A stretch of DNA of 48,698 nt from assembly GCA_947475845.1 (NCBI GenBank), contig CANJMO010000011.1:1-48698 (forward strand). The letters are read 5' to 3'. The notes below the pieces were generated by a model, which was not told the DNA's origin, searched no databases, and saw nothing but the letters and a program-made list of their open reading frames with translations. The DNA comes from Caulobacteraceae bacterium. GTDB taxonomy: Bacteria; Pseudomonadota; Alphaproteobacteria; Caulobacterales; Caulobacteraceae. How positions within the stretch are numbered: position 1 is the stretch's first letter; every line of letters starts with the position of its first letter. This document shows positions 1 to 48,698 of this stretch, piece by piece. The position numbers and the translations under genes were made by a program.

Positions 1-243
1 AACGAGACGCTCTTCCGCTCCCTGCCACATGCCCGGGCTGTGCTGGAAACCTGGCGGCGCGACTACAACGAGCAGCGGCCCCACTCCAAGCTCGGCTGGA
101 TGACGCCCAGGGACTACGCCCGCGCCATCAGCGGACCCGCCGGCGACCGCGCTGCGCAGCCTGGGGGCTCCGCGCGGACGCCTCTTGCCACCCACCTAAA
201 CCCAGGCTCAGATCAACCCAGGACTCTCGTTATGACTGGATGA
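1..243 (+). CDS. IS3-family transposase, C-terminal part (5' end outside window)
   Basis: The frame is open from base 1 and ends at TGA 241-243, so only about the last 80 residues are visible. The translated start (NETLFRSLPHARAVLETWRR followed by DYNEQRPHSKLGWMTPRDYA) is typical of the end of the DDE integrase core of IS3-group OrfB transposases: the W-x-x-D-Y-N-x-x-R-P-H motif followed by the conserved glycine and P-x-x-Y/F. The tail after about residue 50 (rich in Pro, Gly, Arg) is less conserved. Whether the element is complete cannot be judged because its 5' part lies outside the window. Downstream bases 250-257 (GGGGGTCA) resemble the outer end of an IS3-type terminal inverted repeat. 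Confidence 0.85.
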   Translation, partial: NETLFRSLPHARAVLETWRRDYNEQRPHSKLGWMTPRDYARAISGPAGDRAAQPGGSARTPLATHLNPGSDQPRTLVMTG

Positions 244-262
244 TAAATTGGGGGTCACGTCA
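244..262 (+). repeat. Possible right terminal inverted repeat of the IS3-type element
   Basis: GGGGGTCA at 250-257 lies a few bases after the transposase stop. TGACCCCC is a common start for IS3-family terminal repeats, so this may be the right end. The matching left end lies outside the window, so the exact border and any target duplication cannot be confirmed. Confidence 0.35.
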
Positions 263-310
263 TCGCCTAGCTTAGCGAGGCGGACGCCGCGAGCCGACGC
301 TCGGGTTCAG

Positions 311-559
311 TTAAAGCGCGCCGTGTGAGCCGTCGCAGAGAGGCTCGTTCTTTGTCTGCTTACAGGCGCAGAAATAGACTGTCTTGGTCTCAGGGGCTTC
401 CCACTTCATCGGGACGAGATCGGTGCCGTCCCTGCTATGGGCTCCATCGCAGAAGGGCTGCTTCTCCGATCGGCCACAGGTGCACCAGTAGTAGGTTTTG
501 CCAGCCTCAACCTCGACGGGCATCGGCGCCTTGGCCGCAACAACAGGTTCACTCGACAA
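311..559 (-). CDS. CDGSH iron-sulfur domain protein (double CDGSH)
   Basis: An 82-residue protein with two CDGSH-type iron-sulfur motifs in tandem: YYWCTCGRSEKQPFCDGAH and VYFCACKQTKNEPLCDGSH. Each supplies the C-x-C-x(n)-C-x(3)-H ligands for a 2Fe-2S cluster, as in the small tandem CDGSH proteins of bacteria. No signal peptide or membrane anchor is visible, so it is probably cytosolic and linked to redox or iron handling; the partner is unknown. The start is TTG at 559, chosen because AGGAG (572-568 on the minus strand) sits seven bases upstream and the frame is closed by a stop just above it. It is divergent from the S1/P1 nuclease gene. Confidence 0.88.
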   Translation of the reverse strand: MSSEPVVAAKAPMPVEVEAGKTYYWCTCGRSEKQPFCDGAHSRDGTDLVPMKWEAPETKTVYFCACKQTKNEPLCDGSHGAL

Positions 560-645
560 CGGCAGGCTCCTGATCTCAATTTGCCGTCATGATCCGGCAG
601 TTCGACAAATCTACTGTTCGTTCCTCGCTCGCTGCAACAGCAGCG

Positions 646-1524
646 ATGGGCATGACCAGGATGACGACAGCCCTGGCTGTCCTGATCTGCGTCGCGCTGC
701 CGCTCCCCGCCGCAGCCTGGGGCTCCATCGGCCACCAAGTCACCGCCCTGATCGCCTACGACCACCTGACGCCAGCGGCGCGCAAACAAGTCGACACTCT
801 CCTAACAGCCGACCCCGACACCCTGACCCCACCTGACTTCGCCAGCCGGTCTGTGTGGGCCGATAAGTACCGCAACAGCCACCGGCAGACGGCAGCATGG
901 CACTTCGCCGACAACGAGATCGACAAGCCCGACCTGGACGCGGCTTGTTTCGGCTTGCCCAGACTGTCGCCCGGCCAACTGGCCAGCCAGGGGCCCGCGA
1001 AGGACTGTGTGGTCAACAAGATCGAGCAGTTCCGGGCCGAACTGGCAGACCCGCATACGGCCCAGACCGAGCGGCTACTGGCGCTGAAGTTCCTAATCCA
1101 CTTCGTCGGCGACCTGCATCAGCCGCTCCATGCCGCCGACCACAATGACAAGGGCGGAAATTGCGTACGCGTGGAGGCCGCTGGCGGCCACCGCGCCCCC
1201 AACCTGCACGCCTACTGGGACGGCAGCGTCTTGGAGCCCCTGGGGGCCTCACCGGCGGCCATCGCGGCCCAACTGGATGCCAACATCACCCCAGCCAAGG
1301 TGGCGGCCTGGAGCGCCGGCAATGTGCGGGCCTGGGCGATGGAGTCGTTCGAGTTAGCCAAGTCTGTGACCTACGACCTGCCGTCAAAGCCTACGTGCGA
1401 CGAGTATGGCAGCGTCACCCTGTCGGCAGTCTACAGACAGCGGGCCGAGACAGTGGCTGGTGAGCAGTTAGAGAAGGCCGGGCTGAGGCTCGCAGCGATG
1501 CTCAACGGGGCCTTGGCGCGTTAG
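646..1524 (+). CDS. S1/P1-type nuclease, secreted
   Basis: Zinc-dependent single-strand nuclease / 3'-nucleotidase family. The N-terminus has a short signal peptide (MTRMTTALAVLICVALPL then PAAA) and would be cut just before WGSIGHQ, which puts Trp at the mature N-terminus; in this family that Trp and the following His help bind the trinuclear zinc site. Further ligand motifs are visible: AWHFAD, LKFLIHFVGDLHQPLHAAD, GGN and NLHAYWDG. Its length fits the family. The frame is open from ATG 589, but ATG 646 or 652 gives a proper signal peptide; I use 646. It probably degrades extracellular RNA/DNA for phosphate or nucleoside supply. It lies in the accessory edge between an IS end and tRNA-Ser. 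Confidence 0.9.
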   Translation: MGMTRMTTALAVLICVALPLPAAAWGSIGHQVTALIAYDHLTPAARKQVDTLLTADPDTLTPPDFASRSVWADKYRNSHRQTAAWHFADNEIDKPDLDAACFGLPRLSPGQLASQGPAKDCVVNKIEQFRAELADPHTAQTERLLALKFLIHFVGDLHQPLHAADHNDKGGNCVRVEAAGGHRAPNLHAYWDGSVLEPLGASPAAIAAQLDANITPAKVAAWSAGNVRAWAMESFELAKSVTYDLPSKPTCDEYGSVTLSAVYRQRAETVAGEQLEKAGLRLAAMLNGALAR

Positions 1525-1915
1525 GCAGCCTGGGCGGCAAGGCCCGCCAAGCATTCGCGAAACTCAACATCCAAAAACGGCAGCCCATTTGTAAGGCCGA
1601 TATGTAGGTATGCGGGTAGCCCCCCGTCGGGATCGATAGGGGGTGGGGGGCATCAGGGACAGCTATCCGATCCTGGAAGCCATAGCGTGAGGAGAACCCG
1701 TTACACGGGTCGGGGCTGACCTCGCGCTGATCCTAGTTGAGACGCTGAAGTGGCTGAAGGGTGCAGCATGCGTGCTCGTGGCGGAGGCGGGCGCGGTGGT
1801 GCTCTCGAATTGGCGCTAGCGGCCGCGCCCTCGCGGGCCCCATTCTCGTTTTGGGGGGCATATTGGTGGGTAGGATATAAAAATAGCCAAAATACGCAAT
1901 GATTTCAATTGTAAG
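1525..1915. other. Non-coding stretch between S1/P1 nuclease and tRNA-Ser
   Basis: I find no convincing gene in these 391 bases. A run of C at 1619-1625 can pair with a run of G at 1645-1651 (seven pairs, about 19-base loop) but has no T tract. Bases 1861-1910 are unusually AT-rich for this genome. Read on the minus strand they follow the tRNA and contain a short T run (GGCTATTTTTATATC), which could end tRNA transcription. Because tRNA 3' ends are common integration sites, I looked for a repeat of the tRNA 3' end here and did not find one. Confidence 0.5.
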
Positions 1916-2005
1916 TGGCGGTGACGCAGGGATTCGAACCCTGGATACCCTTGCGGGTATGACGATTTAGCAAACCGTTGCCTTCAGCCACTCGGCCACG
2001 TCACC
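1916..2005 (-). tRNA. tRNA-Ser (GCT anticodon)
   Basis: The reverse strand folds as a class II tRNA. The acceptor arm GGTGACG pairs with CGTCACC, followed by discriminator G and an encoded CCA (1918-1916). The D-arm region is GCCGAGTGGCTGAAGGC. The anticodon stem ACGGT/ATCGT carries loop TTGCTAA, so the anticodon is GCT, reading AGC/AGU serine codons. A long variable arm (ATACCCGCAAGGGTAT) and the T-arm with GGTTCGAATCC are present. The long variable arm is characteristic of Ser/Leu tRNAs. Its 3' end faces the accessory segment with the IS remnant. Confidence 0.96.
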
Positions 2006-2116
2006 TGCGCTGTTTTGCGGGTTCGCCCCCGCCCTCGCCTTCCTGGATCGCTCCAAGGCCGCGAGGGACGCTCTCCATAGCCGAACCGATCCTGGGGGGC
2101 AACGCGAACGGGCGCC

Positions 2117-2884
2117 CTATTCGGTGATCTGGACGTTCTCCAGGCTCGGGTCGCTTTCGTGGATGGCCAGGATGTTGATGCCCACGCGGAATGTCCGGTA
2201 GCCGAGATCCTTGAGGAAGGCGTCGACCGCCCCGTCCTCGGTTTTGATCACTTCCACCAGCATCATCGGCCAGAAGGTCTTGATGGTTTCCAGCCCGCCG
2301 TTTAGGGCCTCGATCTCCATCCCCTCGACGTCCAGCTTGATCAGGTCCAGCCGTTCGAAGCCGAGGCCGTCGATGGTCACCAGATTGACCGAGGTTTTGG
2401 GCCCCGCCGCGTAGTCGACGGCCTGGCCGATGAATTCCGAACCCTCCGACCTCTGCTTGATCTCCAGGGAGCCAAAGCTGCTGGGCGAGGTGTAGTCGAG
2501 GTCGGGCACCTCGATCACGCCCTCCACGCCGCCCACGGCCGCGTGCAGCACCCGCGCGTTCAGGCAGTTGTTGATCGCGATGTTGCCGGCCAAGGCATAG
2601 TAGATGCGCTCCTGCGCCTCGATCCCGACCACCGTGCCCCAGCCGGTCATCATCCGCGCCCACTCCACGGTGTGAACCCCGATATTGGCCCCGCAATCCA
2701 GCGCCTGGACTCCGTCGCCGAAGTGCGCGCGGCGAAGGTTGAGCATCTGCAGGACCATGTCGAATACCTTCTTGTCTTTGGCCGCGCCTATCCAGAGCGG
2801 TACGCATCGACCCCCTTCATTACACAAGTTTGCCGGCCGTCCAGCCTGCGACGCACTGAAGCGGCGGCTTGACCGCGCTTGCAT
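2117..2884 (-). CDS. FkbM family SAM-dependent methyltransferase
   Basis: About 255 residues. The motif QALDCGANIGVHTVEWAR is the SAM-binding glycine-rich loop of the FkbM (Methyltransf_21) family. It is followed by GTVVGIEAQE (acidic residue ending strand 2), then LDLIKLDVEGMEIEAL, the family's K-x-D-V-E-G signature, and MMLVEVIK. These enzymes O-methylate sugars or other small molecules; the substrate here cannot be read from the sequence. The frame stays open further upstream, but that part lies antisense to the N-acetyltransferase gene, so I place the start at ATG 2884, divergent from the neighbour. Internal later starts are possible. It ends about 110 bases from tRNA-Ser. Confidence 0.85.
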   Translation of the reverse strand: MQARSSRRFSASQAGRPANLCNEGGRCVPLWIGAAKDKKVFDMVLQMLNLRRAHFGDGVQALDCGANIGVHTVEWARMMTGWGTVVGIEAQERIYYALAGNIAINNCLNARVLHAAVGGVEGVIEVPDLDYTSPSSFGSLEIKQRSEGSEFIGQAVDYAAGPKTSVNLVTIDGLGFERLDLIKLDVEGMEIEALNGGLETIKTFWPMMLVEVIKTEDGAVDAFLKDLGYRTFRVGINILAIHESDPSLENVQITE

Positions 2885-2902
2885 GGCGGTGTTTGCAGCG
2901 GC

Positions 2903-3727
2903 ATGGCCGACGCCCCCGCCTTCGATCTGGACGCCTACCTCGCCCGTATCGGCTACGACGGCCCGCGCGAACCGACCCTGGCCACGCTGCGGGCGCTTCA
3001 TGTCCTGCACCCAGACGCGATCCCCTACGAGAACCTGACCCCGCTGATGGGCGATCCGGTGCCGCTGGGGCTGGACGCGCTGCAGGCCAAGCTGATCGCC
3101 GGCGGGCGCGGCGGCTACTGTTACGAACAAAACGGGGTGTTCAAGGCGGCGCTACAGGCCCTCGGCTTCAAGATCACGCCCCTGGCCGCGCGAGTGCGCT
3201 GGAACATGCCGCCCGAGGCGCCGCTGCGCCCGCGCACCCACATGCTGCTTTTGGTCGACCTGCCCGAAGGACCGTACATCGCCGATGTCGGCTTCGGCGG
3301 CTTGGCCATCACCGCGCCCCTGCGCCTGGAGCCGCACACGCCGCAGCAGACTCCGCACGAACGCTTTCGCCTGACACCGATCGAGGCGGGCCTCTTCGAG
3401 CTGATGATCGAGCTGGGGCCGGGCGACTGGCGCGTCCTCTACCGCTTCGACCTGACGCCGCAACTGGACGTCGACTACGAGCAGATGAACTGGTTCAGCG
3501 CCTGTCATCCCTCCTCGCTATTCGTCGCCAACCTGATGGCCGCGCGGGCCGGGCCACACGGGCGGATGACCTTGTCCAACACCCAGTTCACCATGCGCCC
3601 CAAGGGTCGGCCGGTGATCGAGCGGACTTTGACGTCGATGGATGAGATCAGATCGGTCCTGACCGAACATTTCGGCCTGACCCTGCCGGGCGGCCTGGAC
3701 CGGATCGGCCCGAAGCTCGGCCTCTAG
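2903..3727 (+). CDS. nat: Arylamine N-acetyltransferase
   Basis: 274 residues, the usual size for bacterial NATs. The Cys-His-Asp triad is visible: Cys73 in RGGYCYEQNGVF, His113 in PRTHMLLLVDL and Asp128 in YIADVGFGG. The N-terminal YENLTPLMG motif is also typical. The enzyme transfers an acetyl group from acetyl-CoA to arylamines or hydrazines in the cytosol; the physiological substrate is unknown. Start ATG 2903 gives the family N-terminus (MADAPAFDLDAYLARIGYDG); a TTG at 2879 is less likely. It is divergent from the FkbM gene and convergent with the secreted unknown protein downstream. Confidence 0.94.
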   Translation: MADAPAFDLDAYLARIGYDGPREPTLATLRALHVLHPDAIPYENLTPLMGDPVPLGLDALQAKLIAGGRGGYCYEQNGVFKAALQALGFKITPLAARVRWNMPPEAPLRPRTHMLLLVDLPEGPYIADVGFGGLAITAPLRLEPHTPQQTPHERFRLTPIEAGLFELMIELGPGDWRVLYRFDLTPQLDVDYEQMNWFSACHPSSLFVANLMAARAGPHGRMTLSNTQFTMRPKGRPVIERTLTSMDEIRSVLTEHFGLTLPGGLDRIGPKLGL

Positions 3728-3734
3728 GGCTGCT

Positions 3735-4418
3735 TCAGAACGGCTGGCAGCGGGCCGGATCCTGTTTGGCCATCTTGGTGCTGGCGTCCAGCGCGGTCTT
3801 CACGTCGCCCGGCGGCGGGCTGCCCATGTCGAACAGCATATAGGTGTGGTCGTCCATCACCACCCCGCCCTTGCCCAGCAGCCGCACCTCAAGGGTGTGG
3901 GCGCCGTCGGCGATACGGCTCAGGGCGGCGCTGGAATCGGTGTCGCGCCGGCCGTCCTGATAGTTGGAGGTGAACGGCACCGCCCCCAGGAAACTGGCCT
4001 TACTGACGCCCTGCGGCGGCGGCTGGTCGTTCAGTTGCTCGACGATCTGGGCGTACTGGTCCCAGGCGCGGATCGCCTCCTCGGCCCCGTCGACCACGAT
4101 CTGGATCGAGGCGGTGGAGGAGCGGACGATATTGTCGCCGGTCACGGCGTTGAGGGTGATGATCGACAGCGGCCGCACGCCCGCCTTGTCACCCACCAGC
4201 GGATAGACGATGTGCACCATCGACGGCAGGTCGGGCCGCACGTTGGGCACCGCCCAGTGCACCTCGCCGCCCTGGACCATGCCGTCGTCGCTGACGTGCA
4301 GAGAAACGCTGATCGCCGGATCGGCGGCCTGAGCGGTGCACACCCGCTCGGCGTGGGCGGCGCTGGCAAGGCCAAGGCTGAGGGCGCAAGCGGCAAAGGC
4401 GACGGCGGGGGTACGCAT
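3735..4418 (-). CDS. Secreted protein of unknown function
   Basis: 227 residues beginning with a clear Sec signal peptide (MRTPAVAFAACALSLGLASA, cut near AHA/ER). I do not recognise the family. The mature part has two widely spaced cysteines (near its start in RVCTAQ, and in the final ARCQPF) that could form a disulfide, and alternating hydrophobic/polar stretches suggesting a beta-rich periplasmic domain. The start ATG 4418 is supported by GGAG about seven bases upstream; an open frame continues above it but lacks a signal sequence. Nothing in the neighbours (NAT, small unknown) reveals a function. Confidence 0.75.
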   Translation of the reverse strand: MRTPAVAFAACALSLGLASAAHAERVCTAQAADPAISVSLHVSDDGMVQGGEVHWAVPNVRPDLPSMVHIVYPLVGDKAGVRPLSIITLNAVTGDNIVRSSTASIQIVVDGAEEAIRAWDQYAQIVEQLNDQPPPQGVSKASFLGAVPFTSNYQDGRRDTDSSAALSRIADGAHTLEVRLLGKGGVVMDDHTYMLFDMGSPPPGDVKTALDASTKMAKQDPARCQPF

Positions 4419-4502
4419 CACAATCTCCTGCCCGAAGGCGGCTTGAGACGATTGTCCTCGCATGCGGCGCTCTTGTCGAGTGAAGCGCATCATCCTCAGT
4501 GA

Positions 4503-4769
4503 TCAAGACCGTCTGATCACGGCGGTCCGCCGGGCGCCGTAGTCATAGTGCGCCTCGTCCAGATAGACGCGCACCTCGCACAGGATGTCGCCGTCCGCTT
4601 CTGCGGCCCACAAATAGCTGCGCGCAAGCTGCACGGTCAGGTTGCCGGGCGTAATGCCCTCATAGGCGTCGCCCCAGGGGATCAGGAGCGCCAGCTGGGC
4701 CCAAGGCATGCCGCTGGCCTGAGCCAGCTCTTCCTGCGCCAGGGCGTCGAGATCGTCGGCGGTGCTCAT
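4503..4769 (-). CDS. Small conserved-type protein of unknown function
   Basis: 88 residues (MSTADDLDALAQEELAQASG...). It is acidic, predicted soluble, and has no known motif that I recognise. It contains aromatic-rich strands (SYLWAAEADGDILCEVRVYL) that could form a beta sheet. The start ATG 4769 is chosen over one 12 codons upstream because the extra residues are a low-complexity Arg/Ala stretch. It lies 84 bases upstream of the secreted unknown gene on the same strand, and they could be co-transcribed. The function is unknown. Confidence 0.6.
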   Translation of the reverse strand: MSTADDLDALAQEELAQASGMPWAQLALLIPWGDAYEGITPGNLTVQLARSYLWAAEADGDILCEVRVYLDEAHYDYGARRTAVIRRS

Positions 4770-4905
4770 CCCACTGCTTATGGCCGCGACCCGCGCCGCT
4801 CTCAAGGCCCAGAGGCGTGACTCTCAAGACAGTGTCGGGCGCCACCGCCGCGCGTCTCGCACGTTCCCCTAGGGACGGCGTTCCAGCCGCCGCGAGGACA
4901 AGATC

Positions 4906-5115
4906 ATGAACATGGAAATCGACATGGCCATCCAACTGATCGACCAGACCGCCTCGCAAGATCTCGAGACCTGCAGCGAAGCTGTCCGGGCCGGTGACAA
5001 GGATGCGGCGCTGGCGGCGCTCGGCCAGGCGATCTCCAACCTCGGCGCGGCGCTCGACGCTCTCAGGAACATCCCCCGCGCGGCCCAGGACCTGGGCCTG
5101 CAGGGCATGGTCTGA
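4906..5115 (+). CDS. Small helical protein of unknown function
   Basis: 69 residues, strongly helical (MNMEIDMAIQLIDQTASQDL... with Ala/Leu heptad-like spacing) and no cysteines other than one near residue 25. GAGGAC lies about nine bases upstream of the ATG. Codon use (GC-rich third positions) fits a real gene. It is convergent with the HAD phosphatase, whose stop lies only two bases beyond. No family recognised. Confidence 0.6.
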   Translation: MNMEIDMAIQLIDQTASQDLETCSEAVRAGDKDAALAALGQAISNLGAALDALRNIPRAAQDLGLQGMV

Positions 5116-5116
5116 C

Positions 5117-5749
5117 CTAGCGCTCGCCCAGGATCGCGGCGGCGATCTGTGGCACTTCGGTGAACAGATAGTCGGGCGAGCGAGCCGCCATCGCCGGCGC
5201 CCGGGTCGATCCCCAGGTCACCGCCCCGAACGTCATCTTCGCGGCGCGCGTGGAGTCCAGATCGCGGATCTCGTCGCCGATCACGATGATTTGGTCGGCG
5301 GGGATACCCGTCACCCGGCTCATGCGCAGCAGCTTGCTCCGTTTGCCGAACAGCGACACCCCGCCGGCATAGGCCTCGAACAGCGAGGCGTGCTCGCCCA
5401 GCACGGCGCGGATCGTCGGCTCGCCGTTGGCGCTGACCACCGCGAGACGCACTCCGGCGTCCTTCAACTGGTTGAGCATCTCGCCGGTGCCGGGGAACAG
5501 GTGGATCAAGGCCACGTCGGCGGCCATGCGGCTGCGCACATAGCGCGCGATCATCGGCAGCTTCCAGCGACGGATGCCCAGCCGGCGCATGATCTCCCGC
5601 GCGTCGCAGTGGCGCAGGTCCTCGACCTCATGGTCCTCGACCCGGCGAAATTTGAAGCGGTCCGCCACGTCGTTCATCATGCCGATGACCCACGGGAAGG
5701 AGTCCGCCAGGGTCCCGTCGAAGTCGAATATGGCCAGCCGATAGCGCAT
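5117..5749 (-). CDS. HAD-superfamily phosphatase, phosphoglycolate phosphatase-like
   Basis: 210 residues. HAD motif I is FDFDGTLADS (nucleophile and acid/base Asp near residues 9-11), motif II is VVSANGEP, motif III Lys lies in GKRSKLLRM, and motif IV is VIGDEIRDLD. The helical cap between motif I and II is C1-type, as in Gph/PGP and pyrophosphatases. It is a cytosolic Mg-dependent phosphatase; the natural substrate cannot be fixed from sequence, with phosphoglycolate or another small phosphate plausible. ATG 5749 starts directly at the first beta strand (MRYRLAIFDFDG), as is normal for the family. Confidence 0.88.
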   Translation of the reverse strand: MRYRLAIFDFDGTLADSFPWVIGMMNDVADRFKFRRVEDHEVEDLRHCDAREIMRRLGIRRWKLPMIARYVRSRMAADVALIHLFPGTGEMLNQLKDAGVRLAVVSANGEPTIRAVLGEHASLFEAYAGGVSLFGKRSKLLRMSRVTGIPADQIIVIGDEIRDLDSTRAAKMTFGAVTWGSTRAPAMAARSPDYLFTEVPQIAAAILGER

Positions 5750-5837
5750 GGCGCCCTAATCCCCCGCCACGCGATCAGCCGCAAGCCCTGACGAGGTCAC
5801 TTTTGGAGACGAGAGGCGATTTCGCCCTAAGGCGCCC

Positions 5838-6398
5838 CTAGACGCCCTGCCACTTGCGGACCCGGCCCACGTCGACGTGGACGAAGTTCGAACTCGGGTA
5901 GTAACCCACGCCGCCGCGGCCCATGTCGAGCGCGGCGTTGTGCAGGTGCTTCAGCGCCACGCCCTCGACGCGGATGTCCATGGCCATGCCCTGCATGTGC
6001 AGGCTCTTGGTAGCCACGCCGTCGCTGTGGCCGTGCAGCATGGCGTTGGTCTTGGGCGAGCGGTAGCCCGAGATCACCTGGAACGGGGTCTTGGCGTCGA
6101 CCTTCTTGTTCAGGGTGCTCAGCAGGTCGATCAGGCCCGGATCCATCATGTGTTGGTCGCCGGTGCGGAAGTCGCTCAAAACTTTATTCACCGCGGCGAT
6201 GGCGTCGGGAACATATCGCCCCTCTTCCCAGTAGATAGCCTGGAGCGACTCGCCGGTGTGCAGGTTGTGCAGGGCGATCTTACGCGGGGCGAGGTCCAAC
6301 GGGGCCGCCGCGAACGCGCGCGAACCCATGGCCGACGCCAGTCCAGCGCCGGTCGCAGCTCCTAATCCGAGCTGTAAAAGCCTACGTCGTGCCAGCAA
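5838..6398 (-). CDS. YcbK/DUF882 family murein-associated peptidase-like protein
   Basis: 186 residues of the YcbK (DUF882, M15-like) family. The N-terminus has a twin-Arg-like export sequence (ARRRLLQLGLGAATGAG). The body holds QVISGYRSPKTNAML, SLHMQGMAMDIRV and GGVGYYPSSNFVHVDVG: the H...D...H zinc-binding pattern of M15 D,D-peptidase relatives. It probably acts on peptidoglycan in the periplasm. The start is uncertain: TTG 6398 is the best candidate before a stop about 40 bases upstream. On this strand an ldtD (ycbB) fragment lies directly upstream, matching the ycbB-ycbK order seen in other proteobacteria, so this was once the second gene of that pair. Confidence 0.88.
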   Translation of the reverse strand: MLARRRLLQLGLGAATGAGLASAMGSRAFAAAPLDLAPRKIALHNLHTGESLQAIYWEEGRYVPDAIAAVNKVLSDFRTGDQHMMDPGLIDLLSTLNKKVDAKTPFQVISGYRSPKTNAMLHGHSDGVATKSLHMQGMAMDIRVEGVALKHLHNAALDMGRGGVGYYPSSNFVHVDVGRVRKWQGV

Positions 6399-6477
6399 AA
6401 ATTCACTTACGCCGCCCCGACGCGACGCCCCGACTTGTTACGATGTCGGGGGAAGACGCCTGAATCCGGTCAAATGG

Positions 6478-6747
6478 TCAAGCGTTGCTGTTCTTTTCGC
6501 CGCCAATTCTTTGCAAAAGCTCGTGATCCCAGTCGTAGGAATCGTTGCGAAAGTTCATGGCGCCGTCGGCTCCGGCAAAGGCCGTCCAGTAGAAGATCAG
6601 CAGCAGCGGCGGCTTGGAAACCTGCACGCGCTTGGTGTCCGCCGCGTCGATGGTCGCCTTGATCGCCTCACCGTTCCACGCCGCGTCGCCGCTCAGCAGC
6701 AGCGCCGCCAGATCCTGCGGTTTTTCCAGCCGCACGCAGCCGTGGCT
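6478..6747 (-). pseudogene. L,D-transpeptidase (YcbB/LdtD) C-terminal fragment
   Basis: Only about 90 residues remain: SHGCVRLEKPQDLAALLL through FYWTAFAGADGAMNFRNDSY to the stop at 6478. SHGCVR contains the catalytic Cys of the L,D-transpeptidase (YkuD) domain, and the tail (TV/YWTAF...D..G...FR.D.Y..D) is typical of the YcbB subfamily C-terminus. Everything N-terminal (signal peptide, substrate-binding and most of the catalytic domain) is missing: upstream of the SHGC codons the strand becomes the antisense of an EF-hand gene. The frame is nominally open to 6831, but residues above SHGC are not transpeptidase. It is very probably non-functional. Confidence 0.85.
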
Positions 6748-7254
6748 GACCGCGACCACGACGGCAAACTGACCCGCGATGAGATGCGCGCCGACTTCGA
6801 GGCCTTCTTCCGCCAGATCGACACCAACCACGACGGCGTCATCGATGGCCTGGAAACCGCCGCCTACGAAGAGACCGTGGCCCCCGAAATCCTGCCCCGC
6901 CTGACCCAGATGCAGGCGCGCGAGGTTCGGCCCGAAACCCCTGACGGCGAACTGCCCCAGCGCGGCGGCGCCCGCCGCGAGGGCCGCGAGCCCCGCCGTC
7001 TGGCCCAGGCCCCGCCCCGGCGCGGCCAGGCCGGCTTCGACGGCGCGCCCGAGTTCAGCCTGCTCAACGTCTCCGAGCCGGTGAGCAGCGCGGACCAGAA
7101 CTTCGACGGCAAGGTCAGCCTGCAGGAGTATCTCGCCGCCGCCGACCGTCGTTTCGCCGCATTGGACGTGGACAAGCAGGGTTTCCTGACCCTGGACACC
7201 CTGCCGCAGACCCCACAGCAGATTGTGGTCGAGGGCAAGAAAGCGCGCCGCTAG
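6745..7254 (+). pseudogene. EF-hand calcium-binding protein, 5'-truncated
   Basis: The frame encodes four EF-hand-like loops: DRDHDGKLTRDE, DTNHDGVIDGLE, DQNFDGKVSLQE and a degenerate DVDKQGFLTLDT. A Pro/Arg/Glu-rich linker separates the second and third. It ends at TAG 7252-7254. The start of such proteins (signal peptide and usually an Ala-rich segment) is missing: homology begins at the first loop, exactly where the ldtD fragment on the other strand ends. The upstream open frame is antisense to ldtD/ycbK and so is not a genuine N-terminus. A start at ATG 6784 could in principle give a short protein with three loops. Confidence 0.75.
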
Positions 7255-8699
<1,445 letters not shown>

Positions 8700-8700
8700 G

Positions 8701-9399
8701 TCAGGCGCCCCTATGGGTGAAGTAGCCGACCAGCTGATATTGCATCAGCACGAAGCCGGCGGTGAGGATCACGATATTGGCGAGCACCGCCTGATTGGCG
8801 AACCCGCGCGCTTTACGCCACATCAGCATCAGGCCGAGCATCAAGCTCAGCGCGATCAGCTGACCGATCTCGACCCCGACGTTGAACGAGATGAGGTTGG
8901 CCAGCAGGCCCCGGTGCGACAGGTGCAGTTCCTGCAACTTGGTCGCCAACCCCAGGCCATGGAACAGGCCGAACACCAGCACCACCAGCCGCGTATCCGG
9001 CTGCACCCCGAACAGGGTGCGGAAGCCGTCGAGATTGTCGAACGCCTTGTACGCCACCGACAGGCCGATGATGGCGTCGATCAGGTAGGCGTTGACGTGG
9101 ATGTCGCCCAGCACCCCCGCCAGCAGGGTGATGCTGTGGCCCAGGCTGAACATGGTGACGTAGAGCGCCACATGCTTCAGGCGATAGAGGAAGAACACCA
9201 CCCCCAGGATGAACAGAAGATGGTCGTAGCCGGTCACCATGTGCTTGGCGCCGAGGTACAGGAACGGGCCGATATGGGCCCCGGCGCTGGAGGCGACGAA
9301 CGCCGCGTCCTTGCCGCTGATGTTGTGGGCCAAAGCCGGGCCGGCCAGGGCCAGGGTCATCAGACCCAGCACCGCCGCCATGGCGTGCAATCGGCGCAT
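8701..9399 (-). CDS. HupE/UreJ family membrane protein
   Basis: 232 residues with a signal peptide (MRRLHAMAAVLGLMTLALAG, cut near ALA/HN) and about six membrane segments. Family marks: an N-terminal His after cleavage, GYDHLLFILGVVFFLY, FSLGHSITLL and FGLFHGLGLATKL. HupE/UreJ proteins are proposed nickel/cobalt permeases or metal-handling membrane proteins. The genetic context (czcA remnant, anchor protein, His/Met-rich outer-membrane protein) points to divalent metal homeostasis. It is first in the two-gene minus-strand operon with the anchor protein. Confidence 0.87.
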   Translation of the reverse strand: MRRLHAMAAVLGLMTLALAGPALAHNISGKDAAFVASSAGAHIGPFLYLGAKHMVTGYDHLLFILGVVFFLYRLKHVALYVTMFSLGHSITLLAGVLGDIHVNAYLIDAIIGLSVAYKAFDNLDGFRTLFGVQPDTRLVVLVFGLFHGLGLATKLQELHLSHRGLLANLISFNVGVEIGQLIALSLMLGLMLMWRKARGFANQAVLANIVILTAGFVLMQYQLVGYFTHRGA

Positions 9400-9460
9400 C
9401 CATCCTCCTCGAAGTCTCGTTCTTATTGGGATACGCGCACTGGAGCGCCGAACCCTCGGA

Positions 9461-10749
9461 TCAGCCGAGTTTCAGGCGCAGGAACACCATAGCCCCGCTT
9501 GGACTCGATCCGTAAGGGGTCTTTAAGGCGGCGGGAGGGCCGCCGACGGCGTACAGCGCCCCGACCCCGAACTTCAGATGTTCTCGCAGGGCCCAGTCGT
9601 GCACCGCCCCCACCGCCAGTTTGCGCACCGTCTGGATCGGCACGCGCGGCGAGGTCAGGCTGCGCAGCTCGCCCTGCTCGGCCCTGGCGAACCCGGTCCA
9701 CGGCCCCTGCGAGACGGCGGACTCCAGCATCCAGTTGTTGAGCGGCGACGGCAGTTGGACGGCGCTGAGCTTGACGTAGCTGGCGGTTGTCGACCACCAG
9801 CCGGCGCCGACCGGGCGGGTGTAGATGGCGCTGGCCGACAGGATGCTCGGGTTGAGCGCCGGCATCAGCGAACTGGGGCTGTGCAGCACCGCGTAGGACG
9901 CCTGCAGCGCCAGACGGCTTGTCGGATTGACGCTGAGCCGCGCCGACCAGCTGTCCATGTCCGGGCTCATCAGCCGGTTCGGCAAGGGCGGGCGGCCGGT
10001 GAAGCCCGATCCTTCCAGCTTCCAGTCGCCGTGCGCCCAGCCGCCGGTGACCACCCCCGCCGCGGCCTCCGCCGCCTCGGGCCGCTGCACATAGATCGGC
10101 GCCAGAGGGCTATCTCCCGCCGACAGCCGGTCGAAGAACACCGGCGGTCCCAGCGCCGGCTGGCCGACCACGGCGGCGTAGGCGAACACCGTGTCGGTGA
10201 TGTTGACCCTGTGGCTGTAGGAACCCGACAGCTCGGACGCGATAGCCGAGGGCGTCTGCCGGTCGCCCGGGTTGGAGAAGGTCGAGGCGGCCGGGGTGTT
10301 GGGCGGATGCGCAGACGGAACTGGATCACGTCCATGTTCTCCAGATCGCGCCGCGCCGCCGCGCTGATCAGGCCCGAGGTGAAGCCCTCCTGCGTCTTCT
10401 GGAAACCGTCGACCCGCGCGTAACCGGCCTGCATCAGGGTGCTGACCATGAACAGCCACTGGCCGCGCGGCAGGCGCACCCCGATCCGCGGCGAGGCGTC
10501 CGGCTGCCAGGCCGTGCCCGACGTATCCCGCTCGAACGGATAGAAGCCGCGCGCGCCGCTGATGCCGGCCATACCGACCTCGGGCGAGTTCATGGTCATG
10601 CCACGCATCGTCCCATGATCCATGCCGGGCATGTTGGAGTGATCCATCCCCGGCATCGCCGAATGATCCATCCCCGGCATCAAGGCCATCGGCGGCGCCG
10701 CATCCTGAGCCAAGGCCGGCGCGGCGAGCAGCGTCAGGCCGAGCGCCAT
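9461..10749 (-). pseudogene. Outer-membrane-type metal-resistance protein with MPGMDHS repeats, frameshifted
   Basis: The N-terminal frame has a signal peptide (MALGLTLLAAPALAQ) and a His/Met-rich repeat (three MPGMDHx units, then MRGMTM), suggesting copper or other soft-metal binding. It continues as WLFMVSTLMQAGYARVDGFQ and ENMDVIQFRL. Near 10296-10318 the reading frame changes, and the rest (GDRQTPSAIASELSGSYSHR, FAYAAVVGQPALGPPVFFDR, to the final GAMVFLRLKLG with a beta-barrel-like terminus) continues in another frame to 9461. Neither half alone forms a complete protein. A start at ATG 10749 is inferred from the signal peptide. It neighbours HupE and the czcA remnant. Confidence 0.75.
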
Positions 10750-10831
10750 GACGCCGGCCGCCCTCCCCACCGCGCTTGCGTCGCGATCCCGGAGGGTACA
10801 GATCAAGGCAAGGATTCGAGGGGGAATACGA

Positions 10832-11941
10832 ATGAGTCGGGCTCCTGACCGGCGCATGTTCTACACCATCGACGGGCTTCGCGGCATTGCGGCGCTTCTG
10901 GTGGTGTGCCGCCACATCGTGCCCCTGCACGCCGGTCAGCTCAGTTTCCAGTCCAGCTATCTGGCTGTCGAGCTGTTCTTCCTGTTCTCCGGCTTCGTCA
11001 TCGCCCACGCCTACGACCGCCGCTTCGAGCAGGGCCTGGGCTTCTGGGAGTTCGTCAAGGTCCGGCTGATCCGGCTCTATCCGATCTATTTCATCGGCTT
11101 CGTCATCGCCGTCTCCACCGTGCCCATGGCCCGGCTGATGCACCTCAACACCTGGCCGCTCGACCCGCTGGTGCTGATCCCCAACCTGCTGATCCTGCCG
11201 ATCTGGGTCAATTTCGCGGGCGGCCTGCTCTATCCGTTCAACAACCCGTCCTGGACCCTGTTCTTCGAGCTGGTGGCCAACTTCGTCTACGCCCTGGTGG
11301 TCAAGCGCCTCAGCAACCCGGTGGTGGCGGTGATCCTGCTGGCCAGCGGGGCCTTCCTGGCCTGGGCCGCCTTCCATTTTCACAGCCTCGACATCGGCTA
11401 CAACCGCAAGCACTTCATCGGCGGCTTCGCCCGGGTGTTCTTCTCGTTCTTCGCCGGGGTCGCCGTTTATCGTATTCAGTTGGCCAAGCCGTGCCCAATC
11501 AAGGTCAGTCCGTGGCTGCTGCTGCCGGCCTGCTGCGCCCTGCTGGTGGCGCAGATTCCGCACGGCCTGGACCGCGAGCTTTACGACACCGCCTGCGCCC
11601 TGGTGATCTTCCCGCTGTTCGCTTACCTGGCCACCTCGGTCGAGCCGGGACCCAAAGGGCAAAAGCTGTTCGCGCTGGGCGGCGGCGCGTCCTACGCCCT
11701 CTACCTGATCCACGCGCCCCTGGGCGGAATGCTCAACACCCTGTTCATCGTCTACGGCCGGCCCAAGGGCTCCGCGGCCCTCGGCATCGCCTTCATCGCC
11801 GTGGTCGCCGTCATCGCCTGGCTGGTGGAGAAGTACTACGACCGTCCAGTGCGCAAATGGCTGACCGCCATCACCAAGCGTGGACCGAACGCGCCGAGCC
11901 CTCCGGCGCCTTTAGCGGCGTCGGACCCGGTTAAATCCTGA
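10832..11941 (+). CDS. Acyltransferase family 3 membrane protein (OafA/YrhL type)
   Basis: 369 residues with about ten hydrophobic segments. The N-terminal signature YTIDGLRGIAALLVVCRH contains the conserved D-G-x-R-G-x-A and catalytic His/Arg of acyltransferase family 3. It is followed by ELFFLFSGFVIAHAYDRRF and, further on, NNPSWTLFFELVANFVYALV and YALYLIHAPL. These enzymes O-acylate surface sugars, lipids or antibiotics at the inner membrane; the substrate is unknown here. Start ATG 10832 has GAGGGGG about ten bases upstream. It is divergent from the broken outer-membrane gene. Confidence 0.9.
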   Translation: MSRAPDRRMFYTIDGLRGIAALLVVCRHIVPLHAGQLSFQSSYLAVELFFLFSGFVIAHAYDRRFEQGLGFWEFVKVRLIRLYPIYFIGFVIAVSTVPMARLMHLNTWPLDPLVLIPNLLILPIWVNFAGGLLYPFNNPSWTLFFELVANFVYALVVKRLSNPVVAVILLASGAFLAWAAFHFHSLDIGYNRKHFIGGFARVFFSFFAGVAVYRIQLAKPCPIKVSPWLLLPACCALLVAQIPHGLDRELYDTACALVIFPLFAYLATSVEPGPKGQKLFALGGGASYALYLIHAPLGGMLNTLFIVYGRPKGSAALGIAFIAVVAVIAWLVEKYYDRPVRKWLTAITKRGPNAPSPPAPLAASDPVKS

Positions 11942-11956
11942 TCGCGAAAAGCGGCT

Positions 11957-12232
11957 CTAGCCTTCGCCAAGCCAGCGGCGCGCGGCGCGCTGCGCTTCGG
12001 CGACCTCTTCGTGGTCCATCTCGCGGCTGAGTTCGCGGCGGTACAGCCTGGCTTCCACCGACCCGCGCATGGCGGCCAGGTTGAACAGCATGTGGGCCGA
12101 AACATAGTCGAGCGGCGCGCCGCCCTGGCCGGTCGAATAGAGCAGTCCCATGCGGAACAGCTCGTCCCCGGTCGATTCCGCGTTCGGCAGAGGTATGCCG
12201 ACCGACGCGTGTAATTCTGTGCTCGCCTGCAC
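11957..12232 (-). CDS. Sel1-repeat-like small protein
   Basis: 91 residues. ELFRMGLLYSTGQGGAPLDY then VSAHMLFNLAAMRGSVEARL matches one Sel1-like (TPR-related) helical repeat: G-x-x-Y-x-x-G-x-G-G-x-x-D-x-x-x-A-x-x-x-F-x-x-A-A. The rest is a charged helix with REL.REM and RAARRWL. It lacks a signal peptide and probably mediates protein contacts in the cytosol. The GTG start at 12232 is supported by AAGGGA about nine bases upstream. It lies after the glutathione transferase gene on the same strand and ends close to the acyltransferase. Confidence 0.72.
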   Translation of the reverse strand: MQASTELHASVGIPLPNAESTGDELFRMGLLYSTGQGGAPLDYVSAHMLFNLAAMRGSVEARLYRRELSREMDHEEVAEAQRAARRWLGEG

Positions 12233-12284
12233 TTTGGAGATCCCTTCTGGTCATCGACGAGCGCATTTTGCGTCCGATGCCAGC

Positions 12285-12303
12285 AGCAAAGCTCTGCTTT
12301 GCT
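12285..12303. terminator. Short perfect hairpin between GST and Sel1 genes
   Basis: AGCAAAGC, loop TCT, GCTTTGCT form an eight-pair stem in the 128 bases between the two minus-strand genes. There is no T run on the minus-strand side, so it may be a weak or factor-dependent stop, or an RNA-stability element. Confidence 0.35.
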
Positions 12304-12360
12304 AAACAGGGGGTTAAGCATGCCGGCGAGCGGCTGCGGCCTATTTGCGCGCGCGCCCTC

Positions 12361-13092
12361 TTACTTACGCGCTCTTTGCCCAAACAGCATGGCGCGGGCC
12401 TTATCGGCCTCCGGACCGCTGGCCGACAACGCGTTGACGGTGCGCATGGCGTCTCCCTCGGTCACCGCCGCCACCGCCGCCGGCCGCGCCGCGATCTTGG
12501 TGCGCCAGGCCTCGGCTCTGGGGAATTCCGCCGTGTCGATGCCGTGCGCCGCCGGCGTGCGCATCCACGGCCACGACGCCATGTCGGCGATCGAATAGTC
12601 GCCGGCCAGATACTCACGGTCGGCCAGGCGCTTGTCGACCACGCCCCACAGGCGATGGACCTCGTTGGTGTAGCGGTTATTGCCATAGGCGATCATCCGC
12701 TGGTCCGGCAGCAGCCCCGCCGCATAGGTGCGGAAGTGATTGGCCTGCCCCGCCATCGGTCCCAGCCCACCCACCTGCCAGAACAGCCACTGCTCGACCT
12801 CGGCCCGCTCGCGCTCGCCCTGCGGATAAAACTGACCCGACTTGCGCCCCAGGTGCTGCAGGATCGCGCCGCTCTCGAAGATCGACAGCGGCTTGCCGTC
12901 CGCCGTGTCGAAATCGACGATCGCCGGCATCCGCCCATTGGGGCTCAGAGCCTGGAACTCCGGGGTGAACTGGTCACCGACGCCGATGTTCACCGGGACC
13001 ACTGTGTAGGCCAGGCCCATCTCGCGCAGCGCCAGCGAGATCTTGATGCCGTTCGGCGTCGGCCACATGTGCAGTTCGATCGGCTTGGTCAC
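12361..13092 (-). CDS. Glutathione S-transferase, YfcG/Ure2-like
   Basis: 243 residues. N-terminal thioredoxin-like domain: IELHMWPTPNGIKISLALRE, then FQALSPNGRMPAIVDFDTAD and IFESGAILQHLG, holding the cis-Pro and the E-S pair that bind glutathione. C-terminal helical domain: VEQWLFWQVGGLGPMAGQAN and YSIADMASWPW (N-capping box). The NG-x-K-x-S pattern and the SPNG(R/K)(M/I)PA loop are typical of YfcG-type disulfide-bond oxidoreductases. It acts in the cytosol on glutathione conjugates or disulfides. GTG 13092 with GGGGGAA upstream is the preferred start. It is divergent from arsR. Confidence 0.92.
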   Translation of the reverse strand: MTKPIELHMWPTPNGIKISLALREMGLAYTVVPVNIGVGDQFTPEFQALSPNGRMPAIVDFDTADGKPLSIFESGAILQHLGRKSGQFYPQGERERAEVEQWLFWQVGGLGPMAGQANHFRTYAAGLLPDQRMIAYGNNRYTNEVHRLWGVVDKRLADREYLAGDYSIADMASWPWMRTPAAHGIDTAEFPRAEAWRTKIAARPAAVAAVTEGDAMRTVNALSASGPEADKARAMLFGQRARK

Positions 13093-13154
13093 GGCTGTTC
13101 CCCCACAAAGCAACGCTCGCTAGATGGCCACATGCCCCGCGAGCCGCAAGCGCC

Positions 13155-13189
13155 TTGACCCGGCTTTATATTTCGATATTTCATGTATT
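13155..13189 (+). promoter_or_regulatory. arsR promoter/operator region
   Basis: An AT-rich island in a GC-rich setting directly before arsR. TTGACC at 13155-13160 could be a -35 element. Downstream, ATATTTC occurs twice in direct orientation (13168-13174 and 13176-13182). ArsR-family repressors bind AT-rich repeats overlapping their own promoter, so this is the likely autoregulatory site. No standard -10 stands out. Confidence 0.5.
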
Positions 13190-13525
13190 ATGGAATTATT
13201 GGAAGCGACTCGCGGGCTATCGGCCCTGGCCCAGCCTTCGCGGCTTCAGGTCTTCCGCCTCCTGATTCAAGCGGGACCGGAGGGCCTGGCCGCAGGGGAC
13301 ATCGCGCGCAGCCTCACTCTGGCGCCCAACACCCTGACCGCCCAGCTCCACATTCTCGTCGAGGCCGGACTGATCCACTCCGAGCGCCTCGGCCGCAATG
13401 TCATCTACCGGGCCGATCCCGAGGCCATCACCCAGCTGGTGACCTATCTGGTCGAGGACTGCTGCGGCGGGCGGCCGGAGGTCTGCGCGCCGCTGTCGGC
13501 GGTTCTGGAACTGTCCTGCTCATGA
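13190..13525 (+). CDS. arsR: ArsR-family arsenic-responsive repressor
   Basis: 111 residues with a winged helix-turn-helix (LSALAQPSRLQVFRLLIQAG ... GDIARSLTLAPNTLTAQLHI ... GLIHSERLGRNVIYRAD). The C-terminal region has a cysteine cluster, EDCCGGRPEVC, followed by another Cys at the end. Clustered C-terminal cysteines bind As(III) in one class of ArsR, instead of the CxC in the DNA-recognition helix, which is absent here. It is the first gene of arsR-aqpS-arsC and overlaps the next gene by ATGA. It probably represses the operon until arsenite binds. Confidence 0.93.
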   Translation: MELLEATRGLSALAQPSRLQVFRLLIQAGPEGLAAGDIARSLTLAPNTLTAQLHILVEAGLIHSERLGRNVIYRADPEAITQLVTYLVEDCCGGRPEVCAPLSAVLELSCS

Positions 13526-14202
13526 CCACTCTGCGCCGAGCCCTGGCCGCCGAGGCCCTCGGCGGCGCCTTCTTGCTGATGGCTGTGGTCGGCTCGGGGA
13601 TCATGGCCGAGCGCCTCAGCGGCGGAAACGTCGCCCTGGCGCTGCTGGCCAACACCATTGCCACGGCGGCGGCCCTGATCGTCCTGATCACCATCTGCGG
13701 TCCCGTCTCGGGCGCGCACTTCAATCCGGTGGTCAGCCTGGTGTTCTGGCTCAAAGGAGCCTTGCCCGGCGCGCGCGCCCTGGCCTACGTCGCGGCGCAG
13801 ATGGCGGGCGCTATCTTTGGGGTGTGGCTGGCCCATCTGATGTTCGGCGAGCCGATCTTCCAGCTTTCGACCAGGCTGCGGGGCGGACTTGGGCTGGAGG
13901 CGTCCGAGTTCGTCGCGGCCTTCGGTCTGATCGGCGTCATCCTCGGAACCGTCCGCTACCGCCCGGACATGACCGCGGCCGCCGTCGGCCTCTATATCGC
14001 AGCCGCCTATTGGTTCACCGCCTCGACCTCGTTCGCCAATCCGGCCGTGACTCTCGCCCGCGCCCTGAGCGATACCTTCGCCGGCATAGCCCCGGTCTCG
14101 GCCCCCGCCTTCATCGTCTCTCAGACGCTCGGCGCCCTGGCCGCCTGGGCGGTGTTCGAATGGCTCTTCAAGGAAGCAGGCACATGCCCGACGCCTCCGT
14201 GA
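13522..14202 (+). CDS. aqpS: Aquaglyceroporin (MIP family), arsenite channel AqpS-type
   Basis: 226 residues, six transmembrane segments plus two half-helices with NPA-type boxes: SGAHFNPVVSLVF (NPV in place of NPA) and STSFANPAVTLAR. NPV in the first box is common in aquaporins linked to ars operons. Lying between arsR and arsC, it probably lets arsenite made by ArsC leave the cell by diffusion, replacing an ArsB/Acr3 pump, as described for Sinorhizobium meliloti AqpS. The ATGA overlap with arsR and the 19-base overlap with arsC indicate one transcript and coupled translation. Confidence 0.9.
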   Translation: MTTLRRALAAEALGGAFLLMAVVGSGIMAERLSGGNVALALLANTIATAAALIVLITICGPVSGAHFNPVVSLVFWLKGALPGARALAYVAAQMAGAIFGVWLAHLMFGEPIFQLSTRLRGGLGLEASEFVAAFGLIGVILGTVRYRPDMTAAAVGLYIAAAYWFTASTSFANPAVTLARALSDTFAGIAPVSAPAFIVSQTLGALAAWAVFEWLFKEAGTCPTPP

Positions 14203-14540
14203 CCATCTATCACAACCCCGCCTGCGGCACCTCGCGCAACACCCTCGCGGCGATCCGTGCGGCGGGCATCGAGCCGACCGTGGTCGAATATCTGAAGGAC
14301 GGCTGGACCAAGCCCCAGCTCAAGGCCCTGCTGAAAAAGCTCGGTCTCACGGCGCGAGACGTCATGCGGATTCAGGGAACGCCCGCGGAGGAGCTCAAGC
14401 TGACCGATCCCAAGACCACCGAGGACGAAATCATCGACGCCATGGTCGGCCACCCGATCCTGGTCCAGCGGCCGATCGTCGTCACGCCCGAGGGCGCGGT
14501 CGTCGCCCGGCCGATGGAAAAGGCGCTGGAAATCCTCTGA
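14184..14540 (+). CDS. arsC: Arsenate reductase (glutaredoxin type)
   Basis: 118 residues of the thioredoxin-fold ArsC family. The catalytic Cys14 lies in HNPACGTSRNTL. Arg residues in RIQGTPAEE, VQRPIVVTPEG and VARPMEKAL match the arsenate-binding arginines of E. coli plasmid ArsC. It reduces arsenate to arsenite with glutathione/glutaredoxin in the cytosol. The start ATG 14184 is inside the end of aqpS. No arsB, acr3 or arsH follows; instead a short repeat of the arsC 3' end is found at 14574-14609. Confidence 0.93.
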   Translation: MPDASVTIYHNPACGTSRNTLAAIRAAGIEPTVVEYLKDGWTKPQLKALLKKLGLTARDVMRIQGTPAEELKLTDPKTTEDEIIDAMVGHPILVQRPIVVTPEGAVVARPMEKALEIL

Positions 14541-14573
14541 TCGATGAAAGATTCGCCTCTGAGGACTGCGATA

Positions 14574-14609
14574 GCGCGCCTCATGGGAAAGGCTCTGGAA
14601 CTCCGCTAA
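14574..14609 (+). pseudogene. Vestigial duplicate of the arsC 3' end
   Basis: These 36 bases read ARLMGKALELR then stop, against ARPMEKALEIL then stop at the end of arsC; about 27 of 36 bases agree. It lies 34 bases after arsC with no start region. It suggests that a second arsC copy once followed and was deleted down to its tail, or that a tail was copied in by recombination. Confidence 0.55.
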
Positions 14610-14648
14610 ACGGTCCGGCAATCGACGGGCGTCCAGGGGATTTTGCCG

Positions 14649-15182
14649 GTGATAGTTGGATTGATCGCGGCCGCGCTGACGGCCGCAGCGCCCTTGCCGG
14701 CTTTGATGCCGGCGCCGGCGCCGGTCCGCGCCCCCGTCCAGGCCTGCCCGTCGGGCATCGCCGCCCACGCCCTCGGCGTCCTGGAAACGCTGGCGCGCGC
14801 TTCTGGCGTCGCCGACGAGGCGACCCTCAACCAGGTCCTAGCGGCGGACTTCTACGACTTCGACGGCGGCGCGCGGCTGGACAAGGTGCAGTTCATCGCG
14901 GCCGTAAAGACGCTTGCGGACGGCGGCGAGCGGATCACATGGGCGATCTCCAACCCCGACGTGCACGTCTTCTGCAAGGAAGCCTGGGTCAGCTACGTCA
15001 CCGAGGCCGTGGGTCACCCTGGCGACCAGCCGCGGCGCTTCCTGCAGTCGGCGCTCCTGCACCACGACGGCAGCGGCTGGCGCGTGAAGTTCCTGCAGTC
15101 TACCGACGCCGTCGGCCAGCCCGCGGGACCCGCTCCCGCCGGTCCTACAGGACGCCTAGCTTTGTCCGCAGGATCTCGTTGA
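14649..15182 (+). CDS. Secreted SnoaL/NTF2-like protein, uncharacterised
   Basis: About 177 residues with a hydrophobic N-terminus ([20 protein letters not shown] then an Ala/Pro linker), probably a signal peptide or anchor. The body ([68 protein letters not shown]) resembles the cone-shaped SnoaL/DUF4440 fold: helix, then a curved sheet with the end pattern G-W-(R/K)-(V/I)-x-(F/L). The ligand is unknown. GTG 14649 with AGGGG upstream seems better than TTG 14643. The 3' end overlaps gatB on the other strand by 38 bases. Confidence 0.65.
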
Positions 15183-16632
15183 CCGCGGCCGGATTGGCCT
15201 TGCCGCCGGTCTCCTTCATCACCTGACCGACGAACCAGCCTAGCGCCTGCGGCTTTTCCTTAACCGCCTCGGCCTTGTCGGGGTTAGCCGCGATCAGGGC
15301 GTCGATCACGCTTTCGATCGCGCCCGTGTCGGTCACCTGCACCAGGCCGTGCTTGTCCACCACCTGTTGCGGCGTGCCCTCGCCCGCCCACATCCGGTCG
15401 AACACTTCCTTGGCGATCTTCGATGAGATCACGCCGGTCTCGATCAGCTCCACCAGCCCGGCGATGTCCTCGGGCGGAATCGGGCTGTTCTCGATGTCCT
15501 GGCCGGACTTAGCCAGCCGCGCCAGCAGCTCGTTGGTCGTCCAGTTGGCCACCAGCTTGGCGTCGCGCCCCTTGGCCGCCTTCTCGTAGAAGTCCGAGCG
15601 CTCCTGCTCGATCACCAGCACGCCCGAGTCATAGGCCGACAGGCCGTACTGCGATTGCAGCCGAGCCTTCTTGTCGTCCGGCAGCTCCGGCAGCGACGCT
15701 TCGATGGCCTTGATCCAGGCCGGGTCCAGCTCCAACGGCAACAGGTCGGGATCGGGGAAGTAGCGGTAGTCCTGCGCCTCTTCCTTGGAGCGCATCGACC
15801 GCGTCTCGAGCTTGCCGGGGTCGAACAGGCGGGTTTCCTGCTTGATCGTCCCGCCGTCCTCCAGCACCTCGATCTGCCGGCGCGCCTCGTACTCGATGGC
15901 CTGCATGATGTAACGGTACGAGTTGACGTTCTTGATCTCGCAGCGCGTGCCCAGGCCCTCGCCCGGACGGCGCACCGACACGTTGACGTCGGCCCGCAGG
16001 TTGCCCTTCTCCAGGTCGCCGTCACAGGTGCCCAGATAGCGAACGATGGTGCGCACCTTCTTGACGTAGGCCGCCGCCTCTTCGGACGAGCGGATGTCGG
16101 GCTTGGACACGATCTCCATCAGCGCCGTGCCGGCCCGGTTCAGGTCGACGTAGGTGGCGTGCGGGTCCAGGTCGTGGATCGACTTGCCGGCGTCCTGCTC
16201 CAGGTGCAGCCGCTCGATGCGCACGGTGAAGGTCGAGCCGTCGTCGCGCTCCACCAGCACCACGCCCTCGCCGACGATGGGGTCCTTGAACTGGCTGATC
16301 TGATAGCCCTGCGGCAGGTCGGGATAGAAGTAGTTCTTGCGGTCGAACCGCGACCACGGATTGATCTGCGCCTTCAGCCCCAGCCCGGTCTTCACCGCCT
16401 GCTCGACGCAGTAGCGGTTGATCACCGGCAGCATCCCCGGCATCGCCGCGTCCACCAGCGAAACCTGCTCGTTCGGCCCCGCGCCGAAACCCACCGCCGC
16501 GCCCGAGAACAGCTTGGAATTGGACGCCACCTGGGCATGGATCTCAAGCCCCATCACGATCTCCCAAGGCCCGGTGCGGCCTTGGATGAACTTCTTCGGA
16601 TCGGCGGCGACGACGTCGAGGTCGTTGGTCAT
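15145..16632 (-). CDS. gatB: Aspartyl/glutamyl-tRNA(Asn/Gln) amidotransferase subunit B
   Basis: 495 residues, full length. It begins [20 protein letters not shown], contains [17 protein letters not shown] and [20 protein letters not shown], and ends with the GatB/YqeY helical tail ([39 protein letters not shown]). It is the kinase and tRNA-binding subunit that activates Glu-tRNAGln or Asp-tRNAAsn for amidation. ATG 16632 has GGAG nine bases upstream. It is separated from gatA by the TonB-repeat gene on the opposite strand, so it needs its own promoter. Confidence 0.98.
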
Positions 16633-16761
16633 GGGGAGCTCCAGCGAGACAGCTTAAGTAGCTCTGCCCGCGGGCCGAAGGAAGTGTTCAATGCCGCTCA
16701 ACAAGCTTGACCACGCCAGCCCCACTTGCAACGTTCAGCTGCATTCCTCAAGGACGGTGCA

Positions 16762-18098
16762 ATGCGCAAAGCCGCAATCGTTGCTTTCGGTCTAGCTGGC
16801 GCGGTTTGGGGCACAGACGGGCTGACCGCTGACAGCCCTTTGCGCGCCATCAAGAGGCCCAGCCCCGAGGAAATCGCGACCGCTTCCCCTGACAAAGGCG
16901 AAATTGGCAAAGGGTTATTTAGGTGCGTCGTCACCGTCGAGGGTGTGCTGCAAGACTGCGCCGTCGAAGGTGAAAGTCCGGTCGGTGTTGGTTTCGGCGC
17001 GGCCGCGATAGGCTTGGCGCCGCTCTTCCAGTTCGCCCCTCCAATGACTGACGGCCATCTCAAGCAACGGGTCGTCCATATGACGATTGATTTCACGCCG
17101 TCTCGGCTGGACGCCAAGCCCACAGACAAGGTTGCGCGCCGGACTGGCGCCGAAGGCCGACCTCCGACGAATTGTTGTTGGCGTGGCCGCTTGCCGCTTC
17201 AAACGCCAATGTAAACAAAGGCCGCGCTGTCCTAAATTGCGCCGTGACTTTGCAGGGCCTTTTGGACAGTTGCCGGGTTCTCAGCGAAGAGCCCGCAGGC
17301 GTGGGTTTCGGCGGCGCGGCGCTATCCTTGACGCCGTTGATGCTCATGACGCCGAGGAAGATAAACGGTCAGCCGGTTGCCGGCGCGCCCGTGACCATCC
17401 CGATCAGCTTTATTTTTCCCGGAGACTCCGCCCGCGAGATCGGAGGAAAAGCCTTTTTCCAAGTTTCTACTGCGATCTGGTTGAAGTCTCCCTCAGCCGC
17501 TGTCGTTGCCGCGAGCTTCCCAAAGGCCGCTGCGGGCAAATCTGGTACTGGACATGTAGTTCTGGGTTGCAGTTTCACAAAGGACGGCTTGCTACGCGAT
17601 TGCGCGGTCGTTCAAGAAGTCCCGAAAGGTCAAGGTTTCGGAAAGTCCGCTCTGGAGCTTACAAAAAAATTTCAAGCCAACACTGCGTCTTTTGGCGACC
17701 ACAAGCCGGATGCAGTGGTCATCCGCTTTCCCATCCATTTCATCGATCCCGCCACAGCGGACTGGCAATCCCGAGCAATCGCCAAACCGCAATGGACCGA
17801 CGCCCCAACCGTCAAAACAGTCGCAGAGGCTTTCCCAAGTCAAGCCAAGGCTGCTGGTATCAAGTCAGGTCTTGGACGAGTGGAATGTACTGTCGGAAGT
17901 GAGGGACGTCTCGCGGACTGCCAGACCATAAGCGAAAGCCCCACTGGCCTCGGGTTCGGAGACGCTGCGCTGAAGCTGGCTGGGGATTTTGCCATGAATT
18001 CCTGGACGGCAGAGGGTCTTCCCGTCGACGGAATCCGCGTCGCCTTGCCAATCCGTCTAGTTGACGATCCCGCCCCTACGACGCCCACCAAGCCTTAG
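16762..18098 (+). pseudogene. TonB-C-terminal-like four-repeat protein, split by a frameshift
   Basis: A probable signal/leader (MRKAAIVAFGLAGAVWG) is followed by four related domains. Each has the pattern C-x-V/F-x(2,3)-G-x-L-x-D/S-C-x-(V/T)-x-x-E-x-P-x-G-x-GFG-x-(A/S)-A-(L/I) and ends in (V/I)-x-(F/I/L)-(P/T)-I-x-(F/L). They lie at about 16912-17095, 17219-17413, 17548-17740 and 17872-18060, and resemble TonB C-terminal domains of energy-transduction proteins. The first domain is in one frame; from about 17139 the sequence PDWRRRPTSDELLLAWPLAA continues in another. A missing single base in 17134-17141 explains this. The second part alone (from TTG 17172) might still be made. Confidence 0.8.
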
Positions 18099-19554
18099 GC
18101 TTCGCTCTAAAGTCCGCCGCCTTCTCCAGCGCGCCGCCGAGCGAGAACAGCGTCCCCTCGTCCAGCGTCCGCCCAATCAGCTGCAGCCCCAGCGGCAGGC
18201 CATCCTTGTCCAACCCCGCCGGGATCGACATCGCCGGCACGCCGGCCAGGTTGGCGGTCACGGTGAAGACGTCGTTCAGGTACATGGTCACCGGGTCCAC
18301 GTCCTTCTGCCCGATCGGGAACGCCGCCGAGGGCGTGGCCGGGGTCAGCAGGGCGTCGCATTTCTCGAACGCCGCCTTGAAGTCGTCGGCGATGCGCCGG
18401 CGGACCTTCTGCGCCTTCAGGTAATAGGCGTCGTAATAGCCCGCCGACAGCACATAGGCGCCGATCAGGATGCGCCGCTTGACCTCGTCGCCGAAGCCCG
18501 CGCCGCGGGTGTTCTGGTAGACGTCGGCCAGGGTCTTGCCCTCGGCCCGCAGGCCGTAGCGCATGCCGTCGTAGCGGGCCAGGTTCGAGGACGCCTCGGC
18601 CGGGGCTACGATGTAATAGGTCGGCAGGGCGTATTTGGTGTGCGGCAGCGACACATCCACGATCTCGCAGCCGGCCTCCTTCAGCCAGGCGATCCCCTGC
18701 GCCCACAGGGCCTCGATCTCGGCCGGCATGCCGTCGACCCGGTATTCCTTGGGCACGCCGATGCGCAGGCCCTTCACGCTCTTGCCGACGAACGACGCGA
18801 AGTCGGGCACGTCCACCGGCAGGCTGGTGGAGTCCTTCACGTCATGCCCGCTCATCGAGCGCAGCAGGATGGCGGCGTCTTCCACCGTCTTGGCGATCGG
18901 CCCGGCCTGATCCAGGGACGAGGCGAAGGCGACGATGCCCCAGCGCGAGCAGCGGCCGTAGGTCGGCTTGATACCCACGGTGCCGGTGAAGGCGGCCGGC
19001 TGGCGGATCGAGCCGCCGGTGTCCGTCGCGGTCGCCCCCAGGCACAGGTCGGCGGCCACGGCGGCGGCTGACCCGCCGGACGAGCCGCCCGGGGTCAGGC
19101 TCTGGTTGGAACCGGCCGCGCGCCACGGGTTGGTCACCGGCCCGAACGCCGAGGTCTCGTTGGCCGAGCCCATGGCGAATTCGTCGAGGTTCAGCTTGCC
19201 CAGCATCACCGCCCCGTCGCGCCACAGGTTCGCGGTGACGGTGGATTCGTAGGTCGGCTTGAAGTCGCCGAGGATCTTCGACGCGGCCGTGGTGCGGAAA
19301 CTCTCGGTGCAGAACAGGTCCTTGATGCCCAGCGGCGCGCCTTCCAGCAGCCCCGCCTCGCCCCGGGCTATCCGCGCGTCGGCGGCGGCGGCCATCTGCA
19401 ACGCCCGCTCCGGCGTCTCCAGGATATAGGCGTTCAGCGCCTTGGACTTGGCCACGGCGTCGACGTGCGCCTGGGTGATCTCGACCGACGAGAAGGTCTT
19501 GGCCTTCAGCCCGTCCAGCGCCGCTTTCAGCGTCAGGGAAGTCAGTTCGCCCAT
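18076..19554 (-). CDS. gatA: Aspartyl/glutamyl-tRNA(Asn/Gln) amidotransferase subunit A
   Basis: 492 residues of the amidase-signature family. GIKDLFCT contains the catalytic Lys, [16 protein letters not shown] the cis-Ser, and [16 protein letters not shown] the nucleophile Ser. [20 protein letters not shown] is typical of GatA rather than other amidases. It frees ammonia from glutamine and passes it to GatB. It starts two bases after gatC's stop, so both are translated from one mRNA. The 3' end overlaps the TonB-repeat gene by 23 bases in convergent direction. Confidence 0.98.
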
Positions 19555-19556
19555 AA

Positions 19557-19844
19557 CTACTCAACCACCTTGGGCACGACGAAGAAATTGTCCTTGGACG
19601 ACGGCGCGTTGGCCAGCACCTTGGCCGGGTCGCCGCCCTCGGTGACCACGTCCTCGCGCATCGGCAGCTTCAGATCGACCGCCGACGCCATCGGCTCGAC
19701 GCCCTCGACGTCGACTTCGTCGAGCATGTCGATCCAGGTCATGATGCCGTTCAGCTCGCGCGCCAGCGGCTCCAGCCGCTCTTCCGATTCGCTCAGCCGG
19801 GCGAGCAAGGCGACCTTGCGCACCGTCGCCGCGTCGATGGCCAT
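19557..19844 (-). CDS. gatC: Aspartyl/glutamyl-tRNA(Asn/Gln) amidotransferase subunit C
   Basis: 95 residues, standard GatC size: [20 protein letters not shown], then [20 protein letters not shown] and a C-terminal belt ending [17 protein letters not shown]. It stabilises the GatA-GatB complex. ATG 19844 is preceded by GGAGG at the right distance; a longer frame to 19904 exists but has no ribosome site. It is the first gene of the gatC-gatA operon. Confidence 0.97.
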
Positions 19845-19916
19845 GGGGCCTCCGTGGTTCAGATTACGGGGCCAGGGGTTAGCCGCGCCCGGCGCGGGTG
19901 GCAAGTACCGGGGCGG

Positions 19917-21740
19917 TTACTTCACCCCGTAGACCCGCCCAGGCATGCCCGCGGCGTCGAAATACCTCCGGCCATCCGCCTCCTGGTAGTTCAGCACGGT
20001 CTCGAACCCGGCCGCCGTCTTCGCCGAGCGCACCGTCTTGGCCGCGAACGCAGTGTCCTTGCCGCCCTTCAGCGCCTCGCTCATCACCCGTCCGGTCAGC
20101 TTGCCCCCCGGGGCCAGCTGGATCCGCATTACCTTGGCCGCCGTGTGCGCCAGGTCGGCGTTGGACACCGGGGCCGGATCGACGAAGCCGCGTTTGAAGT
20201 CGGGGCCGACCGCCGCCATGAAGTTGTGGGTGTCGCCCCAGCCGAACGAGCCGTGGTTGCCTTGCCCCTGTTGCAGCTCGGTGTCGGCGACGATGATCTG
20301 GCAGGTCTCCTTGCCGCACGCCCCCAGGCGCGAGACGTAGCCGACCACGATCGATGGCCGCGGTGTGCGCGCCGACCCGATCAGGTTGATCGCGCTCATC
20401 GGCAGGGCGCCGGGAATCGCGCCGAGGTCGTCGTTGACGAACACTCCGCCGGTATAGTCCTGCGCCAGCAGCAGCGTGACGATGCGCCGGGCCATCGCCT
20501 TGGGATCGGGACCGGTCAGATAGATCAGGTCCGTGCCGTTGTTGGCCCCGATCACGATCTGCGGATGCGCGGGGTCCTCGCCCACCAAGGCGTTGCCCGA
20601 CACCCGCTCACCGGCCTTGGGCGACACCGGCTTACCGTCGGGTTTCCACAGCGGCATGTTCAGCCCCAGGCTCAGATCCACGGCCAGGAACCCCGGCGGC
20701 AGGAAACCCGGGGGCACGTCGGGATAAGTCAGCTTGGCCGACGGGCTGCTGGCGCTCTGTTTGGACACGGTCGAGAAGCCGTGGTCGGCGGTCACCAGAA
20801 TGTCCGTCGTCTTGTCCAACCCCTGCGCCTTCAACGCGTCGCGCAGCTTCTGCAGGGTGTCCGACGCATTGCGGATACCGGCCAGCGCCGTCGGGCCGTT
20901 CACCCCCGGCTCAAGCTGATTGAGGCTGTCGCCCTGATTGTGCTGCGTGCCGTCCGGATCGCGCGACCAGAACACCATGGCGAACGGCCGCCCTGTCTTC
21001 TTGAAGCGCGGCAGGATCACCTTGGTCGTCACGTCGGCGAACCAGGCCAGCTGATCGACATTGGCGACGCGGGTCCCGGGGGTGCGGAAGTCTCCGGACT
21101 CGCCGTTCGAGCCCCGCTTGACCGCCTCGGCCGGCAGGCCCGCGGCCTTGATCGCAGCGATCACATCGGCGGTCGCTGTCACGCCGCTCGGCGACTCTTT
21201 GCCGGTGCCGTCGTCGATGACGATGGTCCCCTGCCCGTCCCGCTGCGTCACGTCCTGGATCACGGTCGGGCCGAGCTTGCCCACGGCGGCGGTCTGATAT
21301 CCGGCCCGCCGGGCGGCGGCCAACAGGCTCTCCTCGCCCAGAAAGTTGCCGCCATAGCGCTGGTTCATGTTGAACAGCACCGTGTCGTCCTCCAGCGCCA
21401 CCGTGACGGCGCCGGCGGGTCCCATGGCGTCCGGCCCGACGTAGATGCTGTTACCGAAGTCGCCGGTGTCGCCAAAGTAGTGCCCGGTGGCGATCGCCGA
21501 GGCGTTGGCCGTGGTCACCGTCGGGTACAGCGAATGGCTATTCTGGAAATCCACGCCCTCGGCGCGCAAAGCTGCCAGACCCGGCGCGGTCTCGGCCGTC
21601 ACGATCTGCGAGCGCAGACCGTCGGCGACGAAAATGATCACATTGTGCGGCTTGCCGCGTCCCCAGTGGGTCGCCATGCCCCCGGCGATGACCAGAGCCA
21701 CCGCCAGCAGGATCAGATTCGCACGCGTTCCGGCCCGCAT
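19917..21740 (-). CDS. Alkaline phosphatase superfamily protein (phosphodiesterase/NPP-like)
   Basis: 607 residues. The N-terminus is an uncleaved or cleaved hydrophobic segment (NLILLAVALVIAGGMA). Metal-site motifs of the superfamily: NVIIFVADGLRS (Asp40), LYPTVTTANASAIATG (likely Thr nucleophile), FWSRDPDGTQHNQGD (Asp and His), ILVTADHGFS (Asp-His) and GNHGSFGWGDTHNFM (His). This matches bimetallic periplasmic phosphatases/phosphodiesterases. It may release phosphate from organic esters; the precise substrate is unknown. It is monocistronic and divergent from the gene at 21876, with about 135 bases in between. Confidence 0.88.
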   Translation of the reverse strand: MRAGTRANLILLAVALVIAGGMATHWGRGKPHNVIIFVADGLRSQIVTAETAPGLAALRAEGVDFQNSHSLYPTVTTANASAIATGHYFGDTGDFGNSIYVGPDAMGPAGAVTVALEDDTVLFNMNQRYGGNFLGEESLLAAARRAGYQTAAVGKLGPTVIQDVTQRDGQGTIVIDDGTGKESPSGVTATADVIAAIKAAGLPAEAVKRGSNGESGDFRTPGTRVANVDQLAWFADVTTKVILPRFKKTGRPFAMVFWSRDPDGTQHNQGDSLNQLEPGVNGPTALAGIRNASDTLQKLRDALKAQGLDKTTDILVTADHGFSTVSKQSASSPSAKLTYPDVPPGFLPPGFLAVDLSLGLNMPLWKPDGKPVSPKAGERVSGNALVGEDPAHPQIVIGANNGTDLIYLTGPDPKAMARRIVTLLLAQDYTGGVFVNDDLGAIPGALPMSAINLIGSARTPRPSIVVGYVSRLGACGKETCQIIVADTELQQGQGNHGSFGWGDTHNFMAAVGPDFKRGFVDPAPVSNADLAHTAAKVMRIQLAPGGKLTGRVMSEALKGGKDTAFAAKTVRSAKTAAGFETVLNYQEADGRRYFDAAGMPGRVYGVK

Positions 21741-21875
21741 CGACTACCCCTGTGTTCGCCCCAGCTTGTGTAAGGGACGCGCTGTTCTGGCAAGGGTTTG
21801 TGACAGAGGTTCCAGCCTCAAGCGGCTGGACAGGCGGCGGCGCCGGACGCACAACCACCGGGTTGGAGTGCGCCG

Positions 21876-22562
21876 ATGACGTCACGGGCGATCTTTGCAG
21901 GGATTTTCGCGGGCCTGAGCCTGGCCGGCGCCGCCATGGCCCAACCCTCCCTGCCGCCCGGCGAGGCCAAGGCCGAGGGCGAGGCCCTGCTGATCGGGGC
22001 CAAGGCCTCCGACCTGTTCGAGAACATCACCTCGCAAACCGGGACCGACATCAAGCTGCGGCACAAGGCGAGCGGCCTGATCTGCGAGTTCAACGCCGGC
22101 GAGCGCACCAACGTCCTGGCGGTGTTCGACAGCGCCCAGCGCGGCGACGAGATCGCCTGCACCACCGGCGGCCCGGCCGGCGAGCGCACCGTCTACGCCA
22201 CCCGCGCCCCCGGCCGCACCCTGGACGAGGCCTTCATGCGCGATCTGGCGACAGTCCAGCGCAGCCACCCCGGCGCCCAACCGTACGAGCTTCCGATCGA
22301 GGCCGAGGAAGGCCCGATCCTGTCGCTGCTGAACCGCGCGCCGATGCCGCCCAGCCACACCGCCCGCTTCATCGCCGACCACAAGTTCACCAGCGTCTCC
22401 AGCGCCATGGTCGGCAATTGGGCCCTGGAGTTCCGCTACACCTGTCCCGAGGAACGCCAGGACCTGGCCGCCGCCGTCCTGCAGCCGACCCTGTGGGCCA
22501 CCACCCTGGCCCAGGTGTCCAAGGCCCCGATCAACCTGTCCGATCCGAAACAGGCCGTCTGA
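21876..22562 (+). CDS. Secreted protein of unknown function upstream of ruvX
   Basis: 228 residues with a signal peptide (MTSRAIFAGIFAGLSLAGAAMA, cut before QPSLPP). No family recognised. The mature protein has three cysteines (GLICEFN, EIACTTGG and YTCPEER) and hydrophobic strands compatible with a periplasmic fold. Its TGA is immediately followed by the GTG start of ruvX, so the two genes form an operon. A functional link between a periplasmic protein and RuvX is not evident and may be only positional. Confidence 0.8.
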   Translation: MTSRAIFAGIFAGLSLAGAAMAQPSLPPGEAKAEGEALLIGAKASDLFENITSQTGTDIKLRHKASGLICEFNAGERTNVLAVFDSAQRGDEIACTTGGPAGERTVYATRAPGRTLDEAFMRDLATVQRSHPGAQPYELPIEAEEGPILSLLNRAPMPPSHTARFIADHKFTSVSSAMVGNWALEFRYTCPEERQDLAAAVLQPTLWATTLAQVSKAPINLSDPKQAV

Positions 22563-23036
22563 GTGGCCGTCTTCGCGCTCACAGACCTGCCGTCCGCCCT
22601 GCCCGACTATACGCCGGTGTTGGGGCTCGACCTCGGCTCCAAGACCATCGGCGTGGCCATCTCCGACCACTCCCGCGCCATCGCCAGCCCCCTGGAGCTG
22701 ATCCGCAAGACCAAGTTCACCGAAGAGGCCGAGCATCTTTTCAAGCGGATGAAGGAACGCGGCGCCACGGGTATCGTCATCGGCCTCCCGGTGAACATGG
22801 ACGGAACCGAAGGCCCTCGTTGCCAGTCGGTGCGCGCCTTCGGCCGCAACCTGCTGCGCCTCAACCCCGACATCCCCATCGCCTTCTGGGACGAGCGCCT
22901 GTCCACCGCCGCCGTCCAGCGCATGATGACCGACGAGATGGACCTCAGCCGCGCCCGCCGCGCCGAGCTCGTCGACAAGATGGCCGCCGCCTACATCCTG
23001 CAAGGCGCCCTGGATCGGCTTGGATACGCCGCCTAG
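22563..23036 (+). CDS. ruvX: Putative pre-16S rRNA nuclease / Holliday junction resolvase-like (YqgF)
   Basis: 157 residues of the YqgF family, RNase H fold. VLGLDLGSKTIGVAISD contains the first catalytic Asp, IVIGLPVNMDGTEGPRC the conserved Gly-Pro-N-M-D-G, and PIAFWDERLSTAAVQRM the D-E-R-L-(S/T)-T motif. The final ELVDKMAAAYILQGAL provides the last acid. In E. coli this protein matures the 5' end of 16S rRNA. GTG 22563 directly follows the stop of the preceding gene. In related genomes it lies close to gatCAB and pyrB, as here. Confidence 0.95.
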   Translation: MAVFALTDLPSALPDYTPVLGLDLGSKTIGVAISDHSRAIASPLELIRKTKFTEEAEHLFKRMKERGATGIVIGLPVNMDGTEGPRCQSVRAFGRNLLRLNPDIPIAFWDERLSTAAVQRMMTDEMDLSRARRAELVDKMAAAYILQGALDRLGYAA

Positions 23037-23503
23037 GCGGGGTTCAACTTCGCCAGGTTGCTCTTCGGAATAGCCGCGCTGAACCGCCCCGCCGCCTTGG
23101 CCTTGTCCTGCCCGACCTCGGCCCACGCCAGCAGGAAGGCCGCGGGAGTCTGCGCGGCGCGCGGCGCGGCCTGGAAGGTCATCGCCCGACCCTTGGCCGC
23201 CGCCAGCACCTGAGCCCAAAGGTCCATATCCTCGGTCGGCGCGTCCTCGGGCGCCGGAGGGCTGACGATCAGCCGCCCGATAGCCAGCAGGCCCGGGCTG
23301 GACGTGCGAACACTCACCGCAGCCCCCGGCGCCAATCCGTTCAGCGCCGCGATCAGGCCGGTAAGCTCCAGACGTCCGGAGGTGATGCTGCGCTCACCCC
23401 CCGCCGTGGCGCTGACCGCCCCATCGATCTGCCGCGCGTAGGCCCAGCCGCCATAGCGAAAGGCGGCGTGGTGGGTGGTTTCAAGCCAGATGCGGATGGA
23501 CAT
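23033..23503 (-). CDS. Divergent RNase H-like protein, probably lacking the catalytic site
   Basis: 156 residues. GGWAYARQIDGAVSATAGGE then SGRLELTGLIAALNGLAPGA and VSVRTSSPGLLAIGRL follow the course of ribonuclease HI (G-G-W-x-Y ... R-M-E-L-x-A-x-I-x-A-L ... V-x-V-x-T-D-S). The Glu of the second strand-helix is kept (RLEL), but the first Asp is missing and the T-D-S Asp is Ser (RTSS). Hydrolysis by the usual two-metal mechanism is therefore unlikely; nucleic-acid binding remains possible. The assignment rests on pattern similarity only. It is convergent with ruvX (four-base overlap). Confidence 0.6.
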   Translation of the reverse strand: MSIRIWLETTHHAAFRYGGWAYARQIDGAVSATAGGERSITSGRLELTGLIAALNGLAPGAAVSVRTSSPGLLAIGRLIVSPPAPEDAPTEDMDLWAQVLAAAKGRAMTFQAAPRAAQTPAAFLLAWAEVGQDKAKAAGRFSAAIPKSNLAKLNPA

Positions 23504-23522
23504 GGCCGCCGCTTAGCACCGA

Positions 23523-24206
23523 TCAGCCGCCGCTCGCCAGGGCGTAGCCGACCCCGGCGTCCGAGACGATGGCGTCCACGCCCAGCTTCTGGCGCAGCTG
23601 GCCGACATAGACCCTCAGGTACTGGATATCGGCTCGCTCGCTGCCCCACACGGCCAGCAGCAGTTGCTTATGGCTGAGGGTGCGCCCGAGGTTCACCGCC
23701 AGCTCGGCCAGCAGGTCGTACTCCTTGGACGACAGCTTCACAGCCACGCCCGCCCGCGTCACCAGCCGCAGGCCAAGGTCGATGGTCAGCTCCCCTGCCT
23801 GCACCACCGGCGCCGACCCTCGGGTCTGCACCCCATGCCGCAGCCCGGCCCGCACCCGCGCCAGCAGCTCCTCGATGCCGAACGGCTTTTGCACATAGTC
23901 GTCCGCGCCCAGATCGAGCGCCTGCACCTTGACCGCCTCCGCCTCCCGCGCCGACAGCACGATGATCGGCGTGGAGCCCTTGGCCCGGATGTCGCCGATC
24001 AGGCTCAGCCCGTCGCGGTCCGGCAACCCGAGGTCCAGCAGCACCAGATCGGGGCTATAGTGATTGAACCAGCGCAGCCCCTCCGCCGCCGTGCGCGCCC
24101 GCACCGGCCGGTAGCCCGCCGCCTTCAGCGTCGCCTCCAGCGCCGTGGCCAGCCCGGCGTCGTCTTCCACCATCAGGATGGTGGCCGGATCGGCGTCCCG
24201 CGTCAT
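23523..24206 (-). CDS. kdpE: Two-component response regulator, KdpE-like (OmpR family)
   Basis: 227 residues. Receiver domain with the acidic pair (LMVEDDAG), phospho-acceptor Asp in LVLLDLGLPDRDG, Ser/Thr in IIVLSARE and Lys in DYVQKPFG. The C-terminal winged helix (VKLSSKEYDLLAELAVNLGR, HKQLLLAVWGSERADIQYLR, VYVGQLRQKLG) matches KdpE closely. KdpE normally activates kdpFABC under potassium limitation, but no kdpFABC is in the window; the kup gene lies two genes away. ATGA overlap with the sensor gene. Confidence 0.9.
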   Translation of the reverse strand: MTRDADPATILMVEDDAGLATALEATLKAAGYRPVRARTAAEGLRWFNHYSPDLVLLDLGLPDRDGLSLIGDIRAKGSTPIIVLSAREAEAVKVQALDLGADDYVQKPFGIEELLARVRAGLRHGVQTRGSAPVVQAGELTIDLGLRLVTRAGVAVKLSSKEYDLLAELAVNLGRTLSHKQLLLAVWGSERADIQYLRVYVGQLRQKLGVDAIVSDAGVGYALASGG

Positions 24207-25711
24207 GGCGCGAACGGCAGCAGGATGCGCACCCGCGCGCCGTCACCGTCGGTGCGGTTGGACGCCTGCACCGTCCCGCCCTGCGCTTCGATGAACCCCC
24301 GCGCTATGGCCAGGCCAAGGCCGGTGCCCGGCGCCCATCCGTCGCCCTGCACTCCGCGCACGAAGCGCCCGAATAGCGGCTCGATCGGTTCGGGGAAGCC
24401 AGGCCCCTGATCCTCGACCTCGATCCAGCCGCCGTCGGCGTCGACGCCGATGCGCACATGGATCGGCGATCCGGCCGGCGCGTACTTGCCCGCGTTCTCC
24501 AGCAGGTTGGTCAGGGCGATCTCCACCAGATGCGGATCGGCCAGCACCAGCCTCGGCGAAGCGCCGTCTAGGTTCAGTGGGTGGCCGACCAGCGACGCCC
24601 CGGCCTGCTGCAGGGCGTCCGCCGCCAGATCCGCCGCCGTCACGGGCTGCGTCCGCACCACGAGCCCGCCGGCGTCCAGCCGGCCCATGTCCAGCAGGTT
24701 CGACACCATCCCGCTCAGCCGCGCCGTCTCCCGCTCGGCCACCGCCAGCAATTGCGCCCGCGCGGCGGCGTCATGCTGTCCGGAAAACTTCTGCAGGCTC
24801 TGCAGCGTCAACAGTATCGTCGATAGCGGCGTCTTCAGGTCGTGCGACACCGCCGCCAGCAGGTCGCCCTTCAGCTTCTGCCCCTCGACCTCCAGCCTGT
24901 TCTGCAGCGCCAGGTCGTCCAGGTGCGCCCGGTCCAACGCCACCGCCACATAGCCGCGCACGATGTCGATCAGCCGCTCGGCCGCCTCGGGCCGCCCGTC
25001 CGGCGCCCGCTCCAGCTGCACACCGATGGCCGCGCCCTGCCGCTGCGACGACATCACCGGCCAGAAGTCGAACCCGGCCTGCTCCACCGGATAGGCCCCC
25101 GCCCGGGTCGGCAGGCGGGACGCCAGGGCCCAGCTCGCCGCCTCCAGATCGATGGCGGTCAGGTCCGCGCCCTGCGTTTTCGCGGCGACCTCCATGCCCT
25201 CGCCCGTATCCAGCAGGATCGCCGCCGGCGCCCCGAACATCCGGCCCAGCGCCTCGGCCGCCGCCGCCGCGATATCCGGCCGTCGCGCCGCGCCAATCAG
25301 GCTCCTGGCCAGGGCCTGCAGCGCCAGCGCCTGATCGGCCGCCTGCCAGGCCACCTCGGCCCGCCGCCGCGACTGCCCCGCCACGGCGCTGACCAATGCG
25401 GCGGTGGCCAGCAGCAGCACCACCGCCCACACGTTCTCGGGGCTGGCCACCCGCAAGGTGTATCGCGGCGCGATCAGGAAGAAGTTGAACGCCAGCGACC
25501 CGCCCACCGCCGCCGTCAGGGCCGGCCCCCAGCCCAGGCTCGCCCCCGCGATCACGACCGGCAGCACGAACACCAGCGACAGGTTCGGCGCATGGGTCAG
25601 CTGGTCGAACAGCACCGCCGCCAGGGTCGCCGCCGCCAACAGCGCCAGCGCCAGGCCATAGCGGGCGAAGGCCGACAAGGGCGCCGAACGCTCCATATCC
25701 ACATCCGTCAT
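24203..25711 (-). CDS. KdpD-type sensor histidine kinase, short form
   Basis: 502 residues, against about 900 for classic KdpD. The N-terminal KdpD sensor domain with its Walker-type motif and the universal-stress domain are absent. What remains is the DUF4118 four-helix membrane part (about residues 15-115: YGLALALLAAATLAAVLFDQ, GGSLAFNFFLIAPRYTL), a GAF-like region, the HisKA box LLAAVSHDLKTPLSTILLTL, and the ATPase domain (LTNLLENAGKYAP, VEDQGPGFPE, GTGLGLAIARGF). The membrane part may sense the potassium or envelope signal alone. ATG 25711 begins MTDVDMERSAPL. It is divergent from kup with about 150 bases between. Confidence 0.88.
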   Translation of the reverse strand: MTDVDMERSAPLSAFARYGLALALLAAATLAAVLFDQLTHAPNLSLVFVLPVVIAGASLGWGPALTAAVGGSLAFNFFLIAPRYTLRVASPENVWAVVLLLATAALVSAVAGQSRRRAEVAWQAADQALALQALARSLIGAARRPDIAAAAAEALGRMFGAPAAILLDTGEGMEVAAKTQGADLTAIDLEAASWALASRLPTRAGAYPVEQAGFDFWPVMSSQRQGAAIGVQLERAPDGRPEAAERLIDIVRGYVAVALDRAHLDDLALQNRLEVEGQKLKGDLLAAVSHDLKTPLSTILLTLQSLQKFSGQHDAAARAQLLAVAERETARLSGMVSNLLDMGRLDAGGLVVRTQPVTAADLAADALQQAGASLVGHPLNLDGASPRLVLADPHLVEIALTNLLENAGKYAPAGSPIHVRIGVDADGGWIEVEDQGPGFPEPIEPLFGRFVRGVQGDGWAPGTGLGLAIARGFIEAQGGTVQASNRTDGDGARVRILLPFAP

Positions 25712-25860
25712 GACGGCGCTCCTTCGACACTACCGGCCCCTCTAGGAAGGCCCGTCAGCGCCGCGAAGCAAGGCCTGAGACCCGTGGTGCCCCCTCAACC
25801 ACATGGGATTTTTATGTCCCTCAGGCGCAGAACCGCCCTCGCTTAACCTGCGAGATCCCT

Positions 25861-27777
25861 ATGTCCGCCATCGCTTCCAGCGCTTCCGCCGTCGCCCCCG
25901 CTCCCTCCAAGGGCGTGGGCGCCTTCCTCGGCCTGGCCCTCGGCTCGGCGGGGGTGGTCTAGGGCGATATCGGCACCAGCCCGCTCTACGCCTTCAAGGA
26001 GTCCATCGCCCATCTTCGCGGCGCGGGCGGCGCGGTGCAGGGCGCCGACGCCATCGGCGTGGTCTCGCTGATGCTGTGGACCCTGATGGTCATCGTCACC
26101 ATCAAGTACGTCCTGGTCCTGATGCGCTTCGACAATCGCGGCGAAGGCGGGACCCTGTCCCTGATGGCCCTGGTCCAACGCGCCGGCGGGCGCGGCGCCC
26201 GGCTGATCCTGATTGTCGGTATGGTCGGCGCCGGCCTGTTCTTCGGCGACGCCATGCTGACCCCGGCCATCTCCGTGCTGTCGGCGGTCGAGGGGCTGGA
26301 GGTGATCAAGGGCGCGCAGGGCATCCAGCCCTTCATCGTGCCCATCGCCCTCGTTTTGCTGATCAGCCTGTTCATGGTCCAGAAGCGCGGCTCGGCCAGC
26401 GTCGGCGTCTGGTTCGGCCCGATCTGCGTCCTCTGGTTCGGGGTCATCGCCGTGATGGGCCTGTCCGCCATCCTCAAGGCGCCGCAGATCGTCGCCGCCC
26501 TCAATCCGCTGCAAGGCCTGGCCGTTCTCGGCCATCACCCCAAGCTCGGCCCCGCCATCCTCGGCTCGGTGTTCCTCACCGTCACCGGCGCCGAAGCCCT
26601 CTACGCCGACATGGGCCACTTCGGCCGCAAGCCGATCCAGGCCACCTGGCTTGCCCTGGTCTATCCCTGCCTGATCCTCAACTACCTCGGCCAGGGCGCC
26701 CTGGTGCTGACCAGTTCCAGCGCGGCCGACAACCCGTTCTTCCGCCTGGCCCCGGAATGGTTCCAGATTCCCCTGGTGGTCCTGGCCACCGCCGCCACCG
26801 TCATCGCCAGCCAGGCGGTGATCTCCGGCGCCTTCTCCCTCACCCAGCAGGCGGTGCAGCTGGGCCTGCTGCCGCGCATGACCCTGCGTCCCACCTCCGA
26901 GCATCACGAGGGCCAGATCTACGCGCCCCAGGTGAACTGGATCCTGGCCATCGGCGTCGCCGGCCTGGTGCTGGCCTTCAAGTCCTCCAGCGCCCTGGCC
27001 TCGGCCTACGGAATCTCGGTGATCGGCGCGATGATCACCTCGACCCTGCTGGCGGTGGTCGCCGTGCACCGGCTGAAGAAGCGCCAGATCTGGCTGGCGG
27101 TCCTGCTGCTGGCGCCGTTCCTGGTGGTGGAAACCGCGTTCCTCGGCGCCAACCTGATCAAGGTCATGCACGGCGGCTATGTGCCCCTGATGATCGCCTG
27201 CGCTCTGATCCTGATCATGTGGACCTGGATGCGCGGCTCGGCCAAGCTGGCCCGCACCGAGCAAGCCGGCAACGTCGCCCTGGCCGACATCCTGCCCTCG
27301 CTGATCGCCCGTCCGCCGATGCGCGCCAAGGGTACGGCCATCTTCCTCACCAGCGATCCCAAGACCGCCTCGGCCGCTATGCTGCACAACCTCAAGCACA
27401 ATCAGGTGCTGCACGAGCAGGTGGTGATCCTCACCGTCAAGGTCGTGCGCCGCCCGCGCGTGCCGGACGCCGACCGCATCGAGGTCGCCGATCTAGACTG
27501 CGGCTTCAAGGCCATGACCATGAGCTTCGGCTTCATGGAGACCCCCGATGTCGCCAAGGGCCTGCTGCTGGCGCGCAACAAGGGCCTGAAGTTCCACATC
27601 ATGCGCACCTCGTTCTTCCTCAGCCGCCGCACCCTAATCCCGCGCCACCGCGCCGGCCTAGGCTACCTTCAGGACCTGCTGTTCATCTTCCTGATGCGCA
27701 ACGCCGTCCGCGCCGCCGACTTCTTCCACATCCCGCCCTCGCGGGTGGTCGAGCTGGGCGCGCAGATCAACCTCTGA
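25861..27777 (+). pseudogene. kup: Kup potassium uptake transporter with an in-frame amber codon
   Basis: The frame from ATG 25861 reads MSAIASSASAVAPAPSKGVG, AFLGLALGSAGVV, then TAG (25960-25962), then GDIGTSPLYAFKES and an intact Kup protein to 27777 (638 codons in all, family-like). In Kup proteins the stop position is normally Tyr in G-V-V-Y-G-D-I-G-T-S-P-L-Y, so one base (TAC/TAT to TAG) breaks the gene. The rest has about twelve membrane segments and the cytosolic C-terminal domain (FHIPPSRVVELGAQINL at the end). A start at GTG 26035 would lack the first membrane helix. It may be a true null allele, a sequencing error, or suppressed. Confidence 0.88.
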
Positions 27778-27787
27778 TAAAGGGCCT

Positions 27788-27811
27788 GGGCGGACGATCT
27801 GGCGTCTGCCC
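27788..27811 (+). terminator. Hairpin after kup
   Basis: GGGCGGACG pairs with CGTCTGCCC (nine pairs, one G-T) around a six-base loop, eleven bases after the kup stop, and is followed by a pyrimidine-rich run (CCTTCCCTCT). It is a plausible terminator separating kup from pyrB. Confidence 0.5.
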
Positions 27812-27850
27812 CTTCCCTCTGTGCGCGAAGCCCCCTAAAAGCGTGGCTTC

Positions 27851-28825
27851 ATGACCAAGCTGGTAGGCATCGACGACGTCCGCGCGCGGACCTTCGCCTT
27901 CCCCGCACCCCATTTCATCGGCGTTCAGGACCTCAATCGCCTGCAGGTGATGGACCTGCTGGCCCTGGCCGAAACCTTCGTCACCCTCAACCGGCAACAG
28001 GCCAAGAAGCTCGACCTGCTCAAGGGTCTGACGCTGATGAACCTGTTCTTCGAGAACTCGACGCGCACCCAGAGCTCCTTCGAGCTGGCCGGCAAACGCC
28101 TCGGCGCCGACGTGGTCAACATGAACCCGCGCGCCTCTTCCATGGCCAAGGGCGAGACCCTGATCGACACGGCGGTCACCCTCAACGCCATGCACCCCGA
28201 CCTCTTGGTCGTCCGCCACGCCTCCTCCGGCGCCGCGGCCCTCCTGGCGCAGAAGGTCTCCGGCAGCGTGATCAACGCCGGCGACGGCCAGCACGAACAC
28301 CCGACCCAGGCCCTGCTCGACGCCCTGTCGATCAAGCAGGCGTTCGGCCATGTCGACGGCCTGACCGTGGCCATCTGCGGCGACGTCGCCCACAGCCGCG
28401 TGGCCCGCTCCAACGTGATCATGCTGTCGATGCTCGGGGCCAACGTCCGCCTGGTCGGCCCGCCGACCCTGATCCCCGGCTCGGCCGAGCGCTGGGGCGT
28501 CGAGGTCCATCACGACATGCGCAAGGGCATCGCCGGCGCCGACGTCGTCATGATGCTGCGCCTGCAGCTGGAGCGGATGCAGGGCGCCCTGGTCCCCTCC
28601 ACCCGCGAGTACTTCCGCTTCTACGGCCTGGACCGCGAGAAGCTGGCCGCCGCCGCGCCCCATGTCAGGGTCATGCACCCCGGCCCGATGAACCGCGGGG
28701 TCGAGATCGACTCCGACGTGGCCGACGATCCCACCGTCAGCCTGATCCAGAACCAGGTCGAGATGGGGGTGGCCGTGCGCATGGCCGTCCTCGCCAGCCT
28801 CGCCGCCCGACTGGACGTGGCCTGA
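27851..28825 (+). CDS. pyrB: Aspartate carbamoyltransferase catalytic chain
   Basis: 324 residues. The carbamoyl-phosphate loop [20 protein letters not shown], the HASSGAAA (H-x-x-S/H) region, [30 protein letters not shown] and the final [11 protein letters not shown] are all present. It makes carbamoyl-aspartate, the second step of UMP synthesis. The stop overlaps the start of pyrC' (TGATG), as expected for a coupled pair. No pyrI is present, which fits the class where PyrB associates with a dihydroorotase-like partner. Confidence 0.98.
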
Positions 28826-30162
28826 TGGCGCCCAAACCCAGAACCATGACCGCCCGCTCCGGCGCAAACGGCCAAGCTATCGCCTTCATCAACGCCCGCA
28901 TGGTCGATCCCGAAGGCCGCTACGACGGCCCCGGCTCGGTGGTGGTCCAGGGCGGCGTGATCGCCGACGTGGTCCGCAAGCCCGGTCTGGGCGAACTGTC
29001 CGCCGATATCCGGGTGATCGACTGCAACGGGGCCATGCTCGCCCCGGGCCTGATCGACATCCGGGTCAAGACCGGCGAGCCGGGCGCAGAGCAGAAAGAG
29101 ACGCTGAAGTCCGCCTGCCGCGCCGCCGCCGCCGGGGGCGTCACCTCTATCGTCATCCAGCCCGACACCGACCCCGCCGTGGACGATCCGGCCACCGTCG
29201 ACTTCATCCTGCGCCGGGCGCGCGACATCGAGCTGGTTCACGTCTATTGCGCCGGCGCCGCCACCCAGTCGCTCGGCGGCGAGCGTATGGCCGAGATCGG
29301 CCTGATGCTGGAGGCTGGCGCCCGCTACCTCACCGACGTCGATCGCGTCATCGCCGACTCCAAGGTGATGCAGCGCGTCCTGACCTACGCCAAGGGCTTC
29401 GGCGCCCTGGTCGCGCACCGCCCCGCCGATCCCTATCTGTCGGCCGGAACCGTGGCCACGGGCGGCGAATTCGCCTCGCGCATGGGCTTGGCCGGCGCGC
29501 CGGTCGTCGCCGAGCGGATCATGCTGGAGCGAGACCTGGCCTTGGCCGAGATCACCGGCGCCCGCCTGCTGGTCGACCAGATCACCTGCGCCGACGCCCT
29601 GGAGAGCCTGGAGCGCGGCAAGAAGAAGGGGGTGCAGGTCACCGCCTCGGCCTCGATCAACCACCTCAGCTTCAACGAGCTGGATATCGGCGACTACCGC
29701 ACCTTCTACCGCCTCGACCCGCCCCTGCGCTGCGAGGACGACCGCCAGGCCCTGATCGACGCCATCTCGTCGGGCCTGGTCGAAGTCGTCACCTCCGCCC
29801 ACGCCCCCGCCCCCGCCGAGGACAAGCGTCTGCCCTTCGCCGAGGCGGTGCCGGGCGCGGTGGGTCTGGAAACCCTGCTCGCCGGCCTGCTGTCCCTGCA
29901 CCATGAGGACCGCGTGGCCCTGGTCGACCTGATGCGCACCGTCACCTACGCCCCGGCGACCCTGCTCGGCCTGCCCGGCGGACGCCTGTCGCCCGGCGCC
30001 CCGGCCGACCTCGTCCTGTGCGATCTCGACGCCCCCTTCGCCCTGGACGCCGACAAGCTGATCTCCAAGTCCAAGAACTCGCCGTTCGACGGCCGCCGCC
30101 TGCAGGGCCAGGTCCTGCTGACCATGGCCGGCGGCCGCATCGTCCACCAGGCCGAGGAATAG
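28825..30162 (+). CDS. Dihydroorotase-like protein PyrC', metal ligands missing (probably inactive)
   Basis: 445 residues, amidohydrolase fold. An active dihydroorotase has D-x-H-V-H-x-R-E-P-G; here the same place reads APGLIDIRVKTGEPG, so both His ligands and the substrate Arg are changed (His to Arg, His to Lys, Arg to Gly). The later D-H-A-P is TSAHAP, without the Asp. The remaining fold is well preserved (PFAEAVPGAVGLETLLAGL). Such pseudo-dihydroorotases are known beside pyrB in Pseudomonas, where they support the ATCase complex structurally. I infer the same role; a true pyrC should be elsewhere in the genome. Start overlaps the pyrB stop. Confidence 0.93.
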   Translation: MAPKPRTMTARSGANGQAIAFINARMVDPEGRYDGPGSVVVQGGVIADVVRKPGLGELSADIRVIDCNGAMLAPGLIDIRVKTGEPGAEQKETLKSACRAAAAGGVTSIVIQPDTDPAVDDPATVDFILRRARDIELVHVYCAGAATQSLGGERMAEIGLMLEAGARYLTDVDRVIADSKVMQRVLTYAKGFGALVAHRPADPYLSAGTVATGGEFASRMGLAGAPVVAERIMLERDLALAEITGARLLVDQITCADALESLERGKKKGVQVTASASINHLSFNELDIGDYRTFYRLDPPLRCEDDRQALIDAISSGLVEVVTSAHAPAPAEDKRLPFAEAVPGAVGLETLLAGLLSLHHEDRVALVDLMRTVTYAPATLLGLPGGRLSPGAPADLVLCDLDAPFALDADKLISKSKNSPFDGRRLQGQVLLTMAGGRIVHQAEE

Positions 30163-30185
30163 ACCCCTCAACGGGGGCTCCGAAT

Positions 30186-30209
30186 GAACTAAGTCGCAGC
30201 TTGGCTGTT
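30186..30209 (+). promoter_or_regulatory. ECF-type promoter-like sequence upstream of cytochrome c' gene
   Basis: GAAC (30186-30189), 17 bases, GTT (30207-30209), about 70 bases before the ATG. It has the form of the GGAAC-N16/17-GTT promoters used by EcfG-type stress sigma factors in alphaproteobacteria, though the base before GAAC is T instead of G. A nearly identical block (TGAACyAArTC-CAGCTT) occurs before the next gene. Confidence 0.4.
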
Positions 30210-30281
30210 TTGCTCTTGGCGCCATCCGGCAAGCCAGAGCGGATGCATATCCGCGCCAACGCTCGATCGAGGAGAATTCCC

Positions 30282-30920
30282 ATGCGTTCCAATATCTTGC
30301 TGGCCAGTGCGGCCGCTCTGATCCTGGCTTCCGCCGGCGGCGCTTACGCCGTCGCCCAGGACAACGCCGCCGCCACGGCCGCCGCCAAGGACGCCAAGGC
30401 CTCCGCCGGCGTCGCTCAGAAGAGCGCCAAGGTCGCTGAGAAAAAGGCCAAGGTCGCCACCAAGAAGGCCGCCGTCGCCGACAAGCAGGCCGGCAAGGCC
30501 GAGAAGGCCGCCATGACCGCCGCCCAGAAGGAAGGCCTGGTCAAGGACCGCATCGACTTCATGAAGGCCCAGGCCGCCGACAACAAGGCGATCAATGACT
30601 ACGCCAAGGGCATGGCCACCAAGGAACAGGCCACCACCGCCATCAACGACCTGATCACCCGCTCGACCAAGATCGCCGCGATGTTCCCCGCTGGCACCAG
30701 CTCCAAGGACCTGCCCGGCAAGAGCAACGCCAAGCCGGAAATCTGGTCCGACTTCGACCGCTTCGCCGGCATCGCCAAGGTCCTTCACGACACCGCCATG
30801 AAGGAAGCCGAACTGATCAAGACCGGCTCGCCCGAAGACGTCGGCAAGGCTCAGGCCGATCTGGGCAAGAACGGCTGCGGCGGCTGCCACGGCCCGTTCC
30901 GTGAAAAGCTGCCCGGCTAA
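30282..30920 (+). CDS. Cytochrome c' / c-556-type protein with Lys/Ala-rich N-terminal segment
   Basis: 212 residues. Signal peptide MRSNILLASAAALILASAGG; then a highly charged helical segment of KAK/AAK repeats (residues about 25-75); then a four-helix cytochrome c' domain starting VKDRIDFMKAQAADNKAIND, containing FPAGTSSKDLPGKSNAKPEI and WSDFDRFAGIAKVLHD, with the haem site CGGCH at 199-203 near the end. It is periplasmic. Class II cytochromes c bind NO/CO or transfer electrons; the function here is open. ATG 30282 has GGAGAA eight bases upstream. The long Lys/Ala segment is unusual and is shared with the next gene. Confidence 0.85.
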   Translation: MRSNILLASAAALILASAGGAYAVAQDNAAATAAAKDAKASAGVAQKSAKVAEKKAKVATKKAAVADKQAGKAEKAAMTAAQKEGLVKDRIDFMKAQAADNKAINDYAKGMATKEQATTAINDLITRSTKIAAMFPAGTSSKDLPGKSNAKPEIWSDFDRFAGIAKVLHDTAMKEAELIKTGSPEDVGKAQADLGKNGCGGCHGPFREKLPG

Positions 30921-30930
30921 GCCTGCGATT

Positions 30931-30954
30931 GAACCAAATCCCAGCTTAACAGTT
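30931..30954 (+). promoter_or_regulatory. ECF-type promoter-like sequence upstream of Lys/Ala-rich gene
   Basis: GAAC (30931-30934), 17 bases, GTT (30952-30954), ten bases after the previous stop. The same arrangement and flanks occur before the cytochrome c' gene, which argues that the element is real, or that the whole unit was duplicated. Confidence 0.4.
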
Positions 30955-30964
30955 GTGAAGTCAT

Positions 30965-30986
30965 GCCCGGGGCGGCGCTCCCGGGC
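30965..30986 (+). terminator. Strong hairpin between the two Lys/Ala-rich genes
   Basis: GCCCGGG and CCCGGGC pair around an eight-base loop and are followed by ACAGCTTTTCTC. It could terminate the cytochrome c' mRNA. If the upstream GAAC-N17-GTT promoter is used, it would also lie at the very 5' end of the next mRNA and could protect it. Confidence 0.5.
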
Positions 30987-31011
30987 ACAGCTTTTCTCAA
31001 GAGGAAATCCC

Positions 31012-31401
31012 ATGCGCTCGAAAATCCTGCTCGCCGCCTCCGCCGCCCTGATTATGTCGTCGGTCGGCTTCACCGGCGCCTACGCCCAGCTCACCACCGG
31101 CCAACTGAAGTCTGACGGCAAGCCCGCCAACCCGGTCGTCGCCGACAAAAAGCTGGCCGAAGATCAAGCCGACGTGGCTCAGAAGGCCGCCAAGACCGCC
31201 GTGAAGAAGGCCGATGTCGCCGCCAAGTCCGCGGCGGCCGAACAAAGCCACATGGTCTCCTACGCCGACCTCGCCGCCGAAGACGCCAAGCTGGCCAAGG
31301 GCGACAAGAAGGTCGCCGTGAAGAAGGCCAAGGTCGCCGCGCACAAGGCCGACGTCGCCGCCGACAAGGCGGAAGACGCCGCCAAGGCCGCCGCGAAATA
31401 A
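31012..31401 (+). CDS. Secreted Lys/Ala-rich helical protein, paralogue without haem domain
   Basis: 129 residues. Its signal peptide MRSKILLAASAALIMSSVG closely resembles that of the preceding cytochrome c' protein (MRSNILLASAAALILASAG). The mature part is rich in Lys, Ala and Asp with repeated (A/V)-x-x-K-(A/K)-x-V-A-x-K-K-A units (QKAAKTAVKKADVAAKSAAA, KKVAVKKAKVAAHKADVAAD), predicted as long amphipathic or highly charged helices. No Cys-x-x-Cys-His. It may bind anionic surfaces or nucleic acids, or act as a stress-desiccation-like protein; this is speculation. ATG 31012 with AGAGGAAA upstream. Confidence 0.78.
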   Translation: MRSKILLAASAALIMSSVGFTGAYAQLTTGQLKSDGKPANPVVADKKLAEDQADVAQKAAKTAVKKADVAAKSAAAEQSHMVSYADLAAEDAKLAKGDKKVAVKKAKVAAHKADVAADKAEDAAKAAAK

Positions 31402-31409
31402 GGGTTATC

Positions 31410-31435
31410 GGCCCCGGCGGCTTGCCGTCGGGGCC
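31410..31435 (+). terminator. Hairpin after the Lys/Ala-rich gene
   Basis: GGCCCCGGC pairs with GTCGGGGCC (nine pairs, one G-T) around GGCTTGCC, nine bases after the stop, followed by TTCCCTCAT. Probably a terminator isolating this gene from plsY. Confidence 0.6.
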
Positions 31436-31494
31436 TTCCCTCATGCCTGCGAGCATGAGATGAAATCCCGGTCGCAACCGCCGGGGACTTCGTT

Positions 31495-32157
31495 TTGAGC
31501 ACCATCCAGCCTTGGCTCGCCGCCGTCCTCGTGATCGGCGGCTATTTGCTGGGCTCAATCCCCTTCGGCGTCATCGCCACCCGTATGGCCGGGCTCGACA
31601 TCCGCACTGTCGGCTCGGGCAATATCGGCGCGACCAATGTCCTGCGCACCGGCCGCAAGGACCTTGCGGCCATCACCCTGATCGGCGACGGCGGCAAGGG
31701 CGCGGGCGCGGTCGGCCTCGCCGCCCTGCTGGCCCACCAGATGGGCCTCGTCGCCAGCCAGCCCTTGATGTGCGCCCTCGCCGGCGGCGCGGCCTTCCTC
31801 GGCCACCTGTTCCCGGTCTGGCTCAAATTCAAGGGCGGCAAGGGCGTCGCCACCTTCCTCGGCGTCCTCCTGGCCGCGTCCTTCGTCGTCGGCCTGCTGG
31901 CCTGCGCCACCTGGGTCGCCGTGGCCAAGATCCTCAAGATCTCCTCGCTCTCGGCCCTGGTCGCCACCGCCCTGGCCCCGGTCTACGCCTACTTCCTCGG
32001 CTGCCCCGCGCCGACCGTGATCCTCGCCGCCGTCCTCGCGGTCCTGGTCTTAATCCGCCACCACGAGAACATCCGCCGCCTCCTGGCCGGAACCGAGCCG
32101 AGGATCGGCGCCAACAAGCCGCCCAAGGTCGTCCCAAGAACCAAGACCGCCAAATGA
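31495..32157 (+). CDS. plsY: Glycerol-3-phosphate acyltransferase PlsY
   Basis: 220 residues, five or more membrane segments. The three PlsY motifs are present: GYLLGSIPFG with the following DIRTVGSGNIGATNVLRTG, then FKGGKGVATFLGVLL, and the later RHHENIRRLLAGTEPRIG. It transfers the acyl group from acyl-phosphate to glycerol-3-phosphate, the first step of phospholipid synthesis, at the inner membrane. The TTG start at 31495 gives the proper N-terminus (STIQPWLAAVLVIGGYLLGS). The stop overlaps the dprA start by ATGA. Confidence 0.96.
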   Translation: MSTIQPWLAAVLVIGGYLLGSIPFGVIATRMAGLDIRTVGSGNIGATNVLRTGRKDLAAITLIGDGGKGAGAVGLAALLAHQMGLVASQPLMCALAGGAAFLGHLFPVWLKFKGGKGVATFLGVLLAASFVVGLLACATWVAVAKILKISSLSALVATALAPVYAYFLGCPAPTVILAAVLAVLVLIRHHENIRRLLAGTEPRIGANKPPKVVPRTKTAK

Positions 32158-33254
32158 CCGGCGCGCGGCTCAGCGACACGGAGCGCCGCGACTGGCTGCG
32201 CCTGTCCCGCGCTGAGAACGTCGGCCCGGTCGCCTTCCGCTACCTGATCGACAGCTACGGCGACGCCGCCACCGCCATCGCCGCCCTGCCCGAGCTGGCC
32301 AACCGCGCCGGCCGCGCCGCCCCGCCGCGCATCCCCACCATCGCCGAGGCCGAGCGTGAACTGGCCATGGGCGCCGCCATCGGCGCGAAACTGCTATGCG
32401 TCGGCGAGCCCGCCTTCCCGCCCCTGCTGGCCGTGCTCGACCCGCCGCCGCCCCTAATCTGGACCCGTGGCGACCCCGGCATCCTGCACGGCCGCGCCGT
32501 CGCCGTCGTCGGCGCCCGCATCGCCAGCGCGGCGGGCCAGCGCTTCGCCCGCACCCTAGGCCACGAGCTCGGCCAAGCCGGCTACACCGTCGTCTCCGGC
32601 CTCGCCCGAGGCATCGACGGCGCCGCCCACGAAGGCGCTCTGGCCACCGGCACGGTCGCCGTTCTTGGCGGCGGCCCCGACGACATCTACCCCTCCGAAC
32701 ACGCCGACCTTTATCGACGCATCGCCGAGCAAGGCTGCATCGTCTCCGAAAGCCCGCCCGGCTACCGCGCCCAGGCCAAGGACTTCCCCCGCCGCAACCG
32801 CCTGATCTCCGGCCTCTCGCTCGGCGTCATGGTGGTCGAGGCCGAACTGCGCTCCGGCTCCCTGATCACCGCCAGGCTCGCCGGCGAACAGGGCCGCGAG
32901 GTGTTCGCCGTCCCCGGCTCGCCCATGGACGCCCGCGCCAAGGGGACCAACGACCTGATCCGCCAGGGCGCCGCCCTGTGCGAAGGCGCCGCCGACGTCA
33001 TCGCCGGCCTGGACGGCATCGGCAGCGGCATGCGCGAGCCCGCCCCACCGCCCTATCGCGGACCGCAGGCCTCCGAAGCCGACCTCAAACTCCTGAAAAC
33101 CATCGAGGCCCTCCTCTCCCCCACCCCCACCAGCTGGGACGACCTCGCCCGCGCCGCCGGCGCGCCGGGGCCTCACGTCTACGCGGCGCTGGTGGAGCTA
33201 TCGTTGGCGGGCCGCTGCGAATTGCTGCCAGGCGGCATGGCGGTCAGCGTTTAG
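32154..33254 (+). CDS. dprA: DNA-processing protein DprA
   Basis: 366 residues. N-terminal helical part (WLRLSRAENVGPVAFRYLID), Rossmann-like core: AVAVVGARIASAAGQRFART, VVSGLARGIDGAAHEGALAT, GTVAVLGGGPDDIYPSEHAD, SESPPGYRAQAKDFPRRNRL, ISGLSLGVMVVEAELRSGSL, and the C-terminal winged-helix-like DML1 region (LSPTPTSWDDLARAAGAPGP). It loads RecA on incoming single-stranded DNA in natural transformation. It is translationally coupled to plsY. The 3' end overlaps the next minus-strand gene by 11 bases. Confidence 0.97.
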   Translation: MTGARLSDTERRDWLRLSRAENVGPVAFRYLIDSYGDAATAIAALPELANRAGRAAPPRIPTIAEAERELAMGAAIGAKLLCVGEPAFPPLLAVLDPPPPLIWTRGDPGILHGRAVAVVGARIASAAGQRFARTLGHELGQAGYTVVSGLARGIDGAAHEGALATGTVAVLGGGPDDIYPSEHADLYRRIAEQGCIVSESPPGYRAQAKDFPRRNRLISGLSLGVMVVEAELRSGSLITARLAGEQGREVFAVPGSPMDARAKGTNDLIRQGAALCEGAADVIAGLDGIGSGMREPAPPPYRGPQASEADLKLLKTIEALLSPTPTSWDDLARAAGAPGPHVYAALVELSLAGRCELLPGGMAVSV

Positions 33255-33999
33255 CCCCCGGTCGCACGAACCCCGCGTTGCCATCCGCCGTCGGCGGGTT
33301 GCGGTTATTCTCGCACAGGAAGTACTCCATGATCCGCTCTCCGGAGGGGCGGTAGAGCGTCCGCGTGGTCCACGGCTTGGTGAAGGTCTTCGGATCGTCG
33401 ACCGTGATCAGGTCCTCCAGCGTGCCGTCCCCCAGCCGCCGGAACCGCTCCTCCAGATGCATCGCCTCGGTGTGCGGCATGCCGGTCAGGTCGATGCTGG
33501 TCTTGTCGTTGAAGCCGGTGGTGTCGACCACCAGGGTGTCGCCCTCCCAACGGCCGATGGAATCGCCAAGGAAGCCGAAGTTCTCCGCCTCCGGCAGATG
33601 CGGCTCGTTCATCCGGATCACGCGGAACACCCGCGTCTCCTCGAACAGCATGGTCACCTGCTTGGGCGTCTGGATCACCTGGATCGGATAGTTGGCCGCC
33701 ATCATCATCAGCGGCATGCCCATCGGCAGGCAACTGAGGTTGCTCGCCGCGAACGGCTGGCCCTTGTCGCTGTCGGCGATGCGCTTGGCGTAGAGGTCGC
33801 GCGCCCACGGCTGCATGGCGGGCGCCCCGCCCTCCAGGGTCTGGGGAATCCGCTGCGCCGCCGGATACACGGACGTCGCCTTGTAGTTCATCAGGCTCCA
33901 CATGCCCGAGATGTCGCCGTCGGCGAAGGCGGGCCCGGCGATGGCGAGCGCCACGGCGGCGAGGCTCGCTGAGATGAGGGCTTTGCGATGCAGAGGCAC
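33244..33999 (-). CDS. Secreted protein of unknown function (aromatic/Met-rich)
   Basis: 251 residues. GTG 33999 is preceded by GGGAGG at ideal spacing and starts a signal peptide (VPLHRKALISASLAAVALAI then AGPAFA/DGD). An upstream frame to 34080 is Arg-rich and unlikely. The mature protein has motifs DISGMWSLMNYK, SCLPMGMPLMMMAANYPIQV, QVTMLFEETRVFRVIRMNEP, GRWEGDTLVVDTTGFNDKTS and EERFRRLGDGTLEDLITVDD. The pattern G-x-W-E-G-D-T-L-V-V-(D/E)-T-x-x-F is found in a widespread family of secreted proteins of unknown role in Gram-negatives; I cannot give a function. Confidence 0.8.
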   Translation of the reverse strand: MPLHRKALISASLAAVALAIAGPAFADGDISGMWSLMNYKATSVYPAAQRIPQTLEGGAPAMQPWARDLYAKRIADSDKGQPFAASNLSCLPMGMPLMMMAANYPIQVIQTPKQVTMLFEETRVFRVIRMNEPHLPEAENFGFLGDSIGRWEGDTLVVDTTGFNDKTSIDLTGMPHTEAMHLEERFRRLGDGTLEDLITVDDPKTFTKPWTTRTLYRPSGERIMEYFLCENNRNPPTADGNAGFVRPGAKR

Positions 34000-34090
34000 T
34001 TGGAACCTCCCTTGGCCGCGCCTGACGCGCGGTCTTGCTCTTGGGACCTCACGATGAGCGCGCCGGGGCGCCTTCGTCAATCGCGTTGCG

Positions 34091-34260
34091 CATCACCTCC
34101 CCCATCGCGGAGCGATGGCGGGAGGGGGACCGCCCGCTGAAAAGCGGGGGGTGGAGGGGGCAGGCCGCAAGCGTGGTGGCCGCCGCTCGCCCCTTCACCT
34201 CGCGCTCTTCGCTGCGCTCGGCGAGCGGTCCACCTCCCGCCGCTTCGCGGGGGAGGTGAT
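34091..34260. repeat. 170-bp inverted-repeat element (REP/MITE-like)
   Basis: The block is bounded by perfect 12-base inverted ends (ATCACCTCCCCC at 34091-34102; GGGGGAGGTGAT at 34249-34260). It contains several inner hairpins, for example ATCGCGGAGCGAT, CCCGCTGAAAAGCGGG, and a pair involving the GCTCGCC/GGCGAGC arms. It lies between dsbA-like and the secreted unknown gene and encodes nothing evident. Shape and position suggest an intergenic mobile repeat of the kind scattered in Caulobacterales genomes; only one copy is in this window. Confidence 0.75.
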
Positions 34261-34266
34261 CCGCGC

Positions 34267-34914
34267 CTAACCGGCGGGTTTGGTCGCCCGCGCCGCGGCA
34301 ACCAGCTTGGGGAAGTCCAGCGAGGCCGAGGCTTCGGTCTGGATGTGGTTGTTCACGATGAAGGTCGGGGTCTGGAAGATGCGCAGCGAGCGCGCCAGGT
34401 TCAGGTTGGCGTAGACCGCTTCCTGGATCTTGGGGTCTTCCATGTCCTTCTTCAGCTTGGCGATGTTCAGGCCCACGGTCTTGGCGGTGTCGAACACGTC
34501 CTGCTCGGTCAGCCGCCCGCGATAGGCCATCAGGGCGTGGTGAAACGCCTCGTACTTGCCCTGCCGCACCGCGGCCAAGGCCGCCTTGGTAGCGATCAGC
34601 GATTGCGGGGTCAGGATCGGGAATTCCTTGATCACGATCTTCACGTTCTTGTCGGCCTTGACCAGGTCCTGCAGACGCGGCTCCACCGCCTTGCAGAACG
34701 GGCAGACGTAGTCGAAGAACTCGACGATCACGACGTCGCCGTTGGGATTGCCGAACACCTGCGAGATGCCGTCGTTGCGCAGCTGCGCGGCCTTGCCGGC
34801 CACGACTTCATCGCTGGCGGCGGGCGGATCGGCGGCGTCCGAGCGGGAGGCCGCGCCGAATAGCAGCAGGCTGGCGGCCGTCGCCACCATCGCGATACGC
34901 AAGAAGCCACGCAT
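34267..34914 (-). CDS. DsbA-like periplasmic thiol-disulfide oxidoreductase
   Basis: 215 residues. Signal peptide (MRGFLRIAMVATAASLLLFG, cut near SDA/AD). Thioredoxin core with VVIVEFFDYVCPFCKAVEPR (CPFC at residues 71-74), FPILTPQSLIATKAALAA, and the cis-Pro loop RIFQTPTFIVNN. It belongs to the DsbA-like group near BdbD/ScsC instead of classical DsbA (CPHC). It probably oxidises or isomerises disulfides in the periplasm. ATG 34914 fits the signal peptide. The next minus-strand gene (33999) is separated by the 170-bp repeat. Confidence 0.9.
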   Translation of the reverse strand: MRGFLRIAMVATAASLLLFGAASRSDAADPPAASDEVVAGKAAQLRNDGISQVFGNPNGDVVIVEFFDYVCPFCKAVEPRLQDLVKADKNVKIVIKEFPILTPQSLIATKAALAAVRQGKYEAFHHALMAYRGRLTEQDVFDTAKTVGLNIAKLKKDMEDPKIQEAVYANLNLARSLRIFQTPTFIVNNHIQTEASASLDFPKLVAAARATKPAG

Positions 34915-35067
34915 GTCGTTCCTCCCGCGCCTGTCTGACCGGCGCCCTGCAGCCAGCTTAGCGGTCCCCGCTACCGGGCGCCATGGGTCCGGAGAACCAG
35001 GTTTGCTCCATTAGTCCGTCTGGCGCATTGTTCATGCAGGCGTCGGACATCCGGCGCGGACACTCCA

Positions 35068-35991
35068 ATGAAAATTCCGATCCCCGAACAGAGCGGGTTC
35101 GCCGACGCGGTCATCGACGCCCTGTCCTCGAACCTGTGCGTGATCGACGAGAACGGCGTGATCGTCACGGTCAACCGCGCCTGGCGCGACTTCGTCACCG
35201 ACAACCCGCCCGTCTCCGCCAACGCCGGGATCGGCAGCAACTATCTGCGGATTTGCGAGGCCGCCGTCGGGCCCGGCTCCGAAGAAGCCCGCGCCTTCGC
35301 CGCCGGCATCCGCTCGGTGCTGGACGGTGAAACCGAGCTCTTCCAGATGGAATACCCCTGCCCTTCGCCAGTCGAGAACCGCTGGTTCCTGGGCCGGGTC
35401 ACGCCTCTGGCCGGCCTGCGGGGCGCCGTGATCTCCCACGGCGTCATCACCGAGCGCAAACTGCTGGAGTTCGAACTGATCCGGCTTGCGACCACCGACC
35501 CGCTCACCGGCCTGCCCAACCGCCGCTTCTTCCAGGAAGCGGCCAACCTCGAGGTCGAACGCGTCAATCGCTTCGGCGCCTTCGCGGCGGTGGCGATGCT
35601 GGACATCGATCATTTCAAGGCGATCAACGACCGCCACGGTCACGCCTCCGGCGATCAGGCCCTGGTCCGGGTGACCCGGTCGTGCAGCGCGCTGGTGCGC
35701 AAGATCGACGTCTTCGCCAGGATCGGCGGCGAGGAGTTCGCCCTCCTGCTGCCCGGAACAGACGAGGCTGGAGCCGCGGCGATGGCTGAAAAGCTGCGCG
35801 AGGCCATCGCCCAGACCCGGATCCTCGCCGGCGGCAAGCTGATCGCCGTCAATGGCTCTTTCGGCGTCGCCCAGGTTCACGCGGGCGACCGCGACATCGA
35901 TGACTGCCTCAGCCGCGCCGACCGCACCCCCTACGCCGCCAAGGCCGCCGGCCGCGACCGCGTCGTCCGCTTCAGCGACCTGGACGCTTAG
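35068..35991 (+). CDS. PAS-GGDEF diguanylate cyclase
   Basis: 307 residues. N-terminal PAS-like sensor (about 10-130: SSNLCVIDENGVIVTVNRAW, ending GVITERKLLEFELIRLATTD) joined to a GGDEF domain. The active site is intact (RIGGEEFALLLPG at about 218-230), with DPLTGLPNRRFF and AMLDIDHFKAINDRHGHASG. RKID (211-214) sits five residues before GGEEF, the inhibitory I-site spacing, so product inhibition is expected. It has no membrane segment, so it is cytosolic; it makes c-di-GMP in response to an unknown ligand. It is monocistronic. Confidence 0.93.
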   Translation: MKIPIPEQSGFADAVIDALSSNLCVIDENGVIVTVNRAWRDFVTDNPPVSANAGIGSNYLRICEAAVGPGSEEARAFAAGIRSVLDGETELFQMEYPCPSPVENRWFLGRVTPLAGLRGAVISHGVITERKLLEFELIRLATTDPLTGLPNRRFFQEAANLEVERVNRFGAFAAVAMLDIDHFKAINDRHGHASGDQALVRVTRSCSALVRKIDVFARIGGEEFALLLPGTDEAGAAAMAEKLREAIAQTRILAGGKLIAVNGSFGVAQVHAGDRDIDDCLSRADRTPYAAKAAGRDRVVRFSDLDA

Positions 35992-36049
35992 CCGAACCGT
36001 CGCCCACCCGATGCGCCACCGCGGCTAACGAGGACGTCCTCGCTTCTGC

Positions 36050-36547
36050 TCAAGCGAAAGCTTTCACTCCCTCGGCGGTAACCTCCGCCTTGAGTTTGCA
36101 GAGCTCCTTCCGGTCCACGACGTAGGTATGGGCCACCAAATCACCGACCCGTTGGTCATGCTCAGTGGCCAGGATGCAAATCCCCGCGGGGATAGCGCCC
36201 AACAGGATGGGGTTTACCTCTGCAAATCTCAGGGCGGTGCGGATCGAGGCCCTTCCCACACCCGGCGGCAAGCCTCTCCGATCGACGACGACCAAGCCCG
36301 TTATCAATTTGCCGAGCGTGAGGCCCCAAACCCCCTCACCGATGGGGAAATACAAAAGAACCGGTATCAGGACGATCAAGGCTAGGCCCGGATTCAACGT
36401 ACCTGCGAAGTGTACCGTGATGGCCAGGAACAGCGCGAATGCGACATAGTCGGTGACGGTCGCGAACCACCGCCTGAAAAGCGCCTTGCCCGTTGGCAAT
36501 TTGCGCGTCGCACGCAGTCCAATGTCGTTACTCGCTACCAACGGCAT
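36050..36547 (-). CDS. RDD family membrane protein
   Basis: 165 residues. An RDD domain with the first Arg/Asp pair in LFRRWFATVTDYVAFALFLA, a central helix (PGLALIVLIPVLLYFPIGEG), GLTLGKLITGLVVVDRRGLP and the last Arg-Asp pair in EHDQRVGDLVAHTYVVDR. Three membrane helices. RDD proteins are of unclear function; some are proposed ion exchangers. Codon use is less GC-biased than its neighbours (for example many AAA/TTG/GCA codons), which may indicate transfer. It lies after pstB on the same strand, about 70 bases away. Confidence 0.85.
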   Translation of the reverse strand: MPLVASNDIGLRATRKLPTGKALFRRWFATVTDYVAFALFLAITVHFAGTLNPGLALIVLIPVLLYFPIGEGVWGLTLGKLITGLVVVDRRGLPPGVGRASIRTALRFAEVNPILLGAIPAGICILATEHDQRVGDLVAHTYVVDRKELCKLKAEVTAEGVKAFA

Positions 36548-36614
36548 GCCCCCCCCGGCCCCGTTGCGGGAAGGATTGCACCAGCTATTCAGCGTTGCAA
36601 GCGGACCGCCGTCC

Positions 36615-37424
36615 CTACCCGAACCGCCCCGTCACATAGTCTTGGGTTCGCTTGCCGCGCGGGTTGGTGAACAACTGCTCGGTAGTGGTGAACTCGATCA
36701 GCCGGCCCAGGTACATGAAGCCGGTGTAGTCGCTGATCCGCGCCGCCTGCCCCAGGTTGTGGGTGACGATGACGATGGTGTGGTCCTGTTTCAGCTCGAT
36801 CAGGGTCTCTTCCAGCTTGGCGGTCGAGATCGGGTCCAGCGCCGAGGCGGGCTCGTCCAGCAGCAGGACTTCGGGACGCACCGCCACGCCGCGCGCGACG
36901 CACAGCCGCTGCTGCTGGCCGCCGGACAGGCCCAGGCCCGAGGTGTGCAGCTTGTCCTTCACTTCGTCCCACAGGGCGGCGCGGCGCAGGCTCTCTTCGA
37001 CCCGCGCGTCCATGTCCTGCCGGCCCAGCCGCTCATACAGCCGCACGCCATAGGCGACGTTGTCGTAGATCGACATCGGGAACGGGGTCGGCTTCTGGAA
37101 CACCATGCCGATCCGCGCGCGCAGGGCCGCCAAGTCCTCGTTCGGGCCCAGGATGTTGCGCCCGTCGAACATGATCTCGCCCTCGGCCCGCTGACCGGGA
37201 TACAGGCCATAGATGCGGTTCATGGTGCGAAGCAAGGTGCTCTTGCCACAGCCCGACGGGCCGATCAGGGCGGTGATCTTCTTCTCGGCGAAGCCTGTGG
37301 TCAGACCGTGCAGAGCCTTGTTCTTCCCGTAGAAGAAGTCGAGCTTCTTGATGTCGATCTTGGCCGGACCCTGGATCTGCTCGACGTAGGACTCGTAGGT
37401 CTCGGCTGTGGCCTGGACGTTCAT
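36615..37424 (-). CDS. pstB: Phosphate ABC transporter ATP-binding protein
   Basis: 269 residues. Walker [21 protein letters not shown]-loop in [20 protein letters not shown], signature [17 protein letters not shown], Walker [19 protein letters not shown]-loop [14 protein letters not shown], and the typical end [15 protein letters not shown]. It energises phosphate import by PstCA. ATG 37424 overlaps the pstA stop (ATGA). No phoU or phoB follows; an RDD gene follows instead. Confidence 0.97.
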
Positions 37425-38269
37425 GAAGGGCGGGTCTCCCGGGCGAGGGTGCGGGCGATGATGTTGACGGACAGGACGGCCACCGCGATGACCAGGGCGC
37501 CCGCCCAGGCCAGCCGCCGCCAATCGTCGTAGGCGCTGAGCGCGTAGTTGAAGATCACGCTGGGCAGATTGGCCATCGGCTTCGACATATTGGCACTGAA
37601 GAACTGGTTGTTCAGGGCGGTGAACAGCAAGGGCGCCGTCTCCCCCGAAATCCGGGCGAAGGCCAGCAGCCCCCCGGTCAGGATGCCGGTCTGCCCGGCC
37701 CGCCACAGCACCCGGCGGATGGTCGAGGCCAGGGGCGAGCCCAGGGCCACCCCCGCCTCGCGCAGGGCCGAGGGCTGCAGCTTCAGCACGTCCTCGGTGG
37801 TGCGGGTGATCACCGGCGTCGCCAGGAACGCCAGGGCGACCGCTCCGGCCCAGCCGGAGAAGCCGTGGAACGGCTTGACCAGCATCTCGTAGATGAACAG
37901 GCCGATCAGGATCGACGGCGCCGACAGCAGCACGTCGTTGACGAAGCGGACCACCTTCCCATAGCGGCTCTCGCCGGCGTATTCGGCCAGCCAGGTGCCG
38001 GCCAGCACGCCGATGGTGATGGCGATCAGCATCGCCACCCCGCACATCATGATCGAGCCGACGATGGCGTTGCGCAGCCCGCCGTCCGAGCCCGGCGCGG
38101 GGGTGTCCATAGTGAAGATCTTCAGGTTCATGCCCCCCACCCCGTCCTTGACCAGGGTGAACAGGATGGCGAACAGGGCGGCCAGGGCGATGGCGGTGGC
38201 CAGCCAGCAGAAACCGACGAACACCAGGTTCGAGGCCTTGCGGCGGATCAGGAGCATCTGCGAGCGCAT
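37421..38269 (-). CDS. pstA: Phosphate ABC transporter permease PstA
   Basis: 282 residues with six membrane segments. The permease EAA-like region is [20 protein letters not shown]. Features such as [20 protein letters not shown] and [20 protein letters not shown] are typical of PstA. It forms the inner-membrane channel with PstC. It overlaps pstB by four bases and starts two bases after the pstC stop, so the three are one translation unit. Confidence 0.96.
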
Positions 38270-38271
38270 GG

Positions 38272-39249
38272 TCAGGCCACCTTGGGCCGGCCGAGCAGGG
38301 CCCGGGCGATGGCGAGGACGGCGAAGGTGATCATAAACAGCACCAAACCGAGCGCGATCAGCGACGAGGTGTGCATCTCGGTGGTCGCCTCGTTGAACTC
38401 GTTGGCGATGGTCGAAGCGATAGTCGAGCCGCTATCGAACAGGTTCTTGGGGAAGGCGTGCGAATTGCCGATGATGAAGGTCACCGCCATGGTCTCGCCC
38501 AGCGCCCGGCCAAGGCCCAGCATGATGGCGCCGACCGCGCTCCTTTTGATGTAGGGCAGCGAGACCGACAGGATCACCTCGACCGTGTTGCCGCCCAGGC
38601 CATAGGCGCTCTCGCGCACCTGGGACGGGATGGTCATCAGCAGGTCGCGCAGCACCGCCGCCATGAATGGCAGGATCATGATCGCCAGGATGATCGAGGC
38701 GGTCAGGATATTGGCCCCGTTGGGAATGCCGGTGGTCAGCTTCTCCAGCAGCGAGCCGGGCTTGGCCGCCAGCAGCAGCGGCAGCTGCACATGCAGGGCG
38801 AACCACGGGGCCAGCACGAACAGGCCCCACATGCCGTAGACGATCGAGGGAATGCCGGCGAGCAGCTCCACCGCCGTGCCGATCGTGCGCCGCAGGAACG
38901 AGGGGCAGAACTCTACCAGGAACACCGCCACGCCGAACGCCACCGGCAGCGAGATCAGCAGGGCCAGGAACGAGGTGATCAGTGTGCCGACGATTGGCCC
39001 CGCCGCGCCGTAGACCTCGGTCACAGGATTCCAGCTGGAGACGGTGAAGAACTTGAGGCCGAATTTGTGGAACGCCGGCCAGCCGCCGATAGTCCGCGAG
39101 ATCAGCACCCCGCACAGCGCCGCCAGCAGCATGGTGGCGCTGGCCGCGCACAGGGCCTCGAAAAACGGGTCCAGCGCCCCGCCCCGAGGCTTGGCCTTGG
39201 GCGTGCGGGTCGTTTGGCCAGGCTCGGACTGGTCGAGCGTCAGGGTCAT
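38272..39249 (-). CDS. pstC: Phosphate ABC transporter permease PstC
   Basis: 325 residues with six membrane segments and a cytosolic N-terminus of about 30 residues rich in Pro/Lys/Arg. [20 protein letters not shown] and [20 protein letters not shown] followed by [18 protein letters not shown] are PstC marks. It pairs with PstA. It lies 98 bases after pstS with a very stable hairpin in between, suggesting that less mRNA reaches pstCAB than pstS. Confidence 0.96.
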
Positions 39250-39291
39250 CGGGCCTCGCGTCGGCGCAGTGGAATTAACGACATACCGTCT

Positions 39292-39338
39292 CAGGAAGAT
39301 GGGCGGGCGGGGTCAAACCCCGCCCGCCCATCTTCCTG
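39292..39338. terminator. Perfect 21-bp hairpin between pstS and pstC
   Basis: Bases 39292-39312 are fully complementary to 39318-39338 with a five-base loop (TCAAA on plus strand). It begins nine bases after the pstS stop and is GC-rich (GGGCGGGCGGGG core). No T run follows on the minus strand, so it is more likely a 3'-end stabiliser or partial terminator than a classical intrinsic terminator. Confidence 0.75.
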
Positions 39339-39347
39339 GGGAGGAAA

Positions 39348-40394
39348 CTACTTGGCGGCGTAGACGGCCTTGCCGTCGGCGCCCTTGATCTGAGCGGCCC
39401 ACTGCTTGCGCATCATCGCCTTCACAGGCGCGGGCATCGGCACATAGTCGAGCTGCTGCGCGGCGGCGTCGCCGTTCTTGTAGGCCCAGTCGAAGAACGC
39501 CAGGGCTTCCTTGCCGTTGGCCGGCTTGTCCTGCTTGGTCTGCATCAGGATGAAGGTGGCCGCGGTGATCGGCCACGAGCCCGCGCCCGGCTGGTCCAGC
39601 AGCAGCAGATAGTTGCCCGGCGCCTTGCTCCAGTCGGCGCTGACGGCGGCGGCCGAGAAGGCGGCGGCCGTCGGAGCGACGAACTGACCGGCCTTATTCT
39701 TCATGTTGGCGTAGGTCAGGTTGTTCTGCTTGGCGAAGGCGTATTCGACATAGCCGATCGAGCCGATGGTCTGCTTGGTGAAGGCGGCCACGCCGTCATT
39801 GCCCTTGCCGCCCAGGCCCGTCGGCCATTCCACGGTGTCGTTGGCGCCCACGCGCTGGGCCCAGGCCGGGCTGTTGTTGGCCAGGAAGGTGGTGAACACG
39901 AAGCTGGTGCCCGAGCCGTCGGAGCGGTACACCACCGTGATCGGCAGGTTGGGCAGCTTCACGCCGGGGTTCAGCGAGGCGATGCGCGGGTCGCCCCAGG
40001 TCTTGATGTCGCCGATGAAGATCTGCGCCAGGACCGGGCCGGTCAGCTTCACCTGGCCCGGCTTCACGCCCGGCAGGTTCATCACGGGGACGACGCCGCC
40101 CATCACCATCGGGAACTGCATCAGGCCGTTGGCGGCCAGGTCGGCCGGCTTCAAGGGCTTGTCCGAGGCGCCGAAGTCGACGGTCTTGGCTTCGATCTGC
40201 TTGATGCCGCCGCCCGAACCGATCGGCTGGTAGTTCAGCCCGTTCTTGGTGGCCGCCTTATAGGTCTCGGCCCATCGGGCGTAGATCGGGGCGGGGAAGG
40301 TCGCGCCGGCGCCGGAGATGTCGGCGGCCATGGCTTGGGCGCCCAGGCCGGCGGCGGCAGTGGCGATAAGGGCGATGGCGAAGGTCTTGAACAT
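39348..40394 (-). CDS. pstS: Phosphate-binding periplasmic protein PstS
   Basis: 348 residues. Signal peptide MFKTFAIALIATAAAGLGAQ (cut near AMA/AD). DISGAGATFPAPIYARWAET is the standard mature N-terminus; phosphate-binding parts are visible in GSGGGIKQIEAKTVDFGASD and VYRSDGSGTSFVFTTFLA. It is the high-affinity phosphate receptor for PstCAB. ATG 40394 has GGAG nine bases upstream. It is the first gene of pstSCAB; about 320 bases of non-coding DNA lie upstream, shared with topA. Confidence 0.97.
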   Translation of the reverse strand: MFKTFAIALIATAAAGLGAQAMAADISGAGATFPAPIYARWAETYKAATKNGLNYQPIGSGGGIKQIEAKTVDFGASDKPLKPADLAANGLMQFPMVMGGVVPVMNLPGVKPGQVKLTGPVLAQIFIGDIKTWGDPRIASLNPGVKLPNLPITVVYRSDGSGTSFVFTTFLANNSPAWAQRVGANDTVEWPTGLGGKGNDGVAAFTKQTIGSIGYVEYAFAKQNNLTYANMKNKAGQFVAPTAAAFSAAAVSADWSKAPGNYLLLLDQPGAGSWPITAATFILMQTKQDKPANGKEALAFFDWAYKNGDAAAQQLDYVPMPAPVKAMMRKQWAAQIKGADGKAVYAAK

Positions 40395-40712
40395 GGATGT
40401 CTCCAGTGCGGCGATCCCCCAGATCGCCTTGGGCAGGCCCTCTGATAGGCACGGGCAATAACAGTTTGATGACGGTTGGATGCCGATGGTGCGAAAGGGC
40501 GCGGCGGCGGGCCGCATCTCCGGCCGGGCAGGCCGGTAAACCTTTGTGACAGTTCTTCGGCGTCATCCTGACGGCGCTTGCAAAAGCGGCGGGGCGCGCG
40601 CATTGGCTGCCTCCTGGCCGGCCACCCCATTGACAGGCGGCTATAGGCCTCCCCACTTTCCCCGCCTTCGCCGTCATGCGGACGCGATCAACCGTCGAGC
40701 GCCCAGCCCCCT
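40395..40712. promoter_or_regulatory. Divergent regulatory region of pstS and topA
   Basis: 318 bases without a gene. At 40546-40574 three seven-base units with 11-base spacing occur: GTGACAG, TCGGCGT, CTGACGG; the first and third resemble Pho-box half sites (CTGTCAC on the minus strand). This could be the PhoB site for pstS but is not a full match. TTGACA at 40631-40636, about 77 bases before topA, could be a -35 element; I see no good -10 at normal spacing. Confidence 0.35.
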
Positions 40713-43358
40713 ATGAAAGTCGTCGTCGTCGAGAGCCCGGCCAAGGCCAAGACCATCAACAAGTACCTGGGCTCGGACTACGTCGTACTGGCCAGCTACG
40801 GGCACGTGCGCGACCTGCCGTCCAAGGACGGCTCGGTGCAGCCGGACGACGATTTCGCCATGACCTGGGAAGTCGATCCCAAGTCGGCCAAGCGGATCAA
40901 CGACATCGCCGACGCCATGAAGGGCGCCGACCGCCTGATTCTGGCCACCGACCCCGACCGCGAGGGCGAGGCCATCTCCTGGCACGTCCTGGAAATCCTC
41001 AACAAGAAGAAGGCGATCAAGGGCGCGGCCGTCGAACGGGTCGTGTTCAACGCCATTACCAAGTCGGCCGTCACCGAGGCGATGAAGAATCCCCGGGCCA
41101 TCGACATGGAACTGGTCGACGCCTACCTGGCCCGCCGCGCGCTCGACTATCTGGTCGGCTTCACCCTCTCGCCCGTCCTGTGGCGCAAGCTGCCGGGCTC
41201 GCGCTCGGCCGGCCGCGTTCAATCCGTCGCCCTGCGCCTGGTCGTCGAACGCGAGATCGAGATCGAGCAGTTCAAGACCCAGGAATACTGGACCGTCGAG
41301 GCCGACGTCACCGCCGGCTCCGACCCGTTCCTGGCCCGTCTGCACAAGCACGACGGCAAGCGCCTGACCAAGTTCGACCTCAACTCCGAGGCCCTGGCTC
41401 ACGCAGCCCAGGCGGCGGTGGAGGCCGGCCAGTTCAAGGTGTCGTCGGTCGAGAAGAAGCCGGCCAAGCGTTCCCCGGCCCCGCCCTTCACCACCTCGAC
41501 CCTGCAGCAGGAAGCCTCGCGCAAGCTCGGCTTCGCGGCCCAGCGCACCATGCAGGCCGCGCAGAAGCTCTATGAAGGCGTCGATATCGGCGGCGAGACC
41601 GTCGGCCTGATCACCTACATGCGGACCGACGGCGCCCAGGTCGCCCAGGAAGCCATCGTCGAGGCTCGCCAGGTCATCGCCGGCCGCTACGGCAAGGACT
41701 ACGTCCCCGAGCAGCCGCGCTACTACAAGACCAAGGCCAAGAACGCCCAGGAAGCCCACGAAGCCATCCGCCCCACCAGCCTCGACCGCAACCCGGGCTC
41801 CCTGCGCCTCGATGGCGACCTGGGCAAGCTCTACGAGCTGATCTGGAAGCGGATGATCGCCAGCCAGATGGAATCGGCCCGCGTCGAGCGCACCACCATC
41901 GATCTCGACAGCGCCGACGGCAAAACCGGGCTTCGCGCCACCGGCCAGGTGATCCTGTTCGACGGCTACATGGCCGCCTACGAGGAAGGCCGCGACGACG
42001 TCGCCAAGCACTCCGGCGACGAGGAGGACGAGACCGGCCGCCTGCCGATCGTGGCCGAGGGCGCCGCCGGCCGCGTGATCGCCGCCCGCTCCGACCAGCA
42101 CTTCACCGAACCGCCGCCGCGCTATTCGGAAGCCAGCCTGGTCAAGAAGATGGAAGAGCTCGGCATCGGCCGCCCCTCGACCTACGCCTCGATCCTCACC
42201 GTCCTGCGCGACCGCGCCTACGTCCACATGGACAAGAACCGGTTCATCCCCGACGACAAGGGCCGCCTGGTCACCGCCTTCCTCGAGCAGTTCTTCCGCC
42301 GCTACGTCGAATACGATTTCACCGCGGCCCTGGAGGAGAAGCTCGACAAGGTCTCCGCCGGCGAGATGCCGTACAAGGACCTGCTGCGCGACTTCTGGAA
42401 GGACTTCCACGCCGCCGTCCTCGAGATCGGCGAACTGCGTGTCACCAATGTGCTGGACGCCCTCAACGAGGCCCTCGGCCCGGTGATCTTCCCGGCCAAG
42501 GCCGACGGCAGCGACCCGCGCGTCTGCCCGACCTGCGGCACCGGCCAGCTCAGCCTCAAGACCAGCCGCTTCGGCGCCTTCATCGGCTGCTCCAACTATC
42601 CCGAATGCCGCTACACCCGCCCGATCGCCACCCCCGAGGGCGGCGACGGCGAGGCGGCGGGCGGCGACCGCGAGCTGGGCCTCGATCCGGCCACCATGGA
42701 AAAAGTCTGGCTCAAGGACGGCCGCTTCGGCCCCTACGTCCAGCTTGGTGAAGGCGAGAAGCCGCGCCGCTCATCCCTGCCCAAGGGCTGGCCCCCCGGC
42801 TCCATCGACCTGGACCAGGCCCTGCGCCTGCTGTCTCTGCCGCGCGAAGTCGGCAAGAGCCCCGACGACGGCAAGCCGATCCTGGCCGGCCTCGGCCGCT
42901 ACGGCCCCTACGTCCAGCACGACAAGACCTACGCCAGCCTGGCGAATATCGAGGAAGCCTTCGACGTCGGCCTCAACCGCGCCATCACGCTGATCGCCGA
43001 AAAGCTGGCCGGCGGCCCGCGCGGCGCCCGCGGCGCCTCCGCCGCCCCGCTCAAGGAGCTCGGCGACCATCCCGCCACCGGCAAGCCGATCCGCATCCTG
43101 GCCGGCCGCTTCGGTCCCTACATCAAGCACGAAGACACCAACGCCAACGTTCCGCGCGGCAAGGATCCGCAGGACGTCACGCTGGACGAAGCCGTCGCCC
43201 TGATCGCCGAACGCGAAGCCAAGGGCGGCTCCACCAAGAAGAAACCCGCCCGCAAGGCCGCCGCCCCCAAGCCGATGACCGCGAAGGTCGTCAAAGCCAA
43301 GAAACCGGCGGCGAAGAAGAAAGCCGCCGCCAAGAAGAAGCCTGCGCCGAAGGCCTAG
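40713..43358 (+). CDS. topA: DNA topoisomerase I
   Basis: 881 residues. Toprim domain MKVVVVESPAKAKTINKYLG ... LATDPDREGEAISWH; active-site Tyr in GLITYMRTDGAQ; LVKKMEELGIGRPSTYASIL; then a zinc-ribbon (CPTCGTGQLSLKTSRFGAFI then GCSNYPEC). After it come two to three further Topo_C_Rpt units (DGRFGPYVQLGEGEKPRRSS, GRYGPYVQHDKTYASLAN, GRFGPYIKHEDTNANVP) and a Lys/Ala tail (about residues 845-881). The enzyme relaxes negative supercoils. The stop TAG shares four bases (CTAG) with the stop of the converging membrane gene. Confidence 0.98.
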   Translation: MKVVVVESPAKAKTINKYLGSDYVVLASYGHVRDLPSKDGSVQPDDDFAMTWEVDPKSAKRINDIADAMKGADRLILATDPDREGEAISWHVLEILNKKKAIKGAAVERVVFNAITKSAVTEAMKNPRAIDMELVDAYLARRALDYLVGFTLSPVLWRKLPGSRSAGRVQSVALRLVVEREIEIEQFKTQEYWTVEADVTAGSDPFLARLHKHDGKRLTKFDLNSEALAHAAQAAVEAGQFKVSSVEKKPAKRSPAPPFTTSTLQQEASRKLGFAAQRTMQAAQKLYEGVDIGGETVGLITYMRTDGAQVAQEAIVEARQVIAGRYGKDYVPEQPRYYKTKAKNAQEAHEAIRPTSLDRNPGSLRLDGDLGKLYELIWKRMIASQMESARVERTTIDLDSADGKTGLRATGQVILFDGYMAAYEEGRDDVAKHSGDEEDETGRLPIVAEGAAGRVIAARSDQHFTEPPPRYSEASLVKKMEELGIGRPSTYASILTVLRDRAYVHMDKNRFIPDDKGRLVTAFLEQFFRRYVEYDFTAALEEKLDKVSAGEMPYKDLLRDFWKDFHAAVLEIGELRVTNVLDALNEALGPVIFPAKADGSDPRVCPTCGTGQLSLKTSRFGAFIGCSNYPECRYTRPIATPEGGDGEAAGGDRELGLDPATMEKVWLKDGRFGPYVQLGEGEKPRRSSLPKGWPPGSIDLDQALRLLSLPREVGKSPDDGKPILAGLGRYGPYVQHDKTYASLANIEEAFDVGLNRAITLIAEKLAGGPRGARGASAAPLKELGDHPATGKPIRILAGRFGPYIKHEDTNANVPRGKDPQDVTLDEAVALIAEREAKGGSTKKKPARKAAAPKPMTAKVVKAKKPAAKKKAAAKKKPAPKA

Positions 43359-44353
43359 AGACGAACTCCGCACAGGCCGCACATGATCGCGGCGCTCACC
43401 AGGGCGCTGCCGATCAGCCCAGCTGTCCAAAGACGGTTGGCGGCGGCCGCGCCGGCGCCGTGCGCCACGGCGACCGCGCGCAGCCCGGAAGATAGGTGCG
43501 CCAGGATGAAGAACACGCCTAGCGCATAGTGCGGCAGGAGGCGGATGCTCCAGGGATCATGGATCAGGCCCAGCGGCGCCGCCGTGGCCCAGTCTCAGCC
43601 GGTCTCCAGCTTGCGCACCACCCGCGCCGCGAACAGCGAGTTCATGTGGGTGATGATGAACGCCGCCAGATAGGCGCCCGAAGCGGCCTGAAAGGCGCGG
43701 TGCGCGTTCCCCGGGGCGGCGCTCCAACGCGCGGCCAGCCGCATGCCTGTCCCCGCCTGGAAGAGCACCAGGCCGATCAGCACCGGCTCGATGACCGGCG
43801 AACGATAGACATGCCGTCCCGCCTTCATCATCGCGGCGTGGGCGTCTGGCCCGATCAGACCGAGCAGATGGTTGCCCAGATGGAACAGGATGTAGACGGT
43901 GATCGCCGCCGCCGTCGCGCCATGGATCACCCGCCACCGGGCGACCGATCCCGCGATCGGCTTAGGCGCGGCGTTGCTGCCCGCCAGGACATAGGCGCCG
44001 ACCGCCAGCCAGGCGATCACCCAAACGGTCTTGTCCGTCATAGGCGGGTGCAGCAGGCCGACCGTTACGCCCGTCAGCACGAACAGCGGCGGCGCCCCTA
44101 GGACGAGATAGGCGAGCCGCCGCGCCCGCAGTTGGAACATCGAAGACGCGGGCCCCGTCTGCCGAAGAGTCAGCGCCAAACCCCAAAGCGGCGCCGCGAA
44201 CGCCGCCGTCAGCAGGGCCGCCGCGGCCAGGACAGCCGCTGGCGTCATCGCGCCGCTCGGTGGCGATACCGCGGAATGAAACCCGGACAGCAGGAATGGA
44301 TACGCGATCGCCGCCAGGACGGGGGCAAGACCGGAGGCGCGTTGTCTATTCAT
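43355..44353 (-). pseudogene. Cytochrome-b-like membrane protein with an in-frame TGA
   Basis: One frame runs from ATG 44353 (MNRQRASGLAPVLAAIAYPF) to TAG 43355 and is broken only by TGA 43595-43597. Before it: VIHGATAAAITVYILFHLGN and GAYLAAFIITHMNSLFAARV. After it: DWATAAPLGLIHDPWSIRLL, PHYALGVFFILAHLSSGLRA and two further hydrophobic helices. The repeated His in membrane helices (F-H-L-x-N-H, I-T-H-M-N-S, P-H-Y-A, L-A-H-L) suggest haem b ligands, as in succinate-dehydrogenase-type cytochrome b subunits. The part after the TGA holds the last haem-helix pattern, so truncation should disable it. The 257 codons upstream of the TGA could still be made. Confidence 0.75.
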
Positions 44354-44531
44354 CGGTCTGATGCCGACAGTGGCGTCCGGACATGAAGCCATCCCGCGAA
44401 ACGTCGAAGCTTCAGTATGCAAATTCACGGCGGCTCCGATAGGCCGCTTTTTGATCGGCCGTTGGCTAGGAATGAAGCGCCGACGCCGCGCCAACCGCGT
44501 TACAGTCTTCCACCGACTCAAGGACCCGCCT

Positions 44532-46859
44532 TTGCCCAGCCCTCCCCGCGACAAGTTCTCCAAGAACGGGCGCCCCCGCGCCACCGGCCTGCCCGACCGC
44601 GATACCCTGCTCAAGGTCCTGCGCGAGCGCGGCGAGGCGGATGTCGGCGATCTGGCCGCCGAGTTCGGGCTCAAGGGCGGCGACCGCCGGGCCCTGCGCG
44701 AGATGCTGCGCTCGCTCGAAGGCGAAGGGACCCTCGGAAAACGCGGACGGCGCGGCTTCGCCAAGGCCGGTGCCCTACCCCCGGTCGGCGTGGTCGACGT
44801 GATCGAGAAGGACATCGACGGCGACCTCTGGGTCAAGCTGGTCAAGGCCGGCGAGGACGCCCCCAAGGTCCGTCTGGCCCCCGGCAAGGAAGACACCGGC
44901 GGCGCGCCCGGCCTCGGCGACCGCCTCCTGGCGCGCTTCGACAAGCTGGAGAACGGCGAGACCGTCGCCAAGACCATCAAGAAGCTCGGCCAGAGCAGCC
45001 AGAAGGTCCTCGGCGTTATCCGCAAACAGCGCCGAGAAACCCGCATCGAGCCCGTGGACCGCAAGTCCAAGGACAGCTTCGTCCTGTCCGAGCACGACGG
45101 CGCCCAATACAAGGACGGCGACCTCGTCCTGGCCCAGGCCGGCTCGTCGGAACAGCGTTACGGCCCTCGGCGCGGCAAGGTGCTGGAGGTGGTCGGCCGC
45201 GAGGACGAGCCCCGCGCCGCCTCCCTGATCGCCATCTTCTCGCACAGCATCCCCACAGGCTTCTCCGAGGCCGCCGAACAGGAGGCCGAGGCCGCCCAGC
45301 CGCCCACCGTCGCCGCCCGCGAGGACCTGCGCGACGTCCCCTTCGTCACCATCGACCCGCAGGACGCCCGCGACCACGACGACGCCGTCTACGCCGAGCC
45401 GGATGCCGACCCCAAGAACGAGGGCGGCTGGATCGTCTGGGTCGCCATCGCCGACGTCGCCGCCTACGTCCGCCCCAACTCGGCGCTGGACCGCGAGGCG
45501 CGCGAGAAGGCCAACTCCGCCTACTTCCCCGACCGCGTCGAGCCGATGCTGCCCGAGCGCCTGTCCAATGGCCTCTGCTCCCTGCGCCAGGGCGAGAACC
45601 GCGCCTGCATGGCCGTGCGCATGGTGTTCGACCGCAACGGGCGAAAGACCGGCCACAAGTTCACTCGCGGCCTGATGCGCTCGGCCGCCAAGCTCAGCTA
45701 CGAACAGGCCCAGGCCGCCGCAGACGGCGAGCCCGACGACGTCACCGGCCCCCTGCTCAAGACTATCATCGAGCCCCTGTGGGCCGCCTACCGCTGCATG
45801 CTGATCGGCCGCCGCACCCGCCAGCCGCTCAACATCGAAAGCCTGGAGCGCCGCATCGTCATCGACCAGGACGGCAAGGTCGCCTCCATCGAGCCGCGCA
45901 AGTCCCTCGAAGCGCACAAGCTGATCGAGGAGATGATGATCCAGGCCAACGTCTGCGCCGCCGAAACCCTGGAGCAGCGCGGCTCGCCCCTGATCTACCG
46001 CGTGCACGACGCCCCCAGCATGGAGAAACTGCAGGCCCTGGCCGACTTCCTGGGCACGCTGCAGATGCCGTGGAACAAGGGCGAGGCCCCGCGCACCGAC
46101 CGCTTCAACAAGCTGCTGGCCGAAACCCGCGACGGACCCCACGCCGAGATCGTCAACGAGGTCGTCCTGCGCACCCAGATGCAGGCCCACTACAGCCCCG
46201 ACAACATCGGCCACTTCGGGCTGAATCTCGACCGCTACGCCCACTTCACCTCGCCGATCCGCCGCTACGCCGACCTGATCGTGCACCGCGCCCTGATCCG
46301 CGCGCTCAAGCTCGGCGACGACGGCCTGTCGGACTGGGACGTCAAGAACCTCAAGGATACCGCCGACCACATCACCATGGCCGAGCGCAAGGCCATGGCC
46401 GCCGAGCGCGACGCCACCGACCGCTACGTCGCCGCCTTCCTCTCGGAACGCGTCGGCGCCTCCTTCGAGGGCCGCATCACCGGCGTCACCCGCTTCGGCC
46501 TGTTCATCAAGCTGGCCGAGACCTGCGCCGACGGCCTGGTGCCGATCCGCAACCTCGGCGACGAGTATTTCACCCACGACGACCGCTCCCACTCCCTGGT
46601 CGGCGAGAAGACCGGCCAGCGCTGGCGTCTCGGCGCGCCGGTCACCGTCAAGCTGATCGAGGCCACCCCGATCACCGGGGGCCTGCTGTTCGAGATGCTC
46701 AGCGAACCCGCCCCTCGCGACCCCAACGCCCAACTGCCCCGTCTCGGCATCCGCGGCCGCGGCGCCGGCCGCCCCGGCGGTCCCAAGCCTGGCCCCGGCC
46801 CCAGGGGCCTCCCCCGCGGCGTCAGCCGCAGCCCCAAGGGGCAGAAGCGGCGCAAATAG
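44532..46859 (+). CDS. rnr: Ribonuclease R
   Basis: 775 residues from TTG 44532. N-terminal winged helix (TLLKVLRERGEADVGDLAAE), cold-shock-like OB domains (PPVGVVDVIEKDIDGDLWVK), the RNB catalytic centre FVTIDPQDARDHDDAVYAE with its Asp cluster, YAHFTSPIRRYADLIVHR, an S1 domain (GASFEGRITGVTRFGLFIKL), and a basic Arg/Gly/Pro tail. It is a 3'-5' exoribonuclease degrading structured RNA and rRNA. The start is chosen for AAGGA eight bases upstream; the frame is open to 44361 and ATG 44472 is the alternative. The next gene starts one base after the stop. Confidence 0.96.
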   Translation: MPSPPRDKFSKNGRPRATGLPDRDTLLKVLRERGEADVGDLAAEFGLKGGDRRALREMLRSLEGEGTLGKRGRRGFAKAGALPPVGVVDVIEKDIDGDLWVKLVKAGEDAPKVRLAPGKEDTGGAPGLGDRLLARFDKLENGETVAKTIKKLGQSSQKVLGVIRKQRRETRIEPVDRKSKDSFVLSEHDGAQYKDGDLVLAQAGSSEQRYGPRRGKVLEVVGREDEPRAASLIAIFSHSIPTGFSEAAEQEAEAAQPPTVAAREDLRDVPFVTIDPQDARDHDDAVYAEPDADPKNEGGWIVWVAIADVAAYVRPNSALDREAREKANSAYFPDRVEPMLPERLSNGLCSLRQGENRACMAVRMVFDRNGRKTGHKFTRGLMRSAAKLSYEQAQAAADGEPDDVTGPLLKTIIEPLWAAYRCMLIGRRTRQPLNIESLERRIVIDQDGKVASIEPRKSLEAHKLIEEMMIQANVCAAETLEQRGSPLIYRVHDAPSMEKLQALADFLGTLQMPWNKGEAPRTDRFNKLLAETRDGPHAEIVNEVVLRTQMQAHYSPDNIGHFGLNLDRYAHFTSPIRRYADLIVHRALIRALKLGDDGLSDWDVKNLKDTADHITMAERKAMAAERDATDRYVAAFLSERVGASFEGRITGVTRFGLFIKLAETCADGLVPIRNLGDEYFTHDDRSHSLVGEKTGQRWRLGAPVTVKLIEATPITGGLLFEMLSEPAPRDPNAQLPRLGIRGRGAGRPGGPKPGPGPRGLPRGVSRSPKGQKRRK

Positions 46860-46860
46860 C

Positions 46861-48483
46861 ATGAGGGCCTGGGCCACACTCGCAGGCGTAATCTTGCTGG
46901 CCGCCCTGGCCGCATCCCTCGCCCTGCGCCCGCCCGCCCCTCAGTCCGTCAACGCGCCCGCCCAGGCCTTCTCCGCCCTGCGCGCCTTCCCCGACATCCA
47001 GAAGGTCGCCCAGCGCCCCCACCCGATCCGCTCGCCCGATCAGGCCCGGGTCCGCGACTACCTGTTCACCCGCATGGCCGACCTCGGCCTCGCGCCCCTG
47101 CTGCGTCCCGTCGACAGCAAGGACGGCGCGCTGTTCAACCTGCTCGGCGTCCTGCCCGGCAAGGACCGCGCCGCCCCCGCCGTCCTGCTCATGGCCCACT
47201 TCGATTCGGTCCCCACCGGCCCCGGCGCGGCCGACGACGCCTCGGGCATCGCGTCGATCCTGGAAACCGTCCGCGCGCTCAAGGCGTCCGGCCCGCACCA
47301 GCGCGACGTCATGGTCCTGCTCACCGACGGCGAGGAGCCCGGCCTCTACGGCGCCAAGGCCTTCTTCTCCTCAGACCCGACCCGCGCCCATGTCGGCGCG
47401 GTCATCAACCTCGAGGCGCGCGGCAACCGCGGCCGTGCGGTGATGTTCGAGACCCACCGCCAGGGCGGGGCCATGATCGGCTTCCTGCTCAAGGCCCACG
47501 CCCTCCAGGGCGCCAGCTCCCTGATGCCCGACCTTTACCGCCGCCTGCCCAACGACACCGACCTGACCGAGGCCCTCAAGCGCGGCTACGCCGGGATCAA
47601 CATCGCCTTCTTCGACGGCTTCGGCGCCTATCACCGCCCCACCGACACGCCCCAGAACCTCAGCCCCGCCAGCGTCCAGTCCATGGGCGGCCAGGTCCTG
47701 GCCATGGCGGCGGCCCTCGCCGGCGCCCCCGCCCTGCCCGGCCGCGCCCCCGATACAGTCTACGCCGACCTCATGGGCGGCCCGATACTGGCCTACCCGC
47801 CCGTCGGCGGCTGGCTGCTGCTCGCCGTCGCCATCCTCGTCATCGGCGCGGCTGGCTGGCGCGCTCTCAGGACCGGCCAGACCAGCATCGGCGGGGTCGC
47901 CGCCGCCTTCGCCCTGGTCCTGCTCCTGATCGCCGTACAGGCCGCGCTGCTGGTCGGCGACGGCAGGCTGCGCATCGTCACCGACGGCCAACGCCTCGCC
48001 CCCCTCCTGCGCCACTCCGCCCAGGCCCTGGCCGGCGCCGGCATGCTGGCGGGCGGCGTGACCCTGATCTGGCTCTGGCTTGCCCACAAGCGCCTGCACC
48101 CCGCCAGCCTGTGCTTGGGCGCTCTCAAGGTCCTGGCGCTGGCCGCCATCGCCCTGCAGCTCACTGCCCCGGTCGACGCCTTCATGCTCTGCTGGCCCCT
48201 GCTGCTGGCCGCCTTGGCCGCCGCCGTCGCCATCTGGAAGCCCCAAACGCCGTGGATCGCCGCCCCCATCGCCCTGGCCGGCCTCGCCCAGCTGTTCTAT
48301 TGGACCGGCCTGATCTACTCCCTGGTGGGCCAGGAGACCCCTGCGCTGCTTGCCCCCTTCGCCACCGTCGCCGCCGTGCTCTTGCTGCCGATAACGCCAA
48401 GGACCGGACCCAAATGCGCCCTCATCGGCGCCCTGGTCGCCGCCGCCGGATTGGGCCTGTCGCTGCTGGCGCTACGCCCCTAG
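46861..48483 (+). CDS. M28-family metallopeptidase with C-terminal membrane domain
   Basis: 540 residues. An N-terminal hydrophobic segment (MRAWATLAGVILLAALAASL) precedes an M28 domain facing the periplasm: metal ligands in LLMAHFDSVPTGPGAADDAS (His, Asp), LLTDGEEPGLYGAKAFF (catalytic/ligand Glu), INLEARGNRG (Glu/Asp position) and FGAYHRPTDTPQNL (His). From about residue 315 there are seven or so membrane helices. This build resembles bacterial/vacuolar M28 proteins with membrane tails (Pff1-like). Substrate unknown; aminopeptidase activity is likely. It is coupled to rnr (one base between). Confidence 0.9.
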   Translation: MRAWATLAGVILLAALAASLALRPPAPQSVNAPAQAFSALRAFPDIQKVAQRPHPIRSPDQARVRDYLFTRMADLGLAPLLRPVDSKDGALFNLLGVLPGKDRAAPAVLLMAHFDSVPTGPGAADDASGIASILETVRALKASGPHQRDVMVLLTDGEEPGLYGAKAFFSSDPTRAHVGAVINLEARGNRGRAVMFETHRQGGAMIGFLLKAHALQGASSLMPDLYRRLPNDTDLTEALKRGYAGINIAFFDGFGAYHRPTDTPQNLSPASVQSMGGQVLAMAAALAGAPALPGRAPDTVYADLMGGPILAYPPVGGWLLLAVAILVIGAAGWRALRTGQTSIGGVAAAFALVLLLIAVQAALLVGDGRLRIVTDGQRLAPLLRHSAQALAGAGMLAGGVTLIWLWLAHKRLHPASLCLGALKVLALAAIALQLTAPVDAFMLCWPLLLAALAAAVAIWKPQTPWIAAPIALAGLAQLFYWTGLIYSLVGQETPALLAPFATVAAVLLLPITPRTGPKCALIGALVAAAGLGLSLLALRP

Positions 48484-48492
48484 CAGGGCGCG

Positions 48493-48520
48493 TTGACTTC
48501 TGGCCGTTCCTGAGTATGTT
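48493..48520 (+). promoter_or_regulatory. Likely promoter of rpmG
   Basis: TTGACT (48493-48498), 16 bases, TATGTT (48515-48520), in the 97-base gap after the peptidase gene and about 60 bases before the rpmG ATG. A reasonable housekeeping-sigma promoter for a ribosomal protein gene. Confidence 0.55.
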
Positions 48521-48580
48521 CCGCCCTCTTCGATTTTACGGCTGGAGCGGTGTCTCCGCTCGCCCGCAAGGACCTGGATT

Positions 48581-48698
48581 ATGGCTAAACCGGCTTCCAT
48601 CAAGATCCGCCTGAACTCCACGGCGGATACCGGCTTCTTCTACGTCACCAAGAAGAACGCCCGCACCAAGACCGAAAAGATGGTGCTGAAGAAGTACG
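48581..48698 (+). CDS. rpmG: Ribosomal protein bL33 (3' end outside window)
   Basis: The first 39 codons are visible: [20 protein letters not shown], then [19 protein letters not shown], the typical bL33 sequence of alphaproteobacteria without zinc-binding cysteines in this part. AAGGA lies about eight bases upstream of the ATG. bL33 is a small component of the 50S subunit. The gene runs off the right edge; only about 16 codons should be missing. Confidence 0.97.

Follow-up and report, generated by a model that had tools for sequence, protein, structure and literature searches.

How a bacterium takes up potassium when the only Kup gene in its assembly carries an in-frame stop codon is the question raised by positions 25861-27777 (+ strand) of the window, the 48,698-nucleotide stretch of Caulobacteraceae DNA analyzed here (GCA_947475845.1, contig CANJMO010000011.1). 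The source assembly, G000, comprises 2,646,425 bases in 101 contigs and is 98.67% complete. The original prediction had listed a very recent change, an error or read-through as origins of the stop. The list is the right one; the first two remain, and read-through finds no support.

The interrupted gene is termed kup-A and the canonical Kup gene kup-B, labels coined in the present analysis for the accessory paralogue and its counterpart. Very probably the stop is an ordinary single-base nonsense TAG in a redundant second kup linked to kdpDE, whether as a draft error or as a young null allele, with kup-B keeping uptake. A single-base change, by error or mutation, would have produced TAG at the Tyr codon position of kup-A, and kup-B, hidden in the gap between contigs C56 and C48, would cover potassium uptake.

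An in-frame TAG in the TM1 motif of kup-A

kup-A, a Kup-family K+/H+ symporter gene, opens with ATG at 25861, meets TAG at codon 34 (25960-25962, + strand) and continues through 604 open codons to a terminator ending at 27777, giving 638 codons when read through the stop. No second stop or further lesion is found within the frame 25861-27777. The read-through translation matches both Pfam domains, K_trans at residues 25-477 (562 bits) and K_trans_C at residues 489-637 (148 bits; cut-off 24.8 for each), and its best NCBIfam match is Kup, confirming the earlier description of a Kup frame complete save for this codon, whose coordinates and flanks were correctly given. A whole-genome search returns kup-A as the sole Kup match in the assembly (E 3.9e-168), with one TAG inside. 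Downstream, open frames for pyrB and a pyrC-type dihydroorotase occupy 27851-30162 (+ strand), an order kept in the genus mate G002, whose contig stops within pyrC.

The second codon after the TAG encodes the TM1-motif Asp; this Asp and the remainder of GDIGTSPLY are kept, and the aromatic codon is the one replaced. The position is occupied by 46 Tyr, 34 Phe and 1 Cys in 81 motif instances from 80 public Kup loci, so that the "near-invariant Tyr" first proposed holds as an aromatic residue and should read Tyr or Phe. Comparison with kup of close relatives, suggested at the outset, reveals Tyr in all seven other kup-A genes, encoded by TAC in both genus mates, with no stop at codon 34 in any of the seven. 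The 86%-identical orthologue on contig C103 of G002 differs in length by one codon.

A stop at codon 34 of 638 removes GDIGTSP and all that follows, as in a premature-stop pseudogene. Read as written, kup-A translation is predicted to end after 33 residues and to yield no working protein. The available portion of PMC6994465 names a VFGD/IYGD-type TM1 motif and reports its Asp (D23 in E. coli Kup, D36 in KimA) as essential for transport; the kup-A Asp is equated with D23 by motif, not by alignment. If the TAG is real, this Asp is removed and kup-A would be null.

kup-A as an accessory paralogue

At least one Kup match is present in 148 of 149 genomes of the same family. kup-A occurs in at least seven other genomes of the 149 scanned, a count from which fragments elsewhere may be missing. 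Among the matches listed, G002, G008, G014, G073, G092 and G107 carry genes 66-86% identical to kup-A, and G001 holds a partial copy at a contig edge, with 83% identity over 277 residues. Each of these seven carriers possesses a second Kup, kup-B, that is 50-55% identical. In a tree of 25 Kups, the eight kup-A proteins form a single clade (100/100). The other Kups of the seven carriers cluster with Kups from Caulobacter, Brevundimonas and Phenylobacterium records.

kup-A shares both domains (PF02705, PF22776) and GDIGTSPLY with Kup (TrkD), the low-affinity K+/H+ symporter of the KUP/HAK/KT family, but differs from it in the in-frame TAG and the linkage to kdpDE. Neither NCBIfam equivalog cut-off is reached by the kup-A read-through (652 of 883 and 494 of 540 bits); the G002 kup-B clears one of the two (677 of 883 and 568 of 540). 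Judged from tree and neighborhood, the window gene is classed as the accessory, kdpDE-linked paralogue and not as the housekeeping kup.

One further Kup gene with an in-frame TAG is found among the matches listed, at 1893-3800 of contig C7 in G031 (locus L146); the second Kup of that genome is stop-free among the matches listed. A stop shared with kup-A is rejected here: the G031 TAG lies near the C-terminus and the position stopped in the window is Tyr there, so the two are unrelated.

The expected place of kup-B in the assembly

The search for other potassium transporters, proposed together with the stop, returns no second Kup, KdpA or TrkH match in G000. In Caulobacter crescentus, Kup and Kdp are reported and Trk is reported absent, according to the available part of PMC4391529. 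KdpA is present in G002, and G001 holds a KdpA fragment at a contig edge. The flanks of the G002 kdpA locus (L257 8351 and 16311) lie only 99 bases apart on contig C19 of G000 (570-668), and short inner-flank pieces (L257 8371-8515 and 16089-16250) map together to C48 instead, in a comparison that scored 40 of 682 candidates and may miss weak matches. The closeness of the flanks on C19 makes kdpFABC look deleted from G000, or never present there.

The kup-B locus presents a different picture. In G002, locus L155 carries the kup-B frame at 8494-10464 and argG at 12367-13611; kup-B is flanked there by SDR and Rrf2 frames on one side and by 5'-nucleotidase and argG frames on the other. The G000 match to DNA on the left of kup-B ends at L155 6611, at base 2 of contig C56, and the match to DNA on the right begins at L155 12559, at base 3 of contig C48; 40 of 691 candidates were scored in this comparison, and weak matches may be missing. 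The 5.9-kb piece bearing kup-B therefore maps between two contig ends, C56 base 1 and C48 base 1. The conserved gene argG is cut by the edge of C48, unlike what a clean deletion would leave, which argues that C56/C48 is an assembly break.

kup-B itself is not seen in G000, and its presence is something we infer: with kup-B in all seven other carriers and a contig break at its place, the source organism most likely does have the canonical kup, left unassembled in the gap between C56 and C48. Potassium uptake would then most likely be kept by kup-B. The puzzle of how uptake is kept is likely answered in this way and mostly dissolves, since kup-A is accessory and the place of kup-B falls between two contig ends.

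That the sole K+ importer is truly broken, the organism living on another, unrecognized route, is improbable. The assembly as it stands, with one Kup, no KdpA, no TrkH match and a kdpFABC that looks truly deleted, speaks for such a loss, but the place of kup-B is a break between contig ends and not a closed junction, and both the near-universal presence of Kup in the family and the second Kup in all seven other kup-A carriers weigh against it.

Internal stops elsewhere in the draft

Nonsense codon in a redundant paralogue, the preferred reading, is further supported by other interrupted genes in the same draft. Stops flanked on either side by coding-like sequence were surveyed in 794,074 bases of G000 (30%; the window and 40 stretches), giving 20 matches, of which eight, kup included, were judged interrupted genes; TAG, TAA and TGA are all present among them. 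The sorting into real interruptions and gene boundaries is an unblinded reading of translations by one judge. The same survey of G092, G067, G083, G097 and G047 gave 11 matches in 619,001 bases, none judged real, and the chance of all eight interrupted genes falling on the G000 side against these five relatives is about 0.01 (calculated by hand). G002 gave five matches in 137,131 bases, one judged real (a transglutaminase, L196 11255, with its stop within a Pfam match), and G073, G014, G107 and G008 together gave two in 69,850 bases, none judged real. Pfam covered nine of the 19 G000 matches besides kup and one G002 match, the remaining control matches being judged by eye. The coding model was seeded from G000; training on G092 instead gave 21 matches resembling shadow frames. 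A first, looser survey, with at least 264 matches, many of them taken for shadow frames, was not used.

Four of the seven interrupted genes besides kup have their stop inside a Pfam match, two of them weakly. The stop is clearly within the match in a PNPOx-like gene (TAA, L163 15441) and a histidine kinase (TAG, L164 17887). The weak cases are an RND-type membrane fusion protein (TAA, L161 7490), where a short CusB model extends over 237 residues, and a second histidine kinase (TAG, L170 19629), where HisKA scores below its cut-off and ends two residues past the stop. A spanning match is not demonstrated for a TonB receptor (TAG, L172 17701) or a PQQ dehydrogenase (TAG, L204 7633), and a membrane-protein-like frame in the window (43358-44500, − strand, TGA at 43595) has no Pfam match. 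As one of eight interruptions judged real in 30% of the draft, the kup stop does not stand out.

The remaining 12 of the 20 G000 matches were set aside as boundaries or unclear, two after a Pfam check and the rest by eye: window 22560, L160 3535, L162 5630, L163 8903, L168 12673, L169 14963, L172 19405 and 1560, L176 3392, L209 18930, L211 16952 and L212 9873. Two are plain gene boundaries by Pfam: window 22560 precedes a RuvX match, and L172 1560 is flanked by matches to COQ7 and GreA. One control match in G092 (L181 17656), a difficult case, was taken as a boundary.

Translations also suggest possible frameshifts at about 14877-15441 of L163 (the PNPOx-like gene), about 11959-12673 of L168 and about 14147-14960 of L169; we take the latter two to be a PseC-like aminotransferase and a SemiSWEET-like gene, respectively.

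Consensus error or young null allele

A consensus or sequencing error and a real young null allele are about equally likely origins of the TAG. The claim that the frame shows no decay stands for lesions and is less clear for rate. Apart from the lack of a second stop, kup-A departs at 4 of 220 otherwise invariant columns, and four relatives do so at 2-5 of 222-225; the frames compared took in upstream non-coding codons, and rates were recomputed from the motif onward. Branch dN/dS of kup-A is 0.33 in the window lineage (bootstrap 0.23-0.49) versus 0.18 in G002 (0.11-0.26), the window value exceeding that of G002 in 99.5% of replicates in one computation and 100% in another (200 bootstraps each), and kdpD and kdpE reveal no comparable rise. 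The protein branch of kup-A is likewise longer in the tree (0.13 versus 0.053 in the nearest relative). This raised ratio and longer branch argue against a mere error. Decay is in turn countered by a dN of only 0.050 on the window branch versus 0.041 on that of G002 and by the lack of a second lesion. The rise in dN/dS is due for the most part to an unusually low dS (0.153 versus 0.227 in G002), so that ratio and branch length hint at relaxed selection but do not prove it. If real, the loss of kup-A would be young. With its single stop, open frame and expected second copy, the locus resembles a nonsense pseudogene or draft error in a redundant paralogue, and no difference from these is demonstrated.

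Decoding of UAG

UAG is assigned the role of an ordinary stop in G000 on the basis of its release factor and terminator usage. RF1, whose loss would be expected on reassignment, is intact on contig C64 (488 bits, cut-off 423), and TAG is the commonest terminator, ending, in a 394-kb sample, 122 of the 250 called frames that are closed. The suggested check for amber-suppressor tRNA genes finds no CTA anticodon among 33 tRNAs typed by ARAGORN (of 34 tRNA matches). Trp and Ile tRNAs are absent from the typed tRNAs, so the recovered set is incomplete. No pyrrolysine synthetase scores above cut-off, PylS_Cterm reaching 25 of 178 bits, far below. Recoding would be marked by an in-frame UAG conserved in relatives, and all seven kup-A relatives carry a Tyr codon instead.

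A leaky or suppressed UAG, yielding a small and perhaps regulatory amount of full-length Kup by read-through or a suppressor tRNA, has a low probability. The intact remainder of the kup-A frame and its upstream element would fit such leakage, and a suppressor tRNA could lie in a gap given the incomplete tRNA set. The typed tRNAs with no CTA among them, the intact RF1, the low PylS score and the absence of a stop at codon 34 in seven of seven relatives all point the other way, and the TAA and TGA interruptions elsewhere would be left unexplained by a UAG suppressor. The fuller version, in which a real amber codon, partly read through with a suppressor tRNA encoded in the unassembled part, would supply a low, tunable second Kup, is slightly less probable still.

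Re-initiation past the stop is very unlikely to give a shortened working Kup. Past the TAG, the earliest in-frame start is a GTG at codon 59, which opens a 580-codon frame (26035-27777, + strand; 580 aa), but the product would be without the TM1 GDIGTSP motif, whose Asp is reported essential in the available portion of PMC6994465. Reassignment of UAG to an amino acid in the lineage, for which nothing speaks beyond the in-frame TAGs, has a negligible probability and is set aside because RF1 is intact, TAG ends 122 of 250 closed frames and internal stops are of all three kinds.

The preferred reading, an ordinary nonsense TAG in a redundant kup with kup-B keeping uptake, combines the fully supported kup-A clade, kup-B in all seven other carriers with a contig break at its place, the further in-frame stops of the same draft (eight judged real against none in five relatives), and an RF1 above its cut-off with TAG as the commonest terminator. 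The stop codon looks ordinary and matters little in itself.

The kdpDE-kup cassette

The divergent KdpD/KdpE pair noticed beside kup-A is real. The kdpD-like gene (24203-25711, − strand) encodes a 502-aa sensor kinase with DUF4118, HisKA and HATPase_c domains, lacking the N-terminal portion found in full KdpD; it covers positions 403-882 of the 895-position KdpD model, scoring below the model cut-off. The kdpE-like gene (23523-24206, − strand) encodes a 227-aa response regulator whose best NCBIfam match is KdpE, also below cut-off. Divergent kdpD and kdpE adjoin kup-A in all seven relatives (loci L148-L154). The arrangement resembles the KdpD/KdpE two-component system in joining a DUF4118 sensor kinase and a KdpE-type regulator to a K+ transporter gene, but differs in the short KdpD and in having kup, not kdpFABC, as neighbor.

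Upstream of the kup-A start, a conserved 21-bp element (25796-25816, + strand) is common to the eight kup-A genomes with 0-2 mismatches in each. At up to four mismatches, the element has no match elsewhere in the 2,977,604 bases compared, a total that counts overlapping loci and takes in the G002 kdpFABC locus. It is likely a promoter or KdpE operator, and kup-A is probably under KdpDE control. Four of the seven kup-A relatives, G008, G014 (82% complete), G073 and G107, have no KdpA match. Together with the cassette, this suggests that KdpDE may control Kup instead of KdpFABC in those genomes.

The case carries a warning, in that scattered nonsense codons in a draft, together with a paralogue lost in a gap, can mimic a broken sole K+ importer. 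More useful than the stop codon itself is its by-product, a kdpDE-kup cassette that, like its 21-bp element, is conserved across four genera of a single family and suggests that KdpDE controls a Kup there.
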